64,000 bases of DNA from Teredinibacter purpureus (GTDB lineage: Bacteria > Pseudomonadota > Gammaproteobacteria > Pseudomonadales > Cellvibrionaceae), in NCBI RefSeq assembly GCF_014217335.1, contig NZ_CP060092.1, forward strand, positions 203,501 to 267,500. The letters run 5' to 3'. The number at the start of each line of letters is the position of its first letter. Positions within the stretch are counted from its first letter, which is position 1. A program made the position numbers and the translations under genes. Of the stretch, positions 1 to 64,000 are shown piece after piece. The notes beneath the pieces are model-generated. The model ran no database searches. It had not been told where the DNA came from and was given only the letters and a program-made list of their open reading frames with translations.

Positions 1-671
1 AAGGTAACGTGTAATCGCACGTGATAGACCCAACGAGCGGTATTGACACTTATCTGTGCTGTTTCTGAACGATACTGACACTGTAAAACGGGTTCGCTCG
101 TTTCCGAATTAAATTGCCATAGCGCCGGTTCCGGCTTCGTTATTTTGTAATCGCCAATCAAGGTTACGCCTATCAACTGTAACGCGAGCTCGATTGACGC
201 GGGCACTTGCTGGCTCAATACTGCATCATCTAGATCGAGCAATAGTGTATTGGCAATTAACCCAATAGGCGGCCCAGCGTTAAGCACCGTTTCGGTCAGC
301 CCGTTTGGCGTTGTTTTTTCAATCGAGGTTACGCCCACAAGCGACGTTAAACGCTGATGGAGTACGGCAAGTGGCGGCGGGCGTTGCTCTGTCGTTAAGT
401 GAAAGGCAATCTGTTTTAACGCCGTTTGATCGAGTAACGCAAGCGGTGCTTTAAGTTGTGGGTTGGCGTCACATATTCGCCACCAATAGAGAGACTGACG
501 ATAATATTTATAGGCGAGATGATCTAGCCTGTCGGCGGCGTCAAGCGTATGACTAAATCGCCCTATTAACGGTTTTAACCGTCGCACGGCTTTGCAACGA
601 CGACGCACCCCTTTCCGATCGGGGAAGGTTGTATCGGCAAGCTTATAATATCGTGATCGTTTCGTTAGCAT
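1..671 (-). CDS. eCIS baseplate/LysM-like protein, 3' end cut by window edge
   Basis: An open frame starts with ATG at 671 and runs off the left edge without a stop (223 codons seen). It starts 14 bp after the stop of the preceding eCIS gene and is in the same orientation, so it is the next gene of the operon. The N-terminus is basic (MLTKRSRYYKL, then RKGVRRRCKAVRRLKP). Around residues 45-70 it has RLDHLAYKYYRQSLYWWRI followed by CDANP. That pattern of 'D-x-L-A-x-K-Y-Y ... Y-W-W-x-I-x-D-x-N' is typical of the small tail/LysM-like adaptor proteins (T4 gp53, Afp7/Pvc7 tail-fitting type) that join the tube to the baseplate. The rest looks like a globular extension of unknown role. The family call is from motif recall only; the gene itself is well supported by the unbroken frame and context. 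Confidence 0.7.
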   Translation of the reverse strand, partial: MLTKRSRYYKLADTTFPDRKGVRRRCKAVRRLKPLIGRFSHTLDAADRLDHLAYKYYRQSLYWWRICDANPQLKAPLALLDQTALKQIAFHLTTEQRPPPLAVLHQRLTSLVGVTSIEKTTPNGLTETVLNAGPPIGLIANTLLLDLDDAVLSQQVPASIELALQLIGVTLIGDYKITKPEPALWQFNSETSEPVLQCQYRSETAQISVNTARWVYHVRLHVT

Positions 672-685
672 CAGCTTGGTCTCGG

Positions 686-1435
686 CTAGCCTGGTACAAC
701 AACATTGGCAAGATCGGTAATATTCGCCAAATTCAGTACCGACATAGATTCCTTCAATACCTTGGAATAGGTATAAGGCACACTTTTTCCTTCGATAACG
801 GTGAGGTTTACACTTACTGTTGCACGCGTAGGTGCCAAGTGGGTATTAAATTCGGTTTCACTAATACTCATACTCGTAATGTTAACGGGCAATACTCGGG
901 TGTAACCCCACATAAATAACACAATGGGTGGTTTTTCATTATTGGTAAAACTAAAACCTCCATCGCTACCTAATAAGTCGACCAAGTTACCCAGCACACT
1001 TTCCGATTTAGGGTGCATCATTAATTCAAGTGTTGAGAGTTGCGGCAATATCCCAAATTCACCCACTATGGCATTACCTTCATTCAGGTCTTCGGTAGCA
1101 TCAAGCCGTATATCAAAAGCAATCGTTTCTTCGGTAAACGTCACGTTTTGCGCGCTTCTGATGGCGAGCAGGTCATCCTCTCCTTCAAATTCCCGTTGGT
1201 GTAATTCACGCAACGAATTACTTCTATTGGCACTGCGCGTTTTAAGCGTCTCGCTTTCCCCTTCGTCGCTCTGCATATCAACCTGCCCACCGGGGCCGGT
1301 AAAGTTAACGCTTCGACTTCGCGAGAGTTGTTCTGGGTTAAATTGAAACACCACGAAAAGTGGCGGTAAGCTTATGCCATATTCAACAAAAGCCCCTTTT
1401 AGTATTTTCGGTTTGTTGGGAAATCCGTCAGACAT
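686..1435 (-). CDS. eCIS tube-initiator/adaptor protein (CIS_tube, Afp7/Pvc7-like N-terminal type)
   Basis: A 249-residue protein. The start is placed at ATG 1435 (MSDGFPNKPK), which overlaps the end of the AAA+ gene by 8 bp; an in-frame ATG five codons upstream lies deeper inside that gene. Residues 9-35 hold the signature 'GAFVEYG...PLFVVFQFNPEQLSRSR', characteristic of the CIS tube family that forms the first tube ring on the hub and carries the 'FQFNP' motif. The C-terminal half (LFMWGYTRVLPVNITSMSI and the following beta strands) fits the tube-like barrel of the same family. Known members bridge the tube and the spike/baseplate in eCIS and in some Myoviridae-like tails. It sits between the ATPase and a baseplate gene. 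The overlap suggests translational coupling. Confidence 0.85.
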   Translation of the reverse strand: MSDGFPNKPKILKGAFVEYGISLPPLFVVFQFNPEQLSRSRSVNFTGPGGQVDMQSDEGESETLKTRSANRSNSLRELHQREFEGEDDLLAIRSAQNVTFTEETIAFDIRLDATEDLNEGNAIVGEFGILPQLSTLELMMHPKSESVLGNLVDLLGSDGGFSFTNNEKPPIVLFMWGYTRVLPVNITSMSISETEFNTHLAPTRATVSVNLTVIEGKSVPYTYSKVLKESMSVLNLANITDLANVVVPG

Positions 1436-3746
1436 TACAGCCCTCTCCAACGCCCGCTTTGGGGGTATAGGTCATACGTTTTGGGTCCCAAAGTTTTCCA
1501 ATTTTTTTGAATTCCAACCGGCTGCTGTCTAACAGGTGGCTCATACTGAGAGTACTATTTTCTTGTGCGGCTAAAAATGCGGCATTGAGCACAATATTTT
1601 TAATGTTGCCACCAGACACTTTAATGCGTTCGGCCAACCACTGAAGATCCAACTCATGGTGAAGCGGTAGTTCGGGTGGCATACTTTTTTCAAATATAGC
1701 CACTCTATTGTTGTCGTCGGGAAACATAAATTCGATAATAAAACGAATTCTTCGAATAAATGCTTCATCGATATTGTTGCGATAGTTGGTCGCAAGAATC
1801 ACTATGCCGTCGTACTCTTCAATTTTTTGTAACAGATAACTCACTTCTATGTTGGCATAACGGTCGTGCGCATCACTTACATCTGTTCGTTTGCCAAAGA
1901 GCGCATCAGCTTCATCAAAAAACAAGATTGCTTTACTCGCTTTGGCCTCTCGAAAAACACGGTCTAGATTTTTTTCTGTCTCACCAATGTATTTACTCAC
2001 AACACCCGATAAATCTATTTTAAAAAGATCCAGTTGCAATTCGTTCGCAATCACTTGAGCGGCCATTGTTTTACCCGTACCGGGGCTACCGGTAAACATA
2101 GCGCTTAGGCCTCGCCCATAAGGCAGACGATGGGAAAACCCCCAGTGTTCGAACACCGTGTGTTGATGCTGTACCTGTGTACACATAAACCGAAGTTGCT
2201 GCTTGTCTTCATGCGGTAACACTAAATCGTCCCACTCATAACGTGCGGGAACATGTGTCGATAGATTACGGAGATGATGATGAGAGACCGCTCGGCAGGC
2301 ATTGGCTAGCGACCGCACGGAAATTGGCTCCCCTAAGGATTCTACGCGCAGTTGCTTTACCACCGCATGAACCTGCGCCGACGACAATGTGTAGCGCTGA
2401 CAGACCGCAAGAATATCCTCTCGACTACCGTTTATATTTAATGCCGCCAGTGCGGTTCCCCAAAGGGCGCGATAAGCCGAGTACTCCGGTGTTTGGGCCG
2501 CAATATTCACCACCGCAAGCGAATCACTATGGTGTTGCGGCCAAGGGCTCTTGGCCGTAGTAAACACCAACGACTCGTATTGATTAACAAGCGTAGCCAG
2601 TTGCACTAATAACCCTCTGGCTTGCACGTTGTATCCAATAAGCAAATCGATATTCGCAAGCAGTATGGGCGTTTGTTGCAATAACGCCTCACGAAAACAA
2701 CACGCCAAGAGTTCCCAACTGTTTGTGCGCAGCGGTCCATTTTCAGAAAAAAGCGTGTCGGTTTCTATCATGAGTAGCCCACAATCAAATTTGGCGACCA
2801 CCGAGCGTGCTAGATCTGCCAATACGGTTTCGTCATTACCGTGTAGATGAAAAACGGGGGCCTCGGTGTGATGCAGGCTTTGCGATGGGCTATCGATCTC
2901 ACCAATATTATTTAAGGCCATCTGATAAATATGTTCGGACTGCCACGAACAGGCACAAAAGGGTCGCACGCTGGGTGTAACTCGCCTAGCAACTGCAAAA
3001 ATACGCGGGTCGAGCTGGTTGTTACCCAAACAAAATTGCAAAATTTTGGGATCGAGTGTCAAAAAGCTTGCCAGGCCGGTTGAACCCGAAGGGCTCTGTG
3101 GATCGTCGATAATATGAATAATACCGTATGCCAGTAATCGGCTGTTCTCATCTAGCATTCGGCGCGCCTGCCAGCGATCGTTTTCGTCGTGGAAAAAGAC
3201 CTCTAGTGCTAAATCAAGGCTCGGGCGTTTTCGGGTAATGTCATCCTGTAAATACGCGTATATGCGATCGTATTTTCGGCGCAACTCTGGCGCAAGTACG
3301 AGCAACACAATATTTATTTCAAGCCACGATAGATCAAATAAATTCGCTAAGGTTGCCAGCGGTAATGTTAGCTTTTCTTTTAGGCAGCGCGCTGTTTCTG
3401 TAGCGATTGTCTGCTGCACAGCGTCAATTTTTTCTGCCAGCGTCTTTTCATCAAACACCCCAATTACCGACGGGTTCGACTCCAGCAGCAGTGCAACAAC
3501 TTCTGCCTCACCAATATAGGGTAGCGCAGACGCAAAAGTGATGGGCCGTGCGGGACCGTCAGCGTTATGGCTAGGCTCGTCCGCGTCATTCGCTAACACG
3601 CCTTGCCCCATGCGCATAACGCGTCGTAGTAATAATAGATCGAGCCATTCCAGCTCCGCCTCGATATGCCGCATGGCATCGTAAGGCGGTCTGGCAACGT
3701 TTGGCTCTAGCCACCGGTTTTCGTCGAGGTCGAGATAGTCGTTCAT
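1428..3746 (-). CDS. eCIS AAA+ ATPase (Afp15/Pvc15-like)
   Basis: A 772-residue ATPase with one recognisable AAA+ domain near the C-terminus. Walker A is GSPGTGKT at about residues 551-558, Walker B is ILFFDEADALFGKR at about 604-617, followed by sensor-1 (ILATNYRNNIDEAF) and an arginine-finger region (RRIRFIIEF). The long N-terminal half (about 1-500) has a degenerate ATPase-like fold and resembles the N-terminal region of Pvc15-type proteins. In eCIS loci this ATPase is a hallmark gene needed for particle assembly or cargo loading. The start ATG overlaps the stop of the DUF4255 gene by 4 bp (ATGA), and its own end overlaps the next gene by 8 bp, so translation of the three is probably coupled. 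Strong call for the domain; the precise role is by homology. Confidence 0.92.
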   Translation of the reverse strand: MNDYLDLDENRWLEPNVARPPYDAMRHIEAELEWLDLLLLRRVMRMGQGVLANDADEPSHNADGPARPITFASALPYIGEAEVVALLLESNPSVIGVFDEKTLAEKIDAVQQTIATETARCLKEKLTLPLATLANLFDLSWLEINIVLLVLAPELRRKYDRIYAYLQDDITRKRPSLDLALEVFFHDENDRWQARRMLDENSRLLAYGIIHIIDDPQSPSGSTGLASFLTLDPKILQFCLGNNQLDPRIFAVARRVTPSVRPFCACSWQSEHIYQMALNNIGEIDSPSQSLHHTEAPVFHLHGNDETVLADLARSVVAKFDCGLLMIETDTLFSENGPLRTNSWELLACCFREALLQQTPILLANIDLLIGYNVQARGLLVQLATLVNQYESLVFTTAKSPWPQHHSDSLAVVNIAAQTPEYSAYRALWGTALAALNINGSREDILAVCQRYTLSSAQVHAVVKQLRVESLGEPISVRSLANACRAVSHHHLRNLSTHVPARYEWDDLVLPHEDKQQLRFMCTQVQHQHTVFEHWGFSHRLPYGRGLSAMFTGSPGTGKTMAAQVIANELQLDLFKIDLSGVVSKYIGETEKNLDRVFREAKASKAILFFDEADALFGKRTDVSDAHDRYANIEVSYLLQKIEEYDGIVILATNYRNNIDEAFIRRIRFIIEFMFPDDNNRVAIFEKSMPPELPLHHELDLQWLAERIKVSGGNIKNIVLNAAFLAAQENSTLSMSHLLDSSRLEFKKIGKLWDPKRMTYTPKAGVGEGCNV

Positions 3747-4582
3747 GGCGTTACCTCGAAATACAGCGTACTGCGATGTAACGTTGAAATATTAATTCGC
3801 ACGCGATAATAACCAGGGCTTAGCCCAACCGGTACGTCGAAGGACACACCGTTGGACGTTATCAATTCGCCGTCGGCAACCCGCTCACGCCCTACATCGA
3901 CATAACTACGCCAGTTCGTAAGGTTTTCACCCAGCACTGACACAACCGAACCAGCCGCACCCGATTGTGGGCTTATACCGGTGACTACGGGCAACGCATG
4001 GCCCGCATCAACACTGGGAACACCAATGGCACTTAGGCGCGGCGGCATATCGCGAGACGATTGATCGCTTTGATCAAGTTGCACCACAGCCACTTCGTAC
4101 GCAACGGATAATCGGTAGGGCGTACTAAACGTACTCCACACTTTACTCAGTTCATCAATATCAACCGGTACTTGTGTAATTTTTAATTGTTCGCGGGCAT
4201 CGGCTAAGCCTTCTGCCAGGTGCTCACTGGGTATGGCAGGAAACTGGTGCAAGACACGCATAGCATCACCCAGTATTTCGTGCGCACTGGTATTACCCGT
4301 TTCGCTATCGTTTTGCGCATAGGGCGTTAAGAGGTAATGCAAATTTAAACTGAGTGGTGGCGGTACTATTTTTGTTGGGTCGTCTTGTGAGACTTCCCAA
4401 TCTTTATTTTTAAGATAACCATTTTCCTGTACTTTATATAAAAAGAGATTAATACGACGCGCAGTGCCCGATTCGTCTGGCGCAAGCAACGAAACCGTCG
4501 CCGAAGGCGTAACTGTCATTTCTTCTTCGAGTAATGTTTTTAAGGATTCGCCGACCATGCCAATTGCCGTTGGTGCACTCAC
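3743..4582 (-). CDS. eCIS cap protein, DUF4255 (Pvc16/Afp16 N-terminal) plus IPT/TIG domain
   Basis: A 279-residue protein. The N-terminus (MSAPTAIGMVGESLKTLLEEEM, then NLFLYKVQENGYLKN and LHYLLTPYAQN) is the DUF4255/Pvc16_N signature. The characterised members cap the end of the sheath/tube and fix tube length. Around residues 195-275, GISPQSGAAGSVVSVLGENL and YYRVRIN form an immunoglobulin-like IPT/TIG domain, which some eCIS cap proteins carry at the C-terminus. It is followed by the AAA+ gene with an ATGA overlap, the classic DUF4255-AAA pair that separates eCIS from phage tails and from type VI secretion. The upstream gap to the low-complexity gene is only 10 bp. Confidence 0.9.
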   Translation of the reverse strand: MSAPTAIGMVGESLKTLLEEEMTVTPSATVSLLAPDESGTARRINLFLYKVQENGYLKNKDWEVSQDDPTKIVPPPLSLNLHYLLTPYAQNDSETGNTSAHEILGDAMRVLHQFPAIPSEHLAEGLADAREQLKITQVPVDIDELSKVWSTFSTPYRLSVAYEVAVVQLDQSDQSSRDMPPRLSAIGVPSVDAGHALPVVTGISPQSGAAGSVVSVLGENLTNWRSYVDVGRERVADGELITSNGVSFDVPVGLSPGYYRVRINISTLHRSTLYFEVTP

Positions 4583-4592
4583 AAACCCTCTC

Positions 4593-5936
4593 CTATCGAT
4601 ACAAGCGTATATACATACGCGAGAGGTTAGAGCGGTCCCAAAAAGCGGGGGAACGCGTGGAGTACGACGGCGTTATGCGTCGACTTACTGGTGCAGCATC
4701 GCGAGTAGCGGTTGTTTCACTCTGTTTACGTGTGGGTTTTCGCCAATGCCGGCGTTTGTCGGATTGCGATTCTTGCTGGAATTTGTCGTCGTCATGGCCG
4801 CGGCCGTTCTGCGGTGTTTTAACGTACACACAGGATATTTCCTGCGCCGTTGTGGTAGGTTTCATGGATGAGAAGGGCTGGCCGCCTGAAAACTTAGCGC
4901 CACGACTACGCGGCATTTTGGTGGTGTCGGCCATTGCCGTTGTGCGCGAGGGGCCTAACGCAGCTGTGACCAAACCTTTCTCGGCCGTCACTTTTTTTGC
5001 GACGAGTACTGTAGCCTTGACTACTATCTTAGGTGCGGGCTTAGGTACGGGCTCGACGTTTTCATTTCGACCAAAATTATTCGCTTCGAGTTGTTTGGAT
5101 AAAGCCTCAATCGACTGCGTGGTGGATAAATGCTGCATTGCACGTAATTTTTCCGCCATACTTGTATTCTGACCTACCGGCGTAGAATACTCGCCGCTCT
5201 TTTGGGAATTCGTTTCACCCTCATTTTCATTCAATTTATGCTGCCACGCCGTTAACACTGTTTGTAACCCATGATTAGGTGTAGTGTTTTTTTCGCTATG
5301 CGGCTTTTGGCCTGAAAGCGAATCTGTAAGGCTGGGTATTTCGAGCACGGTAGTATCGATTGCTGACCTATGCGCGATAGGTTTATTCGGTAATGGCCGC
5401 TGCTTTCCCTGACCGGCTACTTCGATTAGTTGCCCGTTAATACGTTGCCCGTTGATACTGCTCCCATTAATACCTTGCCCATTAATACCTTGCTGGCTTA
5501 TGTCATACAGCGCAGTCGGAGTGTCGCTTTCACCCCGTTGAGTAGAATGGGAAGCAGGTAATTGAGATGGATGAACCCTCGGGGAAAGTTTGGGCGTAGT
5601 GGCGTTTTTTCCTGTAACACCGCCGCTTGTCATTTTGTTGCGAACGAGAGGCGCAGCAAAAGGCTGCGACGCGTGTGGTTCAGTAGCCCCTCTAGCGCGT
5701 GTAGTGTCAGCCGGTGCCGCCCCCAGCGGCAGTTGATAATACGCCAGCATTCGATAATGAAAATTGGGCGAAAAAGAATAGCGGCCAAACGCAGGACGTA
5801 AAGCCCCGTTACGTGAGCGCCCCAATAAACCTAGCCCACGCGATACAGCCCTAAAAGGTGTTATGGCTGAACGTACCAGTTGCGACAAATAACTTTTGCC
5901 CACTCTAATATTTTGGCAATGAGACACGTTATTCAT
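4593..5936 (-). CDS. Low-complexity protein of unknown function within the eCIS operon
   Basis: A 447-residue protein with no recognised catalytic motif. The N-terminal 70 residues look folded and basic (KSYLSQLVRSAITPFRAVSR, then AFGRYSFSPNFHYRMLAYYQ). The remainder is hydrophilic and rich in T, S, P, Q, N and K, probably disordered. Around residues 145-170 is a short tandem repeat of a six-residue unit ending in ING (GQGING, GSSING, GQRING). The very C-terminus returns to aromatic/basic residues (SRMYIRLYR). It starts 3 bp after the preceding gene and lacks a clear ribosome-binding site, suggesting translational coupling. Its place between the hub-chaperone-like gene and the cap gene suggests a tape-measure-like, scaffold or cargo-related role, but nothing in the sequence proves one. 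Confidence 0.75.
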   Translation of the reverse strand: MNNVSHCQNIRVGKSYLSQLVRSAITPFRAVSRGLGLLGRSRNGALRPAFGRYSFSPNFHYRMLAYYQLPLGAAPADTTRARGATEPHASQPFAAPLVRNKMTSGGVTGKNATTPKLSPRVHPSQLPASHSTQRGESDTPTALYDISQQGINGQGINGSSINGQRINGQLIEVAGQGKQRPLPNKPIAHRSAIDTTVLEIPSLTDSLSGQKPHSEKNTTPNHGLQTVLTAWQHKLNENEGETNSQKSGEYSTPVGQNTSMAEKLRAMQHLSTTQSIEALSKQLEANNFGRNENVEPVPKPAPKIVVKATVLVAKKVTAEKGLVTAALGPSRTTAMADTTKMPRSRGAKFSGGQPFSSMKPTTTAQEISCVYVKTPQNGRGHDDDKFQQESQSDKRRHWRKPTRKQSETTATRDAAPVSRRITPSYSTRSPAFWDRSNLSRMYIRLYR

Positions 5937-5939
5937 ACG

Positions 5940-6845
5940 TTAATGACCCGCCTTTTCGTTAAGCGTTTCAATTTCGTTAGCCAGTGTTTCGATATATCGG
6001 CGACGGCGATCTCGTGTCATTGAAAGGATATCGCGTTCACTCCAATGGTAGTGAAACGCCAGATAATGCACCTCCCGAAAAAGTACATCGATTCCCACTT
6101 TAAGCTCACTAAAGAAGAAGTCTTGCAGCTCAAATGGGGCGACAAAATCTCGTTTACACTCGGGGCAATTAACATCCATTGTTAACGCAAGATGCGATGC
6201 GCGCGCCTCCATTTCTTGTTCAAGGCTCATTAACAGTGCGGCAGGTACGGAGCGCAACCACTCTACGCTTGGGGCCGTTACATCGCCGAAGTGTTTTATG
6301 CACCGGCTGAGCAAATGCAACATCAACTGTGTTTCGCTATCGTCATCAATTGCGCATAGCGCTTCTTGATCGCCACCGTTAGGCAATCTAAATTCAACTA
6401 CGGTGTTCGTTTGGTCGCTGGCCGTTACCACTGAATACTCGACGAGACACGGCAGTGATACACAAAAATGCAGGGCACTGTCGCACGCCGTTAACGGAAT
6501 ACTGGAAAGATTAAAATCAATATCCACGCCTTTTCCACAGCTTGGCCAAGGGCACGGCAACGTCGCCTGCACACGATCGCCAAAGGTCAGCTGGCGTAAA
6601 ACCATTAAACAGTATTGGCGATCGCCAACCGTTAGAGCACGAATTATGGAAGCATCGATTTTGTCTATTTCACCAATACTTTTAACACAGCGAATAAGCA
6701 CCTCAGTAACCTGAACGGCGCCCGGAAATTGTTGGGACGACAGTATTTCCTCTTCAAACCCTGTTAACGGGTTCATGACTAGTTCACAATGCCGTTTGCC
6801 ACTGACATCGGTATAGCCCATAGGTAACGTCCAACAATTTTTCAT
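5940..6845 (-). CDS. Baseplate hub assembly chaperone-like protein (T4 gp28/gp26-type, eCIS)
   Basis: A 301-residue protein. ATG 6845 (MKNCWTLPMGYTD) is preferred: a longer frame reaches 6908 but would run well into the tube gene. The N-terminal pattern 'LPxGYxDxxGxxHxxxxMxPLTGxEEE' is typical of the T4-family baseplate hub/assembly-chaperone proteins found in phage tails and eCIS. Two cysteine pairs, in CPWPSCG (about residue 102) and CPECKR (about 211), could bind one metal ion. The C-terminus has YHWSERDILSMTRDRRRRYI, a pattern seen in small tail-assembly proteins that follow the tube gene. It lies 20 bp downstream of the tube gene. The family assignment is by motif recall; the exact role (chaperone or structural hub part) is open. 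Confidence 0.75.
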   Translation of the reverse strand: MKNCWTLPMGYTDVSGKRHCELVMNPLTGFEEEILSSQQFPGAVQVTEVLIRCVKSIGEIDKIDASIIRALTVGDRQYCLMVLRQLTFGDRVQATLPCPWPSCGKGVDIDFNLSSIPLTACDSALHFCVSLPCLVEYSVVTASDQTNTVVEFRLPNGGDQEALCAIDDDSETQLMLHLLSRCIKHFGDVTAPSVEWLRSVPAALLMSLEQEMEARASHLALTMDVNCPECKRDFVAPFELQDFFFSELKVGIDVLFREVHYLAFHYHWSERDILSMTRDRRRRYIETLANEIETLNEKAGH

Positions 6846-6865
6846 AACGTGCGTCGCCTCAGTGC

Positions 6866-7366
6866 TTAACTTTCTGTGGGCTCGGTAACGGACGCGTCGC
6901 GTTCCCATCCTTCATTTTGCAATGTTATCGTTTGAATCATAACGGCATTTCCGCTGGCATCCAGTTCGGGAAGCGCCTGAAACTCCGATACCCAGCAGCG
7001 ATAAACGTTATACGCCAACACCGTAACCCCTTGTAAGTTGGTTACTTCAATGGTGATATCTTTGCGAAAATTTTTCAGCGACATGGCCGCATCGCCTTCA
7101 AAATTATTCGCTTTATTCGCCCAATCTTCGAAGGCGGTATTGTGTGTTACACCGGCCTCCAATGTTATGGCTTCGTACTTTGTCATACCGGGTAATTTTC
7201 GCCCATGAGAGTTGTCTCCTGCTTCCCGCCAGTCCACCACATCAACGGTTTTCTTGAGCGCACCACATTTACTTAAACCGGCCACATACTCGTTATCCCA
7301 CTTTACTTTAAATTTAAAATTTCGATACGGATCTTCGCGGTGTGTATTGACTGCGAACTTAGGCAT
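6866..7366 (-). CDS. eCIS/phage-like tail tube protein (T4 gp19 family)
   Basis: A 166-residue protein forming the inner tube that the sheath drives outward. Family features: 'DPYRNFKFKVKWDNEYVAG' near the N-terminus, then GDNSHGRKLPGMTKYEAITLE (residues about 51-71), then the C-terminal 'YRCWVSEFQALPELDASG' with QTITLQNEGWERD. These match the gp19-like fold used by phage tails, eCIS and Hcp relatives. Its length is normal for the family. A GGGGAG ribosome-binding site lies about 8 bp before the ATG. It follows the sheath gene by 33 bp. Only one tube gene is visible here, whereas many eCIS have two or three; further copies may lie left of the window. Confidence 0.93.
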   Translation of the reverse strand: MPKFAVNTHREDPYRNFKFKVKWDNEYVAGLSKCGALKKTVDVVDWREAGDNSHGRKLPGMTKYEAITLEAGVTHNTAFEDWANKANNFEGDAAMSLKNFRKDITIEVTNLQGVTVLAYNVYRCWVSEFQALPELDASGNAVMIQTITLQNEGWERDASVTEPTES

Positions 7367-7399
7367 AGTGTGTTACTCCCCATTAAGAAGGCGTTGACG

Positions 7400-9388
7400 T
7401 TAACCGGTTTGACCCGCTTTTTGGCTAATTTGAACAACCACAAATTCGGCTGGTTTCAGCGCTGCAAAGCCCACTTGAATATTGACAATGCCAGCATTGA
7501 TGTCGTCTTGTGTGGTGGTTTCGCTATCGACTTTCACAAAAAAAGCTTCTGAGGGCGTACTACCTTGAAACGCGCCACGGCGATAGAGTGTCATCATAAA
7601 CGAGGTAATATTAAGGCGAAGCGCTTGCCACAAAGGCACATCATTCGGTTCAAACACCGCCCATTGAATACCTCGATAAATACTCACTCGCATTAAAATA
7701 GCGGTTCGTCGCACGGGAATATACGCCCACTCTGCATCGCTAGTAACCGTGCGCGCGCCCCAAATAACACGCCCCGATGCCGCAAATTGCCGAATAACAT
7801 TTACGTGATAAGGCGTTGGGTTTAATAGACCTTGCTCTACATCCGTTAAGTTGGTGATAAGACCAGTAGCCCCTGCAATTGCAGCGCTCGTGCCTGCCGG
7901 CGCCTTCCATACACCACGACGCGCGTCGGTTTTTGCGTACATGCCCGCAACAAATCCCGAAGGAGGAACCGTAATGGGCTGGCTTGAAACGCCCGTGGGG
8001 TCATTCATATTTAGCCACGGCATATACACAGCGCCATATGAATTTTTCGGTGAAACACCGCCTACAAAACCCTGCGCCTCTTCAACGGTGTCGTAATCTT
8101 GCGGCATATCACCGATAAAAAAGCAGTCTCTAAGCGGGCGGTTATCGCAATAGTTAACGGCTTCACCAAACAGGCTGGGCGAGGCAACGCCAGGAATCGC
8201 GATAAGGCTTACATCTTGTTTATCATCCAGTAAATTAAGCCCATCTATATACGGCTGCTCATTAATGATGGGGTCGCCATCGGAACCCGCCGCTATCGCG
8301 ATAACAGGGCCGGCTGGCGCAACAGGGCTATGGTCACCCAATGCATAACGCGCACTATCTATGGCATACCGAATATTCGGCGGGCGCGTAATGGCGGCGC
8401 CCAATGTTTCGCGACCACCATCAAGCCGGCCTACGTTTAGAAATCCCGTTGCATTATTGGCCGCGTCACTTGCTCTAGCCACAGTCACCGACGAACCGGC
8501 ACTCGACACGCCCGAACGCAGCACCAGTACATCCACGGCATCAATTGTTTCGATCACCGCCACGAACAGGTTAAATGCAGCAGCATCTGTAGAGGCTCGT
8601 AACGGGGCGATAGAATTACGCACCGTAAACTGAAGGGCAGCAGCAATATTCGCTCCACTATTTAAATTGGCTACTTGTCCCACACCAACGCCAACACCAT
8701 CGGTTAAATCAACTTCTTGGTAACCATCGCCATTAATATTAATACGCAGCCGTGTTTCGGGCACGGTTAGCGCCATAGGCGCTGCGCCCCCGATACTCGC
8801 ACCACGAGCCTGAACACCCGCTAAGGTTGGGTTGGCATCATTAACGCTCACCTGAATTACCGCCGAGCTACTCACTACGGTTTCTACAAAAGTGGGCGCG
8901 CTCGGCACCATACTTAAGTTTTCAAACACCTCGAGTAAACTCGCCTCTTCACCACTGCCTCGGTACACATATAAGTTGAATTCATTTTCGGCGTCGACCG
9001 TACCGTTTGTAATTTCAATTTCAATGTCGTTACCCCAAACGCCGGCACTGACGGCCGAGACGGTCAACGTTTCTGCGGCCACATCCGCTCTATCGGACAA
9101 CACCAATTCCGCCGAGGCGGTATTAGCGCCAGCAACCCGAATAATGTAAGCCATCGAGCCGCCATTATTAAAAAATTGATAAACCGAATGCGCCAGAAAA
9201 GAGCTTGATTGAAAATTACCGTAGTAAGATTGAAACTGAGTGAAGTTAAAGATGAGCTTCGCTTCGCTCAAGCTACCTTTCTCGGCTTGGCCTATGAATG
9301 CGGCCGTCGACGTACTGGCGACCGTTATGGGTCGGGCGCCGCTGGACACTTCTTCAACATAAACACCGGGATAAGTGGGGGTAACCAT
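7400..9388 (-). CDS. eCIS contractile sheath protein
   Basis: A 662-residue protein with the standard sheath start (TPTYPGVYVEEVSSGARPI, then ASTSTAAFIGQAEKG) and standard C-terminal half: NPTPYHVNVIRQFAASGRVIWGART, VPVRR-type PVRRTAILMRVSIYRGIQWAVFEPN, and the final NIQVGFAALKPAEFVVVQISQ strand that interlocks neighbouring subunits. Residues about 100-330 are an inserted, surface-exposed, alanine/valine-rich region that varies between systems. The sheath contracts to push the tube through the target membrane. It has a good ribosome-binding site (GGAG, 7 bp before ATG). Only one sheath gene is visible, unlike the three of Afp/PVC. The call is firm. Confidence 0.96.
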   Translation of the reverse strand: MVTPTYPGVYVEEVSSGARPITVASTSTAAFIGQAEKGSLSEAKLIFNFTQFQSYYGNFQSSSFLAHSVYQFFNNGGSMAYIIRVAGANTASAELVLSDRADVAAETLTVSAVSAGVWGNDIEIEITNGTVDAENEFNLYVYRGSGEEASLLEVFENLSMVPSAPTFVETVVSSSAVIQVSVNDANPTLAGVQARGASIGGAAPMALTVPETRLRININGDGYQEVDLTDGVGVGVGQVANLNSGANIAAALQFTVRNSIAPLRASTDAAAFNLFVAVIETIDAVDVLVLRSGVSSAGSSVTVARASDAANNATGFLNVGRLDGGRETLGAAITRPPNIRYAIDSARYALGDHSPVAPAGPVIAIAAGSDGDPIINEQPYIDGLNLLDDKQDVSLIAIPGVASPSLFGEAVNYCDNRPLRDCFFIGDMPQDYDTVEEAQGFVGGVSPKNSYGAVYMPWLNMNDPTGVSSQPITVPPSGFVAGMYAKTDARRGVWKAPAGTSAAIAGATGLITNLTDVEQGLLNPTPYHVNVIRQFAASGRVIWGARTVTSDAEWAYIPVRRTAILMRVSIYRGIQWAVFEPNDVPLWQALRLNITSFMMTLYRRGAFQGSTPSEAFFVKVDSETTTQDDINAGIVNIQVGFAALKPAEFVVVQISQKAGQTG

Positions 9389-9450
9389 TAGTCGTCTCCA
9401 ATTCCTTATAGAAAGTAGTAGCGCCGCTTACGCGCTATAGATTTATCGTC

Positions 9451-9711
9451 TTACTTCGTCGTTTTTTTAGCTTTATCGACACGCGCGGCCCTGGGCTTTT
9501 TTGCAACCGTTTCCTTCTCTGTTTTTTCTGGCTCTGAAAGCCTCGTTATTTCCACAACTTTTCGACCCAGCAATTTATTGATGTACGGATTACCCTCTAT
9601 CTCATTCGCCGAAATTTCGTATTCATATTTAGGTGGAAGGTGATAGCTCCTTCCGCTATTACACAGAACAGATACCGGACGACGGGTAAGGTTTTTCATT
9701 CGCAGTTTCAT
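9451..9711 (-). CDS. Small basic protein of unknown function, second gene of the eCIS operon
   Basis: An 86-residue protein. The start is set at ATG 9711, preceded by AAGGAAG about 5 bp upstream; a GTG six codons earlier is possible. The N-terminal two thirds is beta-rich (LTRRPVSVLCNSGRSYHLPP, then KYEYEISANEI). The last 25 residues are lysine/alanine-rich (KKPRAARVDKAKKTTK), a tail that could bind nucleic acid or be disordered. A 62-bp gap separates it from the sheath gene. Small proteins of this kind are found beside sheath genes in some phage-like tails. Function unknown; its place in the operon argues for an assembly or structural role. Confidence 0.7.
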   Translation of the reverse strand: MKLRMKNLTRRPVSVLCNSGRSYHLPPKYEYEISANEIEGNPYINKLLGRKVVEITRLSEPEKTEKETVAKKPRAARVDKAKKTTK

Positions 9712-9781
9712 ATTCACTTCCTTATTCACTTATTCACTTAAACGTATAAAACGCTTAACCATTATTCTGATATCGCGGAAT

Positions 9782-10039
9782 TTAATGTCTAATCGTTTTT
9801 CTAGCAACGTAGATCGCACTACCATCATGTAATATCGATTTTTCAAGAACATTCTCATCAACTAATTCTTCTATCGCCTGCAAGACTTGCGCCCGCGTTA
9901 CCTGGCGAGGCAATTCAAGTAGCCACCAGTTCAGAACTCCTTCAAGGGTATCGGCCGCATTACTATTGATGTCGAGATAGGTCATGATTGTATTTTCGAT
10001 CATAGAAACGACGGCCCTGTCGTCCACATATTCGCTCAC
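9782..10039 (-). CDS. Small protein of unknown function, first gene of the eCIS operon
   Basis: An 85-residue acidic protein starting with GTG (SEYVDDRAVVSMI) after an AGGGAC ribosome-binding site. It is mainly helical in appearance. Residues 45-80 (LPRQVTRAQVLQAIEELVDE, then a two-stranded turn with GSAIYVARK) resemble a small winged-helix layout, so it could be a DNA-binding or adaptor protein, but no family was recognised. It begins about 35 bp downstream of the sigma-54 promoter at 10073-10088, which makes it the leader gene of the operon. The gap to the next gene is 70 bp. Confidence 0.7.
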   Translation of the reverse strand: MSEYVDDRAVVSMIENTIMTYLDINSNAADTLEGVLNWWLLELPRQVTRAQVLQAIEELVDENVLEKSILHDGSAIYVARKTIRH

Positions 10040-10072
10040 ACATCGTCCCTCGCCTTATAACTCAGCTATCGG

Positions 10073-10088
10073 TGCAGAGACTGTGCCA
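10073..10088 (-). promoter_or_regulatory. Sigma-54 (-24/-12) promoter of the eCIS operon
   Basis: On the minus strand the site reads TGGCACAGTCTCTGCA. It matches the TGGCAC-N5-TTGC consensus at the invariant GG (-24) and GC (-12), with exactly the required spacing between them; one base differs in the -12 box (CTGC for TTGC). Transcription would start about 12 bp downstream, near 10061, leaving a leader of about 20 bases with an AGGGAC site before the GTG of the first gene. A sigma-54 activator gene lies divergently at 10579. The regulatory link is inference from this arrangement. Confidence 0.8.
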
Positions 10089-10121
10089 ATTAATACGTGC
10101 GCTTAAGTACCTACAATATGG

Positions 10122-10138
10122 GCTTCGCTTTTCGAAGC
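10122..10138. repeat. Inverted repeat upstream of the sigma-54 promoter
   Basis: GCTTCG-CTTTT-CGAAGC is a perfect 6-bp inverted repeat with a 5-base spacer. It lies about 35 bp upstream of the -24 element, within the region where enhancer-binding proteins or helper proteins bind. It could be an activator site or a small hairpin; the run of T after it on the plus strand is separated by several bases, so it is not a convincing terminator. Confidence 0.4.
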
Positions 10139-10146
10139 GGGTCGTT

Positions 10147-10244
10147 TTTGCCCCATTAAAAAGTGCGAGCTAACCGTGCGCCTAACTATTTTCGTTGCTT
10201 TTACACAAAATAGATAAAAGACCCTGTGGGGCCTATTTGCCCCA
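10147..10244. promoter_or_regulatory. Possible upstream activator region with repeated TTTGCCCCA
   Basis: The 9-mer TTTGCCCCA occurs at 10147-10155 and again at 10236-10244, 89 bp apart. The second copy also forms an inverted repeat GGGGC-CTATTT-GCCCC (10228-10243). Both lie 60-170 bp upstream of the sigma-54 promoter, the usual place for upstream activator sequences of sigma-54 activators. The rest of the 10040-10578 gap is AT-rich and holds the promoter and ribosome-binding site (GGAGG) of the activator gene; no other gene is seen there. Confidence 0.4.
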
Positions 10245-10578
10245 GCTATCTCGCTTTCCCAACACTCATTTAAAGCCCGCTTTAACCGCTCACTTTATTA
10301 ACCTATTAATAGAATTAATTGCATAACAAGCATCTCAAGATATTCCCTTGGGTTTTATAAAAAAGGGAGGAAAGTGGTTTATTAACGAAAAGTAAGATAT
10401 AGATCAACTGCTAAGGGGCGTTGAAAATTGCGTAAGCGAACCCGACAATTGCTTTTTTTTTACGGAATGGTACTGTTGTACAATCGATATTAGATTAACG
10501 GATTAATCGTAATTACAGACACTTTTTTTAGAATGAGTTCCACTATTTATACACGGCACATTACATGGAGGTTGCAAG

Positions 10579-11997
10579 GTGAAGCACATACAGTTTATTT
10601 TTCCTGTAAAGCTAAAAGAACCCAGCGCTGCAACTAAAAACCTCACACTAAAGGCTATATCTGAACGCCTCAGTGAAGATTATATTTGTCACTTACCGCT
10701 TTCAAACCAGGAGGAGGGCCCTCAATTTGAGACTAGGAATACGGTATTCATCGTTGTCTTTAGTTCTATACGAATCCTTCAGCAGGTCGACATATGCGCT
10801 TACGTAACGGCCCTAAGGCAACGAGGCCCGTCACTTATTCTCGCATTATTCGAGTGCCCCTTACCGGACAATATTCCGCGCCCTGTCTGTGAATTTGATG
10901 ATATTATTTTTGAGTATTCCTGCGCAACGGATGCCGCCGAACAAACCGCGAAAAAAATATTTCAGTTCAGTAGAAAGCAATCAGGAAAACTATCAGACAA
11001 CGACATACAATCATTTTTTAAATTAAATTTTGTCGGGAAATCAGAAAGTTATTACCGTATTATAAATCGTGTTATTCGTGTATCACACTGCGATGCCGCC
11101 GCACACATTTTTGGTGAATCTGGAACAGGAAAAGAAATGGTGGCGCGTGCATTACATTATTTCGGCAATCGTCGCGATAACGCCTTTGTGCCCATTAACT
11201 GCGCGGCCATTCCGGACGCATTATTTGAAAGTGAATTATTTGGTTACGAGAAAGGTGCGTTTACCGGCGCCAACGCGTCACATGCTGGTTTAGTTTCGTT
11301 GGCCGATAGAGGAACGTTATTTTTGGATGAGGTAGATTCACTTTCCGAAAAGGCGCAATCTGCACTGCTTCGATTTCTGCAAACGGGTGAGTACCGGCCC
11401 GTAGGCAGCAATAAAATAAGGCATGCCGATACACGTATTATCTCGGCAACCAACACGCCCCTTGCAAAGAAAGTGATGCAACAACATTTTCGCGAAGATT
11501 TAATGTTTCGGTTAAACGTTTTAGATATTACCATTCCACCATTACGCGAACGCGTAGAAGATATTGCCGTTATCGCAAAGCATTTAATGTCACGGTTCTC
11601 TCGCATCCACAATCGCGGTAAAAAAATACTGCATTGCGATTATTTAGCATGGCTTGAAACACAATCCTGGCAGGGGAACGTACGGGAGCTGGAGAATCAC
11701 CTTTTACGCGATTATCTTTTGCGGGAGGAGTCGCTCATTAATAACCAGCAATTGGACGCGCCAGAAAGCCCCGCTAGTGCTATGCACGAGGTGGCCAATA
11801 GTGAACTTCAGAATTTAACGTATCAACAAGCGAAGGAGGTCGTTATCAATAATTTCACTAAACGCTATCTTAAGAGCATTCTGAGCGAAGCAGAGGGAAA
11901 TGTAACCTACGCAGCAATTCTTGCGGGAAAAGAGCGCCGTTCGCTCGGTAAAATGATGAAAAAATACGGCATAGACCGCACCGAATACACGCTATAA
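10579..11997 (+). CDS. Sigma-54-dependent transcriptional activator (enhancer-binding protein)
   Basis: A 472-residue activator starting at GTG, with GGAGG about 7 bp upstream. Central AAA+ domain: Walker A GESGTGKE (about 179-186), the sigma-54 contact loop GAFTGA (about 226-231) preceded by ESELFGYEK, Walker B GTLFLDEVDSL, and the RLNVLDITIPPLRER segment. The C-terminus (about 430-465; ILSEAEGNVTYAAILAGKER) is a Fis-type helix-turn-helix. The first 140 residues are not a clear receiver: a hydrophobic strand pattern is present but no phosphoacceptor context is evident, so the input signal is unknown. It faces away from the eCIS operon, whose promoter is of the sigma-54 type, and most likely activates it. 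T6SS VasH-type regulators are the closest functional analogy. Confidence 0.92.
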   Translation: MKHIQFIFPVKLKEPSAATKNLTLKAISERLSEDYICHLPLSNQEEGPQFETRNTVFIVVFSSIRILQQVDICAYVTALRQRGPSLILALFECPLPDNIPRPVCEFDDIIFEYSCATDAAEQTAKKIFQFSRKQSGKLSDNDIQSFFKLNFVGKSESYYRIINRVIRVSHCDAAAHIFGESGTGKEMVARALHYFGNRRDNAFVPINCAAIPDALFESELFGYEKGAFTGANASHAGLVSLADRGTLFLDEVDSLSEKAQSALLRFLQTGEYRPVGSNKIRHADTRIISATNTPLAKKVMQQHFREDLMFRLNVLDITIPPLRERVEDIAVIAKHLMSRFSRIHNRGKKILHCDYLAWLETQSWQGNVRELENHLLRDYLLREESLINNQQLDAPESPASAMHEVANSELQNLTYQQAKEVVINNFTKRYLKSILSEAEGNVTYAAILAGKERRSLGKMMKKYGIDRTEYTL

Positions 11998-12101
11998 GGC
12001 GCATGCAACCCGCTAATGCAACGCTAGATAAGGCGCCTACTGGCCTCCCTATACTGCAGGCCCCCAATAATCTATCTACTTGGTAGCCCAGTTTAACGAA
12101 C

Positions 12102-13886
12102 CTAAGAAGGCTGGTTAAACTGTAGATCACACAACCGCTTGTACAATGGTGAGCTAACAAGCAGCTCGCTGTGCTTACCCTCTTCTACTATTTTCCCATT
12201 GTCCAATACGACAATTCTATCGGCGTGAATAACCGTCGCTAAGCGATGCGCAATAATTAAGGTAGTGCGGTGCTGCGTTAAATCATTGAGGGCTGCTTGT
12301 ACATGCTGCTCGCTTTCGGCGTCTAAAGCACTTGTGGCTTCGTCTAGGAGTAACACTGCAGGGTCTTTTAAGATGGCGCGCGCAATGGCGATCCGTTGTT
12401 TTTGGCCGCCCGAGAGCCTCACGCCTTGCTCACCAAGATAGCTGTTATACCCGTCGGGTAGTGCGCCAATAAACTCGTGCGCGTGGGCCTGCTTGGCCGC
12501 CAGTATTACGTCTTCATCGCTCGCCTCTGGCCTACCGTATCGAATGTTGTGCCATACGTCTGCACTGAAAAGAACCGGCTGTTGCGGGACCAAACCAATG
12601 TGCTGTCGGGCGGTTTGAATGTGTAACGAACGCAGGGGTGAATCGAACAGCCTTACTTCGCCTAGGTTTGGGTCATAAAAACGTTCAAGTAATTCAAACA
12701 ATGTTGTTTTACCTGCACCCGACGGTCCCACAAGAGCAATGGTTTCTCCACGCTCGATCACTAAGTTAATGTTATCTAGGGCGTATTGATCGGGCCGCGA
12801 GGGGTAGGCAAAACTCATATTTTTAAATTCGACCACAGGGGCCGTGTCACTCACATGCAAGCTGGCGGGCAATTCGGGGCTCGTTATTTCTGGCTCTACA
12901 GAAAGTAGCTCCATTAACCGCTCAGCCGCTCCTGCCGCTCGCTGCACCTCACCGTACACCTCGGACAGCGTGCCCAACGACACGGATACCATCATGGCGT
13001 AAAACACAAAGGCGCCTAACTCACCGGCGCTAGTGTTGCCTTGCAGAACGTCGGTGCCGCCCATCCATAACATACCTAAAATACCCATGGAGATAAGGAC
13101 CATAACCGCAGCGATTAAACTGGCCCGTTGACGAATACGTTTTTTCGCCACAGTGAACGCAGCAGTGACTTCTCTTCCAAACGCCACCTGCTCTTCTTTT
13201 TCGCGCGTATAGCTTTGAACAATTTTTATATTTTGAATAATTTCGCCAGCATAGGCGCCTACATCAGCGACGGTATCTTGGCTTTTACGCGATAAGGCAC
13301 GTACTTTGCGCCCGGTTAAAATCATGGGAAGTAATGCGAAGGGTATGCCGCTTAACACCAATAGACTCAACTTTAGATCGGTAATTAGCATCATGGCTAG
13401 ACCACCCACCAAAGTTAAAGAATTGCGCAACGCGAGAGAAAATGATGACCCTATAATTGATTGCAGCAATGTCGTGTCTGTCGTCAACCGGCTCATTATT
13501 TCGCCGCTAAGGTTGTCTTCGAAATAACTGGGATGCAGTGCGATTAGGCGCGTAAATACGGCGCTTCGAATATCGGCGCTAACGCGTTCGCCTAACCAAG
13601 ACATTAAATAGAAGCGAATAAAAGTACCTGCCGCCATTGCAACAATAAGCACGGCCATAAACCCAATGGCCGAGGCCAATTGTGTTTCTGAGCCAGCCAC
13701 AAAACCCTCATCAATCACGCGCTTCACCGCCTGCCCTATGGAGAGGCTCAGCCCTGCCACAACAATAAGCGCAATGATTGCACCAGCGGCACGACCCGCA
13801 TAAGGTCGAACGAACCCAAAAATGGGTAATAATGTTTTAATCGGCTTAACCGTTTTTGACTTCTCGGCAGGAGAGGTGTTCGACAT
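12102..13886 (-). CDS. ABC exporter, MsbA-like half transporter
   Basis: A 594-residue transporter combining a six-helix membrane domain (about 25-310) and an ATPase domain. Walker A is GPSGAGKTT (about 384), signature LSGGQKQR (about 490), Walker B LLLDEATSALD (about 510), and the H-loop IIAHRLATV. The start is set at ATG 13886 (MSNTSPAEK); an in-frame ATG at 13991 would add 35 residues without the look of a membrane protein. Half transporters of this type dimerise and export lipids, drugs or peptides; the sequence alone does not give the substrate. It is convergent with the sigma-54 activator gene and monocistronic. Confidence 0.9.
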   Translation of the reverse strand: MSNTSPAEKSKTVKPIKTLLPIFGFVRPYAGRAAGAIIALIVVAGLSLSIGQAVKRVIDEGFVAGSETQLASAIGFMAVLIVAMAAGTFIRFYLMSWLGERVSADIRSAVFTRLIALHPSYFEDNLSGEIMSRLTTDTTLLQSIIGSSFSLALRNSLTLVGGLAMMLITDLKLSLLVLSGIPFALLPMILTGRKVRALSRKSQDTVADVGAYAGEIIQNIKIVQSYTREKEEQVAFGREVTAAFTVAKKRIRQRASLIAAVMVLISMGILGMLWMGGTDVLQGNTSAGELGAFVFYAMMVSVSLGTLSEVYGEVQRAAGAAERLMELLSVEPEITSPELPASLHVSDTAPVVEFKNMSFAYPSRPDQYALDNINLVIERGETIALVGPSGAGKTTLFELLERFYDPNLGEVRLFDSPLRSLHIQTARQHIGLVPQQPVLFSADVWHNIRYGRPEASDEDVILAAKQAHAHEFIGALPDGYNSYLGEQGVRLSGGQKQRIAIARAILKDPAVLLLDEATSALDAESEQHVQAALNDLTQHRTTLIIAHRLATVIHADRIVVLDNGKIVEEGKHSELLVSSPLYKRLCDLQFNQPS

Positions 13887-13991
13887 GGAATGCTCGCTGG
13901 GCAGAATTAACAAGCACGCATAATAACGCTTAACGGGTGTATGAACGTGTGTAACGGTAGTGAAATTAAACATTTCATAAAATGAATACAT

Positions 13992-14036
13992 AAAAAGCGG
14001 GCTTAGGTGTTAAAAATCAACACTCTAGCCCGCTCT
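13992..14036 (-). terminator. Rho-independent terminator of the mannanase gene
   Basis: Read on the minus strand, AGCGGGCT pairs with AGCCCGCT, with the stem extended by AGTGTT/AACACx around a short loop and followed by TTTTTA. It lies 27 bp after the mannanase stop codon. Confidence 0.8.
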
Positions 14037-14063
14037 TAGATTTAACGGTTGAACGTTACAAAT

Positions 14064-15041
14064 TTAGATTGCAGGGATTTCTACCCAAAAACGTACGTCG
14101 TCACATTCATGGCCGGACAACTGCTGGTAGGTCCAATCGTAGCCCGCTTTGAAATTTTGAATATCTTGGGTATTCGGGTTGCTCAAACCAGTCGAACCAT
14201 TTCGGTGTCCACCAAACCAGTTATTACCAAATTGACTACGACATTCGTTATACACCTGAACATCCAAGCTTTTATTACTGTTCATTGCCGCAGACACATC
14301 GTAATCACCTGAACCATAACCAGACCAAGCGCTGTGACACTGACGCATCATGCCCCAGTTTTGTTTGGTTGCACCGGCGTTAAACGCATCGCCAGATTTC
14401 GCATCGCCGTAGGTGTAGTTAGTGTCCATTACTTCAGTTTCCATCATGGCAGACGCTAAGAAACGACGGTCGGCGCCAGCATTCTGATACGACTGTTTAT
14501 TCGCACCTAAACCTGACACGGTGTAACAACCACAGCTAATACCGCTTGGGCAGTTTAAGTTGCTCGGACAACTGCCGGTTCCACAGCTTCCACCGTTCGA
14601 CGAACTGCTAGAAGAGCTGGAAGAACTAGAAGAGCTTGAGGAATTGTTATTACCGCCACCTTGAGTATTACATTCGGCTTGCGAAATACAACTTTCATTG
14701 TTCTCCCAACCCCAACCGCTCGAGGTGCTGGTGCACATTGGTGTTGCGGTACCATACCAATCACATGAACCACCGCCGCCACCGTTATTCGATGAGCTAG
14801 AAGAACTGGATGAACTAGACGAGCTAGATGAACTGGAAGAATTTCCACCACTTACGCCGCCCGCTTCTGCACAGGTATCGTAACCGATACAACTCTGGCT
14901 GTTCTCCCAACCCCAACCAGAATTCTGGTTATTACACAGCGGGTAGTTAGACCCGTACCAATCACACTGACTTTGCGCCATCGACGATAGGCTGAAAAAA
15001 ACAAACAAAAGGGATACCGCTGAGATTATTAAACGTTTCAT
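14064..15041 (-). CDS. Secreted CBM10-CBM10-GH134-type endo-beta-1,4-mannanase
   Basis: A 325-residue secreted enzyme. Signal peptide at residues 1-22 (ending SSMAQ). Two CBM10-like modules follow at about 25-62 and 92-128, each with CDWYG...PxC...GWGWEN..SCI, a cellulose-binding fold held by disulphides. Each is followed by a serine/asparagine/glycine linker. The C-terminal 175 residues contain [20 protein letters not shown], then [20 protein letters not shown], then [20 protein letters not shown] and a final [12 protein letters not shown]. This is the pattern recalled for GH134 beta-mannanases, which have a lysozyme-like fold; the Glu and Asp near 198-210 would be the catalytic pair. GH134 is first known from fungi and Streptomyces. 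The family call is from memory of motifs, not a search. A palindromic operator lies about 240 bp upstream. Confidence 0.75.
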
Positions 15042-15276
15042 TAGAACGCTCCTTAGATTGTGACTTGTAACTTCGATTAGATGCAGTTACCTCGCACAAA
15101 TCGCTCGCGATCACCCGTGAGGCTGATTCGCATACGTGAACGATAAGTACGTAAGACGCACTGCGTGATTAAGCCGAGATAATGGTGGTTGCCTTTGAAA
15201 CAGGCGAAAATCTGCCATTGCGATACCATTTTTATTGCTTTTATATCAACAGCTTGAGAGGCAGTGTGCCCACAAC

Positions 15277-15290
15277 TGTAACCGGTTACA
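15277..15290. promoter_or_regulatory. Palindromic LacI-type operator upstream of the mannanase gene
   Basis: TGTAACCGGTTACA is a perfect 14-bp palindrome centred on CG, the geometry of LacI-family operators. The same core GTAACCGGTTAC occurs at 19939 before the glucuronoyl esterase. It lies in the 15042-15492 gap between the mannanase and FecR genes (both minus strand); nothing else was recognised in that gap. Confidence 0.6.
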
Positions 15291-15492
15291 ATTAGTTTGT
15301 TTTCATCAATAGACCGCTTCGTTATTTCGATTCGAAACTAAAACGGTAAAATTTACGTTTTATCGGTTAAGGTATACATTGCGGCATGGTAAACGGTATG
15401 GGCCCGCTGCTCATACTCGGGCGTCACGCGCTCAGGTGCGAGTACAGGCGCGTTAACGAGAACATAAACGTAATGAGGTGCACGCTACACCA

Positions 15493-16458
15493 CTAGGGTA
15501 TTTCCAGTAATGTGTATTGATCACCGACCTGCTCTACTGTCAGCCCAAATGACGCTGTTAAGGTGGTTAATGTTGCGCCAAATTGATTCAGTTGGAAAAC
15601 CGCGGTAATGGTTTTATTCGCCAATAGGGGGTCGGCCACAATAAGCGTTTCGGGGAAATAGCGGTTCAGCTCTGCCACAACGCGATGCAACGGCTGCCCC
15701 TTAAAGATAAGCTGCCGAGTACGCCACGCCAACGCGTTAGTCGCATCGATGGATGCGGGTTTCTCGCCACTTTGTGCCGCGCCGAGGCTGAGCTGTTCAT
15801 TAGCCTGTAATTCTTGTGTGGTCGAAAAAACGCGATTCATTTTTTTTGCGCCCAACGCCACTCGCCCCTTTAACACCGTTACAACAGTATCGTTATCGAG
15901 TGCCCGTACTGAAAAACGAGTGCCCATAACACGGGTTACACCGTGGGCTGTAACAACATCAAATGGCCGCGCGGGATCATGTTTAATATCAAAAAACGCT
16001 TCACCAGCCTCGAGCGTCACAATACGTTGCTCGGCACTAATATCCACCTGTAACCGCGTTGCTGTATTCAGCGTAAGCACCGAGCCGTCCACCAGTTGAT
16101 GCTCATGCTGTTCGCCAACCGCCGTGGAATACTGGGCCGCTTCGGTGAACTCCCCCCCACCAGGCAGAAAGTAAAACACCCCCACCAATAGGCAGGCACA
16201 CGCCGCCGTAAGGCCCAACCAAAGCATGTGCCATTCTGACTGAGGCGCTTCACTATTACGCGTTATACGCTCGAGGGCCTCACCGCGCTGCCACAAGTTT
16301 TCCGCTTTTACGTAAGCCGCTTGGTGCACCTCCGAGGCGTCGAGCCACTGAAAAAAAGCGTGTTCGTCGGCTTCGGTAAGCGTGGAGGATTCGAGTTTCA
16401 CCAACCACATAATTGCCTGATCTTGGGCGCGTTTTGTTCGCGTTTTAAACCTTATCAT
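15493..16458 (-). CDS. FecR-type anti-sigma factor / transmembrane signal transducer
   Basis: A 321-residue inner membrane protein. The N-terminal cytoplasmic part (about 10-60; AIMWLVKLESSTLTEADEHA, FFQWLDASEVHQAAY) is the DUF4880 sigma-binding region. One membrane helix lies at about 79-99 (WLGLTAACACLLVGVFYF). The periplasmic FecR domain (about 110-205) includes VGEQHEHQLVDGSVLTLNT, FDIKHDPARPFDV and GTRFSVRAL. The C-terminal 70 residues resemble DUF4974, which contacts the receptor's signalling domain. The start overlaps the sigma factor stop by 4 bp (ATGA). With the receptor and sigma factor it forms a cell-surface signalling system. Confidence 0.93.
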   Translation of the reverse strand: MIRFKTRTKRAQDQAIMWLVKLESSTLTEADEHAFFQWLDASEVHQAAYVKAENLWQRGEALERITRNSEAPQSEWHMLWLGLTAACACLLVGVFYFLPGGGEFTEAAQYSTAVGEQHEHQLVDGSVLTLNTATRLQVDISAEQRIVTLEAGEAFFDIKHDPARPFDVVTAHGVTRVMGTRFSVRALDNDTVVTVLKGRVALGAKKMNRVFSTTQELQANEQLSLGAAQSGEKPASIDATNALAWRTRQLIFKGQPLHRVVAELNRYFPETLIVADPLLANKTITAVFQLNQFGATLTTLTASFGLTVEQVGDQYTLLEIP

Positions 16459-16961
16459 GTTGCGCTGCCTTCCTTCAGTTCATCTCTCAAAAAGCGGAGC
16501 GTTTTAATAATATGCTTTTCTACGGTGCTTTCGGCGATACCCAAATGCTCGCTAATAGCTCGATAGCTCATACCGTTTGCTCGGCTCAACATAAAGGTAT
16601 GTCGACATTTTTCTGGCAATCGTTCCAACGCTTTTTGTAATCGCTCACAATCACTTGCCGCAATAGCAAACCTTTCAGGCGAAAGCTCATCGCTTTTCGT
16701 GATGTCTTGCTCTTGTACATACCGCGTATGATATTTTTTTCGTTTTATACGATTAAGCGCTAAGTTACTGGCCGTTTGATAGAGATACGCTTTAGGGTTG
16801 TCCATGCGTTTGAGCTGCTCAGCGCTTAAGATGTTAATAAACGCATCTTGCACTATGTCTTCGGCATCACTTTCAGACGTTCTAAATTTATAGACCATTA
16901 GCCGAAGTAAATCCTCTCGGCTTTTTTCGAATAACAGTTTAAGTTGTTGTATTTTATTCAT
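16455..16961 (-). CDS. FecI-type ECF sigma factor
   Basis: A 168-residue sigma-70 family ECF factor. Region 2 is visible in FRTSESDAEDIVQDAFINIL and PKAYLYQTASNLALNRIKR; region 4 in ALERLPEKCRHTFMLSRANG and MSYRAISEHLGIAESTVEKH (helix-turn-helix). These are typical of FecI/FpvI-like iron-starvation or glycan-signalling sigma factors. The ATG directly abuts the stop of the TonB receptor gene (TAGATG) and the gene's end overlaps fecR. Order receptor-sigma-anti-sigma on one strand suggests co-transcription, and the sigma factor presumably activates the receptor promoter. Confidence 0.93.
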   Translation of the reverse strand: MNKIQQLKLLFEKSREDLLRLMVYKFRTSESDAEDIVQDAFINILSAEQLKRMDNPKAYLYQTASNLALNRIKRKKYHTRYVQEQDITKSDELSPERFAIAASDCERLQKALERLPEKCRHTFMLSRANGMSYRAISEHLGIAESTVEKHIIKTLRFLRDELKEGSAT

Positions 16962-19526
16962 CTAAAAATCAACACTCACACTCAGCACTGCGGTACGCCC
17001 TGCCGAAGTATTTTCTCGAACACCAAAAACAGTCGCGGTGTTATACCGTTGATCGAGTACATTTTTGACTGTTAATGTTACGTGAGCGGTTTCTCCGGCT
17101 AACGGAAGGTGGAGCCCTGCCCCAAGATCGATTGTGGTGTAAGCACCATAAAGCCAATTATTTTCGTTTTCGGCAAAGCGCTCACTCACATATTTAAAAC
17201 CACCGTTAAACGTTAAGTTTTCGTTAAGCGCATAAAAACCAAATAGGCTCGCGGTTTGTTCGGCCGCCAATGCAGGTACAAGCCCTGTATTTTCACCACT
17301 GGTAATTTCAGGCAGCATAAAGGACCCTGCCGCAATAACGTTAATATCGTCACTCGCTTGTAGCGATATATCCATGTCGATTCCTTGTACCCGCTGGCTG
17401 TAGGCTTGTTGAATGGTACGCACACCTTCAATGCGTTTTGTTTCAACAATATTTTCCTTTTCAATAGCGTAAACGGCCACGCCTGCAACCATTCGCCCTT
17501 CGAGCAATAGCGCTTTAAAGCCAGCCTCCACCTGTTGTGAAAACTCTGGATCAGCGGGTTGGTTACCGCTTGCATCCACAACACGGTTAACACGAAACCC
17601 TTCGTTGTAATTACTGAACAGTGAATAACGCTCACTGATTCGATACACCAAACCTAATTGCGTAGACCACTGCCAATACTTAGGCTGCGTGGCAGTTTGA
17701 CCATCGACCGCGACTTCTTCAGCCGTTAACAGCGAATAGCGCAGCCCCATTGACGCAACCCAATAGTCATTCAGTTCAATTGAATCTTGCGCATATAATC
17801 CCAACTCTTGAGTGTGCAGCTCTTGATGGTAATCGGCATAGGCATGATTAGCGGTGTTAGCCGAAAGCGTTAATGCAGCGATAACATCATCCAGCGCCTG
17901 CACCGTTTGCGCTTCTGTCCATGTTTGACCCGGCAATAAATCTCGCTCTTCAATAATGTACCGCTGCTCCACCTGTTGGCTTCGCCAATCTGCTCCAAAG
18001 GAAAGATGGTGCGTTGTTGACTGCCACGGTAATGTACCTTGCAACCCCAAACCGCCACTGGTAATGGTGCTTTGTGATTCTTCATCATAAAGCCCCCTTA
18101 CACGCCCCAAGCTAAACCGCCAATCAGGAGCATCCCAGCGCAGTACAATAGGTACTGCCAATTGGCCGCCTAAAAAGAACAGGGTAAAGTCGTCACCGAG
18201 TTCATCCAGGTTCACCAGTAAATCGTTGTTTAACAACGTATCAGTCGTTGTTCGTATGCCATAGCGGTATTCTTGCTGAACATTAAAACGTGCGTGGCCT
18301 CGCCATTCAGAGGAGAAGTAATGGCTTACTTCGGCAGAAAACAGATTGGAGTGCGATGTAAAATCCTCTTCTGACTGCCCCGCAACTTGGCTTAGCGTTG
18401 TACCTTGCCTCGAATCGTCGTAATCATTGAGCACGTCAAAATCACGGTCTAACACTTGCGATGATTGCTGGTATTCAAACCCAACATCCACCCGTGTATT
18501 GCCACTGGGTTGCCAGCTGAGCGAAGGCGCAAGCAGGTGCTGGTACAAATTGCTCAGTTCGCCAGACAAATCCTGCTTTTCGGTTGCCGCCACGAACCGG
18601 TATTGAATGTTATCAGCGGAGGTTAAACGACCATTGGTATCCAACTCGAATAAACCTCGGCCATTATCCCCCCCACCCATGCGCAGATGCGTAAAAGTAT
18701 CGTGCATAGGTTTTTTTCGAACAACGTTAATCACACCGCCGGGTTCGCCCTGACCGTACCGCAGCGTAGCGGGGCCTTTCACAACTTCGGCTTGCTGGAT
18801 ATTGACGGGCATTAAACGCACACCGGTGCGGCCGTCAAGCCGAAATCCATCGACATAAATACCTTGCCGTGCATAGCCGCGAATGCGTGCATCGTCATTA
18901 GTGTCCGACAAACCATCGCCAGGCAATACGCCACTAGCGTACTTCAAAATATCGTCGAGACTGGTCGCTTGAATATCTTCGATCAAGGTTTGAGGGAGCA
19001 CGTTGAAGAATCGGGATGAGTCAAAATAAGCCACGCCAGCGTGCAATTGTGTATTGGTGACCGTGTTATACCTAAACGGGTAGCGGCTGCCCGTAACGAG
19101 GAGTTCATCTATTATCGCTTGTTCGCTGTCAGTGCTCCGCGTGGTTTCTCCCGCTTCCGGCGTAGGAGGTTTAGCGGTAATCACGTAGGCGTCGCTCGTG
19201 GCGACATAAACAAACTCTAAGGCCGTGGAAGAGAGTAACAACCTTAGCGCCGTATCTGTTGGCAAAGGGCCTAGTACGGGTGTTGTACGATAGCCTTTGA
19301 GTAAATGCTGATCGGCAACGATAGTACTGCTCGATTGAATTGCAAACTCCACTAGGCCTGCCTGCAACGATTGTGCAGGCAAATCGAAAGCCCGAAGTGA
19401 CGCGACAATATTGGGCGTACCGCGAGTATCCGCGAAGACGGGTTTTACACAGCCAACCGTACTCCCTACCCCCATCGCAATAATTAATACGGCTGTAGCC
19501 AACGAGTGGCAATGACATTTATTCAT
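16962..19526 (-). CDS. TonB-dependent siderophore-type receptor with STN signalling domain
   Basis: An 854-residue outer membrane receptor. The start is taken at ATG 19526 (MNKCHCHSLATAVLIIAMG), which gives a signal peptide; a frame reaching 19598 adds an unlikely prefix. Residues about 45-95 (FDLPAQSLQAGLVEFAIQSS ... ALRLLLSSTALEFVY) form the secretin/TonB short N-terminal domain used to signal to FecR. The plug follows at about 165-290 (LPQTLIEDIQATSLDDILKY, GIYVDGFRLDGRTG, GPATLRYGQGEPGGVINVV). The beta-barrel ends in ...VLSVSVDF with a terminal aromatic. The FpvA/FhuE-like plug motifs favour a ferric siderophore as ligand, but the ligand cannot be read from sequence. Confidence 0.93.
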   Translation of the reverse strand: MNKCHCHSLATAVLIIAMGVGSTVGCVKPVFADTRGTPNIVASLRAFDLPAQSLQAGLVEFAIQSSSTIVADQHLLKGYRTTPVLGPLPTDTALRLLLSSTALEFVYVATSDAYVITAKPPTPEAGETTRSTDSEQAIIDELLVTGSRYPFRYNTVTNTQLHAGVAYFDSSRFFNVLPQTLIEDIQATSLDDILKYASGVLPGDGLSDTNDDARIRGYARQGIYVDGFRLDGRTGVRLMPVNIQQAEVVKGPATLRYGQGEPGGVINVVRKKPMHDTFTHLRMGGGDNGRGLFELDTNGRLTSADNIQYRFVAATEKQDLSGELSNLYQHLLAPSLSWQPSGNTRVDVGFEYQQSSQVLDRDFDVLNDYDDSRQGTTLSQVAGQSEEDFTSHSNLFSAEVSHYFSSEWRGHARFNVQQEYRYGIRTTTDTLLNNDLLVNLDELGDDFTLFFLGGQLAVPIVLRWDAPDWRFSLGRVRGLYDEESQSTITSGGLGLQGTLPWQSTTHHLSFGADWRSQQVEQRYIIEERDLLPGQTWTEAQTVQALDDVIAALTLSANTANHAYADYHQELHTQELGLYAQDSIELNDYWVASMGLRYSLLTAEEVAVDGQTATQPKYWQWSTQLGLVYRISERYSLFSNYNEGFRVNRVVDASGNQPADPEFSQQVEAGFKALLLEGRMVAGVAVYAIEKENIVETKRIEGVRTIQQAYSQRVQGIDMDISLQASDDINVIAAGSFMLPEITSGENTGLVPALAAEQTASLFGFYALNENLTFNGGFKYVSERFAENENNWLYGAYTTIDLGAGLHLPLAGETAHVTLTVKNVLDQRYNTATVFGVRENTSAGRTAVLSVSVDF

Positions 19527-19938
19527 ATTGTTATCGGTCAAAAAAGCGTAATGGCAGTCATTATGGCGCTGAAGTAAGCAGAATAAAAGCGGGCACAAAG
19601 TATGAGCTTACGCACTCCCCCACGACCCCAATAGGCGCCGTGCACGTTGCGACCACTGGTCTATCACATCTGTTTTTACCTACCTTTCAAACACTATAAA
19701 AACAAAACCTCGCGTACACGCACAATAAATCAATCAACATTGCCGTTATAATAGTATTTATAGAATTACCAACCGACCTCTTTTGCGAAACGCACTATAC
19801 CCAACCAAACGTCAACCTATACTTTAGTCTATAGCGCCCGCCGCTCAAGGGCTGCAGCCCTTTTCTCCGCCGTCACCAAACACGCTATTAGCTCCCTTTC
19901 ATCTTTCAATAACCCGAAAAAAACCGGCCACCCAAAGT

Positions 19939-19950
19939 GTAACCGGTTAC
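19939..19950. promoter_or_regulatory. Palindromic LacI-type operator upstream of the glucuronoyl esterase gene
   Basis: GTAACCGGTTAC is a perfect palindrome, identical at its core to the site before the mannanase gene (15277-15290). It lies about 190 bp upstream of the esterase ATG and 17 bp before a CRP-like site. The gap 19527-20140 is otherwise AT-rich promoter DNA for the divergent receptor and esterase genes. Confidence 0.6.
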
Positions 19951-19966
19951 CTTGTTGGTGTGTTTT

Positions 19967-19982
19967 TGTGACGCAGATCACA
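19967..19982. promoter_or_regulatory. CRP-like binding site upstream of the glucuronoyl esterase gene
   Basis: TGTGACGCAGATCACA has the full TGTGA-N6-TCACA core of CRP/Vfr sites. It adjoins the palindromic operator, the common layout for sugar genes under catabolite control. Direct evidence is only the sequence match. Confidence 0.6.
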
Positions 19983-20140
19983 CTTTTAAACCTAAGAGAC
20001 ACTTATCCAGATTAAATGTATACATGTATCCTTAAAAGGGTCGACTGTCGAAAATAGCGCCATATAATCAAATAGTCATATTGACAACATAGATAGCGAT
20101 ACGTCTATTTTTCTACATAAAAATAACGGAGAAACGCCTA

Positions 20141-22528
20141 ATGACAATGGCAAAAACCGTGGTTTCCAAACGAAAGCCACTTTTATCGACACTTTTCACA
20201 GGGCTATTGGCCACACTAGCCATTAACGCTTCAGCGCAAACAACTAACGACTTTGAACTGCGCATGTCCGGTGTTTCCGGCAGCGAGTCTGTAAGTTTGA
20301 CCGTTGGCGGTGTTACCGTGGACACATGGAACCCATCCACTAACATGCAGTCTTTTTCTGCAAGCACGACTCTGGGCGGTGAAGTTCGTGTTGAATTCAC
20401 TAACGACAACGACGGCAATTACGATGTGCAGGTTGATTACTTGGTAATTAACGGTTCTACCTTGCAAGCCGAAGATCAAGCTGAAAATACTGCAGCATGG
20501 GATAATACCTGTGGCGGTGGTGGTTACAGCGAAATGATGCACTGTAACGGTCATATTGCATTTGGTAACGTAGATGCAGTCACAGGTGGCAACCCCACCC
20601 CGACGCCTACACCAGCGCCAACCGCTACACCAACCCCAGTACCCACGGCGACCCCGACTCCGGTACCGACAGCAACACCTACTCCAGTACCAACGGCTAC
20701 CCCTACACCGGTACCGACTGCGACACCCACACCAGCACCAACCGCTACTCCTACCCCTGCACCCACTGCTGAGCCAGGCAACATCCTGAGCAATGGCGGC
20801 GCAGAAAGTGGTTTAACTAACTGGGACGGTCACTACAACGATGTTGAATTGAGCCAAGCACAAGCATTTGAAGGTTCTAACAGTGTTCTTGCGGCCAGCC
20901 GTTCTTCGAACTACCACGGTATTTTGTATAACTTGCCTACGCTGACTATCGGTCAAACCTACTATTTCTCTGCCTGGGCTCGCCTAGCAGACGGTGAAGG
21001 CTCTAACACCGTTAAGATGACCGTTCGCAATGTTGCCGGTTCTGGTACTGACTACTTCAACCTGCCGCAGGTCGATGCTACTGATAGTGCTTGGGTTCAA
21101 TTAACAGGCTCTTACACGCACGAAGCTGAAGGCGAGACGGATGTTTACATCGAGTCTGACGACGCTAATTTGGCTTACTATGTAGATGCCTTGTCGGTGA
21201 CGACTGAAGAGGTAGAGGCTACGCCTACACCAACGCCAGAACCCACACCAGCGCCAACGGCAACGCCCGCACCTACGGCAACACCAGCGCCTACGCCCAC
21301 CCCTCAACCAACTGCTACTCCGCAGCCAACGCCAACACCAGGCCCCAGCACGGGTTTCGAGCCGATGACGGAAGAAAACTCTGGCGATAGTTGTTATGTG
21401 GCCGATACTGGCTCCTACGCGTCTTTACCCGTGATAGATGAATTGCCTGATCCCTTTACGTTAATGGATGGCTCTCGCATGAGCACTAAAGACCAGTGGG
21501 CCTGTCGTCGCGCCGAAATCAGTGCGATGCATCAACGCTGGATCTACGGCGAGAAGCAAGAACCCACCGCAACCGTTACGGGTTCGGCTAGCAGTAATAG
21601 CATTACGGTAAATGTGTCGGATAACGGCAATTCCATCTCCTTTAATGCCAGTATCGAGCTGCCTAGCACAGGCTCTGCTCCTTACCCCGCTATGATCGGT
21701 ATCGGTAGTTCTAGCTTGAACAACAACGCACTGAAAAATAAAGGCGTTGCGATTATCAGCTTTCCTAACAGTGAAATCGGCCAACACAACGACACTGGCT
21801 CACGTGGCAAAGGTAAGTTTTTCGATATTTACGGCAGCAACCACAGTGCCAGTGCTTCAGTTGCATGGGCATGGGGCGTTAGTCGTTTGATCGATGCTCT
21901 CGAAAATACCAGCGGTCACAGCATTGATCCTTCACGTTTGGGAGCAACAGGTTGTTCACGTAATGGTAAAGGGGCCTTAGCCGTAGGCGCTATGGACGAA
22001 CGTATCTCCTTGGTTATTCCACAGGAAGGTGGTTCGGGTGGCGCAGCCGCATGGCGTGTTGCAGATGCACAGAAAGCCGATGGTGATAATGTTCAAACCG
22101 CAAGCCAGATCGTAACCGAGAACGTTTGGTTGTCTTCTGACTTCGAGCAATTTGCTGACAACGATACCGTCACCAAACTACCTGTCGACAACCACGAACT
22201 GTTGGCCATGGTTGCTCCACGCGGTCTACTCGTTATCGAAAACACCACACAGGAATGGCTTGGCAACAAAGCCACTTACACCGCGTCTATCGCAGCACGT
22301 GAGGTTTATAAAGCCTTAGGTATTGCTGATCGTATGGGTGTATCGCAAATTGGCGATCATGGTCATTGCTCATTCCCATCGTCACAACAATACGCCGTTG
22401 ATGCCTTTGTCGAGAAATTCCTCCTAGGCAACGACTCTGCTGACACCAGCGATATTGTTGAAACCGACGGCAATTTCTCGGTTGATACTAACCGCTGGAT
22501 GCCGTGGTCAACACCAACACTTCAGTAG
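20141..22528 (+). CDS. Secreted multimodular glucuronoyl esterase (CE15) with two binding modules
   Basis: A 795-residue exported protein; start ATG with GGAG 10 bp upstream. Signal peptide about 1-33 (ending INASA). Residues about 36-145 ([39 protein letters not shown]) look like a CBM60/CBM36-type calcium-dependent xylan-binding module. A proline-threonine repeat linker follows (about 152-212), then a CBM4/9- or CBM22-like beta-sandwich (about 214-350), a second proline-rich linker, and the CE15 esterase domain (about 415-770). Catalytic Ser is in GCSRNGKG (about 606), His in GDHGHCSF (about 739-741). CE15 enzymes cut the ester bond between glucuronoxylan and lignin. The two modules point to xylan as target. 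A terminator follows directly. Confidence 0.93.
20594..20771 (+). repeat. Imperfect 24-bp tandem repeat encoding a Pro-Thr linker
   Basis: About seven copies of a unit encoding PTATPTPV or PTATPTPA. Codon choice varies between copies, so the protein repeat is better conserved than the DNA, as expected for a selected linker. It joins the N-terminal xylan-binding module to the second binding module. Confidence 0.85.
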
Positions 22529-22577
22529 TCAGTTGTAACATTTTCGCTCTTCCTGCCTAAAATGGCAGGCTCCTTGA

Positions 22578-22609
22578 AACCGTCACACTGATGTGTGGCG
22601 GTTTTTTTT
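22578..22609 (+). terminator. Rho-independent terminator of the esterase gene
   Basis: ACCGTCACAC pairs with GTGTGGCGGT (one G-T pair) around a short loop and is followed by eight T. It lies 50 bp after the stop codon. The rest of the gap to 22788 holds a probable promoter for the degV pseudogene. Confidence 0.85.
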
Positions 22610-22788
22610 GTTTCCAATTGACTGAAACAACCTCTACCTTTTAATCGTGTTAAAGCATAAATTTTCATCCCAAAATATGCCTTACACCTCATCCAGCTAT
22701 AAACAATTGTGGCGTACAGTTCAACAGCTGATCAAAAATTGATACGCTGGCCTGCTGTTTGAGTTACCGATTTCCCTTGGAGTTATCT

Positions 22789-23733
22789 ATGTCTAGTGCC
22801 GTCATCATTGATTCAGGATGCGACCTACCCGAAAACTATGTGCGCAAAAACCCTATAAAAATCATGCCGTTAAATTTAATCATCAACAGCAAGGAAATGG
22901 CCAATACTCTTAATTAGCGTCAACGGTTAGGTATGATCAAAAATGGACTTCTGGATTTAGATGTTCAGGCAGGAACCTCTCCAACATCTGTCGAGCAAAT
23001 TCGCGAGCTCTACTTAAAACACGTAGTCACCGATTGCGATCTAGCCGTTGGTTTAATTATTGCAAAATCTCGCAGCCCAACATTCGACAATTGACTAGCT
23101 GCACAATCCAGTATTCTTACCGACTACCGTGGCGCTCGCCAAAAAGCCGGCGTACAAGGCCACCTTTCGATGCGTGTCATTAACTCCGGCAGTATGTTTA
23201 CAGGCCAAGGGCTTATTGCCGCACAAACGATTGAATCCGTTAAAAACAACCCAACAAAAAACCAAATTAGACCAATGGTTGAAGGGTTTAAAAACGAAGT
23301 ACAAGCTTTTGCTATTCCCGGCTCGATTGCTTATTTACACGAGCGCGCACGGCAAAAGGGTGATAAAAGCGTAGGGTTTTTAGCGGGGTTAATTGGCAAG
23401 GCTTTAGATATAGCCCCCATTATGCGCGCCTACCAAGACGACACCTCTGCGGTTGCCAAAGTGAAAGGCTATGAAAACGCCGTCAATCGAGTGTTAGACA
23501 GCGCAATAAAAGCCATTAAAAAAGGGTTAACGTCACACTATATTTGCGTCAGCATTGCAGACGAGCTCGATGCTCTACACACCTTTTCTCGCTACAGTGA
23601 TTTTTTAGCCGCTGCCGAAAACGCCAACCTAACCGTACTCACATCCGTTATGAATATGACTGGCGCCATTAATATTGGCCCCGGTTCATTTAGCCTATCG
23701 CTCGCAACCGATCAAGGCGAATTAAAATTCTAA
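22789..23733 (+). pseudogene. DegV family fatty-acid-binding protein, interrupted by two in-frame stops
   Basis: Reading from ATG 22789 in a single frame gives a DegV-like protein of 314 codons (start SSAVIIDSGCDLPENYV, then TSPTSVEQIRELY, then INSGSMFTGQGLIAAQTIES and a C-terminal MTGAINIGPGSFSLSLATD). The frame is broken by TAG at 22915-22917 and TGA at 23092-23094 with no frameshift. DegV proteins bind fatty acids, and some present acyl chains to fatty acid kinase. The last 187 codons from ATG 23170 remain open and could be translated alone, but lack the N-terminal binding lobe. Either two nonsense mutations inactivated the gene recently or the assembly has errors; stop readthrough is less likely. 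Confidence 0.8.
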
Positions 23734-23740
23734 ACAGCCT

Positions 23741-24397
23741 TTAGGCTTGTAGCCGCTGGCCAAATCGACGTCGATAATTGGCTGGCGCTACGCCCTGTAT
23801 TTTCTTGAAGACTCGCCGTAACACCTCTGCACTTGCAAACCCACTTTTATCCGCAATGGCTTCTAGCCCTATAACCGTATCTTCCAGTAAGGCCTTTGCT
23901 GCCTTAAAGCGCGCTTGCTCTACAAACTTACCCGGTGAAACGCCCACTTCGCGCGTAAAACTGCGCGAAAAATTGCGCTCACTCATGACCGCCCTTTGGG
24001 CTAACGAACCAATACAAAGATTATCGCGAGGGTGTTGATGGATATACGTGCACAAATCTCGAAACGTGTGGCTTTCGAGCGACTGGCTTTTCAGTAAATC
24101 GGAATACTGCGATTGCCCGCCTTCTCGACGATAATAAATCACTAACATGCGCGCGATGCTCATTGCCAAATCCCGCCCGTAATCCGCTTCAACGAGGGCC
24201 AGCGCCAAATCCATTCCGGTGGTGACACCCGCCGAGGTATAAGCATTTCCGTCGCGTATAAAAATAACGTCTTCTGCTACGGTTATATCCGTGCTTATGC
24301 GCGATAAATACTGAGTAACCGTCCAATGACTTGTGGCCCGTTTCCCATCCAACAAACCCGCTAATGAATAAAACAGGGAAAGTGTTGCGCAATACAC
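23741..24397 (-). pseudogene. GlxA-type AraC-family regulator, 5' truncated
   Basis: A 218-codon frame from GTG 24397. The first 60 residues (SLAGLLDGKRATSHWTVTQY, then VIFIRDGNAYTSAGVTTGMD) are the second half of a DJ-1/PfpI-like domain. Residues about 110-218 are an intact AraC helix-turn-helix pair (IGSLAQRAVMSERNFSRSFT, then IADKSGFASAEVLRRVFKKI). Full GlxA-like regulators are about 320 residues, so roughly 100 N-terminal residues are missing. The break coincides with the start of an opposite-strand DJ-1 remnant. The DNA-binding half might still be made if a promoter exists, but it probably is non-functional as a regulator. Confidence 0.75.
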
Positions 24398-24561
24398 GCT
24401 ACGTACGTGATGGGAAAATTGTAACCGCTGCGGGCGTTTCCGCAGGTATCGATATGGCGTTGTGGCTAGTAGGTGACATTAAAACGCCGGACTATGCACG
24501 ACGTGTACAACACTATATTGAATACTGCCCCCAACCGCCTTATGCCATACCCAGCGACTAA
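24397..24561 (+). pseudogene. DJ-1/PfpI family protein, C-terminal remnant
   Basis: The plus-strand frame carries RYVRDGKIVTAAGVSAGIDM, then LVGDIKTPDYARRVQHYIEY and a final stop. This is the C-terminal third of a DJ-1/PfpI protein of the isonitrile-hydratase/cyclohexyl-isocyanide-hydratase type. Upstream of about 24397 the frame loses all family resemblance, because that DNA belongs to the truncated GlxA-like gene on the other strand. An in-frame ATG exists at 24331 but would give a chimeric short product. Gene remnant, no function expected. Confidence 0.7.
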
Positions 24562-24657
24562 CGCTGAACGTAAAAACTATTGTGGTGGTGTTGGCGTGGT
24601 GCTTGGCAATGATAAGGCGCTAGCCAACAACACCCCAATGACCAGCACCGTTAAACA

Positions 24658-24876
24658 CTACAAACCATTTTCAACCATCTCTTTTATTGTTGTAGCCTTC
24701 ACAAAATGATCCAGTTGATGAAGTTCAATCCACCAAGTGGCCGCCTCCATTAGCAACGCTGGGTTGTCATTTTTATTCGCAAAGAAAGCATAAAACGAAA
24801 GGCCGACATTATCGCCCTTGCGTTCAATTTTTTTTGCGCAAACGTCAAGAACCTTATCTCTTAATGCTGCTCTCAT
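24658..24876 (-). CDS. Small conserved protein of unknown function (possibly DUF6500)
   Basis: A 72-residue soluble protein (MRAALRDKVLDVCAKKI, then FYAFFANKNDNPALLMEAAT, then WWIELHQLDHFVKATTI). The composition and the compact helix pattern look like a real small protein rather than a chance frame; it resembles what is recalled of the DUF6500 family, with no known role. It sits alone after the decayed DJ-1 region. The following gap (24877-25084) holds nothing recognised. Confidence 0.55.
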   Translation of the reverse strand: MRAALRDKVLDVCAKKIERKGDNVGLSFYAFFANKNDNPALLMEAATWWIELHQLDHFVKATTIKEMVENGL

Positions 24877-25084
24877 AACACACGCACACCCCCCTCAATA
24901 GATAATTTCACGCCCCTAAAGCGCAGCTTAACCCTTATGGTCTCACGTCACATTAAAATGGTTTTCACCATTAGCCAAACCTAAAAACAGGCTGCTAGAA
25001 GACTGCGATGCGGTAACGCTCGTAAAGAGGCGCCCAGCAAGTCTATGTGTGACACGGTGAGCACGCCCAACACGAAGCTATTAT

Positions 25085-26092
25085 TTAGCCCAGGCAGTCA
25101 GCGACAGAGTTACGCTCTTTTAATATGGGCATAAACAAATGGGTTCTATTGGAAAGACGCTCTTTGCCGGAGCTTAAATCGATGGCCAGTTCGGCCGCGT
25201 AACTGGCCATTTCTTCTACGGGATAATGCATGGTGGTGAGAGTGGGCCTACACGCTTTTGCGATGTATAAATCATCAAAGCCTACTACGGACACGTCTTC
25301 TGGTACCCGAATACCGGCATTTTGGAGTGCGTTCATTGCACCAACGGCCATTAAATCGTTATAAGCCACAACCGCTGTGAACTCGCAGCCATTTGCGATT
25401 AAAGCGTGAACGGCTTCTTCGCCTCCACGCATGTTGGCGGTAGATTCTTGTATACACGCGGGATCGATGGCAAGGTCGTTGGCTTTCATTGCGTCTGTCA
25501 CACCAATTAACCGCGATTTAGGGTCGTTATTCTGGTAGACACTGCTAATCACCGCAATTTTACGGTGCCCTCTTCGAATTAAATATTCGGTTACTTCCCT
25601 AGCACCCGCTTCGTTGTCGAGCCATACGCAGCGCTGCGCCAAGCTGGGAATAAAGCGGTTAATCAACACGAGGCCAGGAATTTCTTCTGCCAATTGGGTT
25701 AGCGTTTTTTCGTCGGAATATTCGCTGTGTAAGATAATCGCGTTACATTGATGCTCGCGTAGCGAATTAATCGCTTCTAGTTCTGTTTTGGTTTCGTATA
25801 GAGAATTACTCATAAGCATTTTTAGCTGTTGCTCACGTGCGGTAATTTCAACACCCGCCGCTAAACAACCAAAAAAAGTCATGGATAATTTTGGAGTAAC
25901 AACACCGATGGTATCACTGGTTTTACTCACCAGTGCACGCGCATTTGTGTTGGGCCGATACCCCAACTCTTGGATGACTTTTTTAACGCGCGCGCGACAG
26001 GCGTCGCCTACTTGGCCGCCGTCATGAACTACTCGCGATACGGTGGCAGTTGAAACACCGGCTACTCGCGCTACGTCTTTAATGGTTACCAT
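25085..26092 (-). CDS. LacI-family transcriptional regulator of the galactan operon
   Basis: A 335-residue regulator. The N-terminal helix-turn-helix and hinge are clear (TIKDVARVAGVSTATVSRVV, then ELGYRPNTNARALVSK). The periplasmic-binding-protein-like sensor domain follows (about 60-330; FTAVVAYNDLMAVGAMNALQ, VSVVGFDDLYIAKACRPTLT). It is the last gene of the GH53-GH53-GH2-MFS-LacI operon, 6 bp after the MFS gene, so it most likely senses galactose, galactobiose or a related sugar and represses the operon. The palindromes of type GTAA(A/C)CG(T/G)TTAC in the window are candidate operators. GalR-like regulators use similar sites. Confidence 0.93.
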   Translation of the reverse strand: MVTIKDVARVAGVSTATVSRVVHDGGQVGDACRARVKKVIQELGYRPNTNARALVSKTSDTIGVVTPKLSMTFFGCLAAGVEITAREQQLKMLMSNSLYETKTELEAINSLREHQCNAIILHSEYSDEKTLTQLAEEIPGLVLINRFIPSLAQRCVWLDNEAGAREVTEYLIRRGHRKIAVISSVYQNNDPKSRLIGVTDAMKANDLAIDPACIQESTANMRGGEEAVHALIANGCEFTAVVAYNDLMAVGAMNALQNAGIRVPEDVSVVGFDDLYIAKACRPTLTTMHYPVEEMASYAAELAIDLSSGKERLSNRTHLFMPILKERNSVADCLG

Positions 26093-26098
26093 AAATTT

Positions 26099-27469
26099 TT
26101 ACCGATCACTCCAAGGCGCTAACACATGGGGCAGCTGCTTACGACAGATATAGAACATTAGCAGCGGCAACACGCTAAAAAACACGGTGCCGCCCACAAG
26201 AATTATTCTCATTATTAAAATACTGTGCTCTGGCTGATGGCGGCCAAGATGGGCATCAAACCCCATGAGCCACAAGCATAAGCCACTTAATAAAAACGCC
26301 AAAACACTGCTAAAACTGATCACCCAGGCGTGTACTGATGCATACATGCCCGCACGGCTTGTTTGATTTTTTTCTCGATCTTGATGGCTAAGGTCTGCAA
26401 TCATCGAGGGCACCAATACTACCATTGCCGTCCAAATGGCGCCGCACAATATTGCATCAGAAACAATTACCCAACGCGCACCCGGCGTATAGATAAACCA
26501 TTTTGCAAGGCCTCCGAGCATATTCACACCCAACAATACTTGCAGTGTAAACACCTTCCCTCGGTGGAACGAAAGCCTTGTAACCAACGGTACACAAGCC
26601 ATACTCACCAGCGCGAATGCCGTTGAAAGCACACCCTTCCAGATAGCCCCTTCGGTAATATTGCCGTTGTTTACGTAGTACACCAACAGGTAGTAATCCA
26701 TGGTTGCAGCAAAAGCAACGCCGCCCATTAGCATTAACGTTAGTGCTATGAGTAACACCATTGAGGGGTTCTTCAGGACAGAACGTATACTACTCAAAAA
26801 GTCGTGCTGTGTACGCACGTACTCAACAGTTTTACGCTCTTGTATGAGTAACGCAGGCATCATGCCACACACACCAAACACCACAAAAGCAAGGCCCCAG
26901 CCCACTGTTTGCACGCCAATAATAACGCTGGCAAATAAGCTTATCTGCGCTAAAGGAAATACCCACTGGTATAGCAGGGAGCCTAATTTTAAAAAGTAGG
27001 CGGTAAAACCCATCACCTCGGTGCGCTGATGGTAGTCATCGGTTATTTCAAACGCTAGGCCGTTTAACGGTACGGTAAAGAATGTTGCCGACAAATAAAA
27101 TAGTGTGGCGGTCGCCGCGAAATACAATAACTGCGCCGTGTCAGACCAATGTTGAGGCACCATCCAAACAAGCCCGTAGCATAGCCCGGTTGTCCACGCT
27201 GACACTAAGATAAATGGCCGACGTTTACCTAACTTACCGCTGTGAAAATTATCTGAAAGATGCCCTACTACAGGCCCCAGCAAGCTGCCAATAAGCATTG
27301 GGGCTGTCATGGCTATGCTGAGTAAAAATGGATTCACCCCTAAGGTCATCTGGTAGTACGGTACCGCCAGAATATGAATACCTTGATTGGCAAAAAAGAA
27401 GGCAAAAAAGCCCAAGCCCAGCGCTAAGCGATTACGAAAACTCACAATGGATTTTGGTTGGCTTTTCAT
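26099..27469 (-). CDS. MFS sugar transporter (GPH/SLC45-like)
   Basis: A 456-residue membrane protein with about 12 hydrophobic segments. Start at ATG 27469 (MKSQPKSIVSFRN); a TTG five codons earlier is less likely. Features of the glycoside-cation symporter branch: QMTLGVNPFLLSIAMTAPML early on, GPVVGHLSDN followed by KRRPFILVSA (the 'GxLSDxxxxxxGKRRP' loop), and SMIADLSHQDREKN in the second half. It would bring galactose or galacto-oligosaccharides across the inner membrane after periplasmic cleavage. It lies 54 bp after the GH2 gene and directly before the LacI gene. Confidence 0.88.
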   Translation of the reverse strand: MKSQPKSIVSFRNRLALGLGFFAFFFANQGIHILAVPYYQMTLGVNPFLLSIAMTAPMLIGSLLGPVVGHLSDNFHSGKLGKRRPFILVSAWTTGLCYGLVWMVPQHWSDTAQLLYFAATATLFYLSATFFTVPLNGLAFEITDDYHQRTEVMGFTAYFLKLGSLLYQWVFPLAQISLFASVIIGVQTVGWGLAFVVFGVCGMMPALLIQERKTVEYVRTQHDFLSSIRSVLKNPSMVLLIALTLMLMGGVAFAATMDYYLLVYYVNNGNITEGAIWKGVLSTAFALVSMACVPLVTRLSFHRGKVFTLQVLLGVNMLGGLAKWFIYTPGARWVIVSDAILCGAIWTAMVVLVPSMIADLSHQDREKNQTSRAGMYASVHAWVISFSSVLAFLLSGLCLWLMGFDAHLGRHQPEHSILIMRIILVGGTVFFSVLPLLMFYICRKQLPHVLAPWSDR

Positions 27470-27523
27470 ACTGCGGGTACACAAGGGGTTTCCCGCAGTA
27501 TAAAAGAATCGTCGACAATTTGG

Positions 27524-29923
27524 TTATTTTTTCAACGACAGGCTACCCGCCAACCCCGCATCGGTTACGGCTTTCACCACGACAGAATCTATATCTCGCC
27601 CTAAACGTACAAGCGCAGAGGCTACACCATCTTCACTGTTAACGCTGACAGGCGATACCAATTGCGCATCGCCATCTACCGTAAACGTTACCGCCGTTGT
27701 ATTACTACGGCTATTAAACCCCTTGGCAGTTTCTAGGCGTGCCCGAACAAATACGAGGTCGTTAACACCCGATTGTGGCGCAACTGAAGAGCGGTCCAAG
27801 GATACAACGAGTCGTGTTGCTTCTGATGGCGTTGCAATTCGATGACGTGCCACCACCTTGCCAGAAGCCATTGCTGTAGCGTCCAATACACCAGCTTCAA
27901 ACTGTGGGATTTTAAATAAGAAGGGCGCATTTTTTAGGTGAGGGTAACGAGTATTATCGCGAATACCATCGGCGACGGGCTTACCGTTTAACGTAAGCGC
28001 AACAGATTCTGCATTACTGTAAACATAAAATTCAAGACTGGAGTCTGCTTGCCAGTAGCTTGCAATATGCACCATGTAATCATTGGTTAATGGGCCGCCG
28101 TTTGTCGCCGGCGCGCGCTGGCTCTGGTAAAAATAGTAACTCCATTTTGCGAGACGATCGAGACTCATAATACCGGAGGACTCTATGTCGTCGGCGTAGC
28201 CTCGGTTGTAATCGAACATCACCCAATAGCCATCGGCAAACGCGGGTGTATTGAAGTTATCGTTGTGCGCTTCTTGGATGTTTGCCGCTTGTTGTTGCAG
28301 GCGTTTTTCACCCGCACTGAGCAGCTGGCGGCTGGAACGCTCTTCTTGCAGTAGGCCACCCCAGCTATCTTGGTTTAAACCCGCGTTCATGGCGTAATAT
28401 TCCCAATCGCCATATTCCGAGACTACATACGGTTTTGTGGGCGCTTTGTAATGCCCAATGCGGTGCTGCCGCGCCTGCAAGTATAGATCGTAACCGTAGG
28501 GCACCCAGCCTGCCGAATAAACGTTTTCGCCCGGAAATTCTTCATGCACAACGCCATGTAGTCGATCGACGAGCGCTTCACCCATATCGGATTCGTTAAG
28601 CGAACATTCCCACCCTAAGACGGACGCATGATTGCGGTCACGACGAATCAAGTCGCGACACGTTTGCTCAATATGGTCGGCAAAAGCTGGATCTTTGTTA
28701 ACATACTGCCACCCTAATATCGCATCTAGCAAGACTAACCCAAGCTCATCAGCCGCCTTCATAAAAGCTTTTGAATGAGGGTAATGTGAGAGCCGTACGT
28801 AATCAAAACCCGCTGCTTTAATTTTTTCGGCATCGCGGTACTGTGCGGCATCCGACAGCGCATAACCTACGTAAGGGTATTCTTGATGGCGATTAACCCC
28901 ACGTAAGAATGTTTTTTCACCATTAATATAAAGTTGATTGTCCACCAGTTTAAATTCCCGAATACCCAGCCGAGTAACGTCGATATCAAACACTTCGCCG
29001 TCTACGAGAACGCGAGTTTCAAGCTGATACAGGTGCGGAAATTTTGGTGACCATAAGTTAGGCGCAGTCACCTTTAGCGTTTGCGTTACGCTTGTTTCTG
29101 CCGCAACGGAAGGCACTACATCAGAGACAACTTTTGCCACTTCTTTGCCGTTAAACGTTAGCCGCTGCTGAACACGAATATTGCGACTTGCGGCATCTTT
29201 GGCCAGGTGCGTTTGTACTGAAATTTCGGCGTCGGTTTCGCTCACTTTCGGATAACGCACAAAGATGCCGCCCGACGCGACCACACCGGCGTTTACGGCA
29301 TCGGTAATGTGTACAGGGTTTTCAATGCGCAACCACACGTTACGGTAGAGGCCGCCGTACATATTAAAATCGAGAACATCTAAAGGTTTGGGGCCAGTAA
29401 TGGCATTGTCTCGGTTGTCCAAGCGCACGGTTAGGACATTATTCCCTTTTTTAAGGTGTTCGCCCACCGCAACAGAGAAGGGTAAATACCCCCCTAAGTG
29501 CTCCGCTATTTTTTCACCGTTCAGCCATATTTCTGTCGCGTTCATAGCCGCTTCAAAATCGATGAATACTTTTTTCCCGTCCCACTGTGCCGATTTAACC
29601 AGCGTTTTTTGATACCACGCATCGCCTTGCCATTGATCGTTAACAACACGCGGTTCAATATTCGCCGTATGCGGTAGGCTTACCGGCTGCCATTGCGCGA
29701 GTGCTTGCGCTTGCGCTAGGGTTAATACGTTGTCGCTTTTGAAGTAGAACCAGCCACTGTTAATGTTTACGGGTGCTGTAAATTTATCTGAGGCTATTGA
29801 TGTGTGAATAGCGCTATCGCTATTTTCGGCAACGAGCGCTACCGCTTTATCATCTGTATCACACCCACTTACAACAGCAACAAAAAAACTAACGAGCAAC
29901 CATGTTGGCAAATTTATTTTCAT
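27524..29923 (-). CDS. GH2 family beta-galactosidase, lipoprotein
   Basis: A 799-residue enzyme. The N-terminus is a lipoprotein signal with lipobox VVSGC (Cys about 21), so it is anchored facing the periplasm or cell surface. GH2 domains run in the usual order: jelly-roll (about 55-210; WYQKTLVKSAQWDGKKVFID, MNATEIWLNGEKIAEHLGGY), immunoglobulin-like (about 215-320), TIM barrel (about 320-620) and C-terminal domains. Acid/base Glu is in LGWECSLNESD (about 440) and the nucleophile in VVSEYGDWEYY (about 500). In this operon it should cut galacto-oligosaccharides released by the GH53 enzymes. It lies 15 bp after a GH53 gene. Confidence 0.92.
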   Translation of the reverse strand: MKINLPTWLLVSFFVAVVSGCDTDDKAVALVAENSDSAIHTSIASDKFTAPVNINSGWFYFKSDNVLTLAQAQALAQWQPVSLPHTANIEPRVVNDQWQGDAWYQKTLVKSAQWDGKKVFIDFEAAMNATEIWLNGEKIAEHLGGYLPFSVAVGEHLKKGNNVLTVRLDNRDNAITGPKPLDVLDFNMYGGLYRNVWLRIENPVHITDAVNAGVVASGGIFVRYPKVSETDAEISVQTHLAKDAASRNIRVQQRLTFNGKEVAKVVSDVVPSVAAETSVTQTLKVTAPNLWSPKFPHLYQLETRVLVDGEVFDIDVTRLGIREFKLVDNQLYINGEKTFLRGVNRHQEYPYVGYALSDAAQYRDAEKIKAAGFDYVRLSHYPHSKAFMKAADELGLVLLDAILGWQYVNKDPAFADHIEQTCRDLIRRDRNHASVLGWECSLNESDMGEALVDRLHGVVHEEFPGENVYSAGWVPYGYDLYLQARQHRIGHYKAPTKPYVVSEYGDWEYYAMNAGLNQDSWGGLLQEERSSRQLLSAGEKRLQQQAANIQEAHNDNFNTPAFADGYWVMFDYNRGYADDIESSGIMSLDRLAKWSYYFYQSQRAPATNGGPLTNDYMVHIASYWQADSSLEFYVYSNAESVALTLNGKPVADGIRDNTRYPHLKNAPFLFKIPQFEAGVLDATAMASGKVVARHRIATPSEATRLVVSLDRSSVAPQSGVNDLVFVRARLETAKGFNSRSNTTAVTFTVDGDAQLVSPVSVNSEDGVASALVRLGRDIDSVVVKAVTDAGLAGSLSLKK

Positions 29924-29938
29924 AATGACTTCTACTTC

Positions 29939-31180
29939 TTATTGGGTAATGGAAAAAATAGACATAGCCGGCAACGCAACATTATTGTTACCAGAATCAA
30001 AAAAAGCGGCATTCTCCCAGTGGGATCCTGTCCCCCAAAGCGTTGCGCATTGAGAGCTAACCCACGCGGGTTCCCAATAAACAACACCCAAACCACCCGC
30101 CGAAGCGACTTGGTCGGTAAGGTCTATCATGTATTGTAACTGATCTTCTGGCGTGGCCTCATACTCCGCAAGCAAGCTATCAGCACCGAGAACGTTACTG
30201 GCCTGATCGAAACCTTGCAATGTCCAGGGATAGGCGGTTTCAACAATCATCACGTCTTTGTTATAGGTTGACCGTAGCGTAGAAATTGACTCGCCCACGC
30301 GATCGACTTTAACCGTAGACCATTTCCCGTAATAACTTAATCCGATGATATCGAAATCAGTTATACCTGCTGCTTGCGCTTGCCCAAACCACCACTGTGC
30401 ATTTTCAGGTTGCGCAATATGCAGAATGCGCTCTACTTGTGTGCCGTGTTCACGATTAAAATCGGCAACCGCTTGTAGCCCCTTATTCAGTAACAATGCG
30501 TTACGTGCCCAGTCGATTCCGCCGCTATTCGCCGCATCTTCAGGCTGTAAAATTTCGTTATTGGTTTCGTTACCCACTTGCACCATTTCGGGCAACAATC
30601 CTAGGCTATTGAGCGCGGTAAGTGTGCCAAAGGTGTAGTCGTAAAGTGCTTCCCCAAGCGCCTGAGTATCATTTTGTAAGTGTTCCCATGCGGCAGGTGT
30701 TATTTGCTTTTCGGGGTCCGCCCAGGTGTCTGAATAATGGAAATCTAATAGCACAGGCATACCCGCATTTTTCGCACGTGTTAGCGTTTCAATTACATCG
30801 GTTAAATCAGAATACTGTGTCCAATCTGGCGTGTGCCACAATCGAACACGCACTAAGTTTGTGCCGGCGTCTGCAAATAAGGTGTAAGGATCTTCGAATG
30901 CGCCATCGCGCTGGTATTGCACACCGCAATCTTCCATCTCATTCACGTAAGATAAATCGGCCCCCAGAAAAAACCGGCTATTATCAGGTAATTGAATATC
31001 CGCTAATGCCAACCGTGGGCTAGTGTCATCACCGCCGGTTTGCGCTGCGGAGCTACTGGAAGCGCTGCTTGAAGAAACGCTGGAAGAATTATCTCCGCTC
31101 GATTGACCACCACCCCCACAACCATTAAGCGCAAGCACCAAAAACAGTGTAAAGACCCATTGGGTTGGACGATTTAACAT
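29939..31180 (-). CDS. GH53 endo-beta-1,4-galactanase, lipoprotein
   Basis: A 413-residue enzyme with a lipoprotein signal (lipobox LNGC) followed by a glycine/serine stretch (residues about 22-48) typical of surface lipoprotein linkers. The GH53 barrel starts with FFLGADLSYVNEMEDCGVQY. Acid/base Glu is in VQVGNETNNEI (about 206) and the nucleophile in VMIVETAYPW (about 313). GH53 enzymes cut beta-1,4-galactan side chains of pectin (arabinogalactan type I). A terminator-like hairpin separates it from the upstream GH53 gene, so it may be expressed partly from readthrough. It is probably cell-bound, while its neighbour is secreted. Confidence 0.95.
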   Translation of the reverse strand: MLNRPTQWVFTLFLVLALNGCGGGGQSSGDNSSSVSSSSASSSSAAQTGGDDTSPRLALADIQLPDNSRFFLGADLSYVNEMEDCGVQYQRDGAFEDPYTLFADAGTNLVRVRLWHTPDWTQYSDLTDVIETLTRAKNAGMPVLLDFHYSDTWADPEKQITPAAWEHLQNDTQALGEALYDYTFGTLTALNSLGLLPEMVQVGNETNNEILQPEDAANSGGIDWARNALLLNKGLQAVADFNREHGTQVERILHIAQPENAQWWFGQAQAAGITDFDIIGLSYYGKWSTVKVDRVGESISTLRSTYNKDVMIVETAYPWTLQGFDQASNVLGADSLLAEYEATPEDQLQYMIDLTDQVASAGGLGVVYWEPAWVSSQCATLWGTGSHWENAAFFDSGNNNVALPAMSIFSITQ

Positions 31181-31202
31181 AGTACAGCTCTACTCAATAG
31201 TA

Positions 31203-31235
31203 ATAAAAAAAAGCCCCCGAGCATCTCCCGGGGGA
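31203..31235 (-). terminator. Terminator-like hairpin between the two GH53 genes
   Basis: On the minus strand CCCCC-GGGAGATGCTC-GGGGG is followed by CTTTTTTTT. It lies 8 bp after the secreted GH53 gene stop and 23 bp before the next GH53 start. It should lower transcription of the downstream lipoprotein, GH2, MFS and LacI genes relative to the first enzyme. Confidence 0.8.
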
Positions 31236-31242
31236 ATAGACT

Positions 31243-33171
31243 TTAAAAACTGTCGCAACTGGCCCATTTAAAGGCAAATAAATTAGTACCGCTCGCAATA
31301 ACATACTCTCGATCGGAATCCCATTTCGCAGCACATCGACTTGGAACGTTTTCTCTTGTGCTCCAGTCGTTTCCATTTAAGAAATAGTAAGCACCGCTCG
31401 CTCCGTTACTCAGCGTTAGTGAGTAAGAATAAATACCATTACCTTCGTCGGTCATAGCGACAATTTGCCAGCCGCCACTGCCATTAAAATCACCGGTAAT
31501 ATAGGCATTGCCCGACGTATCCTGCATATCGACTTTAAAAACAACGTTGTCTCCACCGTATTCAGGCGTTGGCTCTGCTGTAGGTGTAGGTGTAGGTGTA
31601 GGTGTAGGTGTAGGTGTAGGCGTTGGCGTTGGCGTTGGCGTTGGCGTTGGCGTTGGCGTTGGCGTTGGCTGCACGATACTAACCGCATCGCAACTCGCCC
31701 AGGTGTAAGCAAAAGTATTATGGCCGCGACCAATCACATATTCGCGATCAGAATCCCATTTCAATGCACATGCCGCAGGAACCGTTTCTCGCGAAGCCCA
31801 ATCATTTCCGCTTAAAAAATAATAAGCGCCTTCGGAGCCTTCTGTAACATCGGTAGAAAATGCAAAAACACCGTTGCCTTCAGCGGTCATTTCTACAACC
31901 GTCCAGCTGTTGAAGTCACCCGTGACATAACCACTGCCCGACGCACTGCTCATATCCACGCGAAAAGTTACGTTGCCGTCAACGGGCGCAAGGCTAGATG
32001 AAGACGAACTCGCGCTACTTGAGGTGCTAGAACTTGATGAGCCCGTTGACGGCAAGCTGCCATCGCCATAGGTTTGTTCAAGGTAATTCACTCCGCCATT
32101 CGGAATAAGGTTATGGTCAAAGTCAAAGAAGGTTGCGTTTTCCCAGTGGGAACCTGTGCCCCACTGCGTGCTACAACGGGTAGACACCCACGATGGCTCC
32201 CAGTAGATAACCCCGTAACCACCAATAGCGTGAACCTCGTTGGCCAAACTCACCAGAAAATTTGACTGAACCGTCGCCGAGGGGCTTCCCCAATTACCGG
32301 GGTACTCACTCAACATGTTGGTGGCATCGTCGTCAGAGTCCGAACTCCAAGGCACGCCCACTTCAACAATCATCACTTCTTTGCCATGCTGGTTTTTAAG
32401 GTTTTGCATAATGCTTGTCACATCATTCACATCACCATCATGCCACTCGGGGTAGTAGCTTAAACCGATCACATCAAAGTCATTGATACCGTTAGCCGTC
32501 GCATCAGAAAACCACCATTCACCTTCGTTAGGGTCGGCAACGTGTAATACTATCTTGGGTTGGATCGCAGCGTTTTTGCCCGCGTCTCGAACAGCGCTAA
32601 TACCCGCATTAAAGAGAGTAGACTGGCGAGACCAATCAACAGGGTAGAGGTCATCTTCACTGGCAACCATAATATTGCCATTGGTCTCATTACCCACTTG
32701 CACCAGTTCAGGCATTAAACCCAATGCATTTAAATCGCTCAGCGTTTCATAAGTGTACTCGTAAAGCTCAGCAGCTAAGGCACTGGTATCGTTAACCAAA
32801 TACGCCCACGCATGAGGGATATGCTGCTCACCGGGGTCGGTCCAGTTATCCGAGTAATGAAAATCTAGCAATACCCGCATGCCGGCATTTTTCGCTCGCT
32901 GAATACTTTCAACAACATCGTTATAGGAAGAGTAACTGCTGGGCCCTTCCGTTCGCGCAGTGGGATCGTGCCACAGGCGGATACGAACTAAATTAGTACC
33001 GTGATCTGCAAATAGTTGGTATGGGTCTTTGGCCGTATTATTCTCGTAATAGGTCGCGCCGCAATCTTCCATTTCATTGACGTAAGAGAGATCCGCTCCC
33101 TTATAGAACGAGTGTGCCGATGCACAGCACAGTGACACGATTAAAAACGTCATGAAAGATTTTTTCATCAC
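31243..33171 (-). CDS. Secreted GH53 endo-beta-1,4-galactanase with twin C-terminal modules
   Basis: A 642-residue enzyme. Signal peptide about 1-21 (ending ASAHS). GH53 barrel about 22-365: FYKGADLSYVNEMEDCGATY, acid/base Glu in VQVGNETNGN (about 160), nucleophile in VMIVEVGVPW (about 267). A serine linker (about 370-388) leads to two copies of a beta-sandwich module of about 95 residues (about 392-488 and 540-642), each with VxFxVDMxxxSG, YVTGDFN, AYYFLxGNDW and CAxKWDSDREYVI. They are joined by a Pro-Thr repeat. The modules are probably carbohydrate-binding (CBM61 is the known galactan binder on GH53 enzymes, but the match was not tested). First gene of the galactan operon. Confidence 0.94.
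   Translation of the reverse strand: MMKKSFMTFLIVSLCCASAHSFYKGADLSYVNEMEDCGATYYENNTAKDPYQLFADHGTNLVRIRLWHDPTARTEGPSSYSSYNDVVESIQRAKNAGMRVLLDFHYSDNWTDPGEQHIPHAWAYLVNDTSALAAELYEYTYETLSDLNALGLMPELVQVGNETNGNIMVASEDDLYPVDWSRQSTLFNAGISAVRDAGKNAAIQPKIVLHVADPNEGEWWFSDATANGINDFDVIGLSYYPEWHDGDVNDVTSIMQNLKNQHGKEVMIVEVGVPWSSDSDDDATNMLSEYPGNWGSPSATVQSNFLVSLANEVHAIGGYGVIYWEPSWVSTRCSTQWGTGSHWENATFFDFDHNLIPNGGVNYLEQTYGDGSLPSTGSSSSSTSSSASSSSSSLAPVDGNVTFRVDMSSASGSGYVTGDFNSWTVVEMTAEGNGVFAFSTDVTEGSEGAYYFLSGNDWASRETVPAACALKWDSDREYVIGRGHNTFAYTWASCDAVSIVQPTPTPTPTPTPTPTPTPTPTPTPTPTPTPTAEPTPEYGGDNVVFKVDMQDTSGNAYITGDFNGSGGWQIVAMTDEGNGIYSYSLTLSNGASGAYYFLNGNDWSTRENVPSRCAAKWDSDREYVIASGTNLFAFKWASCDSF
31580..31668 (-). repeat. 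Hexanucleotide tandem repeat encoding the Pro-Thr linker of GH53
   Basis: Two adjacent near-perfect arrays: about seven TAGGTG units (31580-31620) followed by eight CGTTGG units (31621-31668) on the plus strand. Both encode PT repeats in the enzyme linker. The perfect hexamers suggest recent slippage growth; copy number may vary between strains without breaking the frame. Confidence 0.9.
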
Positions 33172-33286
33172 AAAACCTCAATTTATTATATTTATTAAAC
33201 TCACTACTTATGCAGTGCTTTACCTCTATGGCTGTAGCTTTTGCGACCACAAGCTGCGCAAAAATACTACAATCTATTTTTCTAAA

Positions 33287-33317
33287 GAAAAAAAAGCCGG
33301 CTGCAATGCGGCCGGCA
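33287..33317 (-). terminator. Rho-independent terminator upstream of the galactan operon
   Basis: On the minus strand GCCGGC-CGCATTGCA-GCCGGC is followed by TTTTTTTTC. It points toward the GH53 gene and ends 116 bp before its ATG. It either ends a transcript from the remnant at 33347 or acts as an attenuator if the operon promoter lies farther upstream. Confidence 0.8.
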
Positions 33318-33346
33318 AATCCTAACCTAACATTTCCAGGAGAGGT

Positions 33347-33470
33347 CTATGCTAGTTTTTTGACCACATCCTTCACCGGCTTTGGCCCGTAAACAATGGG
33401 TCGAATTCTTTAAGTGATTGCCCGCAGATGTAAGCGCAACATCTGCCTTCAACCATGGCGGACTGCACCC
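33347..33470 (-). pseudogene. Possible 3' remnant of a decayed gene
   Basis: Just before the terminator the minus strand encodes PIVYGPKPVKDVVKKLA followed by TAG. A neighbouring frame gives LKEFDP immediately upstream, and a third gives KADVALTSAGNHLK, so together they read like one protein tail broken by frameshifts. No family was recognised. The rest of 33172-33909 holds the terminator, two half-matching operator sites and AT-rich promoter DNA. Confidence 0.3.
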
Positions 33471-33715
33471 AACACAATCTGTGTGGCCAATGCATTGCAA
33501 ACGTTTAACCGCTCTCATCTCATAGCCCTCATCCGCCCTCGAACCTGCACTAAAATTGAGTAAATACTCTCGAAAGACTCCAATCCACTCACCTAAAGCT
33601 GCTCGCTAATCGGGACAAGACACACACAAAACAGATCGAATAACAACCAAAATAAAGCTTACACGTTTACCTAATTAAAACCTTTATTTAGGTCTTAATG
33701 CACCATGAAGCATAA

Positions 33716-33729
33716 GGTAAACGTTTTCC
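33716..33729. promoter_or_regulatory. Imperfect LacI-type operator between the GH53 operon and the TPR gene
   Basis: GGTAAACGTTTTCC matches the perfect palindrome GGTAAACGTTTACC (47189-47202) at 13 of 14 positions. A weaker copy (11 of 14) lies at 33658-33671. It is 545 bp upstream of the first GH53 gene, so it could control a distal promoter or act by looping. Confidence 0.4.
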
Positions 33730-33909
33730 TTTGTTTAGTAAACCCCCCTTATGGAAATTATTTACGCGCCAACGCCAAGGCATGACACTTGTCACCCAAC
33801 CTAGTGACAAAGCTCTATTACCCTCAACATCCGAATACCAGACACTGGCTCCACCTTGCAGCGACCGCCTCAATACCGAGAACGGCCTGCTTTCCACGGA
33901 GTAAATACC

Positions 33910-34620
33910 ATGACAATTTTTAAGCAACTCGCCACAACCCTTATTACAACCGCTAGCGTATTTTTGGCATGCACCAGCCACGCCGACCAAAGCAATATCG
34001 ACGCGATCGAACACGCCTTTCACACACAAGACGCTGCCCAACTGGAGCAACTTGCTAACGACATATCCGGATACGATCAATTTGTGGCGCGTTATAGACT
34101 GGTCTTGAAATACCAATTCGAAAAGCAACCCACACTTGCTACTAGCACCCTGAATGGGCTTATTGATGACATAGCGTCCCATTGCGAAAGCCACCCAGAA
34201 GATGCAGAAGCACAAGCACTGCTAGGAAATCTCTACGGGTACAGCATTAGCCTAAACCCATCCAAAGCCATGGTTTATGGCCCACGTGCACACGACCACA
34301 TCACTCTCGCCGAAATGCTGGACAAGGAAAACCCACGGGTTCAGATGTTTAAAGGTATTATGGATTTCAATAAGCCTGCAATGTTTGGCGGAAGCAAAAC
34401 GGCGGCAAGAGATGCATTAATACGTGCGGTAGCGGCCTTCCCAAGTGACCGCCAATCGGGTAACCACTGGGGCTACAGTGATGCGCACATATGGCTAGGG
34501 CTTTGCTATTTAGAACTTGGCGATACAGGCAGCGCACGTAAACATTGGGGCAAAGCGCTAGACATAAACCCCGATGGCGGCTGGGCAAGCATGCTACTTA
34601 ACAGCCACCCAGCGCCGTAA
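33910..34620 (+). CDS. Periplasmic TPR-containing protein
   Basis: A 236-residue protein; ATG 33910 has GGAG 8 bp upstream. Signal peptide about 1-23 (ending CTSHA). The mature part is helical with tetratricopeptide-like repeats (AEAQALLGNLYGYSISLNPS, IWLGLCYLELGDTGSARKHW followed by GKALDINPDGGW). Its likely role is protein-protein interaction in the periplasm. It precedes a histidine kinase-response regulator pair by 80 bp on the same strand; a hairpin lies between them, so co-regulation rather than strict co-transcription is likely. Confidence 0.85.
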   Translation: MTIFKQLATTLITTASVFLACTSHADQSNIDAIEHAFHTQDAAQLEQLANDISGYDQFVARYRLVLKYQFEKQPTLATSTLNGLIDDIASHCESHPEDAEAQALLGNLYGYSISLNPSKAMVYGPRAHDHITLAEMLDKENPRVQMFKGIMDFNKPAMFGGSKTAARDALIRAVAAFPSDRQSGNHWGYSDAHIWLGLCYLELGDTGSARKHWGKALDINPDGGWASMLLNSHPAP

Positions 34621-34626
34621 ATTCGC

Positions 34627-34655
34627 CTTAAGCCAGCGGTTATCCACTGGCTTCT
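34627..34655 (+). terminator. Probable terminator after the TPR gene
   Basis: AAGCCAG-cggttatcca-CTGGCTT followed by CTTTTGCTT, 6 bp after the stop codon. The T tract is interrupted, so termination may be partial. Confidence 0.55.
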
Positions 34656-34699
34656 TTTGCTTATCGATTGACAGACACCCTAAACACTAGGACACCAAC

Positions 34700-35791
34700 A
34701 TGCCGTCGCCTCACCTATCAGCCGCTCAGCCAAAAATGAATAACCCCTGGAGCTGGATCTCCTTTATGTTTAGCGGCTTTTTCTTTTTCTCGTTTGCCTA
34801 CGCCGAGCTCACACTACATTTTGTTGTTCCCTCGCTTGCCCTCTACGGCCTGTTCGCGTGGAACTACAGCGCGCTAATTCACTCTAGCCCCAAGAATATG
34901 CTAGCACTCACACTCAGCATGATAGCGCTTGGTTTTTTCGGTTCTTACCTCAACCCTTCCTCAAGCGTATTTCTAGGTTACGCCGCTTTTTTTGGCTGCT
35001 TCTACTCACCTAAACCACGCGGTTTTTTGATTAGCAGCGTCATTATTATTAGCCTGTTAAGTGCCGCCAAATTATTTAACCTCTGGTACTCCTATTATTT
35101 ATTTCCGGGCTTAATCACCTCCATTGCCATGAGTTTTCTCGGCGCATACCTCCGACAAGAGGACCTTCACCGCAGGCGTGAATACACAAGCTCAGAGGAA
35201 AAAAAACAACTGGCCACCGTTGCTGAACGCGAACGAATAGCGCGAGACCTTCACGACACGCTAGGCCACACACTCTCAAGCATTGCGCTCAAAGCACAAT
35301 TAGCTAAGAAATTGGGTGACAACGGTAATATGACAATGGCATTAGATGAAGTGAGCCAAGTCGCCACACTCGCAAGCGAAGCGTTGAGCGATGTAAGGCG
35401 CGCTATAAGCGGTTACAAATACAGCGGATTAAACGAACAGCTGGCACGCCTGCAGTCACGTTTGGAAAGTGCTAGCTTTAGCGTAACGCTACACAACCCC
35501 CTCAAACACTTACAGGCCCGACAAGAAGCTGCTCTTATATTAATGATTACAGAAGCGGTCACCAATATTCTACGGCACAGCAACGGCAACAGTGCTTCGA
35601 TTACACTCAGCAAAACAAGCTCCGCGCTAGGCGTGACAATCTCAGACAATGGCAGCAACCAAGATTATTGTATGGGCAACGGCCTAACCGGTATTAATGA
35701 ACGGCTTGAAGCCTTTAACGGTAATATGACGATTACCAACCACAACGGGTTCCATCTAACGCTTACACTTGAGAGCTACAATAATGCTTAA
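34700..35791 (+). CDS. Sensor histidine kinase, DesK/NarX-like (HisKA_3)
   Basis: A 363-residue membrane kinase. Residues about 18-150 contain four to five hydrophobic helices with no large periplasmic loop, as in DesK-type membrane-state sensors. The dimerisation/phosphoacceptor motif ERERIARDLHDTLGHTLSSI puts the His at about 184. The ATP-binding domain has MITEAVTNILRHSNGN and VTISDNGSNQD, then GLTGINERLEAFNG. Its stop codon overlaps the start of the response regulator gene by 8 bp. The pair may sense membrane fluidity or envelope state; the stimulus is inference from the DesK-like layout. Confidence 0.9.
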   Translation: MPSPHLSAAQPKMNNPWSWISFMFSGFFFFSFAYAELTLHFVVPSLALYGLFAWNYSALIHSSPKNMLALTLSMIALGFFGSYLNPSSSVFLGYAAFFGCFYSPKPRGFLISSVIIISLLSAAKLFNLWYSYYLFPGLITSIAMSFLGAYLRQEDLHRRREYTSSEEKKQLATVAERERIARDLHDTLGHTLSSIALKAQLAKKLGDNGNMTMALDEVSQVATLASEALSDVRRAISGYKYSGLNEQLARLQSRLESASFSVTLHNPLKHLQARQEAALILMITEAVTNILRHSNGNSASITLSKTSSALGVTISDNGSNQDYCMGNGLTGINERLEAFNGNMTITNHNGFHLTLTLESYNNA

Positions 35792-36386
35792 AGTATTCAT
35801 CGTGGAAGACCAGGCGTTAGTGCGCGGCGCGCTATGCGCGCTACTGCAGCTTGAAGGCGATATAGAAATTGTGGGGCAAGCGGAGAACGGCCAGCAAGCG
35901 CTAGAGCGCATAAAAACGCTGGACTTCGACATAGTGCTTACTGATATTGAAATGCCTAAAATCACCGGCATAGAACTCATAGAACAGGTACGCGAACGCT
36001 ACCCGCACATTAAAACCGCCATCGTCACCACGTTTGGCCGCGCCGGTTATATTAAGCGTGCGCTCAGCGCCGGAGTGGATGCCTTTCTATTGAAAGATGC
36101 CCCGTCAGAAGATCTCGCCCAAGCACTAAGACGCATTATGCAGGGACGAAAAGTAATTGACCCAGAACTGGCCATCGCGGCCTTGGACATACAAGACCCT
36201 CTAACGGAGAAAGAACGAAAGGCGCTGCAACTCGCCGGCGAAGGGAAATCGACGGCCGATATAGCCGTCGCACTGTTTCTTTCCGAAGGAACCGTACGCA
36301 ACTATCTATCTGAAGCTATATCCAAGCTCAACGCCACTAACCGAATAGATGCCGCGCGCTTAGCCAAGCAAAAAGGTTGGCTCTAA
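35784..36386 (+). CDS. NarL/DesR-family response regulator
   Basis: A 200-residue regulator starting at ATG 35784 (MLKVFIVEDQALVRGALCAL), overlapping the kinase gene. Receiver domain: acidic pair near residues 8-9, phosphoacceptor Asp in VLTDIEMPKITG (about 53), Lys in FLLKDAPSED (about 103). LuxR-type helix-turn-helix at the C-terminus: LTEKERKALQLAGEGKSTAD, IAVALFLSEGTVRNYLSEAI. It should be phosphorylated by the adjacent kinase and act as a transcription factor. Target genes are not evident in the window. Confidence 0.93.
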   Translation: MLKVFIVEDQALVRGALCALLQLEGDIEIVGQAENGQQALERIKTLDFDIVLTDIEMPKITGIELIEQVRERYPHIKTAIVTTFGRAGYIKRALSAGVDAFLLKDAPSEDLAQALRRIMQGRKVIDPELAIAALDIQDPLTEKERKALQLAGEGKSTADIAVALFLSEGTVRNYLSEAISKLNATNRIDAARLAKQKGWL

Positions 36387-36436
36387 AACACCACAGTAAA
36401 GAAGTACTCAAGGCTTTTTCAGTTTAGAATAGCGAC

Positions 36437-36763
36437 ATGACACTTTCAGACCTTACACTACTCAGTTTCCTATTCGTTGCCGGTATCGGTATCTGGCAAC
36501 ACCTCGGCATTAGTCAGCGCGCCTATACCGTGGTTAAACGCCGCACCGAAAAAGCAGGCGTCACCCTTTTAGATCAAAGCATTGTCTTACGCAGTATGAG
36601 ACTTTGCCGCTCCTCTCATTCACTTTTCGCGATTGAGCGGCGCTACAACTTTGAGTTTTCGTCTGTAGGCGATGTGCGATACCCGGGCAATGCCGTATTC
36701 GCCGGCAAGCGGTTACTCGGGCTAGAGCTTGCGCCATTTAAAGAGCAAGAACCGGAAGACTAA
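36437..36763 (+). CDS. DUF3301 family membrane-anchored protein
   Basis: A 108-residue protein with one N-terminal hydrophobic segment (LTLLSFLFVAGIGIWQ) followed by the DUF3301 pattern: AGVTLLDQSIVLRSMRLCRS, FAIERRYNFEFSSVGDVRY and GKRLLGLELAPF. The family is common in gammaproteobacteria and has no established function. It lies 50 bp after the response regulator, same strand, and is followed by a hairpin. Confidence 0.88.
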   Translation: MTLSDLTLLSFLFVAGIGIWQHLGISQRAYTVVKRRTEKAGVTLLDQSIVLRSMRLCRSSHSLFAIERRYNFEFSSVGDVRYPGNAVFAGKRLLGLELAPFKEQEPED

Positions 36764-36767
36764 CGAC

Positions 36768-36802
36768 AACAGCCCCGTTCTAAGAACAGGGCTGTTAGTT
36801 AA
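36768..36802 (+). terminator. Probable terminator after DUF3301 gene
   Basis: AACAGCCCCGTTC pairs with GAACAGGGCTGTT (one mismatch) around a TAA loop. The stem is strong but the following T tract is weak (AGTTAAATT). Confidence 0.5.
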
Positions 36803-36856
36803 ATTCACATTGCCAAGCCAGCGGTGATTTACATCACTTAGCCGTATAGTGATGAC

Positions 36857-37111
36857 CTAGGTGAAATGAGTGGCAGCCCAAACACCTTGAATAGCGAGCT
36901 TTTTGGCAAACGTACCCGCCTCGCCTTCATCTTTCATAATATTCACGTAACGCGGAACCGATCTTTCGGCAACCGTTCGCGAACCAAACGGCCCAATGTC
37001 ACCCTCTTCTCGCGTCGCAATATACCAATCGGTACCTATCCGAAAGCAACGCTCAGTGCGATACCACACTTTATCTTCTTCTCCCTCTCGGCGAATCACT
37101 TCACTCACCAT
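36857..37111 (-). CDS. Small conserved protein (DUF6316-like)
   Basis: An 84-residue soluble protein. ATG 37111 (MVSEVIRREGEEDKV) is chosen because GGAGGGG lies just upstream; another in-frame ATG occurs at 37123. The pattern RxGEEDKVWYRTERCFRIG, then WYIATREEGDIGPFGSR with AERSVPRYV, resembles the small DUF6316 proteins seen in Cellvibrionales; no function is known. It is convergent with the DUF3301 gene. The gap upstream (37112-37545) holds AT-rich DNA with a CRP-like site and the promoter region of the EF-G gene. Confidence 0.7.
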   Translation of the reverse strand: MVSEVIRREGEEDKVWYRTERCFRIGTDWYIATREEGDIGPFGSRTVAERSVPRYVNIMKDEGEAGTFAKKLAIQGVWAATHFT

Positions 37112-37270
37112 ATACCCCTCCATCTATCTCAATATGTCGTTTAAACGCACACGAAAATCGCCACGCCGTAGCATCACGCTCCTTATTTAGGATCAAATAA
37201 GGATGGGACACTCGTTTTTTGTTTAAAAACACACAATTATGCGGCAAAATGTAAATATAACCGACATTAA

Positions 37271-37286
37271 TGTGAAGTTCGTCACA
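37271..37286. promoter_or_regulatory. CRP-like site upstream of the second EF-G gene
   Basis: TGTGAAGTTCGTCACA contains the TGTGA-N6-TCACA core, about 260 bp before the EF-G start. The match is direct; function is inference. Confidence 0.5.
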
Positions 37287-37545
37287 AAATTATATCAACC
37301 ATTTTTGTTCTTGCACAGTTTTTCATGAAAAAAGCGCATAACTCGGCGCCTTTATTGACTCAATGAATCACCTTTGCGCGCCAAAAAGATCGAAAACACA
37401 CCCCTAAATACGCTATACGCGCTATAAACCCTTAAGTAACCGTAAATCAATCTATTTTTTAGTAAAAATCTTCAGCGAAATCGTGTATCTTTGCGCACAT
37501 TTTTAGCCTAAGCAGATATTCAGCACACATATATAGAGTAGCGTT

Positions 37546-39633
37546 ATGACCGAGTTAGCCAAATACAGAAACATAGGCATCTTCGCCCACGTTGATGCCG
37601 GTAAAACCACCACCACCGAGCGTATTCTTAAGCTCACAGGTAAAATTCACCGCACCGGTGAAGTACACGATGGTGCCGCCACTACCGACTTCATGGAACA
37701 GGAACAAGAGCGCGGCATTACGATTCAGTCTGCAGCGACAACCTGCTTCTGGAAAGACCACCGCATGAACATCATCGATACACCAGGACACGTTGACTTC
37801 ACTGTTGAAGTTTACCGTTCGCTTAAAGTACTCGATGGCGGCGTAGGTGTTTTCTGTGGTTCTGGTGGTGTTGAGCCTCAGTCTGAAACTAACTGGCGCT
37901 ACGCGAACGAATCTGAAGTTGCTCGTATCATTTTCGTGAACAAACTCGACCGTATGGGTGCAGATTTCTACCGCGTAACCGATCAAGTTAAAAAAGTACT
38001 CGGTGCAACGCCACTGATTATGACCCTTCCTATCGGTATCGAAGATGATTTTGTAGGTGTTGTGGACGTTCTCACCAAGAAAGCTTACGTATGGGATGAC
38101 ACCGGTCTTCCTGAAAACTACGAAGTGCTAGATGTACCTGCTGACATGGTTGACGACGTGGATATGTACCACGAGCAACTACTCGAAACAGCTGTTGAGC
38201 AAGACGACGACCTGATGATGGCCTACATGGAAGGTGAAGTTCCTTCTATAGAAGACATCAAGAAATGTATTCGTAAGGGCACCATCGCACTGGATTTCTT
38301 CCCCACTTACTGTGGTTCCGCCTTTAAAAACAAAGGTGTTCAGCTTGTACTAGACGCCGTTGTTGATTACCTACCCTGCCCTACCGAAGTTGATCCCCAG
38401 CCATTGACCGACGAAGAAGGTAACCCTACCGGTGAAGTTGCCACCGTATCTGAAGAAGAGCCTTTACGCGCATTGGCATTTAAAATAATGGATGACCGCT
38501 TCGGTGCTCTCACATTCGTGCGCATCTATTCGGGCGTACTCGAAAAAGGTACCACCATCCTTAACTCCTTTACCGGCAAAACCGAGCGTATCGGCCGCAT
38601 GGTAGAGATGCACGCAGATGATCGCAACGAAATCGACCGCGCACAAGCCGGCGACATTATTGCCATCGTAGGCATGAAGAACGTACAAACCGGTCACACA
38701 CTATGTGATCCCAAGCACGCTTGTACGCTTGAGCCGATGGTATTCCCCGAGCCCGTTATCTCCATTGCTGTTAAGCCTAAAGATAAAGGCGGCTCAGAAA
38801 AAATGGGTATTGCCATTGGTAAAATGGTTGCAGAAGATCCTTCTTTCCGTGTTGAAACCGATGAAGACTCTGGCGAAACTATTTTACGCGGCATGGGTGA
38901 ATTACACTTGGATATTAAAGTGGACATCCTTAAGCGCACCTACGCTGTAGAGCTTGAAGTGGGTAAACCACAAGTGGCTTACCGCGAGACCATTACCAAG
39001 GCTATCGAAGATTCCTACACCCACAAGAAGCAATCCGGTGGTTCGGGTCAGTTCGGTAAGATCGACTACCATATTCGTCCTGCAGAGCCTGGTACTGGCT
39101 TCAAGTTTACCTCCTCTGTTGTGGGCGGTAACGTACCGAAAGAATTCTTCCCAGCGATTGAGAAGGGTTTTGCCAGCATGATGCACACAGGTACTTTGGC
39201 AGGCTTCCCTGTACTGGACGTTGAAATTGAACTGTTCGACGGTGGTTATCACGCGGTTGACTCCTCGGCTGTTGCCTTTGAAATTGCTGCTCGTGGCGCT
39301 TTCCGTCAGTCTATTCCTAAAGCCGGTGCTCAATTACTAGAACCCATCATGAAGGTTGACGTGTTCACACCAGAAGATCACGTAGGTGATGTAATTGGTG
39401 ACCTGAACCGCCGTCGCGGTATGATCAAAGATCAAGAAGCGGGCGTAACCGGTGTACGTATTAAAGCTGACGTTCCGTTGGCTGAAATGTTTGGTTACAT
39501 TGGAACCTTGCGTACTATGACATCCGGCCGTGGTCAGTTCTCTATGGAGTTCTCACACTACATGCACTGCCCAGCTAACGTAGCTGAAACGGTTATCGCA
39601 GAAGAAAAAGAGCGCCAAGCCGCTAAAAAGTAA
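37546..39633 (+). CDS. Elongation factor G, paralogue of the FusB/EF-G2 type
   Basis: A 695-residue translational GTPase, full length for EF-G. G1 [12 protein letters not shown] (about 14-25), G2 region [10 protein letters not shown]3 DTPGHVDF, G4 [10 protein letters not shown] (about 135). The '[20 protein letters not shown]' segment and 695-residue length match the second EF-G of Vibrio and Shewanella type. It is not in an str operon: no rpsL, rpsG or tuf genes flank it, so it is probably a second copy. Such copies are thought to act in translocation or ribosome recycling under particular conditions. It is monocistronic with its own terminator. Confidence 0.93.
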
Positions 39634-39656
39634 GCTTCGCCCCTGCCTTTTAAAAA

Positions 39657-39690
39657 GCTCTGCTAACAAACCTTAGCAGGGCTTTTTTTT
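39657..39690 (+). terminator. Rho-independent terminator of the EF-G gene
   Basis: GCTCTGCTAA-caaacc-TTAGCAGGGC followed by eight T, 23 bp after the stop codon. Confidence 0.9.
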
Positions 39691-39888
39691 GCCTGGATTT
39701 ATTCAGGCCAGACAATCGACCGCCTGCCAACATAACGTTTCACGCGCGAAGAGCATCATCACAAGCGATGCGCCTCTACCCACTAAGAGGTATTAACCTC
39801 TGCTAACCACCAGAGCCTTTACCTCAACACTCTGAACCTCGGGGCCCGACAACCTCCCAATAACGAGGTTTTAATATACGTTTTTATA

Positions 39889-39948
39889 TTTTCGTTTACC
39901 TTTCCGCTTACCTTTTCATCTATCTTTTCGCTTATCGTTTCATTTAAA
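39889..39948. repeat. Five tandem copies of a 12-bp pyrimidine-rich unit
   Basis: TTTTCGTTTACC, TTTCCGCTTACC, TTTTCATCTATC, TTTTCGCTTATC and GTTTCATTTAAA follow each other without gaps; the consensus is TTTTCGCTTAYC. It lies in the 39691-40398 gene-free stretch, 450 bp before the peroxidase operon. No coding frame spans it. The rest of the stretch is AT-rich with no recognised feature. Confidence 0.75.
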
Positions 39949-40398
39949 TTTTTCTCAACCCTACACTAATCGCGCCACTATTTTTTTATGTCTATTTCAT
40001 TTTTACACTTTAGACGCCAGAAAAATGTAACGCCGACACCAACGAATAATTATCACGACAAAAAACGTTAACTGTTAAATAAAACTTTACCACGCCAATC
40101 AAAAAAGTGAATAACGCTGTTCCATGTAATGCCATCCAGAAACCGCTACACTTCAGATAGCAACCAATAACATTCTCAACGCCGAAAGACTCATCCATTA
40201 ACTACGCCCTACCCGCAATAAAAAATGCATTACTTCGCCACAAACAAACCAACGCGCCCACTCTATTGATTCAAATCAACAACGAACTTAAATTAACGGT
40301 CCACGCCTACTTCCACTACATTTTCTAATTTAAGCTTTCGGCACTCTTTTAGAGGGCAAAATGTTTTATTGCTCTGCATATCGAATAAAAAAAGCGTC

Positions 40399-40803
40399 AT
40401 GATGAAAAAATATTTTTTAATACTTTTGGTGATTAGCGTGTGCATTATTAGCGCTGAAACACTTTGCGCCCCCTACCTTCAAGGGCACTACACAACCGAC
40501 CAGCACTCTATCAAGCTATACACACAACCTGAAAATATTCCGCTCAACGAATTTCATACGTGGTTTATTACAATTAAAAATAACAACAAAAACTCACCTA
40601 ACATTTTATCCATATCATTAGACGGAAAAATGCCGAAACACATGCACGGGCTACCCACAAACCCCGAAATCAAAAACACGATAGAGGGAGAATTTGAAAT
40701 AAAGGGATTAAAATTTCAAATGGCAGGAGAGTGGATGCTAATTTTCACACTCAATAAAGACGTGGAAAACACCGTAACCCATACCTTTACCGTAACAAAT
40801 TAA
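40399..40803 (+). CDS. Exported YtkA/FixH-like domain protein
   Basis: A 134-residue protein starting MMKKYFLILLVISVCIISAE, an apparent signal peptide or N-terminal anchor (about 1-22). The mature part has FHTWFITIKNNNKNSP and KMPKHMHGLPTNP, then LKFQMAGEWMLIFTL: the beta-sandwich pattern of YtkA/FixH-like proteins, in which the MPxHxHG segment may bind copper. A 13-codon frame (ATG 40361, with GAGGG upstream) ends in TGA overlapping this start, suggesting translational coupling. It is followed 134 bp later by a dihaem peroxidase gene. The family call is moderate. Confidence 0.7.
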   Translation: MMKKYFLILLVISVCIISAETLCAPYLQGHYTTDQHSIKLYTQPENIPLNEFHTWFITIKNNNKNSPNILSISLDGKMPKHMHGLPTNPEIKNTIEGEFEIKGLKFQMAGEWMLIFTLNKDVENTVTHTFTVTN

Positions 40804-40937
40804 GAGCGACATCTACCCATTATTGAGTAAGCCCTACACCATTACAGACCATCACTGGCTTGAGAAATACGCGTCCCCCTTTAAGGTGAACATTACGAGC
40901 GCCAACGTCGACCGCAAAAAGGATGTAACCAATAGCA

Positions 40938-42200
40938 ATGAACAGACTATTTACAATAGCCATCTACACAACGTGCTTACCCTTACTGTGCGCTTGCTTT
41001 TTTACGGACAACACCATCAGCAGTCACTATTTACGCTGGAGTGACGAAGAACGCAGCGTAATACAAAGCCTATCGTTATCCGATCCGTCAACGTCTATAC
41101 CCACGCCCTTAAGTCTTTTGGGCCAAAAACTTTTTTTCGATAAACGGCTCAGCATTAACGGACAAGTTTCGTGCGCATCCTGCCATCAGCCCGAAAAATA
41201 TTTTACAGACGGCGAACAGTTCAGTGTGAACGGCATAGGTGAAAGCACGCATCACACCCCTACAGTTGTTGGCGCCAGCCATAATCCGTGGTTTTTTTGG
41301 GACGGACGAAAAGATAGCCTTTGGTCGCAAGCACTAGCACCGCTAGAGAATACTCATGAACAAGGCGGTAACAGAATGTTTGCTGTTCGAACCTTACAAA
41401 AACATTACGCCACTGAGTATAAAAAACTATTCGGTGAACACCTAAATTTTGACGATAACAAAAAATTTCCATTAAACGCTACACCTAACACCCAAAATAC
41501 ACGATGGGCCAGTAATTGGGAACAAATGGCAAAGGAAGATCGCGATACTGTCGATACAGTTTTCGCCAATATGGGAAAATCGATTGCCGCTTACGAAACA
41601 CAACTGCAACCACTACCTTCCCGCTTTGATCAGTTTGCAGAATCACTAGATAAAAAAAACCACGACACGACAACCCTCTCGCTCACAGAGCAGTATGGTT
41701 TACGGTTATTCCTAAACGCGGAAAAAACCGCGTGCATTAACTGCCACAACGGTGAACTTTTTACCAATCATGATTTTCAGGCAACGGGAATCAATAGTCG
41801 CGTGAGCGAAAACACGCAAAAAACGGGAAGAGCAAACGGTATTACTGCCGCACTAACTGATAGTTTCAATTGTTTTTCTCGCCACGCCACTACCAACAAA
41901 GATTGCTCGGAACTTCGATACGCAAAAACAGAAGGGAATGAATTAAACGCAGCCTTTAAAGTACCCACACTTCGAAACATCGAGAACACTGCACCTTATA
42001 TGCATAACGGCGGGCTAGGCACACTAGACGACGTTATCGACTATTATAATTCTGCCATAAGCCGTGATAACCAGCATATGGATATACGCCCTTTACGATT
42101 ATTGCCGCACGAAAAACATCAGCTTAAAGCCTTTTTATTAACGCTATCGTCACCCCTCAACCAAGACTCGCCATTACTACAAAACCCCCATGAACACTAA
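40938..42200 (+). CDS. Dihaem cytochrome c peroxidase, MauG/CcpA family, lipoprotein-like
   Basis: A 420-residue exported protein. The N-terminus (ending LPLLCACF) looks like a lipoprotein signal. Two haem-binding motifs: CASCH (about 79-83) and CINCH (about 266-270). Family features: LGQKLFFDKRLSINGQVSCA, FWDGRKDSLWSQALAP, and ELNAAFKVPTLRNIENTAPY followed by MHNGGLGTLDDVI. Such enzymes reduce peroxide or, like MauG, oxidise partner proteins. It sits in a three-gene set with a YtkA-like protein before it and a DoxX-like membrane protein after it. Confidence 0.92.
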   Translation: MNRLFTIAIYTTCLPLLCACFFTDNTISSHYLRWSDEERSVIQSLSLSDPSTSIPTPLSLLGQKLFFDKRLSINGQVSCASCHQPEKYFTDGEQFSVNGIGESTHHTPTVVGASHNPWFFWDGRKDSLWSQALAPLENTHEQGGNRMFAVRTLQKHYATEYKKLFGEHLNFDDNKKFPLNATPNTQNTRWASNWEQMAKEDRDTVDTVFANMGKSIAAYETQLQPLPSRFDQFAESLDKKNHDTTTLSLTEQYGLRLFLNAEKTACINCHNGELFTNHDFQATGINSRVSENTQKTGRANGITAALTDSFNCFSRHATTNKDCSELRYAKTEGNELNAAFKVPTLRNIENTAPYMHNGGLGTLDDVIDYYNSAISRDNQHMDIRPLRLLPHEKHQLKAFLLTLSSPLNQDSPLLQNPHEH

Positions 42201-42225
42201 TTTTATTTCGCCGCTAGGATATCCC

Positions 42226-43272
42226 ATGAAAGCACTGCCCGCTCTACAATGCGTTACTGCACTATGTTTATTATTGATATCGGAACTATCACAGGCTCAT
42301 GTTCGATGGTTTGTAGAGGCCGAAGGTGTTATACCCGTTGATTTTAAACTTAATGGTAGCTTTTATTTTAGTTTGGGGTTAATCGCACTGTACATTTTAG
42401 CCGTTACCATTACTCACAAGTTTATACAAAACCGACTACCCAGCCTGCTGTCGAGTTGGAACTTTAATTATCATTTTCACTGGTATAGTTTGTTTTCGGC
42501 TTTAATCGCGCTACTCATTTGCAACTTAATGATAGGCGAGTACTTAGCACCAAACTTAACACTCCCACCACACCTCATCATGTTGGGCATACTGCTTCAA
42601 GCCGCAGTGATAGTGTTATTGCCAATTTCCGTAACGATTGTAGGTGTCGCATTATGCGTAGTCGCCTTTCTGAATATGTTTTTATTCAAGGCGTTTATTG
42701 CGCTTGACTATTTCTTTGAGTTTATGGGCGTAGGCCTTGCTTTTGTTTTTATTGGCCCCTCAGTAAGTGTTGTTGACAAGCATATTTTTGAACGTTTATT
42801 TCGCCGCATCAACAGAGAAAAGGCGGCTTTATGTTGTTTAAGAATTGGCTTAGGGCTTCAGTTGATTGAATTAGCCATCCACAATAAATTTATTGGCACA
42901 GGCTACGCTCTACTATTTGTTGAACAGCACAGCTACTATAATTTTATACAAGCCGTGGGGTTTAATAATTTTACACATACCGATTTCGTGTACTTCGTTG
43001 GCTTGTTTGAAACTCTCTTTGGACTTTTGTTGTGCCTTAACTTTGCCCCTAGATTAGTACGCATGACACTGGCTACCATTTTTATCATTACGTCCATTGT
43101 CTCGGGTGTTACCGATTTAGTTGGACACCTGCCCATTCTAGGCGTTTTACTTATCTTAATTCTTGAGGGCGAAGCACCTGAACGCACCCATGCCACGCGA
43201 CTAAAACAAGGGCGCACCACGCGCATTTTTAATCGAATGTTATTCAGCATGGGTGGCGAACAAAAGGTGTAG
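42226..43272 (+). CDS. DoxX-like integral membrane protein
   Basis: A 348-residue membrane protein. ATG 42226 (MKALPALQCVTALCLLLISE) is preferred because AGGA lies 6 bp upstream; ATG 42190, overlapping the peroxidase gene by 11 bp, is also possible. A signal-like helix is followed by QAHVRWFVEAEG and then about eight hydrophobic segments. The second half (FRRINREKAALCCLRIGLGL, QLIELAIHNKFIG, FVYFVGLFETLFGLLLCLN) fits the DoxX-type four-helix bundle. Relatives are linked to redox or thiol metabolism. Co-localisation with the peroxidase suggests a shared periplasmic redox role (inference). Confidence 0.75.
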   Translation: MKALPALQCVTALCLLLISELSQAHVRWFVEAEGVIPVDFKLNGSFYFSLGLIALYILAVTITHKFIQNRLPSLLSSWNFNYHFHWYSLFSALIALLICNLMIGEYLAPNLTLPPHLIMLGILLQAAVIVLLPISVTIVGVALCVVAFLNMFLFKAFIALDYFFEFMGVGLAFVFIGPSVSVVDKHIFERLFRRINREKAALCCLRIGLGLQLIELAIHNKFIGTGYALLFVEQHSYYNFIQAVGFNNFTHTDFVYFVGLFETLFGLLLCLNFAPRLVRMTLATIFIITSIVSGVTDLVGHLPILGVLLILILEGEAPERTHATRLKQGRTTRIFNRMLFSMGGEQKV

Positions 43273-43426
43273 GTGTGGAGAATAATTAACGAAACAAACC
43301 ATTGATGCGCTCTATTTGCTTTTATCAGTGAATTTCGCAACAATCTTGGGATTGCCGATAACGCTAGCTTAGCGTTTGACCCTTGCGCCATATTCCACAA
43401 AAATACGACACCACAATGGAGCCTCT

Positions 43427-43984
43427 ATGACAGAAAGCAACCCGTATTCAGCCCCCCAATCCGAAGCAGGCATTGCAGAAGAAGACTATCAGCCGACCAT
43501 TTTCGCTCTAAACGGTCGTATTGGTCGCCTGCGCTACCTAACGTATGCCATGCTCTACAACATCATTATCTATTTTGTATTGGGTATTGCATCGGCACTA
43601 CTTATCCCCGTTTTCGCTTCGGGCACCAGCTCAAATTCAGCAGGGTTATATTTACTTATTGCTGCGTTTTATTTCCCAATGATTGCCCTGTACACTATTC
43701 TTGCCCGTAGGCGCTTACACGATTTGGATAAATCGGGGTGGCTGTTACTGCTCTTTTTAGTGCCCTTACTTAATATACTGTTAGGGCTCTATATGCTGTT
43801 TGCTTCCGGCACCCATGGCACCAATCGGTTCGGCCCACAACCTACCAAAAACCATCCAGCACTATGGGCTGGTTTGCTATTGCCTTTCATCGTGACTGGC
43901 ATTCTCGCGGCTGTTGCTCTACCCGCATACCAAGAGTATGTTGCGCGTGCGCAGGCGGCACAGAACCTGCCCTTTGGTGACTAA
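43427..43984 (+). CDS. DUF805 family membrane protein
   Basis: A 185-residue protein; ATG 43427 has GGAG 7 bp upstream. A polar N-terminus (NPYSAPQSEA) leads into the DUF805 pattern FALNGRIGRLRYLTYAMLYN, a cytoplasmic loop RRRLHDLDKSGWLLLLFLVP, and GTHGTNRFGPQP. Four or five membrane helices are visible, and the C-terminal helix (GILAAVALPAYQEYVARAQA) looks like a pilin-type segment. Function unknown. Confidence 0.9.
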   Translation: MTESNPYSAPQSEAGIAEEDYQPTIFALNGRIGRLRYLTYAMLYNIIIYFVLGIASALLIPVFASGTSSNSAGLYLLIAAFYFPMIALYTILARRRLHDLDKSGWLLLLFLVPLLNILLGLYMLFASGTHGTNRFGPQPTKNHPALWAGLLLPFIVTGILAAVALPAYQEYVARAQAAQNLPFGD

Positions 43985-44030
43985 ATTATTGTAGCGTTTC
44001 GATCTGCTTGAACCATCATTGTCAGCCATA

Positions 44031-44059
44031 AAAAAACCCAGCCTAACGGCTGGGTTTTC
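44031..44059. terminator. Bidirectional terminator
   Basis: AAAACCCAGCC-taac-GGCTGGGTTTT lies between the convergent DUF805 and TonB receptor genes, with A and T runs on the two sides, so it can end both transcripts. Confidence 0.9.
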
Positions 44060-44105
44060 AACATCAACGCAACAAACCTATTAACACTGGCTTAACGCTT
44101 GCGCT

Positions 44106-46991
44106 TTATAGGCTGTAACTAACGCCCAACAAGATACGACGACCCCATTCGATATAGCTACCCGGGCGTGCTGTATCGTTGTCCCGATAGTTATTGGCGG
44201 CTTCGTCCGTCATGTTTTGCGCCTGCAGCGTAAACCTCAAGTTATCGTTAACGGCATAGCCTATGCTGGCATCAATTGTTGCTTCCGCATCATTCAAGCT
44301 AATATCACTCGGGTTCCAGCTATTAATACTGGTGAACTCGCTTCGGTAGTTCCACGAGACACGAGCATCAAAATTGTTGTAGTCGTACCAAAAGGTTACG
44401 CTAGCCACATCTTTAGACAACCCACCTAATGTGTACGGATTAGAGTCTGGCGTAAATTCTGTAATGTCGGTATCCACATACGAGTAGTTCGCAAACATAC
44501 CTAAGCCGTTGAAGGGCTCTGGCAGCATATCGAACGGCTGCTGGTACATCAGTTCGATACCCTGCAATGTTCCACCGTCACCGTTAAGCGGCGTTGTGCG
44601 CTCTAATGTACCGCCAGCACCTTGTACCGATTCATCCAGCACAATATCGGTGCCGTTACCCACGTGTGTAGACATATCTTTATAGAAGTAACCAATCGTC
44701 GCGGCGGCATTGTCACCCCAGTAAAGTTCATACCCCAAGTCAAATTGGTTCGCCAAGAATGGATCTAATGTGGGGTTACCGCGGGTCATGGTGTAAGGTA
44801 AATCTTGACGCTGAATGGTGGTACCCGCTCGCATTTCCACTAGTGGTGGACGAGACAACGTTCTCGCCAAGCCTAATCGCACTTGCGCGCTATCAGAGAC
44901 TTCGAACACCATATTCAATGACGGCAGAAGCTCGCTGTATTCATGGTCGATCGACACCGCCGCTAGCGATCCATCAAGCTGCTGTTCGTAAGCGCTAGAG
45001 GTCGTTGAGGTACTGACATAACGCGCACCTACATTACCGCTAAACGGCACGCTGCCCATTTCTCCCGACAAACTGAACATGCCGTATAACGCAGCGTTGT
45101 CTTCGGTTAGCAGCCAAGAAGCGGCCTTATCATCGTCACTCGGTACAACTGAACTACGGTTCGCGAAACCGCCAAATACATCCTGTGCCACGCCATCCCA
45201 ATCCTCTAGGCCGATCAGTGCTGGCGCAACAATATTGTCTCCCAACGAATAACTGTAGGCTCCCACGTCCGCTAGCGATACTTCTGTACTCGCATTTTTA
45301 ACCCAGGTAACAACATCGTTTTCTTTTTCGCGTGAGGTATAACGCCCACCAAAGCTGACGCCCGCAATGGTGCCCCAATCAAGTTCACGCTCAAAATCAA
45401 GATTCATGCTGGTCATCGCATCCGTTAGGATTCGATCTGAATCGCCGGTCATGGTAGAACCACCAAACTCAGCCGGAATTTCACCTGCCGCTGTAGCGTT
45501 GTACCAAGTACCACTGTCATCTTGCGACCAAACGTCGGAGTAGCTGGTTGCATCTAGGGTGTAATTTGCAGGGTTGCTAACACTGTTCGCGTCAGATACA
45601 TTATTTTGCCAAATTGCCATTTGACCGCTGCGGATATCCCAGCCGATATCCGCCGATTCCGTAATGGTCCAAATGCCGTCGCCGTCTGCATCACCCCAAG
45701 ATTCGTTGCGATTCGACGCGATATCGATCCACACGGAGTCAATACTCGCTTCGGAGTAACCAACATCCGCCGATACCTGCCACACACTACCCGCATACAC
45801 TGCATTTAAGCCTGTGCTCATCATTTCGTTGGTCTGAAACCAATTGGCATTGTGTAACGTGTTATGCGTTCCGTCTGTTGGGTCGTAAAAACCCGCCGAC
45901 ACAACAGACTGCACACCATTGGAATCTTCGGTAATTACCGCATCAGTATCGGAATTTATGTAATCTTCTAAATTGCCATTTTGCCAATTACCAAAATCGG
46001 CATAGTACATTTGGTCTTCACGCTCAGTAATATCAAACTGAGAGTAGAACAAGTCATATTTTAAGCTAAGCGCTTCCGTTGGCTCCCACTCCAATACGGC
46101 AACGGCACCCAATCGCTCCGTGCTGCCTTGCTTGCTGGCGGCTTTCGCGCCCCACGTAACGTCTTCGGGTGTACCGTCGCCTACACCGGAGTACCACGGC
46201 GTCTCTACACCATTGTCATCCCATGTGCCGCTGTCATACATCAAACCTTCAGCTGGCGAGCCCAGATCGCCCGTGGTGCTAGGGTGAGAATTGTAGGCCC
46301 ATGACGTAACTTCACGCTGTAATGAGGGCTGATCTTGGTAGGCTAAACCAAACGCCACACCAAAGTTGTCGGCATACTGATCGACATAGCTAAAGCTGGC
46401 CTTGTAGCCGTTGCCGTCGGTCTCGGGTAATTCATCACCCAAGGCATTATTCATCCAGTAACCATTAAGCGATACCATGCGCTTATTTTTTTGCAGCGGG
46501 CTAACAATATTCATATTAACCAAGCCGGAGATACCGCCTTCTACTTTGTTCGCCGAAGGGCTTTTGTACACTTCTACAGAATCGATAAGCTCGGCAGGAA
46601 ACTGCTCGTAACGCACGTCGCGGCTAGGCTCTGCTGAAACAATTTCACGATTATTCATGGTGGCGATATTTAAGCGTGCGCCCATGCCACGAATAGAAAT
46701 ACTGCTGGCATTACCACGGTCGCGGGAAGACGCAACGCCAGGTAAGCGCGTTAAAGAATCGGTGATACTCACATCAGGCAATACACCCAAATCATCAGAG
46801 GCAACAACCTCAACCAAAGAATCTGATTCGCGTTTACGGTCCAACGCTTTTTCTAGCGAGCCCGCAAACCCACGCACAATCACTTCTTCTTCGTCGATAG
46901 CTGTTTGTGCAGCGGCGTTGCCAGAAAGCAAACCGAGTGCACAGATCATGGTCAAATAACTAGCGCTGCTGTTATCAAACAATTTTTTCAT
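44106..46991 (-). CDS. TonB-dependent receptor, carbohydrate type
   Basis: A 961-residue outer membrane receptor. Signal peptide about 1-28 (ending SGNAAAQ). The plug begins with EEVIVRGFAGSLEKALDRKR and has the pattern DSLVEVVASDDLGVLPDVSI, TDSLTRLPGVASSRDRGNAS, SISIRGMGARL, common in the receptors that marine polysaccharide degraders use for oligosaccharides. The barrel ends with RRILLGVSYSL. A perfect palindrome GGTAAACGTTTACC lies about 200 bp upstream and matches the putative LacI operator of the galactan operon, so galactan or a related oligosaccharide is a plausible ligand. A bidirectional terminator follows. Confidence 0.92.
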   Translation of the reverse strand: MKKLFDNSSASYLTMICALGLLSGNAAAQTAIDEEEVIVRGFAGSLEKALDRKRESDSLVEVVASDDLGVLPDVSITDSLTRLPGVASSRDRGNASSISIRGMGARLNIATMNNREIVSAEPSRDVRYEQFPAELIDSVEVYKSPSANKVEGGISGLVNMNIVSPLQKNKRMVSLNGYWMNNALGDELPETDGNGYKASFSYVDQYADNFGVAFGLAYQDQPSLQREVTSWAYNSHPSTTGDLGSPAEGLMYDSGTWDDNGVETPWYSGVGDGTPEDVTWGAKAASKQGSTERLGAVAVLEWEPTEALSLKYDLFYSQFDITEREDQMYYADFGNWQNGNLEDYINSDTDAVITEDSNGVQSVVSAGFYDPTDGTHNTLHNANWFQTNEMMSTGLNAVYAGSVWQVSADVGYSEASIDSVWIDIASNRNESWGDADGDGIWTITESADIGWDIRSGQMAIWQNNVSDANSVSNPANYTLDATSYSDVWSQDDSGTWYNATAAGEIPAEFGGSTMTGDSDRILTDAMTSMNLDFERELDWGTIAGVSFGGRYTSREKENDVVTWVKNASTEVSLADVGAYSYSLGDNIVAPALIGLEDWDGVAQDVFGGFANRSSVVPSDDDKAASWLLTEDNAALYGMFSLSGEMGSVPFSGNVGARYVSTSTTSSAYEQQLDGSLAAVSIDHEYSELLPSLNMVFEVSDSAQVRLGLARTLSRPPLVEMRAGTTIQRQDLPYTMTRGNPTLDPFLANQFDLGYELYWGDNAAATIGYFYKDMSTHVGNGTDIVLDESVQGAGGTLERTTPLNGDGGTLQGIELMYQQPFDMLPEPFNGLGMFANYSYVDTDITEFTPDSNPYTLGGLSKDVASVTFWYDYNNFDARVSWNYRSEFTSINSWNPSDISLNDAEATIDASIGYAVNDNLRFTLQAQNMTDEAANNYRDNDTARPGSYIEWGRRILLGVSYSL

Positions 46992-47188
46992 GAGGTTTTC
47001 CCATTGTTATCATTAATATAAAGACACTTTCGATTCATATATAAAACGAGCCAAGCACACGCCCCTCACCTGCGTACGAGAAGTGATCCCATTCGATATA
47101 TTCCAACCGGAATATGCCTCCACTTAACGTTGTAAATCTCTACTACCTGCCGAGCCGCCCCCATATACTTACGAGTAGCAGACATTAG

Positions 47189-47202
47189 GGTAAACGTTTA
47201 CC
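47189..47202. promoter_or_regulatory. Perfect LacI-type operator upstream of the TonB receptor gene
   Basis: GGTAAACGTTTACC is a perfect 14-bp palindrome centred on CG, 198 bp upstream of the receptor start. It shares the frame GTAA-x-CG-x-TTAC with the sites at 15277 and 19939. Confidence 0.65.
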
Positions 47203-47721
47203 GTAACCTTGTAAAGACCCTCGCCAGCAGCCTATCCGCATATAACAGGTTTATTTTTGTTCAACTCTAGCCGCCAAAATGGCGCGCGCCGCTCTTTCGT
47301 GGGCTGCCCCTGCCATAGAGCCTGGCCTCCCACCGATAACGAAAACGCACTTATCAATATAGAACGACGGCTCATCACCGCAATAACGCTGTAGTTTCCC
47401 GGCGTTTTATCATCACGTAAAAACATTGCACTAGCGCCACGCAGGTCTATTTACGGTATGAAAACGCCTATATAGGGGTGCCTGCAGCCAATACTTTATA
47501 CTCATTGCTCCAGCGGAGGATAGGCGACCGAGTCCCATTACACCCACGCGCCCGGCTCGATAAAGCCATTCTCTTCGCGCCCCTAACCGCTTACAGAACA
47601 ACCGAGATCTTCGTAGAAATACCCTTAATAGCAACACGCCCATAACACCACGTGAAACATCTAAACCCTTCCTGCCACCGTATAAAAATAGCGCGTTTAA
47701 CGTCCTATACGGCCCTTTAGA

Positions 47722-47735
47722 GTAAAACGTTTACC
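47722..47735. promoter_or_regulatory. Degenerate second operator
   Basis: GTAAAACGTTTACC matches the site at 47189 at 12 of 14 positions, 530 bp away. It could be an auxiliary site for repressor looping or control the rhomboid gene. Confidence 0.3.
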
Positions 47736-47874
47736 CCACAAAATCCCTCTTGCCACCTCCTCTTCGTCCCACTCTTACCTCTACCCTCTCTCTGTTAATC
47801 TTAAAGGGCATAGCCACACGGCCTTCGCTACTGCCTACATCACTCAATAAAGCCAAGGCGCGGTAATAAGGGTT

Positions 47875-48519
47875 ATGATGCCCAACAAACTTATTGACTA
47901 TCGTACGCCATCGCGACGGCGCAACGTGGACATCCAATACGAGTACATCATTATTAAACTCGACAAAAAACTTCAGATTCTCACGTGGCTAGTGCTGATG
48001 ATGCTCGCCATCCATATTGTGAATTCAATACTTCAAGGGCGTCTGGGTGAATTTGGCGTGCTACCGGGCGAAATGCGGTCGTTACCCTACATAATCACTG
48101 CACCCTTTATTCATGGCAGCTGGGCACACCTACTCAGTAATCTTGTAGGTCTTGTCATTTTCAGTGGGCTTTGTTTATTACGGGGAATACCGTTCTACCT
48201 AAAGAGCAGCCTGCTTATCATTCTACTAACGGGGATATTGGTCTGGCTGTTTGGCCGACAGGCCGTGCACATAGGTGCAAGCGGTTGGATTTTTGGCTTA
48301 TGGAGCTTATCCATCGCCATGGCGTGGTTTCAGCGACGCTTCGGTAACATACTCATCGCATTGTTTGTTATCGTATTTTATGGAGGAATGATCTTTGGCG
48401 TACTGCCTAGCGACCCAAATGTTTCGTTTGAGTCCCACCTTTTCGGTGCGCTAAGCGGCGTTATCTGTGCCTATATGATGACGAAAAAACCTTTCCGCCG
48501 TAGAGCCGCTGTTAAGTAA
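47875..48519 (+). CDS. Rhomboid-family intramembrane serine protease
   Basis: A 214-residue membrane protein with six hydrophobic helices. HGSWAHLLSNLVGLVIFSG carries the conserved H-x-x-x-N segment; the catalytic Ser is in HIGASGWIFG (about 134), and the catalytic His in FESHLFGALSG (about 188). Both members of the Ser-His dyad are present, so an active protease is expected. It cleaves membrane proteins within or near the bilayer; the substrate is unknown. ATG 47875 and 47878 are both usable. It is convergent with the LysE gene. Confidence 0.92.
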   Translation: MMPNKLIDYRTPSRRRNVDIQYEYIIIKLDKKLQILTWLVLMMLAIHIVNSILQGRLGEFGVLPGEMRSLPYIITAPFIHGSWAHLLSNLVGLVIFSGLCLLRGIPFYLKSSLLIILLTGILVWLFGRQAVHIGASGWIFGLWSLSIAMAWFQRRFGNILIALFVIVFYGGMIFGVLPSDPNVSFESHLFGALSGVICAYMMTKKPFRRRAAVK

Positions 48520-48537
48520 CCACTAAAGCAAAACAAC

Positions 48538-49143
48538 CTAAATAATTAACTCGGCACTTAATATTGGAAATATCGAGAGCACCAACAAGGTGGCCATTAA
48601 GAAATTAAAACGCCTAGCGGCCTTGGGCGAACGGATAAAACGATGCATACCCGCACCAAATAACATCCATAACCCCATTGTTATCAATCCCATTAGCGAC
48701 ATTACAACTACAATTGCCAACGCCTGAATACCCGCCTGCTCCCCCGGCGTGGTATAGGCGGCAATCGAGCCTACCGCTATGATCAATGCTTTTGGATTAA
48801 CCCACTGAAAGGCTGCTGCCTGAAAAAACGTTATTGGCTTATCGCGACCAGAGGCTTCTTTCATTTCACCAAGGTTCGCAATCTTCCAGGCCAAAAACAA
48901 CAGGTAGCTCACTCCAGCGGCTTTAATCACTTGATGCAACCAGGGGTACTCCACAAACACGGAACCAAAACCTAACGCTACCGCCGAAAGCATAAGCGAA
49001 AAGCCAATACATACCCCGAGATAAGCAGGTATAGAGCGCTTGACGCCGTAACTCGCAGCCGAACTGAGCAGCATGACCGTATTCGGGCCTGGTGTAGCCG
49101 ACGTTGAAAGGCTAAACAGTAAAATTGACACATAAAATTCCAT
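48538..49143 (-). CDS. LysE/RhtB-family amino acid exporter
   Basis: A 201-residue membrane protein with about six helices. The LysE signature is clear: FSLSTSATPGPNTVMLLSSA near the N-terminus, YLGVCIGFSLMLSAVALGFG, GVSYLLFLAWKIA and AFQWVNPKALIIAVGSIAAY. The family exports amino acids or their derivatives; the substrate is not readable. Upstream is a 213-bp gap with a terminator of the neighbouring hydrolase gene. Confidence 0.93.
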   Translation of the reverse strand: MEFYVSILLFSLSTSATPGPNTVMLLSSAASYGVKRSIPAYLGVCIGFSLMLSAVALGFGSVFVEYPWLHQVIKAAGVSYLLFLAWKIANLGEMKEASGRDKPITFFQAAAFQWVNPKALIIAVGSIAAYTTPGEQAGIQALAIVVVMSLMGLITMGLWMLFGAGMHRFIRSPKAARRFNFLMATLLVLSIFPILSAELII

Positions 49144-49258
49144 GATACTGACCGCGACGCCTCTAGATTTTAATTACCACGTTTACAATATAAGTTTTAC
49201 CACTGAACACTGCTAGACTCGCTACGCGAAAATCGTTACATACATTTTATGCGACTAC

Positions 49259-49285
49259 AAAAAATCCCCGCATTCTAACGGGGCG
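49259..49285 (-). terminator. Rho-independent terminator of the DUF2235 gene
   Basis: On the minus strand CCCCG-TTAGAATG-CGGGG is followed by ATTTTTT. It lies 72 bp after the stop codon of the hydrolase gene. Confidence 0.75.
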
Positions 49286-49356
49286 AATAAAAAAAATAAA
49301 ATATTTAACGAAATAATTTATTTTTGCCGGTATTTTTTACAAAAACAAAGTTAAAA

Positions 49357-50901
49357 CTACAACTTTTCAATACTTAAATATAAATACCCACTATTATTAC
49401 CGTAATAGCCGGGAAGGTCATTCGCAAAAGCACAGAGTTCCCCCGTTATTAGCGGCTCAAAACATTCTAATTCGTTGCCAATTTTAAACGCTTCCTTTTC
49501 ATTCTCGCCAATACACCCACAAAGTGTGAACCACTGCACATTCGGCCCGGTGACGCGCTTAAAGGATTCAGCCGCCGAAAAGGCCGCATTTTTAAAAAAG
49601 TTAAAATCAGCATCTTCCCGACTCCAGCCTTCCCCATCAACAGGTTTTAGCCCCGCGTCACGCCAACGTTTTTCCTGTAACCTAACCACTTTCAGCCGAT
49701 ACTTCTCACCTTTTTTAAGCACGACCCCTGTGTGGTTATAGTGTAAATGCGCAAATATTTTGGTTTCAACACCTTCACTCGTCGGTAATCTGAGATTCTT
49801 TTTATACGCCAGCTTGTGCTCAGAAAAACCAACGAACGCCTTCGTTTCACCATCGTTATAGACAATATTGTGCGCCGTATTACGCAACGATTCTGGCCGA
49901 TAGTTACGATCACCGCCAATTCGCTCTGCAACCGACTCATGCAGTGTCGGCGTTGCATTTTTTTTAATGATGTTATCTTCTATAACACAACACACTCGAT
50001 CTGTGAGCGTGACTTTAGATATCAATTTTGCTCGGCTTTGCTGGTGATTAACACCAAACACATTAGGATCTATTTGAACGTCGTCCATCCCAATTTTCTG
50101 CTTTGCGCCTTTTTTAAAAACATGTTCGTACTGAATATTAGCCGGCGATTTAAAAGCAATATTGCAATTAGGAAGATCTTCAAACCAATTTAAGAAAAAA
50201 CGAAGTGTGCCATCGGACAAACCGTCAAAATTGTATCCACCGCCTACATCGGAGTGTGCGCCTGCAAACCATATTTCAGTCACACGATCATCCTTGTTCA
50301 TTAAGGTAGGCTGGAACGCCTTCCGCTTATCATCCAGCGAAACAAGATGTAAAGCCGTTAGTACGTTTGAGGGCAAGGTATGATTGAATTCAAAAACAAC
50401 TTCAGATTTCGGCCGATCTTTTTTGCTCAAATTAGGGATACCAATTGATGCAACCGTATCGAATACGCCTTCAATAATAATTTTTCGATCGCCGACCAAA
50501 TCATTAATTAACGCAGCAAAGCGTCTTGCCAGGGCCGCGCCTCGACTAAACCCCGTGAGCACCACATAATCACAAGACTCAGAATAGTGCTCGTTAAAAT
50601 CGGCTAGCGCTAGCCTAATAATCTTTTTAACATCCGTTGCGTTCGCAGCAAGGCCCGCGTTAAACTTTCGCTCGAAGAAATTACCGTAAGTACCTATTCC
50701 GTGATAATAAAATGTTCTAGAGCCTCCCTCTAGCGAAGTACTGCCTGTCTTTTCTTTCAGTGTACCGCCCAATAACAAGTGAAATTTCAATACATTTGTT
50801 ATTCCGTTATCTTCAGGGTCACCTCGATGATTCTTGTCCTGAACGGCATCTTCTGGCGCGTTATTCGTTCCATCGAAATTAAAATAAAGTATTTTAGGCA
50901 T
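49357..50901 (-). CDS. DUF2235 alpha/beta hydrolase, Tle1-like phospholipase
   Basis: A 514-residue protein without a signal peptide. The DUF2235 start is clear (ILYFNFDGTNNAPEDAVQDK). The nucleophile is in VVLTGFSRGAALARRFA (GxSxG, about 116), an Asp in GVFDTVASIGIP (about 146), and the His in WFAGAHSDVGGGYN (about 215): the full triad of Tle1-type type VI lipase effectors. The C-terminal 200 residues are variable and match nothing recognised. Lack of a signal peptide fits delivery by a contractile system. No PAAR or VgrG gene is adjacent. It heads a minus-strand cluster of lipase and lipoprotein genes. The terminator lies just downstream. Confidence 0.85.
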   Translation of the reverse strand: MPKILYFNFDGTNNAPEDAVQDKNHRGDPEDNGITNVLKFHLLLGGTLKEKTGSTSLEGGSRTFYYHGIGTYGNFFERKFNAGLAANATDVKKIIRLALADFNEHYSESCDYVVLTGFSRGAALARRFAALINDLVGDRKIIIEGVFDTVASIGIPNLSKKDRPKSEVVFEFNHTLPSNVLTALHLVSLDDKRKAFQPTLMNKDDRVTEIWFAGAHSDVGGGYNFDGLSDGTLRFFLNWFEDLPNCNIAFKSPANIQYEHVFKKGAKQKIGMDDVQIDPNVFGVNHQQSRAKLISKVTLTDRVCCVIEDNIIKKNATPTLHESVAERIGGDRNYRPESLRNTAHNIVYNDGETKAFVGFSEHKLAYKKNLRLPTSEGVETKIFAHLHYNHTGVVLKKGEKYRLKVVRLQEKRWRDAGLKPVDGEGWSREDADFNFFKNAAFSAAESFKRVTGPNVQWFTLCGCIGENEKEAFKIGNELECFEPLITGELCAFANDLPGYYGNNSGYLYLSIEKL

Positions 50902-51223
50902 GGTTAATATTCCTGATATAAAATGATTTAAGGTTTTTTACTACAGGCAAAAACAGGGCGAGTACGAACGTACGCCTACCACGCATTTTTTATACCGGTG
51001 AAAAAGGTGAATTTCAAGAATTTTTCGACTATGTTTCCATAACAACAGGAATTGGCGCTACCTCAACTCAAAAGCGCCTAATTAGCCCTACATAAGCACA
51101 GGTTTTTATAGGCGGCGATTTTCAAGGCTTTTTTGTTCGGCTGAATTAAAACTGCAAAAAGAACACTTATTGGTACACGACACATGAGCAGGCCTAAAGT
51201 ACAACCGCCTCCCCATTGAAACC

Positions 51224-52285
51224 TTAGTTACCGTTTACTCGGGCTTCACCCCAACGCCGTAACGCGTAACAATAACGCGCTATTTTGTGGTCACAGGAAA
51301 ATTGCTTTTCCAAACGGCCGTGAGACCAAGGCTTTCCTATCCAAAGCGATATACGTTGAAAGATACCAAAACTATACCGTAACTTAGGCTCACCCGCTAA
51401 ATAGATAATGCGACTGGAATACCCTATCTGAGATATTCTCGCCAAGTCTTTTAACATTCCCGCTACTTTCTTTTGGTGTTCTGTCCCAATAAAGCGCACC
51501 GCCAAAGTAAAACCACTCCAGAGCAAGCCTGCAGCGTGAATCAAGGCGGGATTAGGTAGGAGTGGAACAGGATCTCGCGCATTAATAATGCGATAAATAG
51601 GCGTACGAATAGTGTCTTGGAAACCGGGCGGGCTTATCGCAGGAGCACCAAAGGTATAGGTACTACCACTGGAGTCATTCGCATAAAATTTCGTCGCGAT
51701 ATTGGCAAGTGCCCCACCTAGACTATGGCCTCCAATATAGAGTTGGCAATCTTTCACCTCTTCTAACAGGGCTTCCACCTTACTGTGGACGTCCATGAAT
51801 TGCTGCCAAAAGCCTGAATGCACTTCCGCCGTTATCCCATTGAGTTCAGCTTTTGTCAAAACACCTCGAAGGCAGCTTTTGATGTCTCCTAGGCTTTCGG
51901 AACCGCGATAGATTAAATAGGCTGCGTTATCTTTTTTGGCAACAAAACCTTGCGTTTCATTCTCAGAAAAGGTGCCTACTAAAGTAAAACCGTGGTCCGT
52001 TAATATCGCCGAAAAAGATTGTTCCGCAGCAGAACGCAACATAGGAGCATCGCCCAACGTTATCGCGGCTATAGCAATGACTTTGGCTCGCAGCACGGTA
52101 TTGTCAACCACATGCTCGACTTGCGCGGTAAAGTTTTCCAAATGATTCCCTCCTTCAAAGGGAAAGTAGGAAAGCCGCGATAACTCAGCCAGCAACCACG
52201 CTCGACGATCACTAAACGCCGCGCGACTGGACGGTGGGCTCATCAGGAGCTTGGATTGAAAATAATTTTCTGCATCATTGATCAT
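51224..52285 (-). CDS. Class 3 lipase (fungal-type lipase fold)
   Basis: A 353-residue hydrolase without a signal peptide. GFVAKKDNAAYLIYRGSESL is the oxyanion-side strand, GGHSLGGALANIATKF the nucleophile elbow (Ser about 186), followed by TYTFGAPAISPPGFQD and YRIINARDPVPLLPNP with the catalytic Asp region. The C-terminal part has a His (HGRLEKQFSCDHKIARYCYA) that could complete the triad. Lipase_3 proteins act on acylglycerols or phospholipids; some are type VI effectors (Tle families). It follows the Tle1-like gene's region with a 322-bp gap (50902-51223) where nothing was recognised. The gap 52286-52555 is also empty. Confidence 0.88.
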   Translation of the reverse strand: MINDAENYFQSKLLMSPPSSRAAFSDRRAWLLAELSRLSYFPFEGGNHLENFTAQVEHVVDNTVLRAKVIAIAAITLGDAPMLRSAAEQSFSAILTDHGFTLVGTFSENETQGFVAKKDNAAYLIYRGSESLGDIKSCLRGVLTKAELNGITAEVHSGFWQQFMDVHSKVEALLEEVKDCQLYIGGHSLGGALANIATKFYANDSSGSTYTFGAPAISPPGFQDTIRTPIYRIINARDPVPLLPNPALIHAAGLLWSGFTLAVRFIGTEHQKKVAGMLKDLARISQIGYSSRIIYLAGEPKLRYSFGIFQRISLWIGKPWSHGRLEKQFSCDHKIARYCYALRRWGEARVNGN

Positions 52286-52555
52286 TGCGCTTTTCCTTAA
52301 CGAGGCAATCTAGTGAGTTACAAGCGTAACGCTCAAATATAGATGTACCACTATGGACGGTTAACCGTAGCAACTATTTTAAGCTCTAGCGCGTATAATT
52401 CCTAACACCGATTGACCCAATGTCAAGACCGATACCATCGCCCCATACAACATGACGCATTAAACAAAAGAATTAGTACAAGTAAGAGAGAGTATGACTA
52501 TTATTTTTTCGGCGTTAAGTGTGCCCCCCATTAACGCCCCCAAAACCCACGTTCT

Positions 52556-52843
52556 TCATTTGTTGAGCGCATTAACGCCTTCCGCCTGCTCAACGGTTTT
52601 CACACCTGAGCGCTCGATCATTTTCACAATGGCCGACTGAACCACTTCATCTTCGCGCACGTCCATTTTACTGGTAAAACACTCTACCATTGCCTCTGCG
52701 CCCTCTTCCACGATATAAGTAAGGGAGACTTGTGCTGCAACCGCGGGAGTATCCCCGCTGTAGATGATCGTTAACATGGGATAGCCTTGAAACCCCATTT
52801 TAATTTTCTTAGCTATTCGTTTTTTAGACTTATCCAAGTTCAT
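52556..52843 (-). CDS. Small cytoplasmic protein of unknown function
   Basis: A 95-residue protein: basic N-terminus (NLDKSKKRIAKKIKMGFQGY), a strand-rich middle (PMLTIIYSGDTPAVAAQVSL) and an acidic helical C-terminus (DEVVQSAIVKMIERSGVKTV). No signal peptide or family recognised. It starts 26 bp after the stop of the lipoprotein gene and is in the same orientation, so they are probably co-transcribed. Confidence 0.75.
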   Translation of the reverse strand: MNLDKSKKRIAKKIKMGFQGYPMLTIIYSGDTPAVAAQVSLTYIVEEGAEAMVECFTSKMDVREDEVVQSAIVKMIERSGVKTVEQAEGVNALNK

Positions 52844-52869
52844 ATTCTATTCCCTCAAAAAACTCGCGA

Positions 52870-53700
52870 TTATTCATGTTGCAGCTCGGTCAATATTTGC
52901 TTAACAATGTCATGTTGAGCAAAACGTGTAGTGTAACCCTCTGACGTCGATGTTCCATCCCGACAACTTTGCTCAAAATACTTCCATAACGTGACTGCAT
53001 TCAACCTTGCGGGGTTAGCATACTGAATGTCTCTATGGCTTATTGTACTATCGGTAGATTCAACACGTGCCTGTAGTTTGCGAAATACGTTTAAGGCTGA
53101 TAACGCGTAGCCGCCAACATGCGCATTACATTCCCCAAATACATTATGGGTATAAAAATAAGTATTGAGCTCGTGATAAGATAGCCCATCCTCAATAACC
53201 GGTGGCGCCACCACCAGCGGGTGCTCATCAAGCACTAGAGCGGGAGCATAGGCGAACTCGACATCTTGAATTTTCAGTGAGCCTGTAGCAAAGACGATAC
53301 CTGTCGCATAACCATTCGCGGCCACTCTTACAGGGTATTCATCTAAAGCATATCCCACCATCAGTAATGTTGGCTTTAACGAATAATCGGCTTCTATAGC
53401 ATAAAGACCTTGCGCGTCGCTCCAGCCATCAGCCTCCGAAAATACACCAGGCAATTGTCTATCGAGGTTTTCAGCATTGTTGTCACTATGTCGTGCACGA
53501 ATAGCCTTGGCTGCCCATGCGTTGTCTTCGTTTCGATGAATATACTGTATTTCAGCATTCGCAATTGGCTCTAAATTCGGCCATCCCACCACTTCCCCAG
53601 AAACATTGGGTGCGTCGTATATTTTCGTTATCGTTGGAATACATCCGCTCACACTTAAAACACCTATCAACAACCACATGTACTTTTTCATACGTTTCAT
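52870..53700 (-). CDS. Lipoprotein of unknown function
   Basis: A 276-residue protein. ATG 53700 (MKRMKKYMWLLIGVLSVSGC) with GAG-type ribosome-binding site gives a lipoprotein signal with lipobox SVSGC (Cys about 20); ATG 53691 is also possible. The first domain (GEVVGWPNLEPIANAEIQYI, then YAIEADYSLKPTLLMVGYAL and YPVRVAANGYATGI) looks like a carboxypeptidase-regulatory/transthyretin-like beta-sandwich. The C-terminal half is helical. The family was not recognised. Envelope location and placement next to lipase genes make an immunity-type role possible. Confidence 0.75.
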   Translation of the reverse strand: MKRMKKYMWLLIGVLSVSGCIPTITKIYDAPNVSGEVVGWPNLEPIANAEIQYIHRNEDNAWAAKAIRARHSDNNAENLDRQLPGVFSEADGWSDAQGLYAIEADYSLKPTLLMVGYALDEYPVRVAANGYATGIVFATGSLKIQDVEFAYAPALVLDEHPLVVAPPVIEDGLSYHELNTYFYTHNVFGECNAHVGGYALSALNVFRKLQARVESTDSTISHRDIQYANPARLNAVTLWKYFEQSCRDGTSTSEGYTTRFAQHDIVKQILTELQHE

Positions 53701-53787
53701 TTTCACTCTTATTACCACTTAATTCGACACTAGTCAGCCGATATTCGCTTAAAACAAATGCCACTTCCAACCTAACCCAACGACACT

Positions 53788-54300
53788 CTAGGGAATGTAC
53801 AAAGGAAGACAATTATGAACCCACTGCTCGTTTTGTTTCCATGCCTCACAGAAAAATGTAGTTATGGGTTCGAATACTTCTTCGCCACAGCATTCCGTCA
53901 CTTCAATCGGCTCACCTAGCGTATCACTAAAACTCAGAGACACTTCGTATAATCCTGCCCTTCGCTGCGCACTAACCGACAGCGATCGAACGGTATAACA
54001 ACCAAATACTGAACCACAGGCCATCTTAAATTGTGCCGCCACTGTCGGAGCAATTTCTCCGCTTTCCAATGAGAGTGATGAAGCATCACCCGCGAAATTA
54101 CGGGCAGCCGCCATATATTGGCCTGACGCAAGGGTATCGTAAAATGTACGCACAAGCGCTTCTATTTGCTCGCTAGGCGCATCTGTAGGCACGCTCACGA
54201 TCTCTAGCGGCGTCGGTAACGGTCGTTCTGCACAGCACACAGGCAAAGAACAGCCGGACAATACGGTAGTGCTCAATACTATTAGAAACACTATCTTCAT
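53788..54300 (-). CDS. Cysteine-rich lipoprotein of unknown function
   Basis: A 170-residue protein. The start is set at ATG 54300 (MKIVFLIVLSTTVLSGC), giving lipobox VLSGC (Cys about 17); a frame open to 54720 overlaps the neighbouring membrane protein gene and is mostly shadow. The mature part resembles a NTF2/DUF4864-like alpha-beta fold (EQIEALVRTFYDTLASGQYM, then YEVSLSFSDTLGEPI) and has several cysteines (PVCCAER, TECCGEE, FFCEAW). Function unknown. Confidence 0.72.
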   Translation of the reverse strand: MKIVFLIVLSTTVLSGCSLPVCCAERPLPTPLEIVSVPTDAPSEQIEALVRTFYDTLASGQYMAAARNFAGDASSLSLESGEIAPTVAAQFKMACGSVFGCYTVRSLSVSAQRRAGLYEVSLSFSDTLGEPIEVTECCGEEVFEPITTFFCEAWKQNEQWVHNCLPLYIP

Positions 54301-54389
54301 CAATTCCACGCCTTTTCTCATCGGCCAAAAACCGCCAAATTCAACAGAATCAAAACCATTTTTCATCAATAAGTTCTCTCTATTCACAG

Positions 54390-54878
54390 CTATACCCTTG
54401 AACGGCTTCGTTCTTTGAGGAAGACCAATCCATAACAGAGCATCATACCAATACCCCCAACAAGGCAGGCCAGCCGGCCTGCGGGGCTCTCTAGCCTCAA
54501 CACAAGCAGTACAGTGACGACAACGATAACAAGGCCCAACCATTTTACTGCGCGTGGTCCATAGAGACGGCCGATAATCATAATATTGGTGGTTAATAGG
54601 CCACCAGCGAGCAGTGTTATTGCCACCGCAAAGAGTGATTCCGACCACCACGTAAAACAGCCACTCGAAAAAAAGTAGCCATCGGGACACAGGTATTGCT
54701 CTAAAGCCCAGTAACCCCAAAAATAGAGCATACTGAAACCACTTTCGCAGGCCAGAACCACAAGAATAAAGCCAATACGATAAACACCGCCCACTAATCT
54801 AGCGCCTTGCTTTCCAACCTTTTCTACACCTGCTGTTCCGCTATTATGAGACACGCCTAATACACCTTTTCTCGCCAT
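54390..54878 (-). CDS. Small integral membrane protein of unknown function
   Basis: A 162-residue protein with four hydrophobic segments (about 33-56, 77-103, 110-128, 133-150; for example LFAVAITLLAGGLLTTNIMI and WLGLVIVVVTVLLVLRL). The loop between helices 1 and 2 has three aromatics and two Cys (LCPDGYFFSSGCFTWW). No family recognised. Another long frame overlaps it on the same strand, but this frame has the better membrane-protein pattern. The following gap 54879-55416 holds no gene; only AT-rich DNA and a G run were seen. Confidence 0.65.
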   Translation of the reverse strand: MARKGVLGVSHNSGTAGVEKVGKQGARLVGGVYRIGFILVVLACESGFSMLYFWGYWALEQYLCPDGYFFSSGCFTWWSESLFAVAITLLAGGLLTTNIMIIGRLYGPRAVKWLGLVIVVVTVLLVLRLESPAGRLACLVGGIGMMLCYGLVFLKERSRSRV

Positions 54879-55416
54879 TCAGTTCACGTCCATTAGACGG
54901 ACATCTCCACAGAATTTTCACCCATACCGAGAAAACTAAAGCCATTACCCTCCAGCGCCCTACATGCCGGCCCCAGCAACACTGGCTCGACACACCCATA
55001 CTTGGAAAGACATTTGAGGTGGAGGTGCGAACTAAAAAATTGAGTCAATAAACACATCTACAACACGCGCAACAAGTGTCAACCCACGAACGCCAAAAAC
55101 CCCTAAGTGAGCAACGTATCGAAACCCGGGATAAAACACTTAGCTTTACATCGCTCAGTATGGAAAAAAAGGGGGGGATGTTGCGAAAAGGCGATAAATG
55201 TTTTGCCCATAGCAAAAGGAAACATTTCGTGGGACTAATACAGCGGGCACATCCAACAACCTGTAGTTTCGTAAAAAGTAAAAAAAAGCATTGTTGATGG
55301 TATTAGGGAAGGACTAAAAAATTACTCTCGTTAAGCACCGACACTATAAAATCCTTATCAATAATACCGGCTAATACCGCGCCATTCCAAACAACACCCC
55401 TCTAGAGAATAGAATG

Positions 55417-55788
55417 CTAACCGTCCGTTCGAACCATTCTTAACGTATAGCCTGACGTGCGCTGTATTAGCGCATTGCCATCCGCAGAGAGCGAAAAATA
55501 GCTCTCGCCATTATCGTCCACAAGCACAAGATAATGTGAATAGCCTATTTTTTTTGAATATATTTTTTTAAATGCGTAGCGTATATTGTCGACATCAACA
55601 TAATTTTTTCCAATCATTAGCATTTTATCGCTGTTGACGGACGACGTAAATACCGTAGGTGGAGACAGAATACGGGCGCCGTTATTCGGCTCTACCTTCG
55701 CCAATTTATAGTATCCTTCATAGCCATGGCCAGCGCTGCAGCCAGCCATAAAAAGGGCCATTGCAGCCCCCACAAATTGGGTTTTCAT
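55417..55788 (-). CDS. Small lipoprotein of unknown function
   Basis: A 123-residue protein with lipoprotein signal (MKTQFVGAAMALFMAGC; Cys 17) and a short glycine-rich start (SAGHGYEGYYKL). The mature part is beta-rich (MLMIGKNYVDVDNIRYAFKK, then YLVLVDDNGESYFSLSADGN), a small META/lipocalin-like barrel in appearance, unassigned. It is the most upstream member of the minus-strand lipase/lipoprotein cluster. The gap 55789-56347 shows no gene. Confidence 0.75.
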   Translation of the reverse strand: MKTQFVGAAMALFMAGCSAGHGYEGYYKLAKVEPNNGARILSPPTVFTSSVNSDKMLMIGKNYVDVDNIRYAFKKIYSKKIGYSHYLVLVDDNGESYFSLSADGNALIQRTSGYTLRMVRTDG

Positions 55789-56347
55789 AAACGTCCATTC
55801 CTTGGATTATTGTTCATGTTGAACCACACAAGAACGCCTTTATGCCACTACAAAAATGACGATACGAAGAATCAGTTAACAAGTATAGTTCAAACCAACC
55901 ATTCCATTAGTACGGTTATCCATGAGTACTCTTATGCAGTTGCGAGTAATTTTACCTAAAAACGCTATCCAACCAATTATTGCGCCTCTTTTACGGGCAA
56001 ATGGGGAACCGCATCAATACGCACACGGCCCTTGAAGTGGGTTTTAGCGACACACGATAAACGTGTAACCTTGAAGAAAGTCGGCCAGCCTTACGCCTAA
56101 TACCTTATTCGGCTAAGTAGCGTTCCCCTTCATAACATCTAAGCCTTTCGCTAGACGCATACCAGCCTATAGCGAGGTATACCGATCATAAAAGAGAACG
56201 TCCGCTCCAAAAAATAATGTCAACACCGCGCTATATCACAGTTCACATTATTTTCATTACCGCCTCTATCTGAGGCTCTGCTAAACTTAATCCTACACCA
56301 ACCATCATAACCGGCTGATACCCACCCCGGATATTATTGATACCGTA

Positions 56348-57313
56348 ATGATCCACTTCCTGCGTTCGTGTTATTGGCCTTTTTTTTCTCCCGCATTACG
56401 TCGCGGTTTACGCATTTTCTTTTTCCTTTCGAGCCTCCTCTTCCCCTCTCAAGCTGTCATTGCAGACACCATTATTGCGACCTACCCATTAGTGGCTGAA
56501 AAGGTTCAACAACAATTCGATACCTATTATTTAGCGCTTATGCGGCTTGCTCTGGACAAGTCAGGTGCCGACTACAAAATGATCCCCTACTCAATTACGC
56601 CTATAACAGAAAGCCGGAGTGAATATAATCTCAAGCATAATCGTTATAATATACATTGGCTTCACGCGTCACCTAAACGAGAGTCGGATCTCATTCCTAT
56701 TCGAATCCCTTTATTTAAGGGCTTAAGCGGTTGGCGAATATTTTTTATACCTAAAGGCGATCAACCACGATTTAATCGTATTGAAAATGTGGATCAACTT
56801 CGCGTAATGTTAGCTGGGCAAGGCCATGATTGGCCAGACACAAAAATATTAGAAAACAATCAATTTCGTACAGAAACGTCAACCCAATGGTTAAGCCTTT
56901 TCAAAATGCTCACTATCCGCCGGTTCGATTACTTCCCTCGTTCAATTATAGAGATATGGCGAGAAGAGAATTTTTTTTCAAATCTGGATATTGATATCGA
57001 CATTAATATCGAAATTGAACAAAGCCTCGCTCTTCATTATCCGACAGCTTATTATTTTTTTGTACGACAAGAAGATAGGGCGTTGGCCAACGCCGTAGAG
57101 AAAGGTTTAACCATAGCAATTGCTGATGGATCTTTTGATCAAATTTTTTACCACTATTTAGGCGAATCAATACGAAAAGCGAACCTCAACAACCGACATG
57201 TATTTCATATTCCCAATACTCAAATGACGTTCCCCACCGAAGAAAAACTATGGTATCAACCTCACGCGCCCATTAGTATTCCAACGGTTCAAGAGCACAA
57301 TAACCCACACTAA
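56348..57313 (+). CDS. Periplasmic solute-binding-like protein (SBP_bac_3 type)
   Basis: A 321-residue exported protein (hydrophobic signal about 20-40, ending SQAVIADT). The mature part follows the type 2 periplasmic-binding fold: an N-terminal lobe (LALMRLALDKSGADYKMIPY), a middle segment (RFNRIENVDQLRVMLAGQGH, typical of 'DL-G-k-vgv-qg' hinges), and QEDRALANAVEKGLTIAIAD near the C-terminus. These stand-alone proteins are often uncoupled from a transporter. It is 440 bp upstream of a nitrate-type ABC operon, so a link is possible but not shown. Confidence 0.8.
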   Translation: MIHFLRSCYWPFFSPALRRGLRIFFFLSSLLFPSQAVIADTIIATYPLVAEKVQQQFDTYYLALMRLALDKSGADYKMIPYSITPITESRSEYNLKHNRYNIHWLHASPKRESDLIPIRIPLFKGLSGWRIFFIPKGDQPRFNRIENVDQLRVMLAGQGHDWPDTKILENNQFRTETSTQWLSLFKMLTIRRFDYFPRSIIEIWREENFFSNLDIDIDINIEIEQSLALHYPTAYYFFVRQEDRALANAVEKGLTIAIADGSFDQIFYHYLGESIRKANLNNRHVFHIPNTQMTFPTEEKLWYQPHAPISIPTVQEHNNPH

Positions 57314-57383
57314 CCCCTATTCTTTTCTCTTTCCTACAATAACAGCATTCGTAGCGCTCCACCTTGCAGCCCAAAAATACCAC

Positions 57384-57551
57384 TCACGAATTCCTTCTGC
57401 ACCATTTTCTAGCCGGTGCCCCCCAACTCCGCTCTCGCGCATGCTCAGCAATGACGCCCTCCGCAAACAAAAACTCCCCAATGCTGTGCACAATAGCCTG
57501 CGAACGTATATTCGTCGATAAAAGGTATTTCCATGTAGGCCGTTGAAACAT
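57384..57551 (-). CDS. Possible 55-residue protein
   Basis: A short minus-strand frame from ATG 57551 reads MFQRPTWKYLLSTNIRSQAI, then VHSIGEFLFAEGVIAEHARE, with a protein-like amino acid balance. There is no good ribosome-binding site and no family was recognised; it may be a gene remnant or chance. The remainder of 57314-57750 is the upstream region of the nitrate-type operon. Confidence 0.25.
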   Translation of the reverse strand: MFQRPTWKYLLSTNIRSQAIVHSIGEFLFAEGVIAEHARERSWGAPARKWCRRNS

Positions 57552-57750
57552 AGGGGGTTTTCCAAATTATTTTCAGTTGGCAGGAAAATTGCGATAGCCA
57601 TTACACGTACTTGCAGGGCACGGCATTAGTTTTTAACGACTTGTTACTACGCACAATTTTATCGCACAAAAAAATCCGGGAACCCACGTTTTGCGGCGAG
57701 CGAATGTGAACACTGTTTTTTTACAACACGATTTTTGGGGGTTATACAAT

Positions 57751-59157
57751 ATGAACGACACCATCACTCAATTACATTTTTGGGCAAGGAGTACAGTTGC
57801 TGCAATCTCACTCTCTGCGCTTACAGTATTATCGCCGAATCTTTATGCAGAAGAGTTGGAACTAGAAAAAGATGAACTTACCTTTGGGTTTATCAAGCTC
57901 ACGGACATGGCACCACTGGCCGTGGCCTATGAGCAAGGTTTTTTCGAAGATGAAGGTTTATTTGTGACACTTGAAGCACAAGCCAACTGGAAAGTGCTCC
58001 TTGATGGCGTTATTGATGGCGCACTCGACGGTGCGCATATGCTTGCAGGTCAACCGCTAGGTGCAACCATTGGCTACGGCACAAAGGCGCATATCGTTAC
58101 CGCGTTTAGCATGGACCTTAACGGCAACGGCATCACGGTTTCAAATGACATTTGGAAACAAATGAAACCCAATATTCCCCTAAAGGATGGCAAGCCCGTT
58201 CACCCAATCAGTGCCAGCGCTCTGAAGCCGGTCGTTGACAAATATCGATCGGAAGGTAAACCTTTTAACATGGGTATGGTTTTCCCTGTATCAACGCATA
58301 ATTATGAATTGCGTTATTGGCTAGCCGCAGGCGGTATAGATCCTGGTTACTATGGGCCAGGCGCTTCAGGTACTGTTGGTCAAATTTCTGCCGATACACT
58401 TCTTTCAGTTACACCACCACCACAAATGCCCGCGACACTCGAAGCTGGCACTATTTACGGTTACTGCGTGGGTGAACCATGGAATCAACAAGCCGTATTC
58501 AAAGGTATCGGCGTACCAGTAATTACCGATTACGAGATATGGAAAAATAATCCGGAAAAAGTATTTGGTGTGTCCAATAGCTGGTCACAAAAATACCCCA
58601 ACACTCATATTGCCGTGGTTAAAGCACTCATACGTGCCGCTCAATGGCTGGATGAAAATGATAATGTAAACCGAGAAGAAGCCGTTAAAATCCTTTCACA
58701 ACCGAACTATGTTGGGGCCGATCCAGACGTTATCGCAAACTCAATGACAGGCACATTTGAGTACGAAAAAGGCGATGTGCGTGAAGTACCCGACTTCAAT
58801 GTTTTCTACCGTTACTACGCGACCTACCCATTTTATTCCGATGCCATTTGGTATCTCTCGCAAATGCGTCGCTGGGGACAAATTGGAGAAGACAAACCCG
58901 ACAGTTGGTATCACGACATGGCTAAGAAAGTGTACAAGCCAGACATCTATATGCAGGCAGCACAATTGCTAATTGCGGAGAAAAAAGTTAAGAAAGAAGA
59001 CTTTCCTTTCGGCTCCGATGGTTATAAACCACCCCAAAAAGAGTTTATCGATAACATCACCTTCAACGGTAAGAAACCAAATGATTACCTCGCACAATTT
59101 CCGATTGGTTTGAAAGCCGGTGAGACAGTTACGCCGTCAGGAATCACTAAGAAATAG
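57751..59157 (+). CDS. NrtA/CmpA-type ABC transporter substrate-binding protein
   Basis: A 468-residue exported protein; ATG 57751 follows a GGGGG ribosome-binding site. Signal peptide about 1-34 (ending SPNLYAE). The family pattern is clear: [60 protein letters not shown], and [12 protein letters not shown] in the middle. NrtA binds nitrate/nitrite and CmpA bicarbonate; the sequence alone does not decide between them. It is the first gene of a three-gene operon with permease and double ATPase. Confidence 0.93.
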
Positions 59158-59305
59158 ATGTTAAGTCGTGGGCGGTAGTGCTCTACCGCCTTTACTTCTC
59201 TATACGATCACACAGGCTACCGTCAGTTTTATTTTTTACCAACGCCCTGTTTCAAATAAATTTAAATTACGCGACATCTATTATTCCGTTAAATGGGTTA
59301 ACGAC

Positions 59306-60322
59306 ATGATGAACAAATTCATACACATACTACAGATTTCAGGCCTAACATGGTTCGTTCCGCTGGTACGATTAGTCTCTGGAGAAGACCCAAAAACACA
59401 AGCAAAAGAACTTTGGATGGTAATGGGCATTCCTATAATCGCATTTGTTGTATTTCTTGGGTTATGGGGTCAATTATCTAGCAAAGTCGTAACCAGTCTT
59501 GGTACTATTCCCGGCCCTACACAAGTCTATGAACAAGCAAAAGGCTTGTGGGCCGATCACCAATTTCAGCGCGAAAAAGAAGCTAAGTTTTATCAACGGC
59601 AAGAATTACGCAACGAAAAACTCGAAGCCGCCGGAAAACCCGAAAAAGTGAAATGGCGTACATATACCGGCGCGCCCACGTATATTGATCAAATATGGAC
59701 AAGCATTCAAACTGTATTTATGGGGTTTTTGATCGCTACGCTTGTTGCCGTACCTCTCGGAATTTTTAGCGGCCTTAGCTCTACCTTCAATGCCGCCATG
59801 AACCCCATTATTCAGTTATTCAAACCCGTATCACCACTTGCATGGTTACCCATAGTCACAATGATTGTAAGTGCCACCTACGTCACATCGGATAATTCCT
59901 GGTTTAGCAAATCGTTTCTGAATTCTGCCATTACCGTAACCCTATGTTCTCTATGGCCCACCTTAATCAATACAGCACTTGGCGTGTCATCCATCGATAG
60001 AGATTTGATGAATGTAGGTAAAGTACTGCAATTGGGTTGGTTTACCAAGATAACCAAACTGGTATTGCCTTCGTCTCTCCCTCTTATTTTTACCGGGCTA
60101 CGACTATCTCTAGGCGTTGGTTGGATGGTATTAATCGCCGCTGAAATGCTCGCACAAAACCCTGGACTTGGAAAATTCGTATGGGACGAATTTCAAAACG
60201 GCAGCTCTAATTCTCTCGGAAGGATAATGGTCGCCGTGCTCACCATCGGTATTATTGGTTTCTTGCTCGATCGCATTATGTTTACGCTGCAAAACCTTTT
60301 CACCTACAGCGAAAAGCGATAA
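59306..60322 (+). CDS. NrtB/TauC-type ABC transporter permease
   Basis: A 338-residue membrane protein. ATG 59306 (MMNKFIHILQISGLTWFVPL) is preferred over a GTG at 59168, whose added prefix looks non-coding. After the first helix a hydrophilic, charged insert (about 75-125; QFQREKEAKFYQRQELRNEK, LEAAGKPEKVKWRTY) precedes the five-helix permease core: IQTVFMGFLIATLVAVPLGI, PIIQLFKPVSPLAWLPIVTM and the ATPase-contact loop LQLGWFTKITKLVLPSSLPL. The insert makes it larger than typical permeases of about 250-280 residues. It is 148 bp after the binding protein gene. Confidence 0.9.
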   Translation: MMNKFIHILQISGLTWFVPLVRLVSGEDPKTQAKELWMVMGIPIIAFVVFLGLWGQLSSKVVTSLGTIPGPTQVYEQAKGLWADHQFQREKEAKFYQRQELRNEKLEAAGKPEKVKWRTYTGAPTYIDQIWTSIQTVFMGFLIATLVAVPLGIFSGLSSTFNAAMNPIIQLFKPVSPLAWLPIVTMIVSATYVTSDNSWFSKSFLNSAITVTLCSLWPTLINTALGVSSIDRDLMNVGKVLQLGWFTKITKLVLPSSLPLIFTGLRLSLGVGWMVLIAAEMLAQNPGLGKFVWDEFQNGSSNSLGRIMVAVLTIGIIGFLLDRIMFTLQNLFTYSEKR

Positions 60323-60336
60323 CAAGGAGTTTAAGA

Positions 60337-62163
60337 ATGGCTTTATTAGAATTTAAAAAGGTAGGCAAGCACTACGGTAGCGGCAATAACCTTACGCCGG
60401 TACTAAAAGATATAAACTTATCGATAGAAGAAGGCGAGTTCGTTGCAATCGTTGGTTTTTCTGGTAGTGGCAAGACAACCTTAATATCCGCTATGGCGGG
60501 TTTACTTGCACCCGATTGCGGAGAGGTACTCTTCAAAGGGAAATCTATTACAGGGCCGAGCTCTAAACGCGGCATTGTTTTTCAAAACTATTCGTTAATG
60601 CCGTGGCTCACGGTATACGGCAACATTCAACTCGCAGTCGATACGGTATTTGGCTCATGGACGAAAAAAAAACGCGATAAACATATTCACCACTACATCA
60701 ATATGGTGGGGTTATCTCACGCGGCCGATAGGCGGCCGGCCGAACTCTCCGGTGGCATGCGACAACGCGTTGCCGTTGCGCGCGCGTTGGCCATGCAGCC
60801 CGAGGTACTATTGCTAGATGAGCCTCTATCCGCACTCGACGCTCTCACTCGTTCAAAACTACAGGACGAAATGGAAGAGATTTCTCAGATAGAAAAAAAA
60901 ACCATCGTACTGATTACCAACGATGTCGATGAAGCCATATTACTCGCTGATCGCGTCATTCCGCTCAACCCCGGCCCCAATGCTTCTCTTGGCCCAGAAT
61001 TTATTGTTAATATTCCACGCCCTCGCGATCGTACTAAAATGAATAACAACGATACGTTCAAACTATTAAGAAAAGATATTACCGAGTACTTAATGAAGGT
61101 GGGCATGGAATCCGCCAATGCCGACGACTCATTTGTACTTCCCACCATCCAACCGAATACTGCGAGGCCTCCCACCAAGGAAGCGCTTCAGGCAGCACAA
61201 GCACCGACAAGCGAAATGCCAACGCTTCCCAATAAGGCAGCCGAAAAAGCGGCTATTCACCGCACAATTCATCTAGATAAATACGTTGAATTTTCCAAGG
61301 CGAGCAAAATTTATCCGACCCCAAAAGGGCCTCTAACGGTTGTCGAAGATTTCGATTTGAACTTACGAAAAGGTGAATTCATTTCGCTCATTGGCCATTC
61401 TGGTTGCGGAAAATCAACCGTTCTAAGTATGGTTGCGGGGCTAAACGATATTAGCGGTGGCGGTATAATTTTGGATGATACAGAAATTACAACGGCCGGT
61501 CCCGACAGAGGCGTAGTCTTTCAGGCGCCGAGCTTATTCCCGTGGCTAAGTGCTCGCCAGAACGTAAGTTTGGGTGTTGAGCGTGTCTATCCGCATGGCT
61601 CCAAAAAAGAGCGAAAGGAGATTGTCGAATATTATCTATCACGTGTTGGTTTAGCTGACGCAATGGATAAAAAAGCAGCCGAATTATCGAACGGTATGAA
61701 ACAACGTGTGGGTATTGCACGCGCCTTCGCACTCTCACCAAAGCTACTCTTACTTGACGAGCCCTTTGGCATGCTCGATTCACTAACGCGATGGGAACTG
61801 CAGGAAGTATTAATGGAAGTATGGAAACGAACGCAAGTTACCGCCATATGCGTTACACATGATGTAGATGAAGCCATACTGCTGGCAGATCGTGTGGTTA
61901 TGATGACCAATGGCCCGAACGCCACCGTGGGAAAAATAATGGCGGTAGATCTACCACGGCCACGCACCCGCAAGCAACTTCTCCAGCACCCCGATTACTA
62001 CCGGTACCGAGAAGAGTTGCTCACCTTTCTTGAGGAGTGCGAGCACGAACAAGAGGACAAACCTAGCCCATTGCCAATACCCTCTGAAAACGTAAAGGTG
62101 CCAGAATTGGCGACGTCCACAAAGGCACACAACACCGCAGTGTGTGACGCTGTGGACGCATAA
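60337..62163 (+). CDS. Fused double ABC ATPase of the nitrate/taurine type (NrtC-NrtD-like)
   Basis: A 608-residue protein with two complete ATP-binding domains. First: Walker A GFSGSGKTT (about 41-49), signature LSGGMRQRVAVARA (about 138), Walker B LLLDEPLSALD. Second: Walker A GHSGCGKST (about 353-361), signature LSNGMKQRVGIARA (about 449), Walker B LLLDEPFGMLD. A linker (about 255-315) joins them. In cyanobacterial NrtC, the ATPase is fused to a binding domain instead; here both ATPase subunits are in one chain. Both domains have intact motifs. It starts 14 bp after the permease gene; a strong hairpin follows. Confidence 0.95.
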   Translation: MALLEFKKVGKHYGSGNNLTPVLKDINLSIEEGEFVAIVGFSGSGKTTLISAMAGLLAPDCGEVLFKGKSITGPSSKRGIVFQNYSLMPWLTVYGNIQLAVDTVFGSWTKKKRDKHIHHYINMVGLSHAADRRPAELSGGMRQRVAVARALAMQPEVLLLDEPLSALDALTRSKLQDEMEEISQIEKKTIVLITNDVDEAILLADRVIPLNPGPNASLGPEFIVNIPRPRDRTKMNNNDTFKLLRKDITEYLMKVGMESANADDSFVLPTIQPNTARPPTKEALQAAQAPTSEMPTLPNKAAEKAAIHRTIHLDKYVEFSKASKIYPTPKGPLTVVEDFDLNLRKGEFISLIGHSGCGKSTVLSMVAGLNDISGGGIILDDTEITTAGPDRGVVFQAPSLFPWLSARQNVSLGVERVYPHGSKKERKEIVEYYLSRVGLADAMDKKAAELSNGMKQRVGIARAFALSPKLLLLDEPFGMLDSLTRWELQEVLMEVWKRTQVTAICVTHDVDEAILLADRVVMMTNGPNATVGKIMAVDLPRPRTRKQLLQHPDYYRYREELLTFLEECEHEQEDKPSPLPIPSENVKVPELATSTKAHNTAVCDAVDA

Positions 62164-62179
62164 AACCAAGTAACCACAA

Positions 62180-62227
62180 ACGCGCAGGCGCTTTTCCCTG
62201 TTACCACAAAAAGCGCCTGCGTTTTTA
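62180..62227 (+). terminator. Rho-independent terminator after the nitrate-type operon
   Basis: CGCAGGCGCTTTT pairs with AAAAAGCGCCTGCG across a 12-base loop, followed by TTTTT. Confidence 0.88.
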
Positions 62228-62314
62228 CTGTTGTTAGATTTTCAAAGATTGTTTAAATCGTTACTGCGCGGGCTTGCACTCAATAATTCAAGCGCTTTGA
62301 TCATTGACTACCCA

Positions 62315-64000
62315 TTAAAATTGCCACTCTCCGCCAAGCAGTAACTCTCGCCCTCGGTTTGGTAGGCCTTCGCTGAAAGGTGCCCCAACGGGTGGGGTAA
62401 AATAATCATTCCCTGCAATGTTTTTTACTTGAAGAAAAATATTCCATTGTTCCGACAAGCCATACTGTACTTTTCCATTAAGCACCCAATAAGTGTCGAG
62501 TGATACTTGATCGCCACCCATACCATAGAACGCTCTGTTTCCTCGGTACACCGCGCTTACATTTGCATTCCACGATTGCCGTTGGTAATTAATAACGCCA
62601 CTGGCCAGCACCCCAGCTTCACGCAATGAATTTTCAGGTTTATTTAGTAACCGGGTATACGTACCTTTTAATAACCACTCTCGATTGAGTTCATGAGATA
62701 TTTCAAACTCTATCCCTTTCGAAAACTCATCACCGTCTATATTGCGATATTCTAACTGGCCACCACTACCCGCCACCAATTCAATACTATCTTGAAAGCG
62801 GTTTTCAAAATATCCCCATGTCAGCTCCGTATGTTGCCACTGACCATAGCCGATTAATTCCCAGGTATTTACCGTTTCGGGAGTGACACTTAGGTTGCCC
62901 ACGGCCGGAGCATTCACTAAGTTCAATTCATTTTCGGCCGGTGCTCGAAAGGCTTCACCGTATAATAATTTGAGGCTATAGGAATCACCAAACTCTTGTA
63001 CTAGCCCTATTCTTGGGCTCACTTGCTCACCGATCTCGTCAAACCGATCGTAGCGCAACCCAAACGTAAGGTGTGATTTTTCCCAAAGGTCACGTTGATA
63101 CTGGCTATAGGCACCCCAAATATTCCGTGACGTAGCTAGTTGCGCAACCGATACAATAGAAACGTCGTCTGAATAACGGATGGGTAACTCATTACGCCCA
63201 AGCGCGCCTAAATCGAAATTCGCTTTACCCGTTAGCTCCGGCACATCCAAATGTCTAAACTCAAACCCGAATTGTAAATTTGCGTCCGCCGCTAGCGTCC
63301 AATCTACGTGCCACTGCGCTCGCGACTCACTAAAGCCCTCAAAGAAGCCCCGCTGTATCAACGGCTCAGCGCTACTCGGCTCACTTATAAGCTCGAAAGC
63401 AGAAGGCGGGCTGCGTTGCATACGTACATCGGTAGTTGAATAACTGTGCCCTAGCCACACATATGATTCAAGGCTGTGCCATGAGAACGCTTGTTTTAAC
63501 GACAGCGAGGCCAATGAGGACTTACGGTAATTAATGCCGTTAGCAGGGCTCGTAATGCTCACAAAATTGTCAGCCTGATTTTCGCTGTATTGCGCCTGAA
63601 TGAGAGTGTCGTACCACTGGTACTTAAGATTAAATTCCGCCCGCTGCCGAGGGTCATCGGTATTGGCATACCCAGAATTAAAGATATCCGGCACGGTATA
63701 ATCTTCACCGGAATCGGCTTCAACATTTCCGTAAAAATCTAAATGCCCGCCCAATAAACGCTTCGACGCGAATGCATAGGCATTTTTTCGATTGAAGCTA
63801 CCTACGCTTGCACCCACTCGATTAACGCCCGAGCGGCTCACAATATTAATAACACCCATCATGGCATTGGAGCCATAAATAGCCGCACCAGGGCCACGAA
63901 TAAACTCAACCGTCTCGATTTGCTTAAGAGAAAAGGAAGGCACAACAACCGCAGCGCCATTGGATCGTGCATCGTCAATACGGTGTCCATCGAGCATAAT
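62315..64000 (-). CDS. TonB-dependent receptor (CirA/FepA/BtuB type), 5' end outside the window
   Basis: 562 codons are visible from the right edge to the stop. The first visible residues (IMLDGHRIDDARSNG, then VEFIRGPGAAIYGSNAMMGV, INIVSR) are the middle of the plug domain, so the signal peptide and the plug start lie beyond 64000. The barrel follows with a normal end (NIAGNDYFTPPVGAP, RELLLGGEWQF with terminal Phe). The compact plug motifs resemble colicin I/ferric-enterobactin receptors. It is convergent with the nitrate-type operon, separated by a terminator. Ligand unknown. Confidence 0.9.
   Translation of the reverse strand: MMLDGHRIDDARSNGAAVVVPSFSLKQIETVEFIRGPGAAIYGSNAMMGVINIVSRSGVNRVGASVGSFNRKNAYAFASKRLLGGHLDFYGNVEADSGEDYTVPDIFNSGYANTDDPRQRAEFNLKYQWYDTLIQAQYSENQADNFVSITSPANGINYRKSSLASLSLKQAFSWHSLESYVWLGHSYSTTDVRMQRSPPSAFELISEPSSAEPLIQRGFFEGFSESRAQWHVDWTLAADANLQFGFEFRHLDVPELTGKANFDLGALGRNELPIRYSDDVSIVSVAQLATSRNIWGAYSQYQRDLWEKSHLTFGLRYDRFDEIGEQVSPRIGLVQEFGDSYSLKLLYGEAFRAPAENELNLVNAPAVGNLSVTPETVNTWELIGYGQWQHTELTWGYFENRFQDSIELVAGSGGQLEYRNIDGDEFSKGIEFEISHELNREWLLKGTYTRLLNKPENSLREAGVLASGVINYQRQSWNANVSAVYRGNRAFYGMGGDQVSLDTYWVLNGKVQYGLSEQWNIFLQVKNIAGNDYFTPPVGAPFSEGLPNRGRELLLGGEWQF

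Follow-up and report, generated by a model that had tools for sequence, protein, structure and literature searches.

The eCIS operon of the DNA analysed here is probably switched on by the sigma-54 activator (bEBP) encoded beside it, acting through paired enhancers and a sigma-54 promoter. The DNA was a 64-kb stretch (C1:203501-267500, hereafter the window) within a two-contig genome of 4.89 Mb. As sequence anatomy the switch is real: its genes, promoter sequence and palindromes were found in the window, and they are conserved and co-occur in other genomes. The switch is very probably functional, and a probability of about 0.88 was assigned to the whole explanation, namely sigma-54 transcription of the eCIS operon from a promoter opened by the divergent activator at the paired palindromes.

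The eCIS operon and its divergent activator

The eCIS operon is located on the minus strand of the window and is headed by orf1, while the activator gene is read in the opposite direction. The genes were as follows:

9782..10039, minus strand: orf1, 85 aa, heads the operon and serves as module marker, predicted winged helix
9451..9729, minus strand: orf2, small protein of 92 aa, no match in Pfam or NCBIfam
7400..9388, minus strand: eCIS sheath, phage-type (PF04984, PF17482)
6866..7366, minus strand: eCIS inner tube, gp19-type (PF06841, 1.8e-42; TIGR02241)
5940..6908, minus strand: T4-type baseplate protein (PF12322, 1.3e-13)
4593..5936, minus strand: 447-aa protein with a short run of GING-type repeats, no assigned role
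3743..4582, minus strand: Pvc16-type protein (Pvc16_N, PF14065, 4.9e-43)
1428..3746, minus strand: winged-helix AAA+ ATPase (PF22977, 2.4e-45; PF00004)
686..1450, minus strand: CIS_tube protein (PF19266, 3.3e-6, barely above the cut-off)
10579..11997, plus strand, divergent: sigma-54 activator (bEBP), 472 aa (PF00158, E 1.9e-60)

The ATPase presumably resembles Pvc15/Afp15. The initial annotation had assigned the downstream genes to an eCIS, and this identity was borne out by the sheath, tube, baseplate, Pvc16, ATPase and CIS_tube families found. The operon runs past the window edge (locus L001), where gp25, baseplate J and an OB-domain spike were detected, together with a GPD-like protein scoring slightly below its cut-off and two eCIS_core proteins, one of them bearing Ntox4 and Ntox1 domains. 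One locus therefore holds the AAA ATPase, Pvc16 and eCIS_core proteins together with the phage-type sheath, the tube and the baseplate, as expected of an eCIS, and no T6SS membrane-complex family was found among the 20 locus proteins scanned, one of which is the activator. The sigma-54 gene, rpoN, is present in the genome (PF04552, E 1.1e-69).

Pfam and NCBIfam scans of orf1 and orf2 gave no match. The structural model of orf1 (mean pLDDT 73.7) has the topology of a winged helix, and a Foldseek search of this model against the PDB returned weak winged-helix matches only (best E 0.014). When an orf1 profile was used, 747 matching proteins were obtained, and the few named ones among the 120 listed were nearly all annotated as "hypothetical protein", one example being from Candidatus Tenderia electrophaga. 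Orf1 may be a regulator or an assembly factor.

The activator is laid out as an N-terminal receiver-like region (modelled at low confidence), an AAA+ domain and a Fis-type HTH. Walker A (GESGTGKE) and GAFTGA motifs are both present, which agrees with the earlier description of an activator with an intact GAFTGA loop, except that this form of the motif is unusual: GAFTDA or GAYTDA was found in the 17 other activators aligned, and these variants are listed as activation-maintaining in a passage of PMC4641369. HTH_8 was matched in 14/14 aligned members at E<=1; the match of the window activator itself is weak (E 0.094), and C-terminal helices are visible in its model. Pfam scans of the activators gave no family match of any kind, and no receiver match, for the N-terminal region, which is variable and absent from several aligned activators. 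The model of the window activator has a mean pLDDT of 75.3, with values below 50 for the first 53 residues and of about 50-70 for most of the 75 that follow. Residues 56-134 were modelled, at low confidence, as alternating strands and helices in a receiver-like order, and the residues of the phospho-acceptor pocket of a receiver, judged by eye in the alignment, are not conserved. FleQ, NtrC4, NtrX and VpsR are among the best PDB matches of the model, matches that we ascribe mainly to the AAA+ core.

Distribution of the module among relatives

Relatives of the module were looked for in several searches. Among 58 relatives' genomes, the five best activator matches after that of the window (G020, G007, G005, G052 and G014) all adjoin an orf1 homologue, and when the activator was searched for across the order (390 genomes), G118 (with orf1) as well as G348 and G284 (without orf1) were added. 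A profile of seven orf1 proteins detected orf1 in 13/369 genomes of the class, one of the 13 being that of the window. In the 12 non-window genomes, an activator of the same clade lies within the fetched region of 6-20 kb in 8/12, one of these eight being about 5 kb from orf1, and elsewhere in the genome in the other 4/12 (G723, G765, G779 and G651; in G765 it is about 31 kb away on the same contig). For a scan of named genomes the full orf1 alignment was insufficiently conserved and a closer subset was used instead, which gave eight loci, three of them already seen (L080, L082 and L085); L081, L083 (a Desulfobulbaceae MAG) and L084 (a Chromatiaceae MAG) were added in this way. The phylum search added G781 and G955 (three other genomes matched of 398, one already seen), and a search of the phylum of L083 added G1158 (three other genomes matched of 297).

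Altogether, 25 module loci were collected, window included, from Pseudomonadota and Desulfobacterota; several locus regions are cut by contig ends, and L125 is also labelled L122. Four loci, L086, L087, L127 (= L123) and L128 (= L124), were excluded from the 25 as weaker orf1-like matches with no activator or CIS match in the stretch examined, so that genomic context was part of the reason for leaving them out. If those four are counted, a promoter site of at least 9/12 is found within 150 bp in 24/29 loci, that of L128 being 9/12 at 149 bp.

In a phylogenetic tree, the 25 activators of module- or orf1-bearing genomes cluster together (fork support 100/99), and the cluster leaves out 18 of the 19 other activators. 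Because the remaining one, L011 (G009), falls inside, as does L059 (G284), an activator without orf1, the cluster is not purely orf1-linked. The tree was built without L023 and L104 (non-module hits) and without L058, which has no Walker motif of the kind used for trimming.

The machines headed by the module were then assigned from the genes nearby. Fifteen of the 25 loci are eCIS (window, L024, L025, L026, L045-L049, L052-L055, L057 and L084), with Pvc16_N as the sole basis for L045 and L057. Another five (L027, L028, L050, L093 and L094) are T6SS whose single sheath gene is a TssB-TssC fusion, the sheath gene alone being the basis for L094. In three loci (L051, L081 and L125) the stretch examined contains no CIS genes, and two (L056 and L083) end at a contig edge. 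L051 carries a PEP-CTERM gene and L081 a papain-like protease. CIS genes follow orf1 on the same strand in 20/25 loci, although in L094 about 1.2 kb lie between them. The Desulfobacterota loci are L083, at a contig edge, and L125, and since neither shows CIS genes, the link between module and CIS is seen only in Pseudomonadota. The module favours contractile injection systems and is not exclusive to them. The proposal of an activator dedicated to eCIS is supported by the co-occurrence at orf1 loci, but the word dedicated should be softened, the same module also heading T6SS and the three loci in which no CIS genes were seen over the stretch inspected.

The -24/-12 element upstream of orf1

The promoter element was located between the two divergent genes:

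10073..10088, minus strand: -24/-12 (sigma-54) promoter element TGGCACAGTCTCTGCA, read from 10088 to 10073, with GG and GC at -24/-12 spacing

The sigma-54 consensus is TGGCACG-N4-TTGCW. Scored against this consensus, TGGCACAGTCTCTGCA matches at 10/12, and the minus-strand element with GG and GC that had been reported earlier was confirmed; the gap from its end to the GTG of orf1 (10039) is 33 bp, which corrects the 34 bp previously given as the distance to the first eCIS gene. Shuffling of the 300 bp upstream of orf1 gave P = 0.018 for the window site. When GG and GC are held fixed, eight sites in the 64 kb (both strands) reach 10/12 or more, so that the window site taken by itself is suggestive only; the evidential weight lies with the relatives.

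As shown by the scan of the other loci, the element lies just upstream of orf1 in 17/18 non-window loci, 6 of the 18 having been chosen via the activator and not via orf1 (Fisher combined P 9e-19, computed against first-order Markov shuffles). The single miss is L057, in which GG is kept and GT replaces GC. In all 12 of the loci found by orf1 alone, an element scoring 9/12 or better precedes orf1. Over the whole set, the element is present in 23/25 module loci; the exceptions, L057 and L094, both carry orf1 and a clade activator and are without a clean site, L094 having none at all. T1, GG (positions 2-3), T13 and GC (positions 14-15) are invariant in 23/23 best-scoring sites, with one such site taken per locus by a scan that itself demanded GG and GC only.

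Pvc16 loci without orf1 were used as controls. Pvc16_N was matched 36 times in 29/369 genomes of the class, 10 of the 29 also carrying orf1; 26 matches lie away from orf1 loci, and 20 of these were fetched. The activator (at E 1e-10) was found in 0/20 of these loci, and orf1 (at E 0.05) likewise in 0/20. Three of the controls (G620, G656 and G723) are second Pvc16 loci of genomes with the module at another Pvc16 locus. For the promoter scan, in which the start of the Pvc16, sheath or AAA gene was presumed to be that of the first gene, 19 of the 20 loci were used (L071 being left out): a site of at least 10/12 within 2 kb upstream was observed in 2/19, both more than 1 kb away, and a site of at least 9/12 within 100 bp in 3/19 (L065, L066 and L077).

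Enhancer-like palindromes upstream of the promoter

Two palindromes were found further upstream of the -24/-12 element, a pair that the initial annotation had missed:

10139..10154, minus strand: proximal enhancer-like palindrome GGGGCAAAAACGACCC; its end and the TGG downstream are 50 bp apart
10228..10243, minus strand: distal enhancer-like palindrome GGGGCAAATAGGCCCC, contained in TGGGGC-N6-GCCCCA and located 89 bp further upstream than the proximal copy

The window palindromes are variants with GGGG half-sites and not the exact consensus, and two such palindromes in the window's intergenic region were obtained in 13/20,000 shuffles. The consensus, GGGT-N8-ACCC, was first spotted by eye in the window and L024-L029 (L029 = L057). 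Exact copies are present in 16/25 non-window orf1 upstream regions of 700 bp each (26 copies in 17.5 kb), as compared with 6 copies in the control loci without orf1 (332,614 bases), and in 11/17 clade loci outside those in which the palindrome was first spotted. When the pattern was relaxed to GGGK-N8-MCCC, it was found within 270 bp of the -24/-12 element in 17/23 promoter-bearing loci, 11 of these 17 having two copies 81-102 bp apart; L057 has two copies 46 bp apart. No consensus palindrome was found within 270 bp of the -24 element in L028, L050 or L125. These palindrome pairs are probable enhancers and candidate binding sites of the activator.

The spacing of the palindromes is nearly constant. 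Between the end of the nearer copy and the TGG there are 61-67 bp in 11 loci; the distance is 50-53 bp for L051, L081 and the window, 75-78 bp for L025 and L027, and 97 bp for L084. A Rayleigh test for helical phasing gave p values of 0.006, 0.0014 and 0.00015 for three periods, with the value for L084 entered from its shorter palindrome. The distances between palindrome and promoter look helically phased, a result that is only suggestive.

A composite pattern of palindrome and promoter was searched for in 22 whole genomes, and 15 sites were obtained in 13 of them. Thirteen of the 15 are an orf1 promoter, and the reversed-pattern control gave three sites. Given that the pattern was shaped on these promoters, the telling part is the scarcity of other sites. 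The window-type composite has one match in the window's genome (4.9 Mb), at the promoter from which it was drawn; over seven genomes it gave two matches, against three for the reversed control.

A shorter form, GGG-N8-CCC, is the only form in L048, L053 and L054, and L084 has both. The activators of these four loci make up one subclade (support 100/100). For the shorter form, shuffling gave weak P values in L048 (0.14) and L054 (0.11), and there are N8 matches in the window and in L093 too, where they overlap longer sites or lie in C-rich sequence. The form of the palindrome tends to follow the activator subclade.

Proposed switch and alternative explanations

According to the proposed mechanism, RNA polymerase with sigma-54 would transcribe the eCIS operon from the minus-strand element at 10073-10088. 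The closed complex would be inactive until the divergent activator binds the palindromes at 10139-10154 and 10228-10243; the bound activator would then form a ring, hydrolyse ATP and open the promoter, with a predicted start near 10062 from which the particle genes would be transcribed. The signal would most likely enter through the level of the activator or through its N-terminal receiver-like region, which seemingly is not phosphorylated.

An ordinary sigma-70 promoter could drive the operon instead, the -24/-12 match having arisen by chance, and the modest single-site evidence, with eight sites of that quality in 64 kb, speaks for such a reading. Sigma-70-like sites in the region number 5 against a shuffle mean of 6.4, however, and a sigma-70 promoter was set aside since its sites are not commoner than in shuffles; the chance match was set aside as well, the element recurring at 17/18 other orf1 loci. 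This explanation is considered highly improbable. Slightly less so is the idea that the promoter depends on sigma-54 and is driven by another activator of the genome, in which 15 PF00158 matches were counted, 10 of them above 200 bits; the 4/12 orf1 loci without a clade activator in the fetched region also speak for it. All four have a clade member elsewhere in the genome, though, and the palindrome form tends to track the activator subclade, and we regard control by another activator as improbable.

The module might also mainly control orf1, with the particle genes expressed as an indirect consequence or from internal promoters. The partner that stays constant is orf1, even in the three loci where the stretch inspected shows no CIS genes, and as a predicted winged helix it is a possible regulator; against this stand the same-strand CIS genes that come after orf1 in 20/25 module loci, and such restricted control is judged unlikely. 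The preferred reading remains direct activation of the eCIS operon by the adjoining activator. For a broader view of the module the odds look about even: that orf1, the activator clade and the paired enhancers form a portable cassette, which fronts structurally different CIS (eCIS and fused-sheath T6SS) and moves between phyla, that the inner spacing of the enhancers follows the DNA-reading helix of the activator, and that orf1 is a second regulator or an assembly factor.

Comparison with known systems

The initial annotation knew of no standard description of sigma-54 control for eCIS, and none was found in the literature search either. A full-text search, which covered few subscription papers or bioRxiv preprints, returned, among the papers listed, no description of a module of eCIS with sigma-54 or a bEBP; the two terms eCIS and sigma-54 were mentioned together only in a Geobacter paper, there within the title of a reference. 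The papers found on contractile injection systems and RpoN deal, by title, with T6SS or Xanthomonas, those found on contractile injection and sigma54 have no title that concerns eCIS, and no literature was found for Tenderia with contractile systems or for metamorphosis-associated contractile structures with RpoN. In a 2025 survey of the sigma-54 regulon, "contractile" and "injection" both have 0 occurrences, and the word "sigma" is absent from the main text of Geller et al. 2021 (PMC8213781). What the present analysis adds is the pair of enhancer-like sites, the role of orf1 as module marker, the activator clade and the reuse on T6SS.

How eCIS are switched on is largely open; according to a section of a 2023 review, some eCIS loci are without conserved regulatory genes and their regulation is unclear. 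The present finding puts forward a directly testable set of activator, promoter and enhancer code. It also ties the control of eCIS to that of one T6SS subtype, and orf1 would predict sigma-54-controlled loci, being carried by 10/29 Pvc16-bearing genomes in the class survey. The portable cassette, if real, would act as a master switch of contractile weapons and would also move between phyla.

Other regulators of such particles are known. A LuxR-type (GerE) regulator adjoins 25.8% of eCIS loci, as stated in a passage of Geller et al. 2021 (PMC8213781); it is likewise a conserved transcription factor beside eCIS, but belongs to another protein family than the bEBP described here. PrtR/PrtN of the R-tailocins, as outlined in part of PMC10598620, are likewise dedicated regulators of a phage-tail-like particle, in that case a repressor and an activator tied to DNA damage, whereas sigma-54 would be used here. 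The solved bEBP structures of FleQ, NtrC4 and VpsR have the AAA+ core in common with the window activator, which differs from them in its partner genes and in an N-terminal region without Pfam match. VasH is a sigma-54 activator of T6SS. In VasH-type control (e.g. RpoN/Sfa2 and the P. aeruginosa H2-T6SS, as described in a portion of PMC8855297) a CIS is likewise activated by sigma-54 and a bEBP; in contrast, the module reported here heads eCIS and fused TssB-TssC T6SS, with orf1 as the first gene and GGG-N10-CCC palindromes upstream.

Module at type VI loci

In five fetched type VI secretion (T6SS) loci (L027, L028, L050, L093 and L094), the sheath gene was found to be a fusion of TssB (VipA) and TssC (VipB) in a single reading frame, and each of these loci is headed by orf1, the small gene with a predicted winged helix. 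A sigma-54 activator of the same clade as that of the window lies near orf1 in four of the five (L027, L028, L093 and L094); the exception is L050, in whose genome a clade activator was located ∼31 kb away from the T6SS locus.

Module and palindromes in other contexts

At L051:8996-9421 and downstream, orf1, the activator, the promoter and the palindrome pair precede a gene for a PEP-CTERM protein, not a contractile injection system (CIS) gene. The module also heads a papain-family protease gene (L081:4149-5240), a locus in which no CIS gene was found with the queries used.

Two exact copies of the enhancer-like palindrome GGGT-N8-ACCC, at 46425 and 60498 of the window, are unpaired within long open reading frames and are probably due to chance. 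On contig 39 of genome G009 (locus L126), the fetched stretch carries a same-clade activator without orf1, and two palindromes of the relaxed form GGGK-N8-MCCC (18082 and 18107) are immediately upstream of this gene, a position through which the activator may control itself.

Proteins of the eCIS operon and its probable activator

L001:298-5088, eCIS_core protein of 1596 amino acid residues whose domains include Ntox4 and Ntox1, encoded in the final examined part of the operon
window 4593-5936, eCIS operon protein of 447 amino acid residues with a short run of GING-type repeats
window 10579-11997 (+), sigma-54 activator

The 1596-residue protein is likely an effector; the 447-residue protein gave no family match. 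The activator scored highest among NCBIfam models with the PEP-CTERM response regulator model, under the model cut-off. Its loop reads GAFTGA, versus GAFTDA or GAYTDA in 17 other aligned activators, and GAYTGA was found in the L098 activator, which is encoded apart from orf1.
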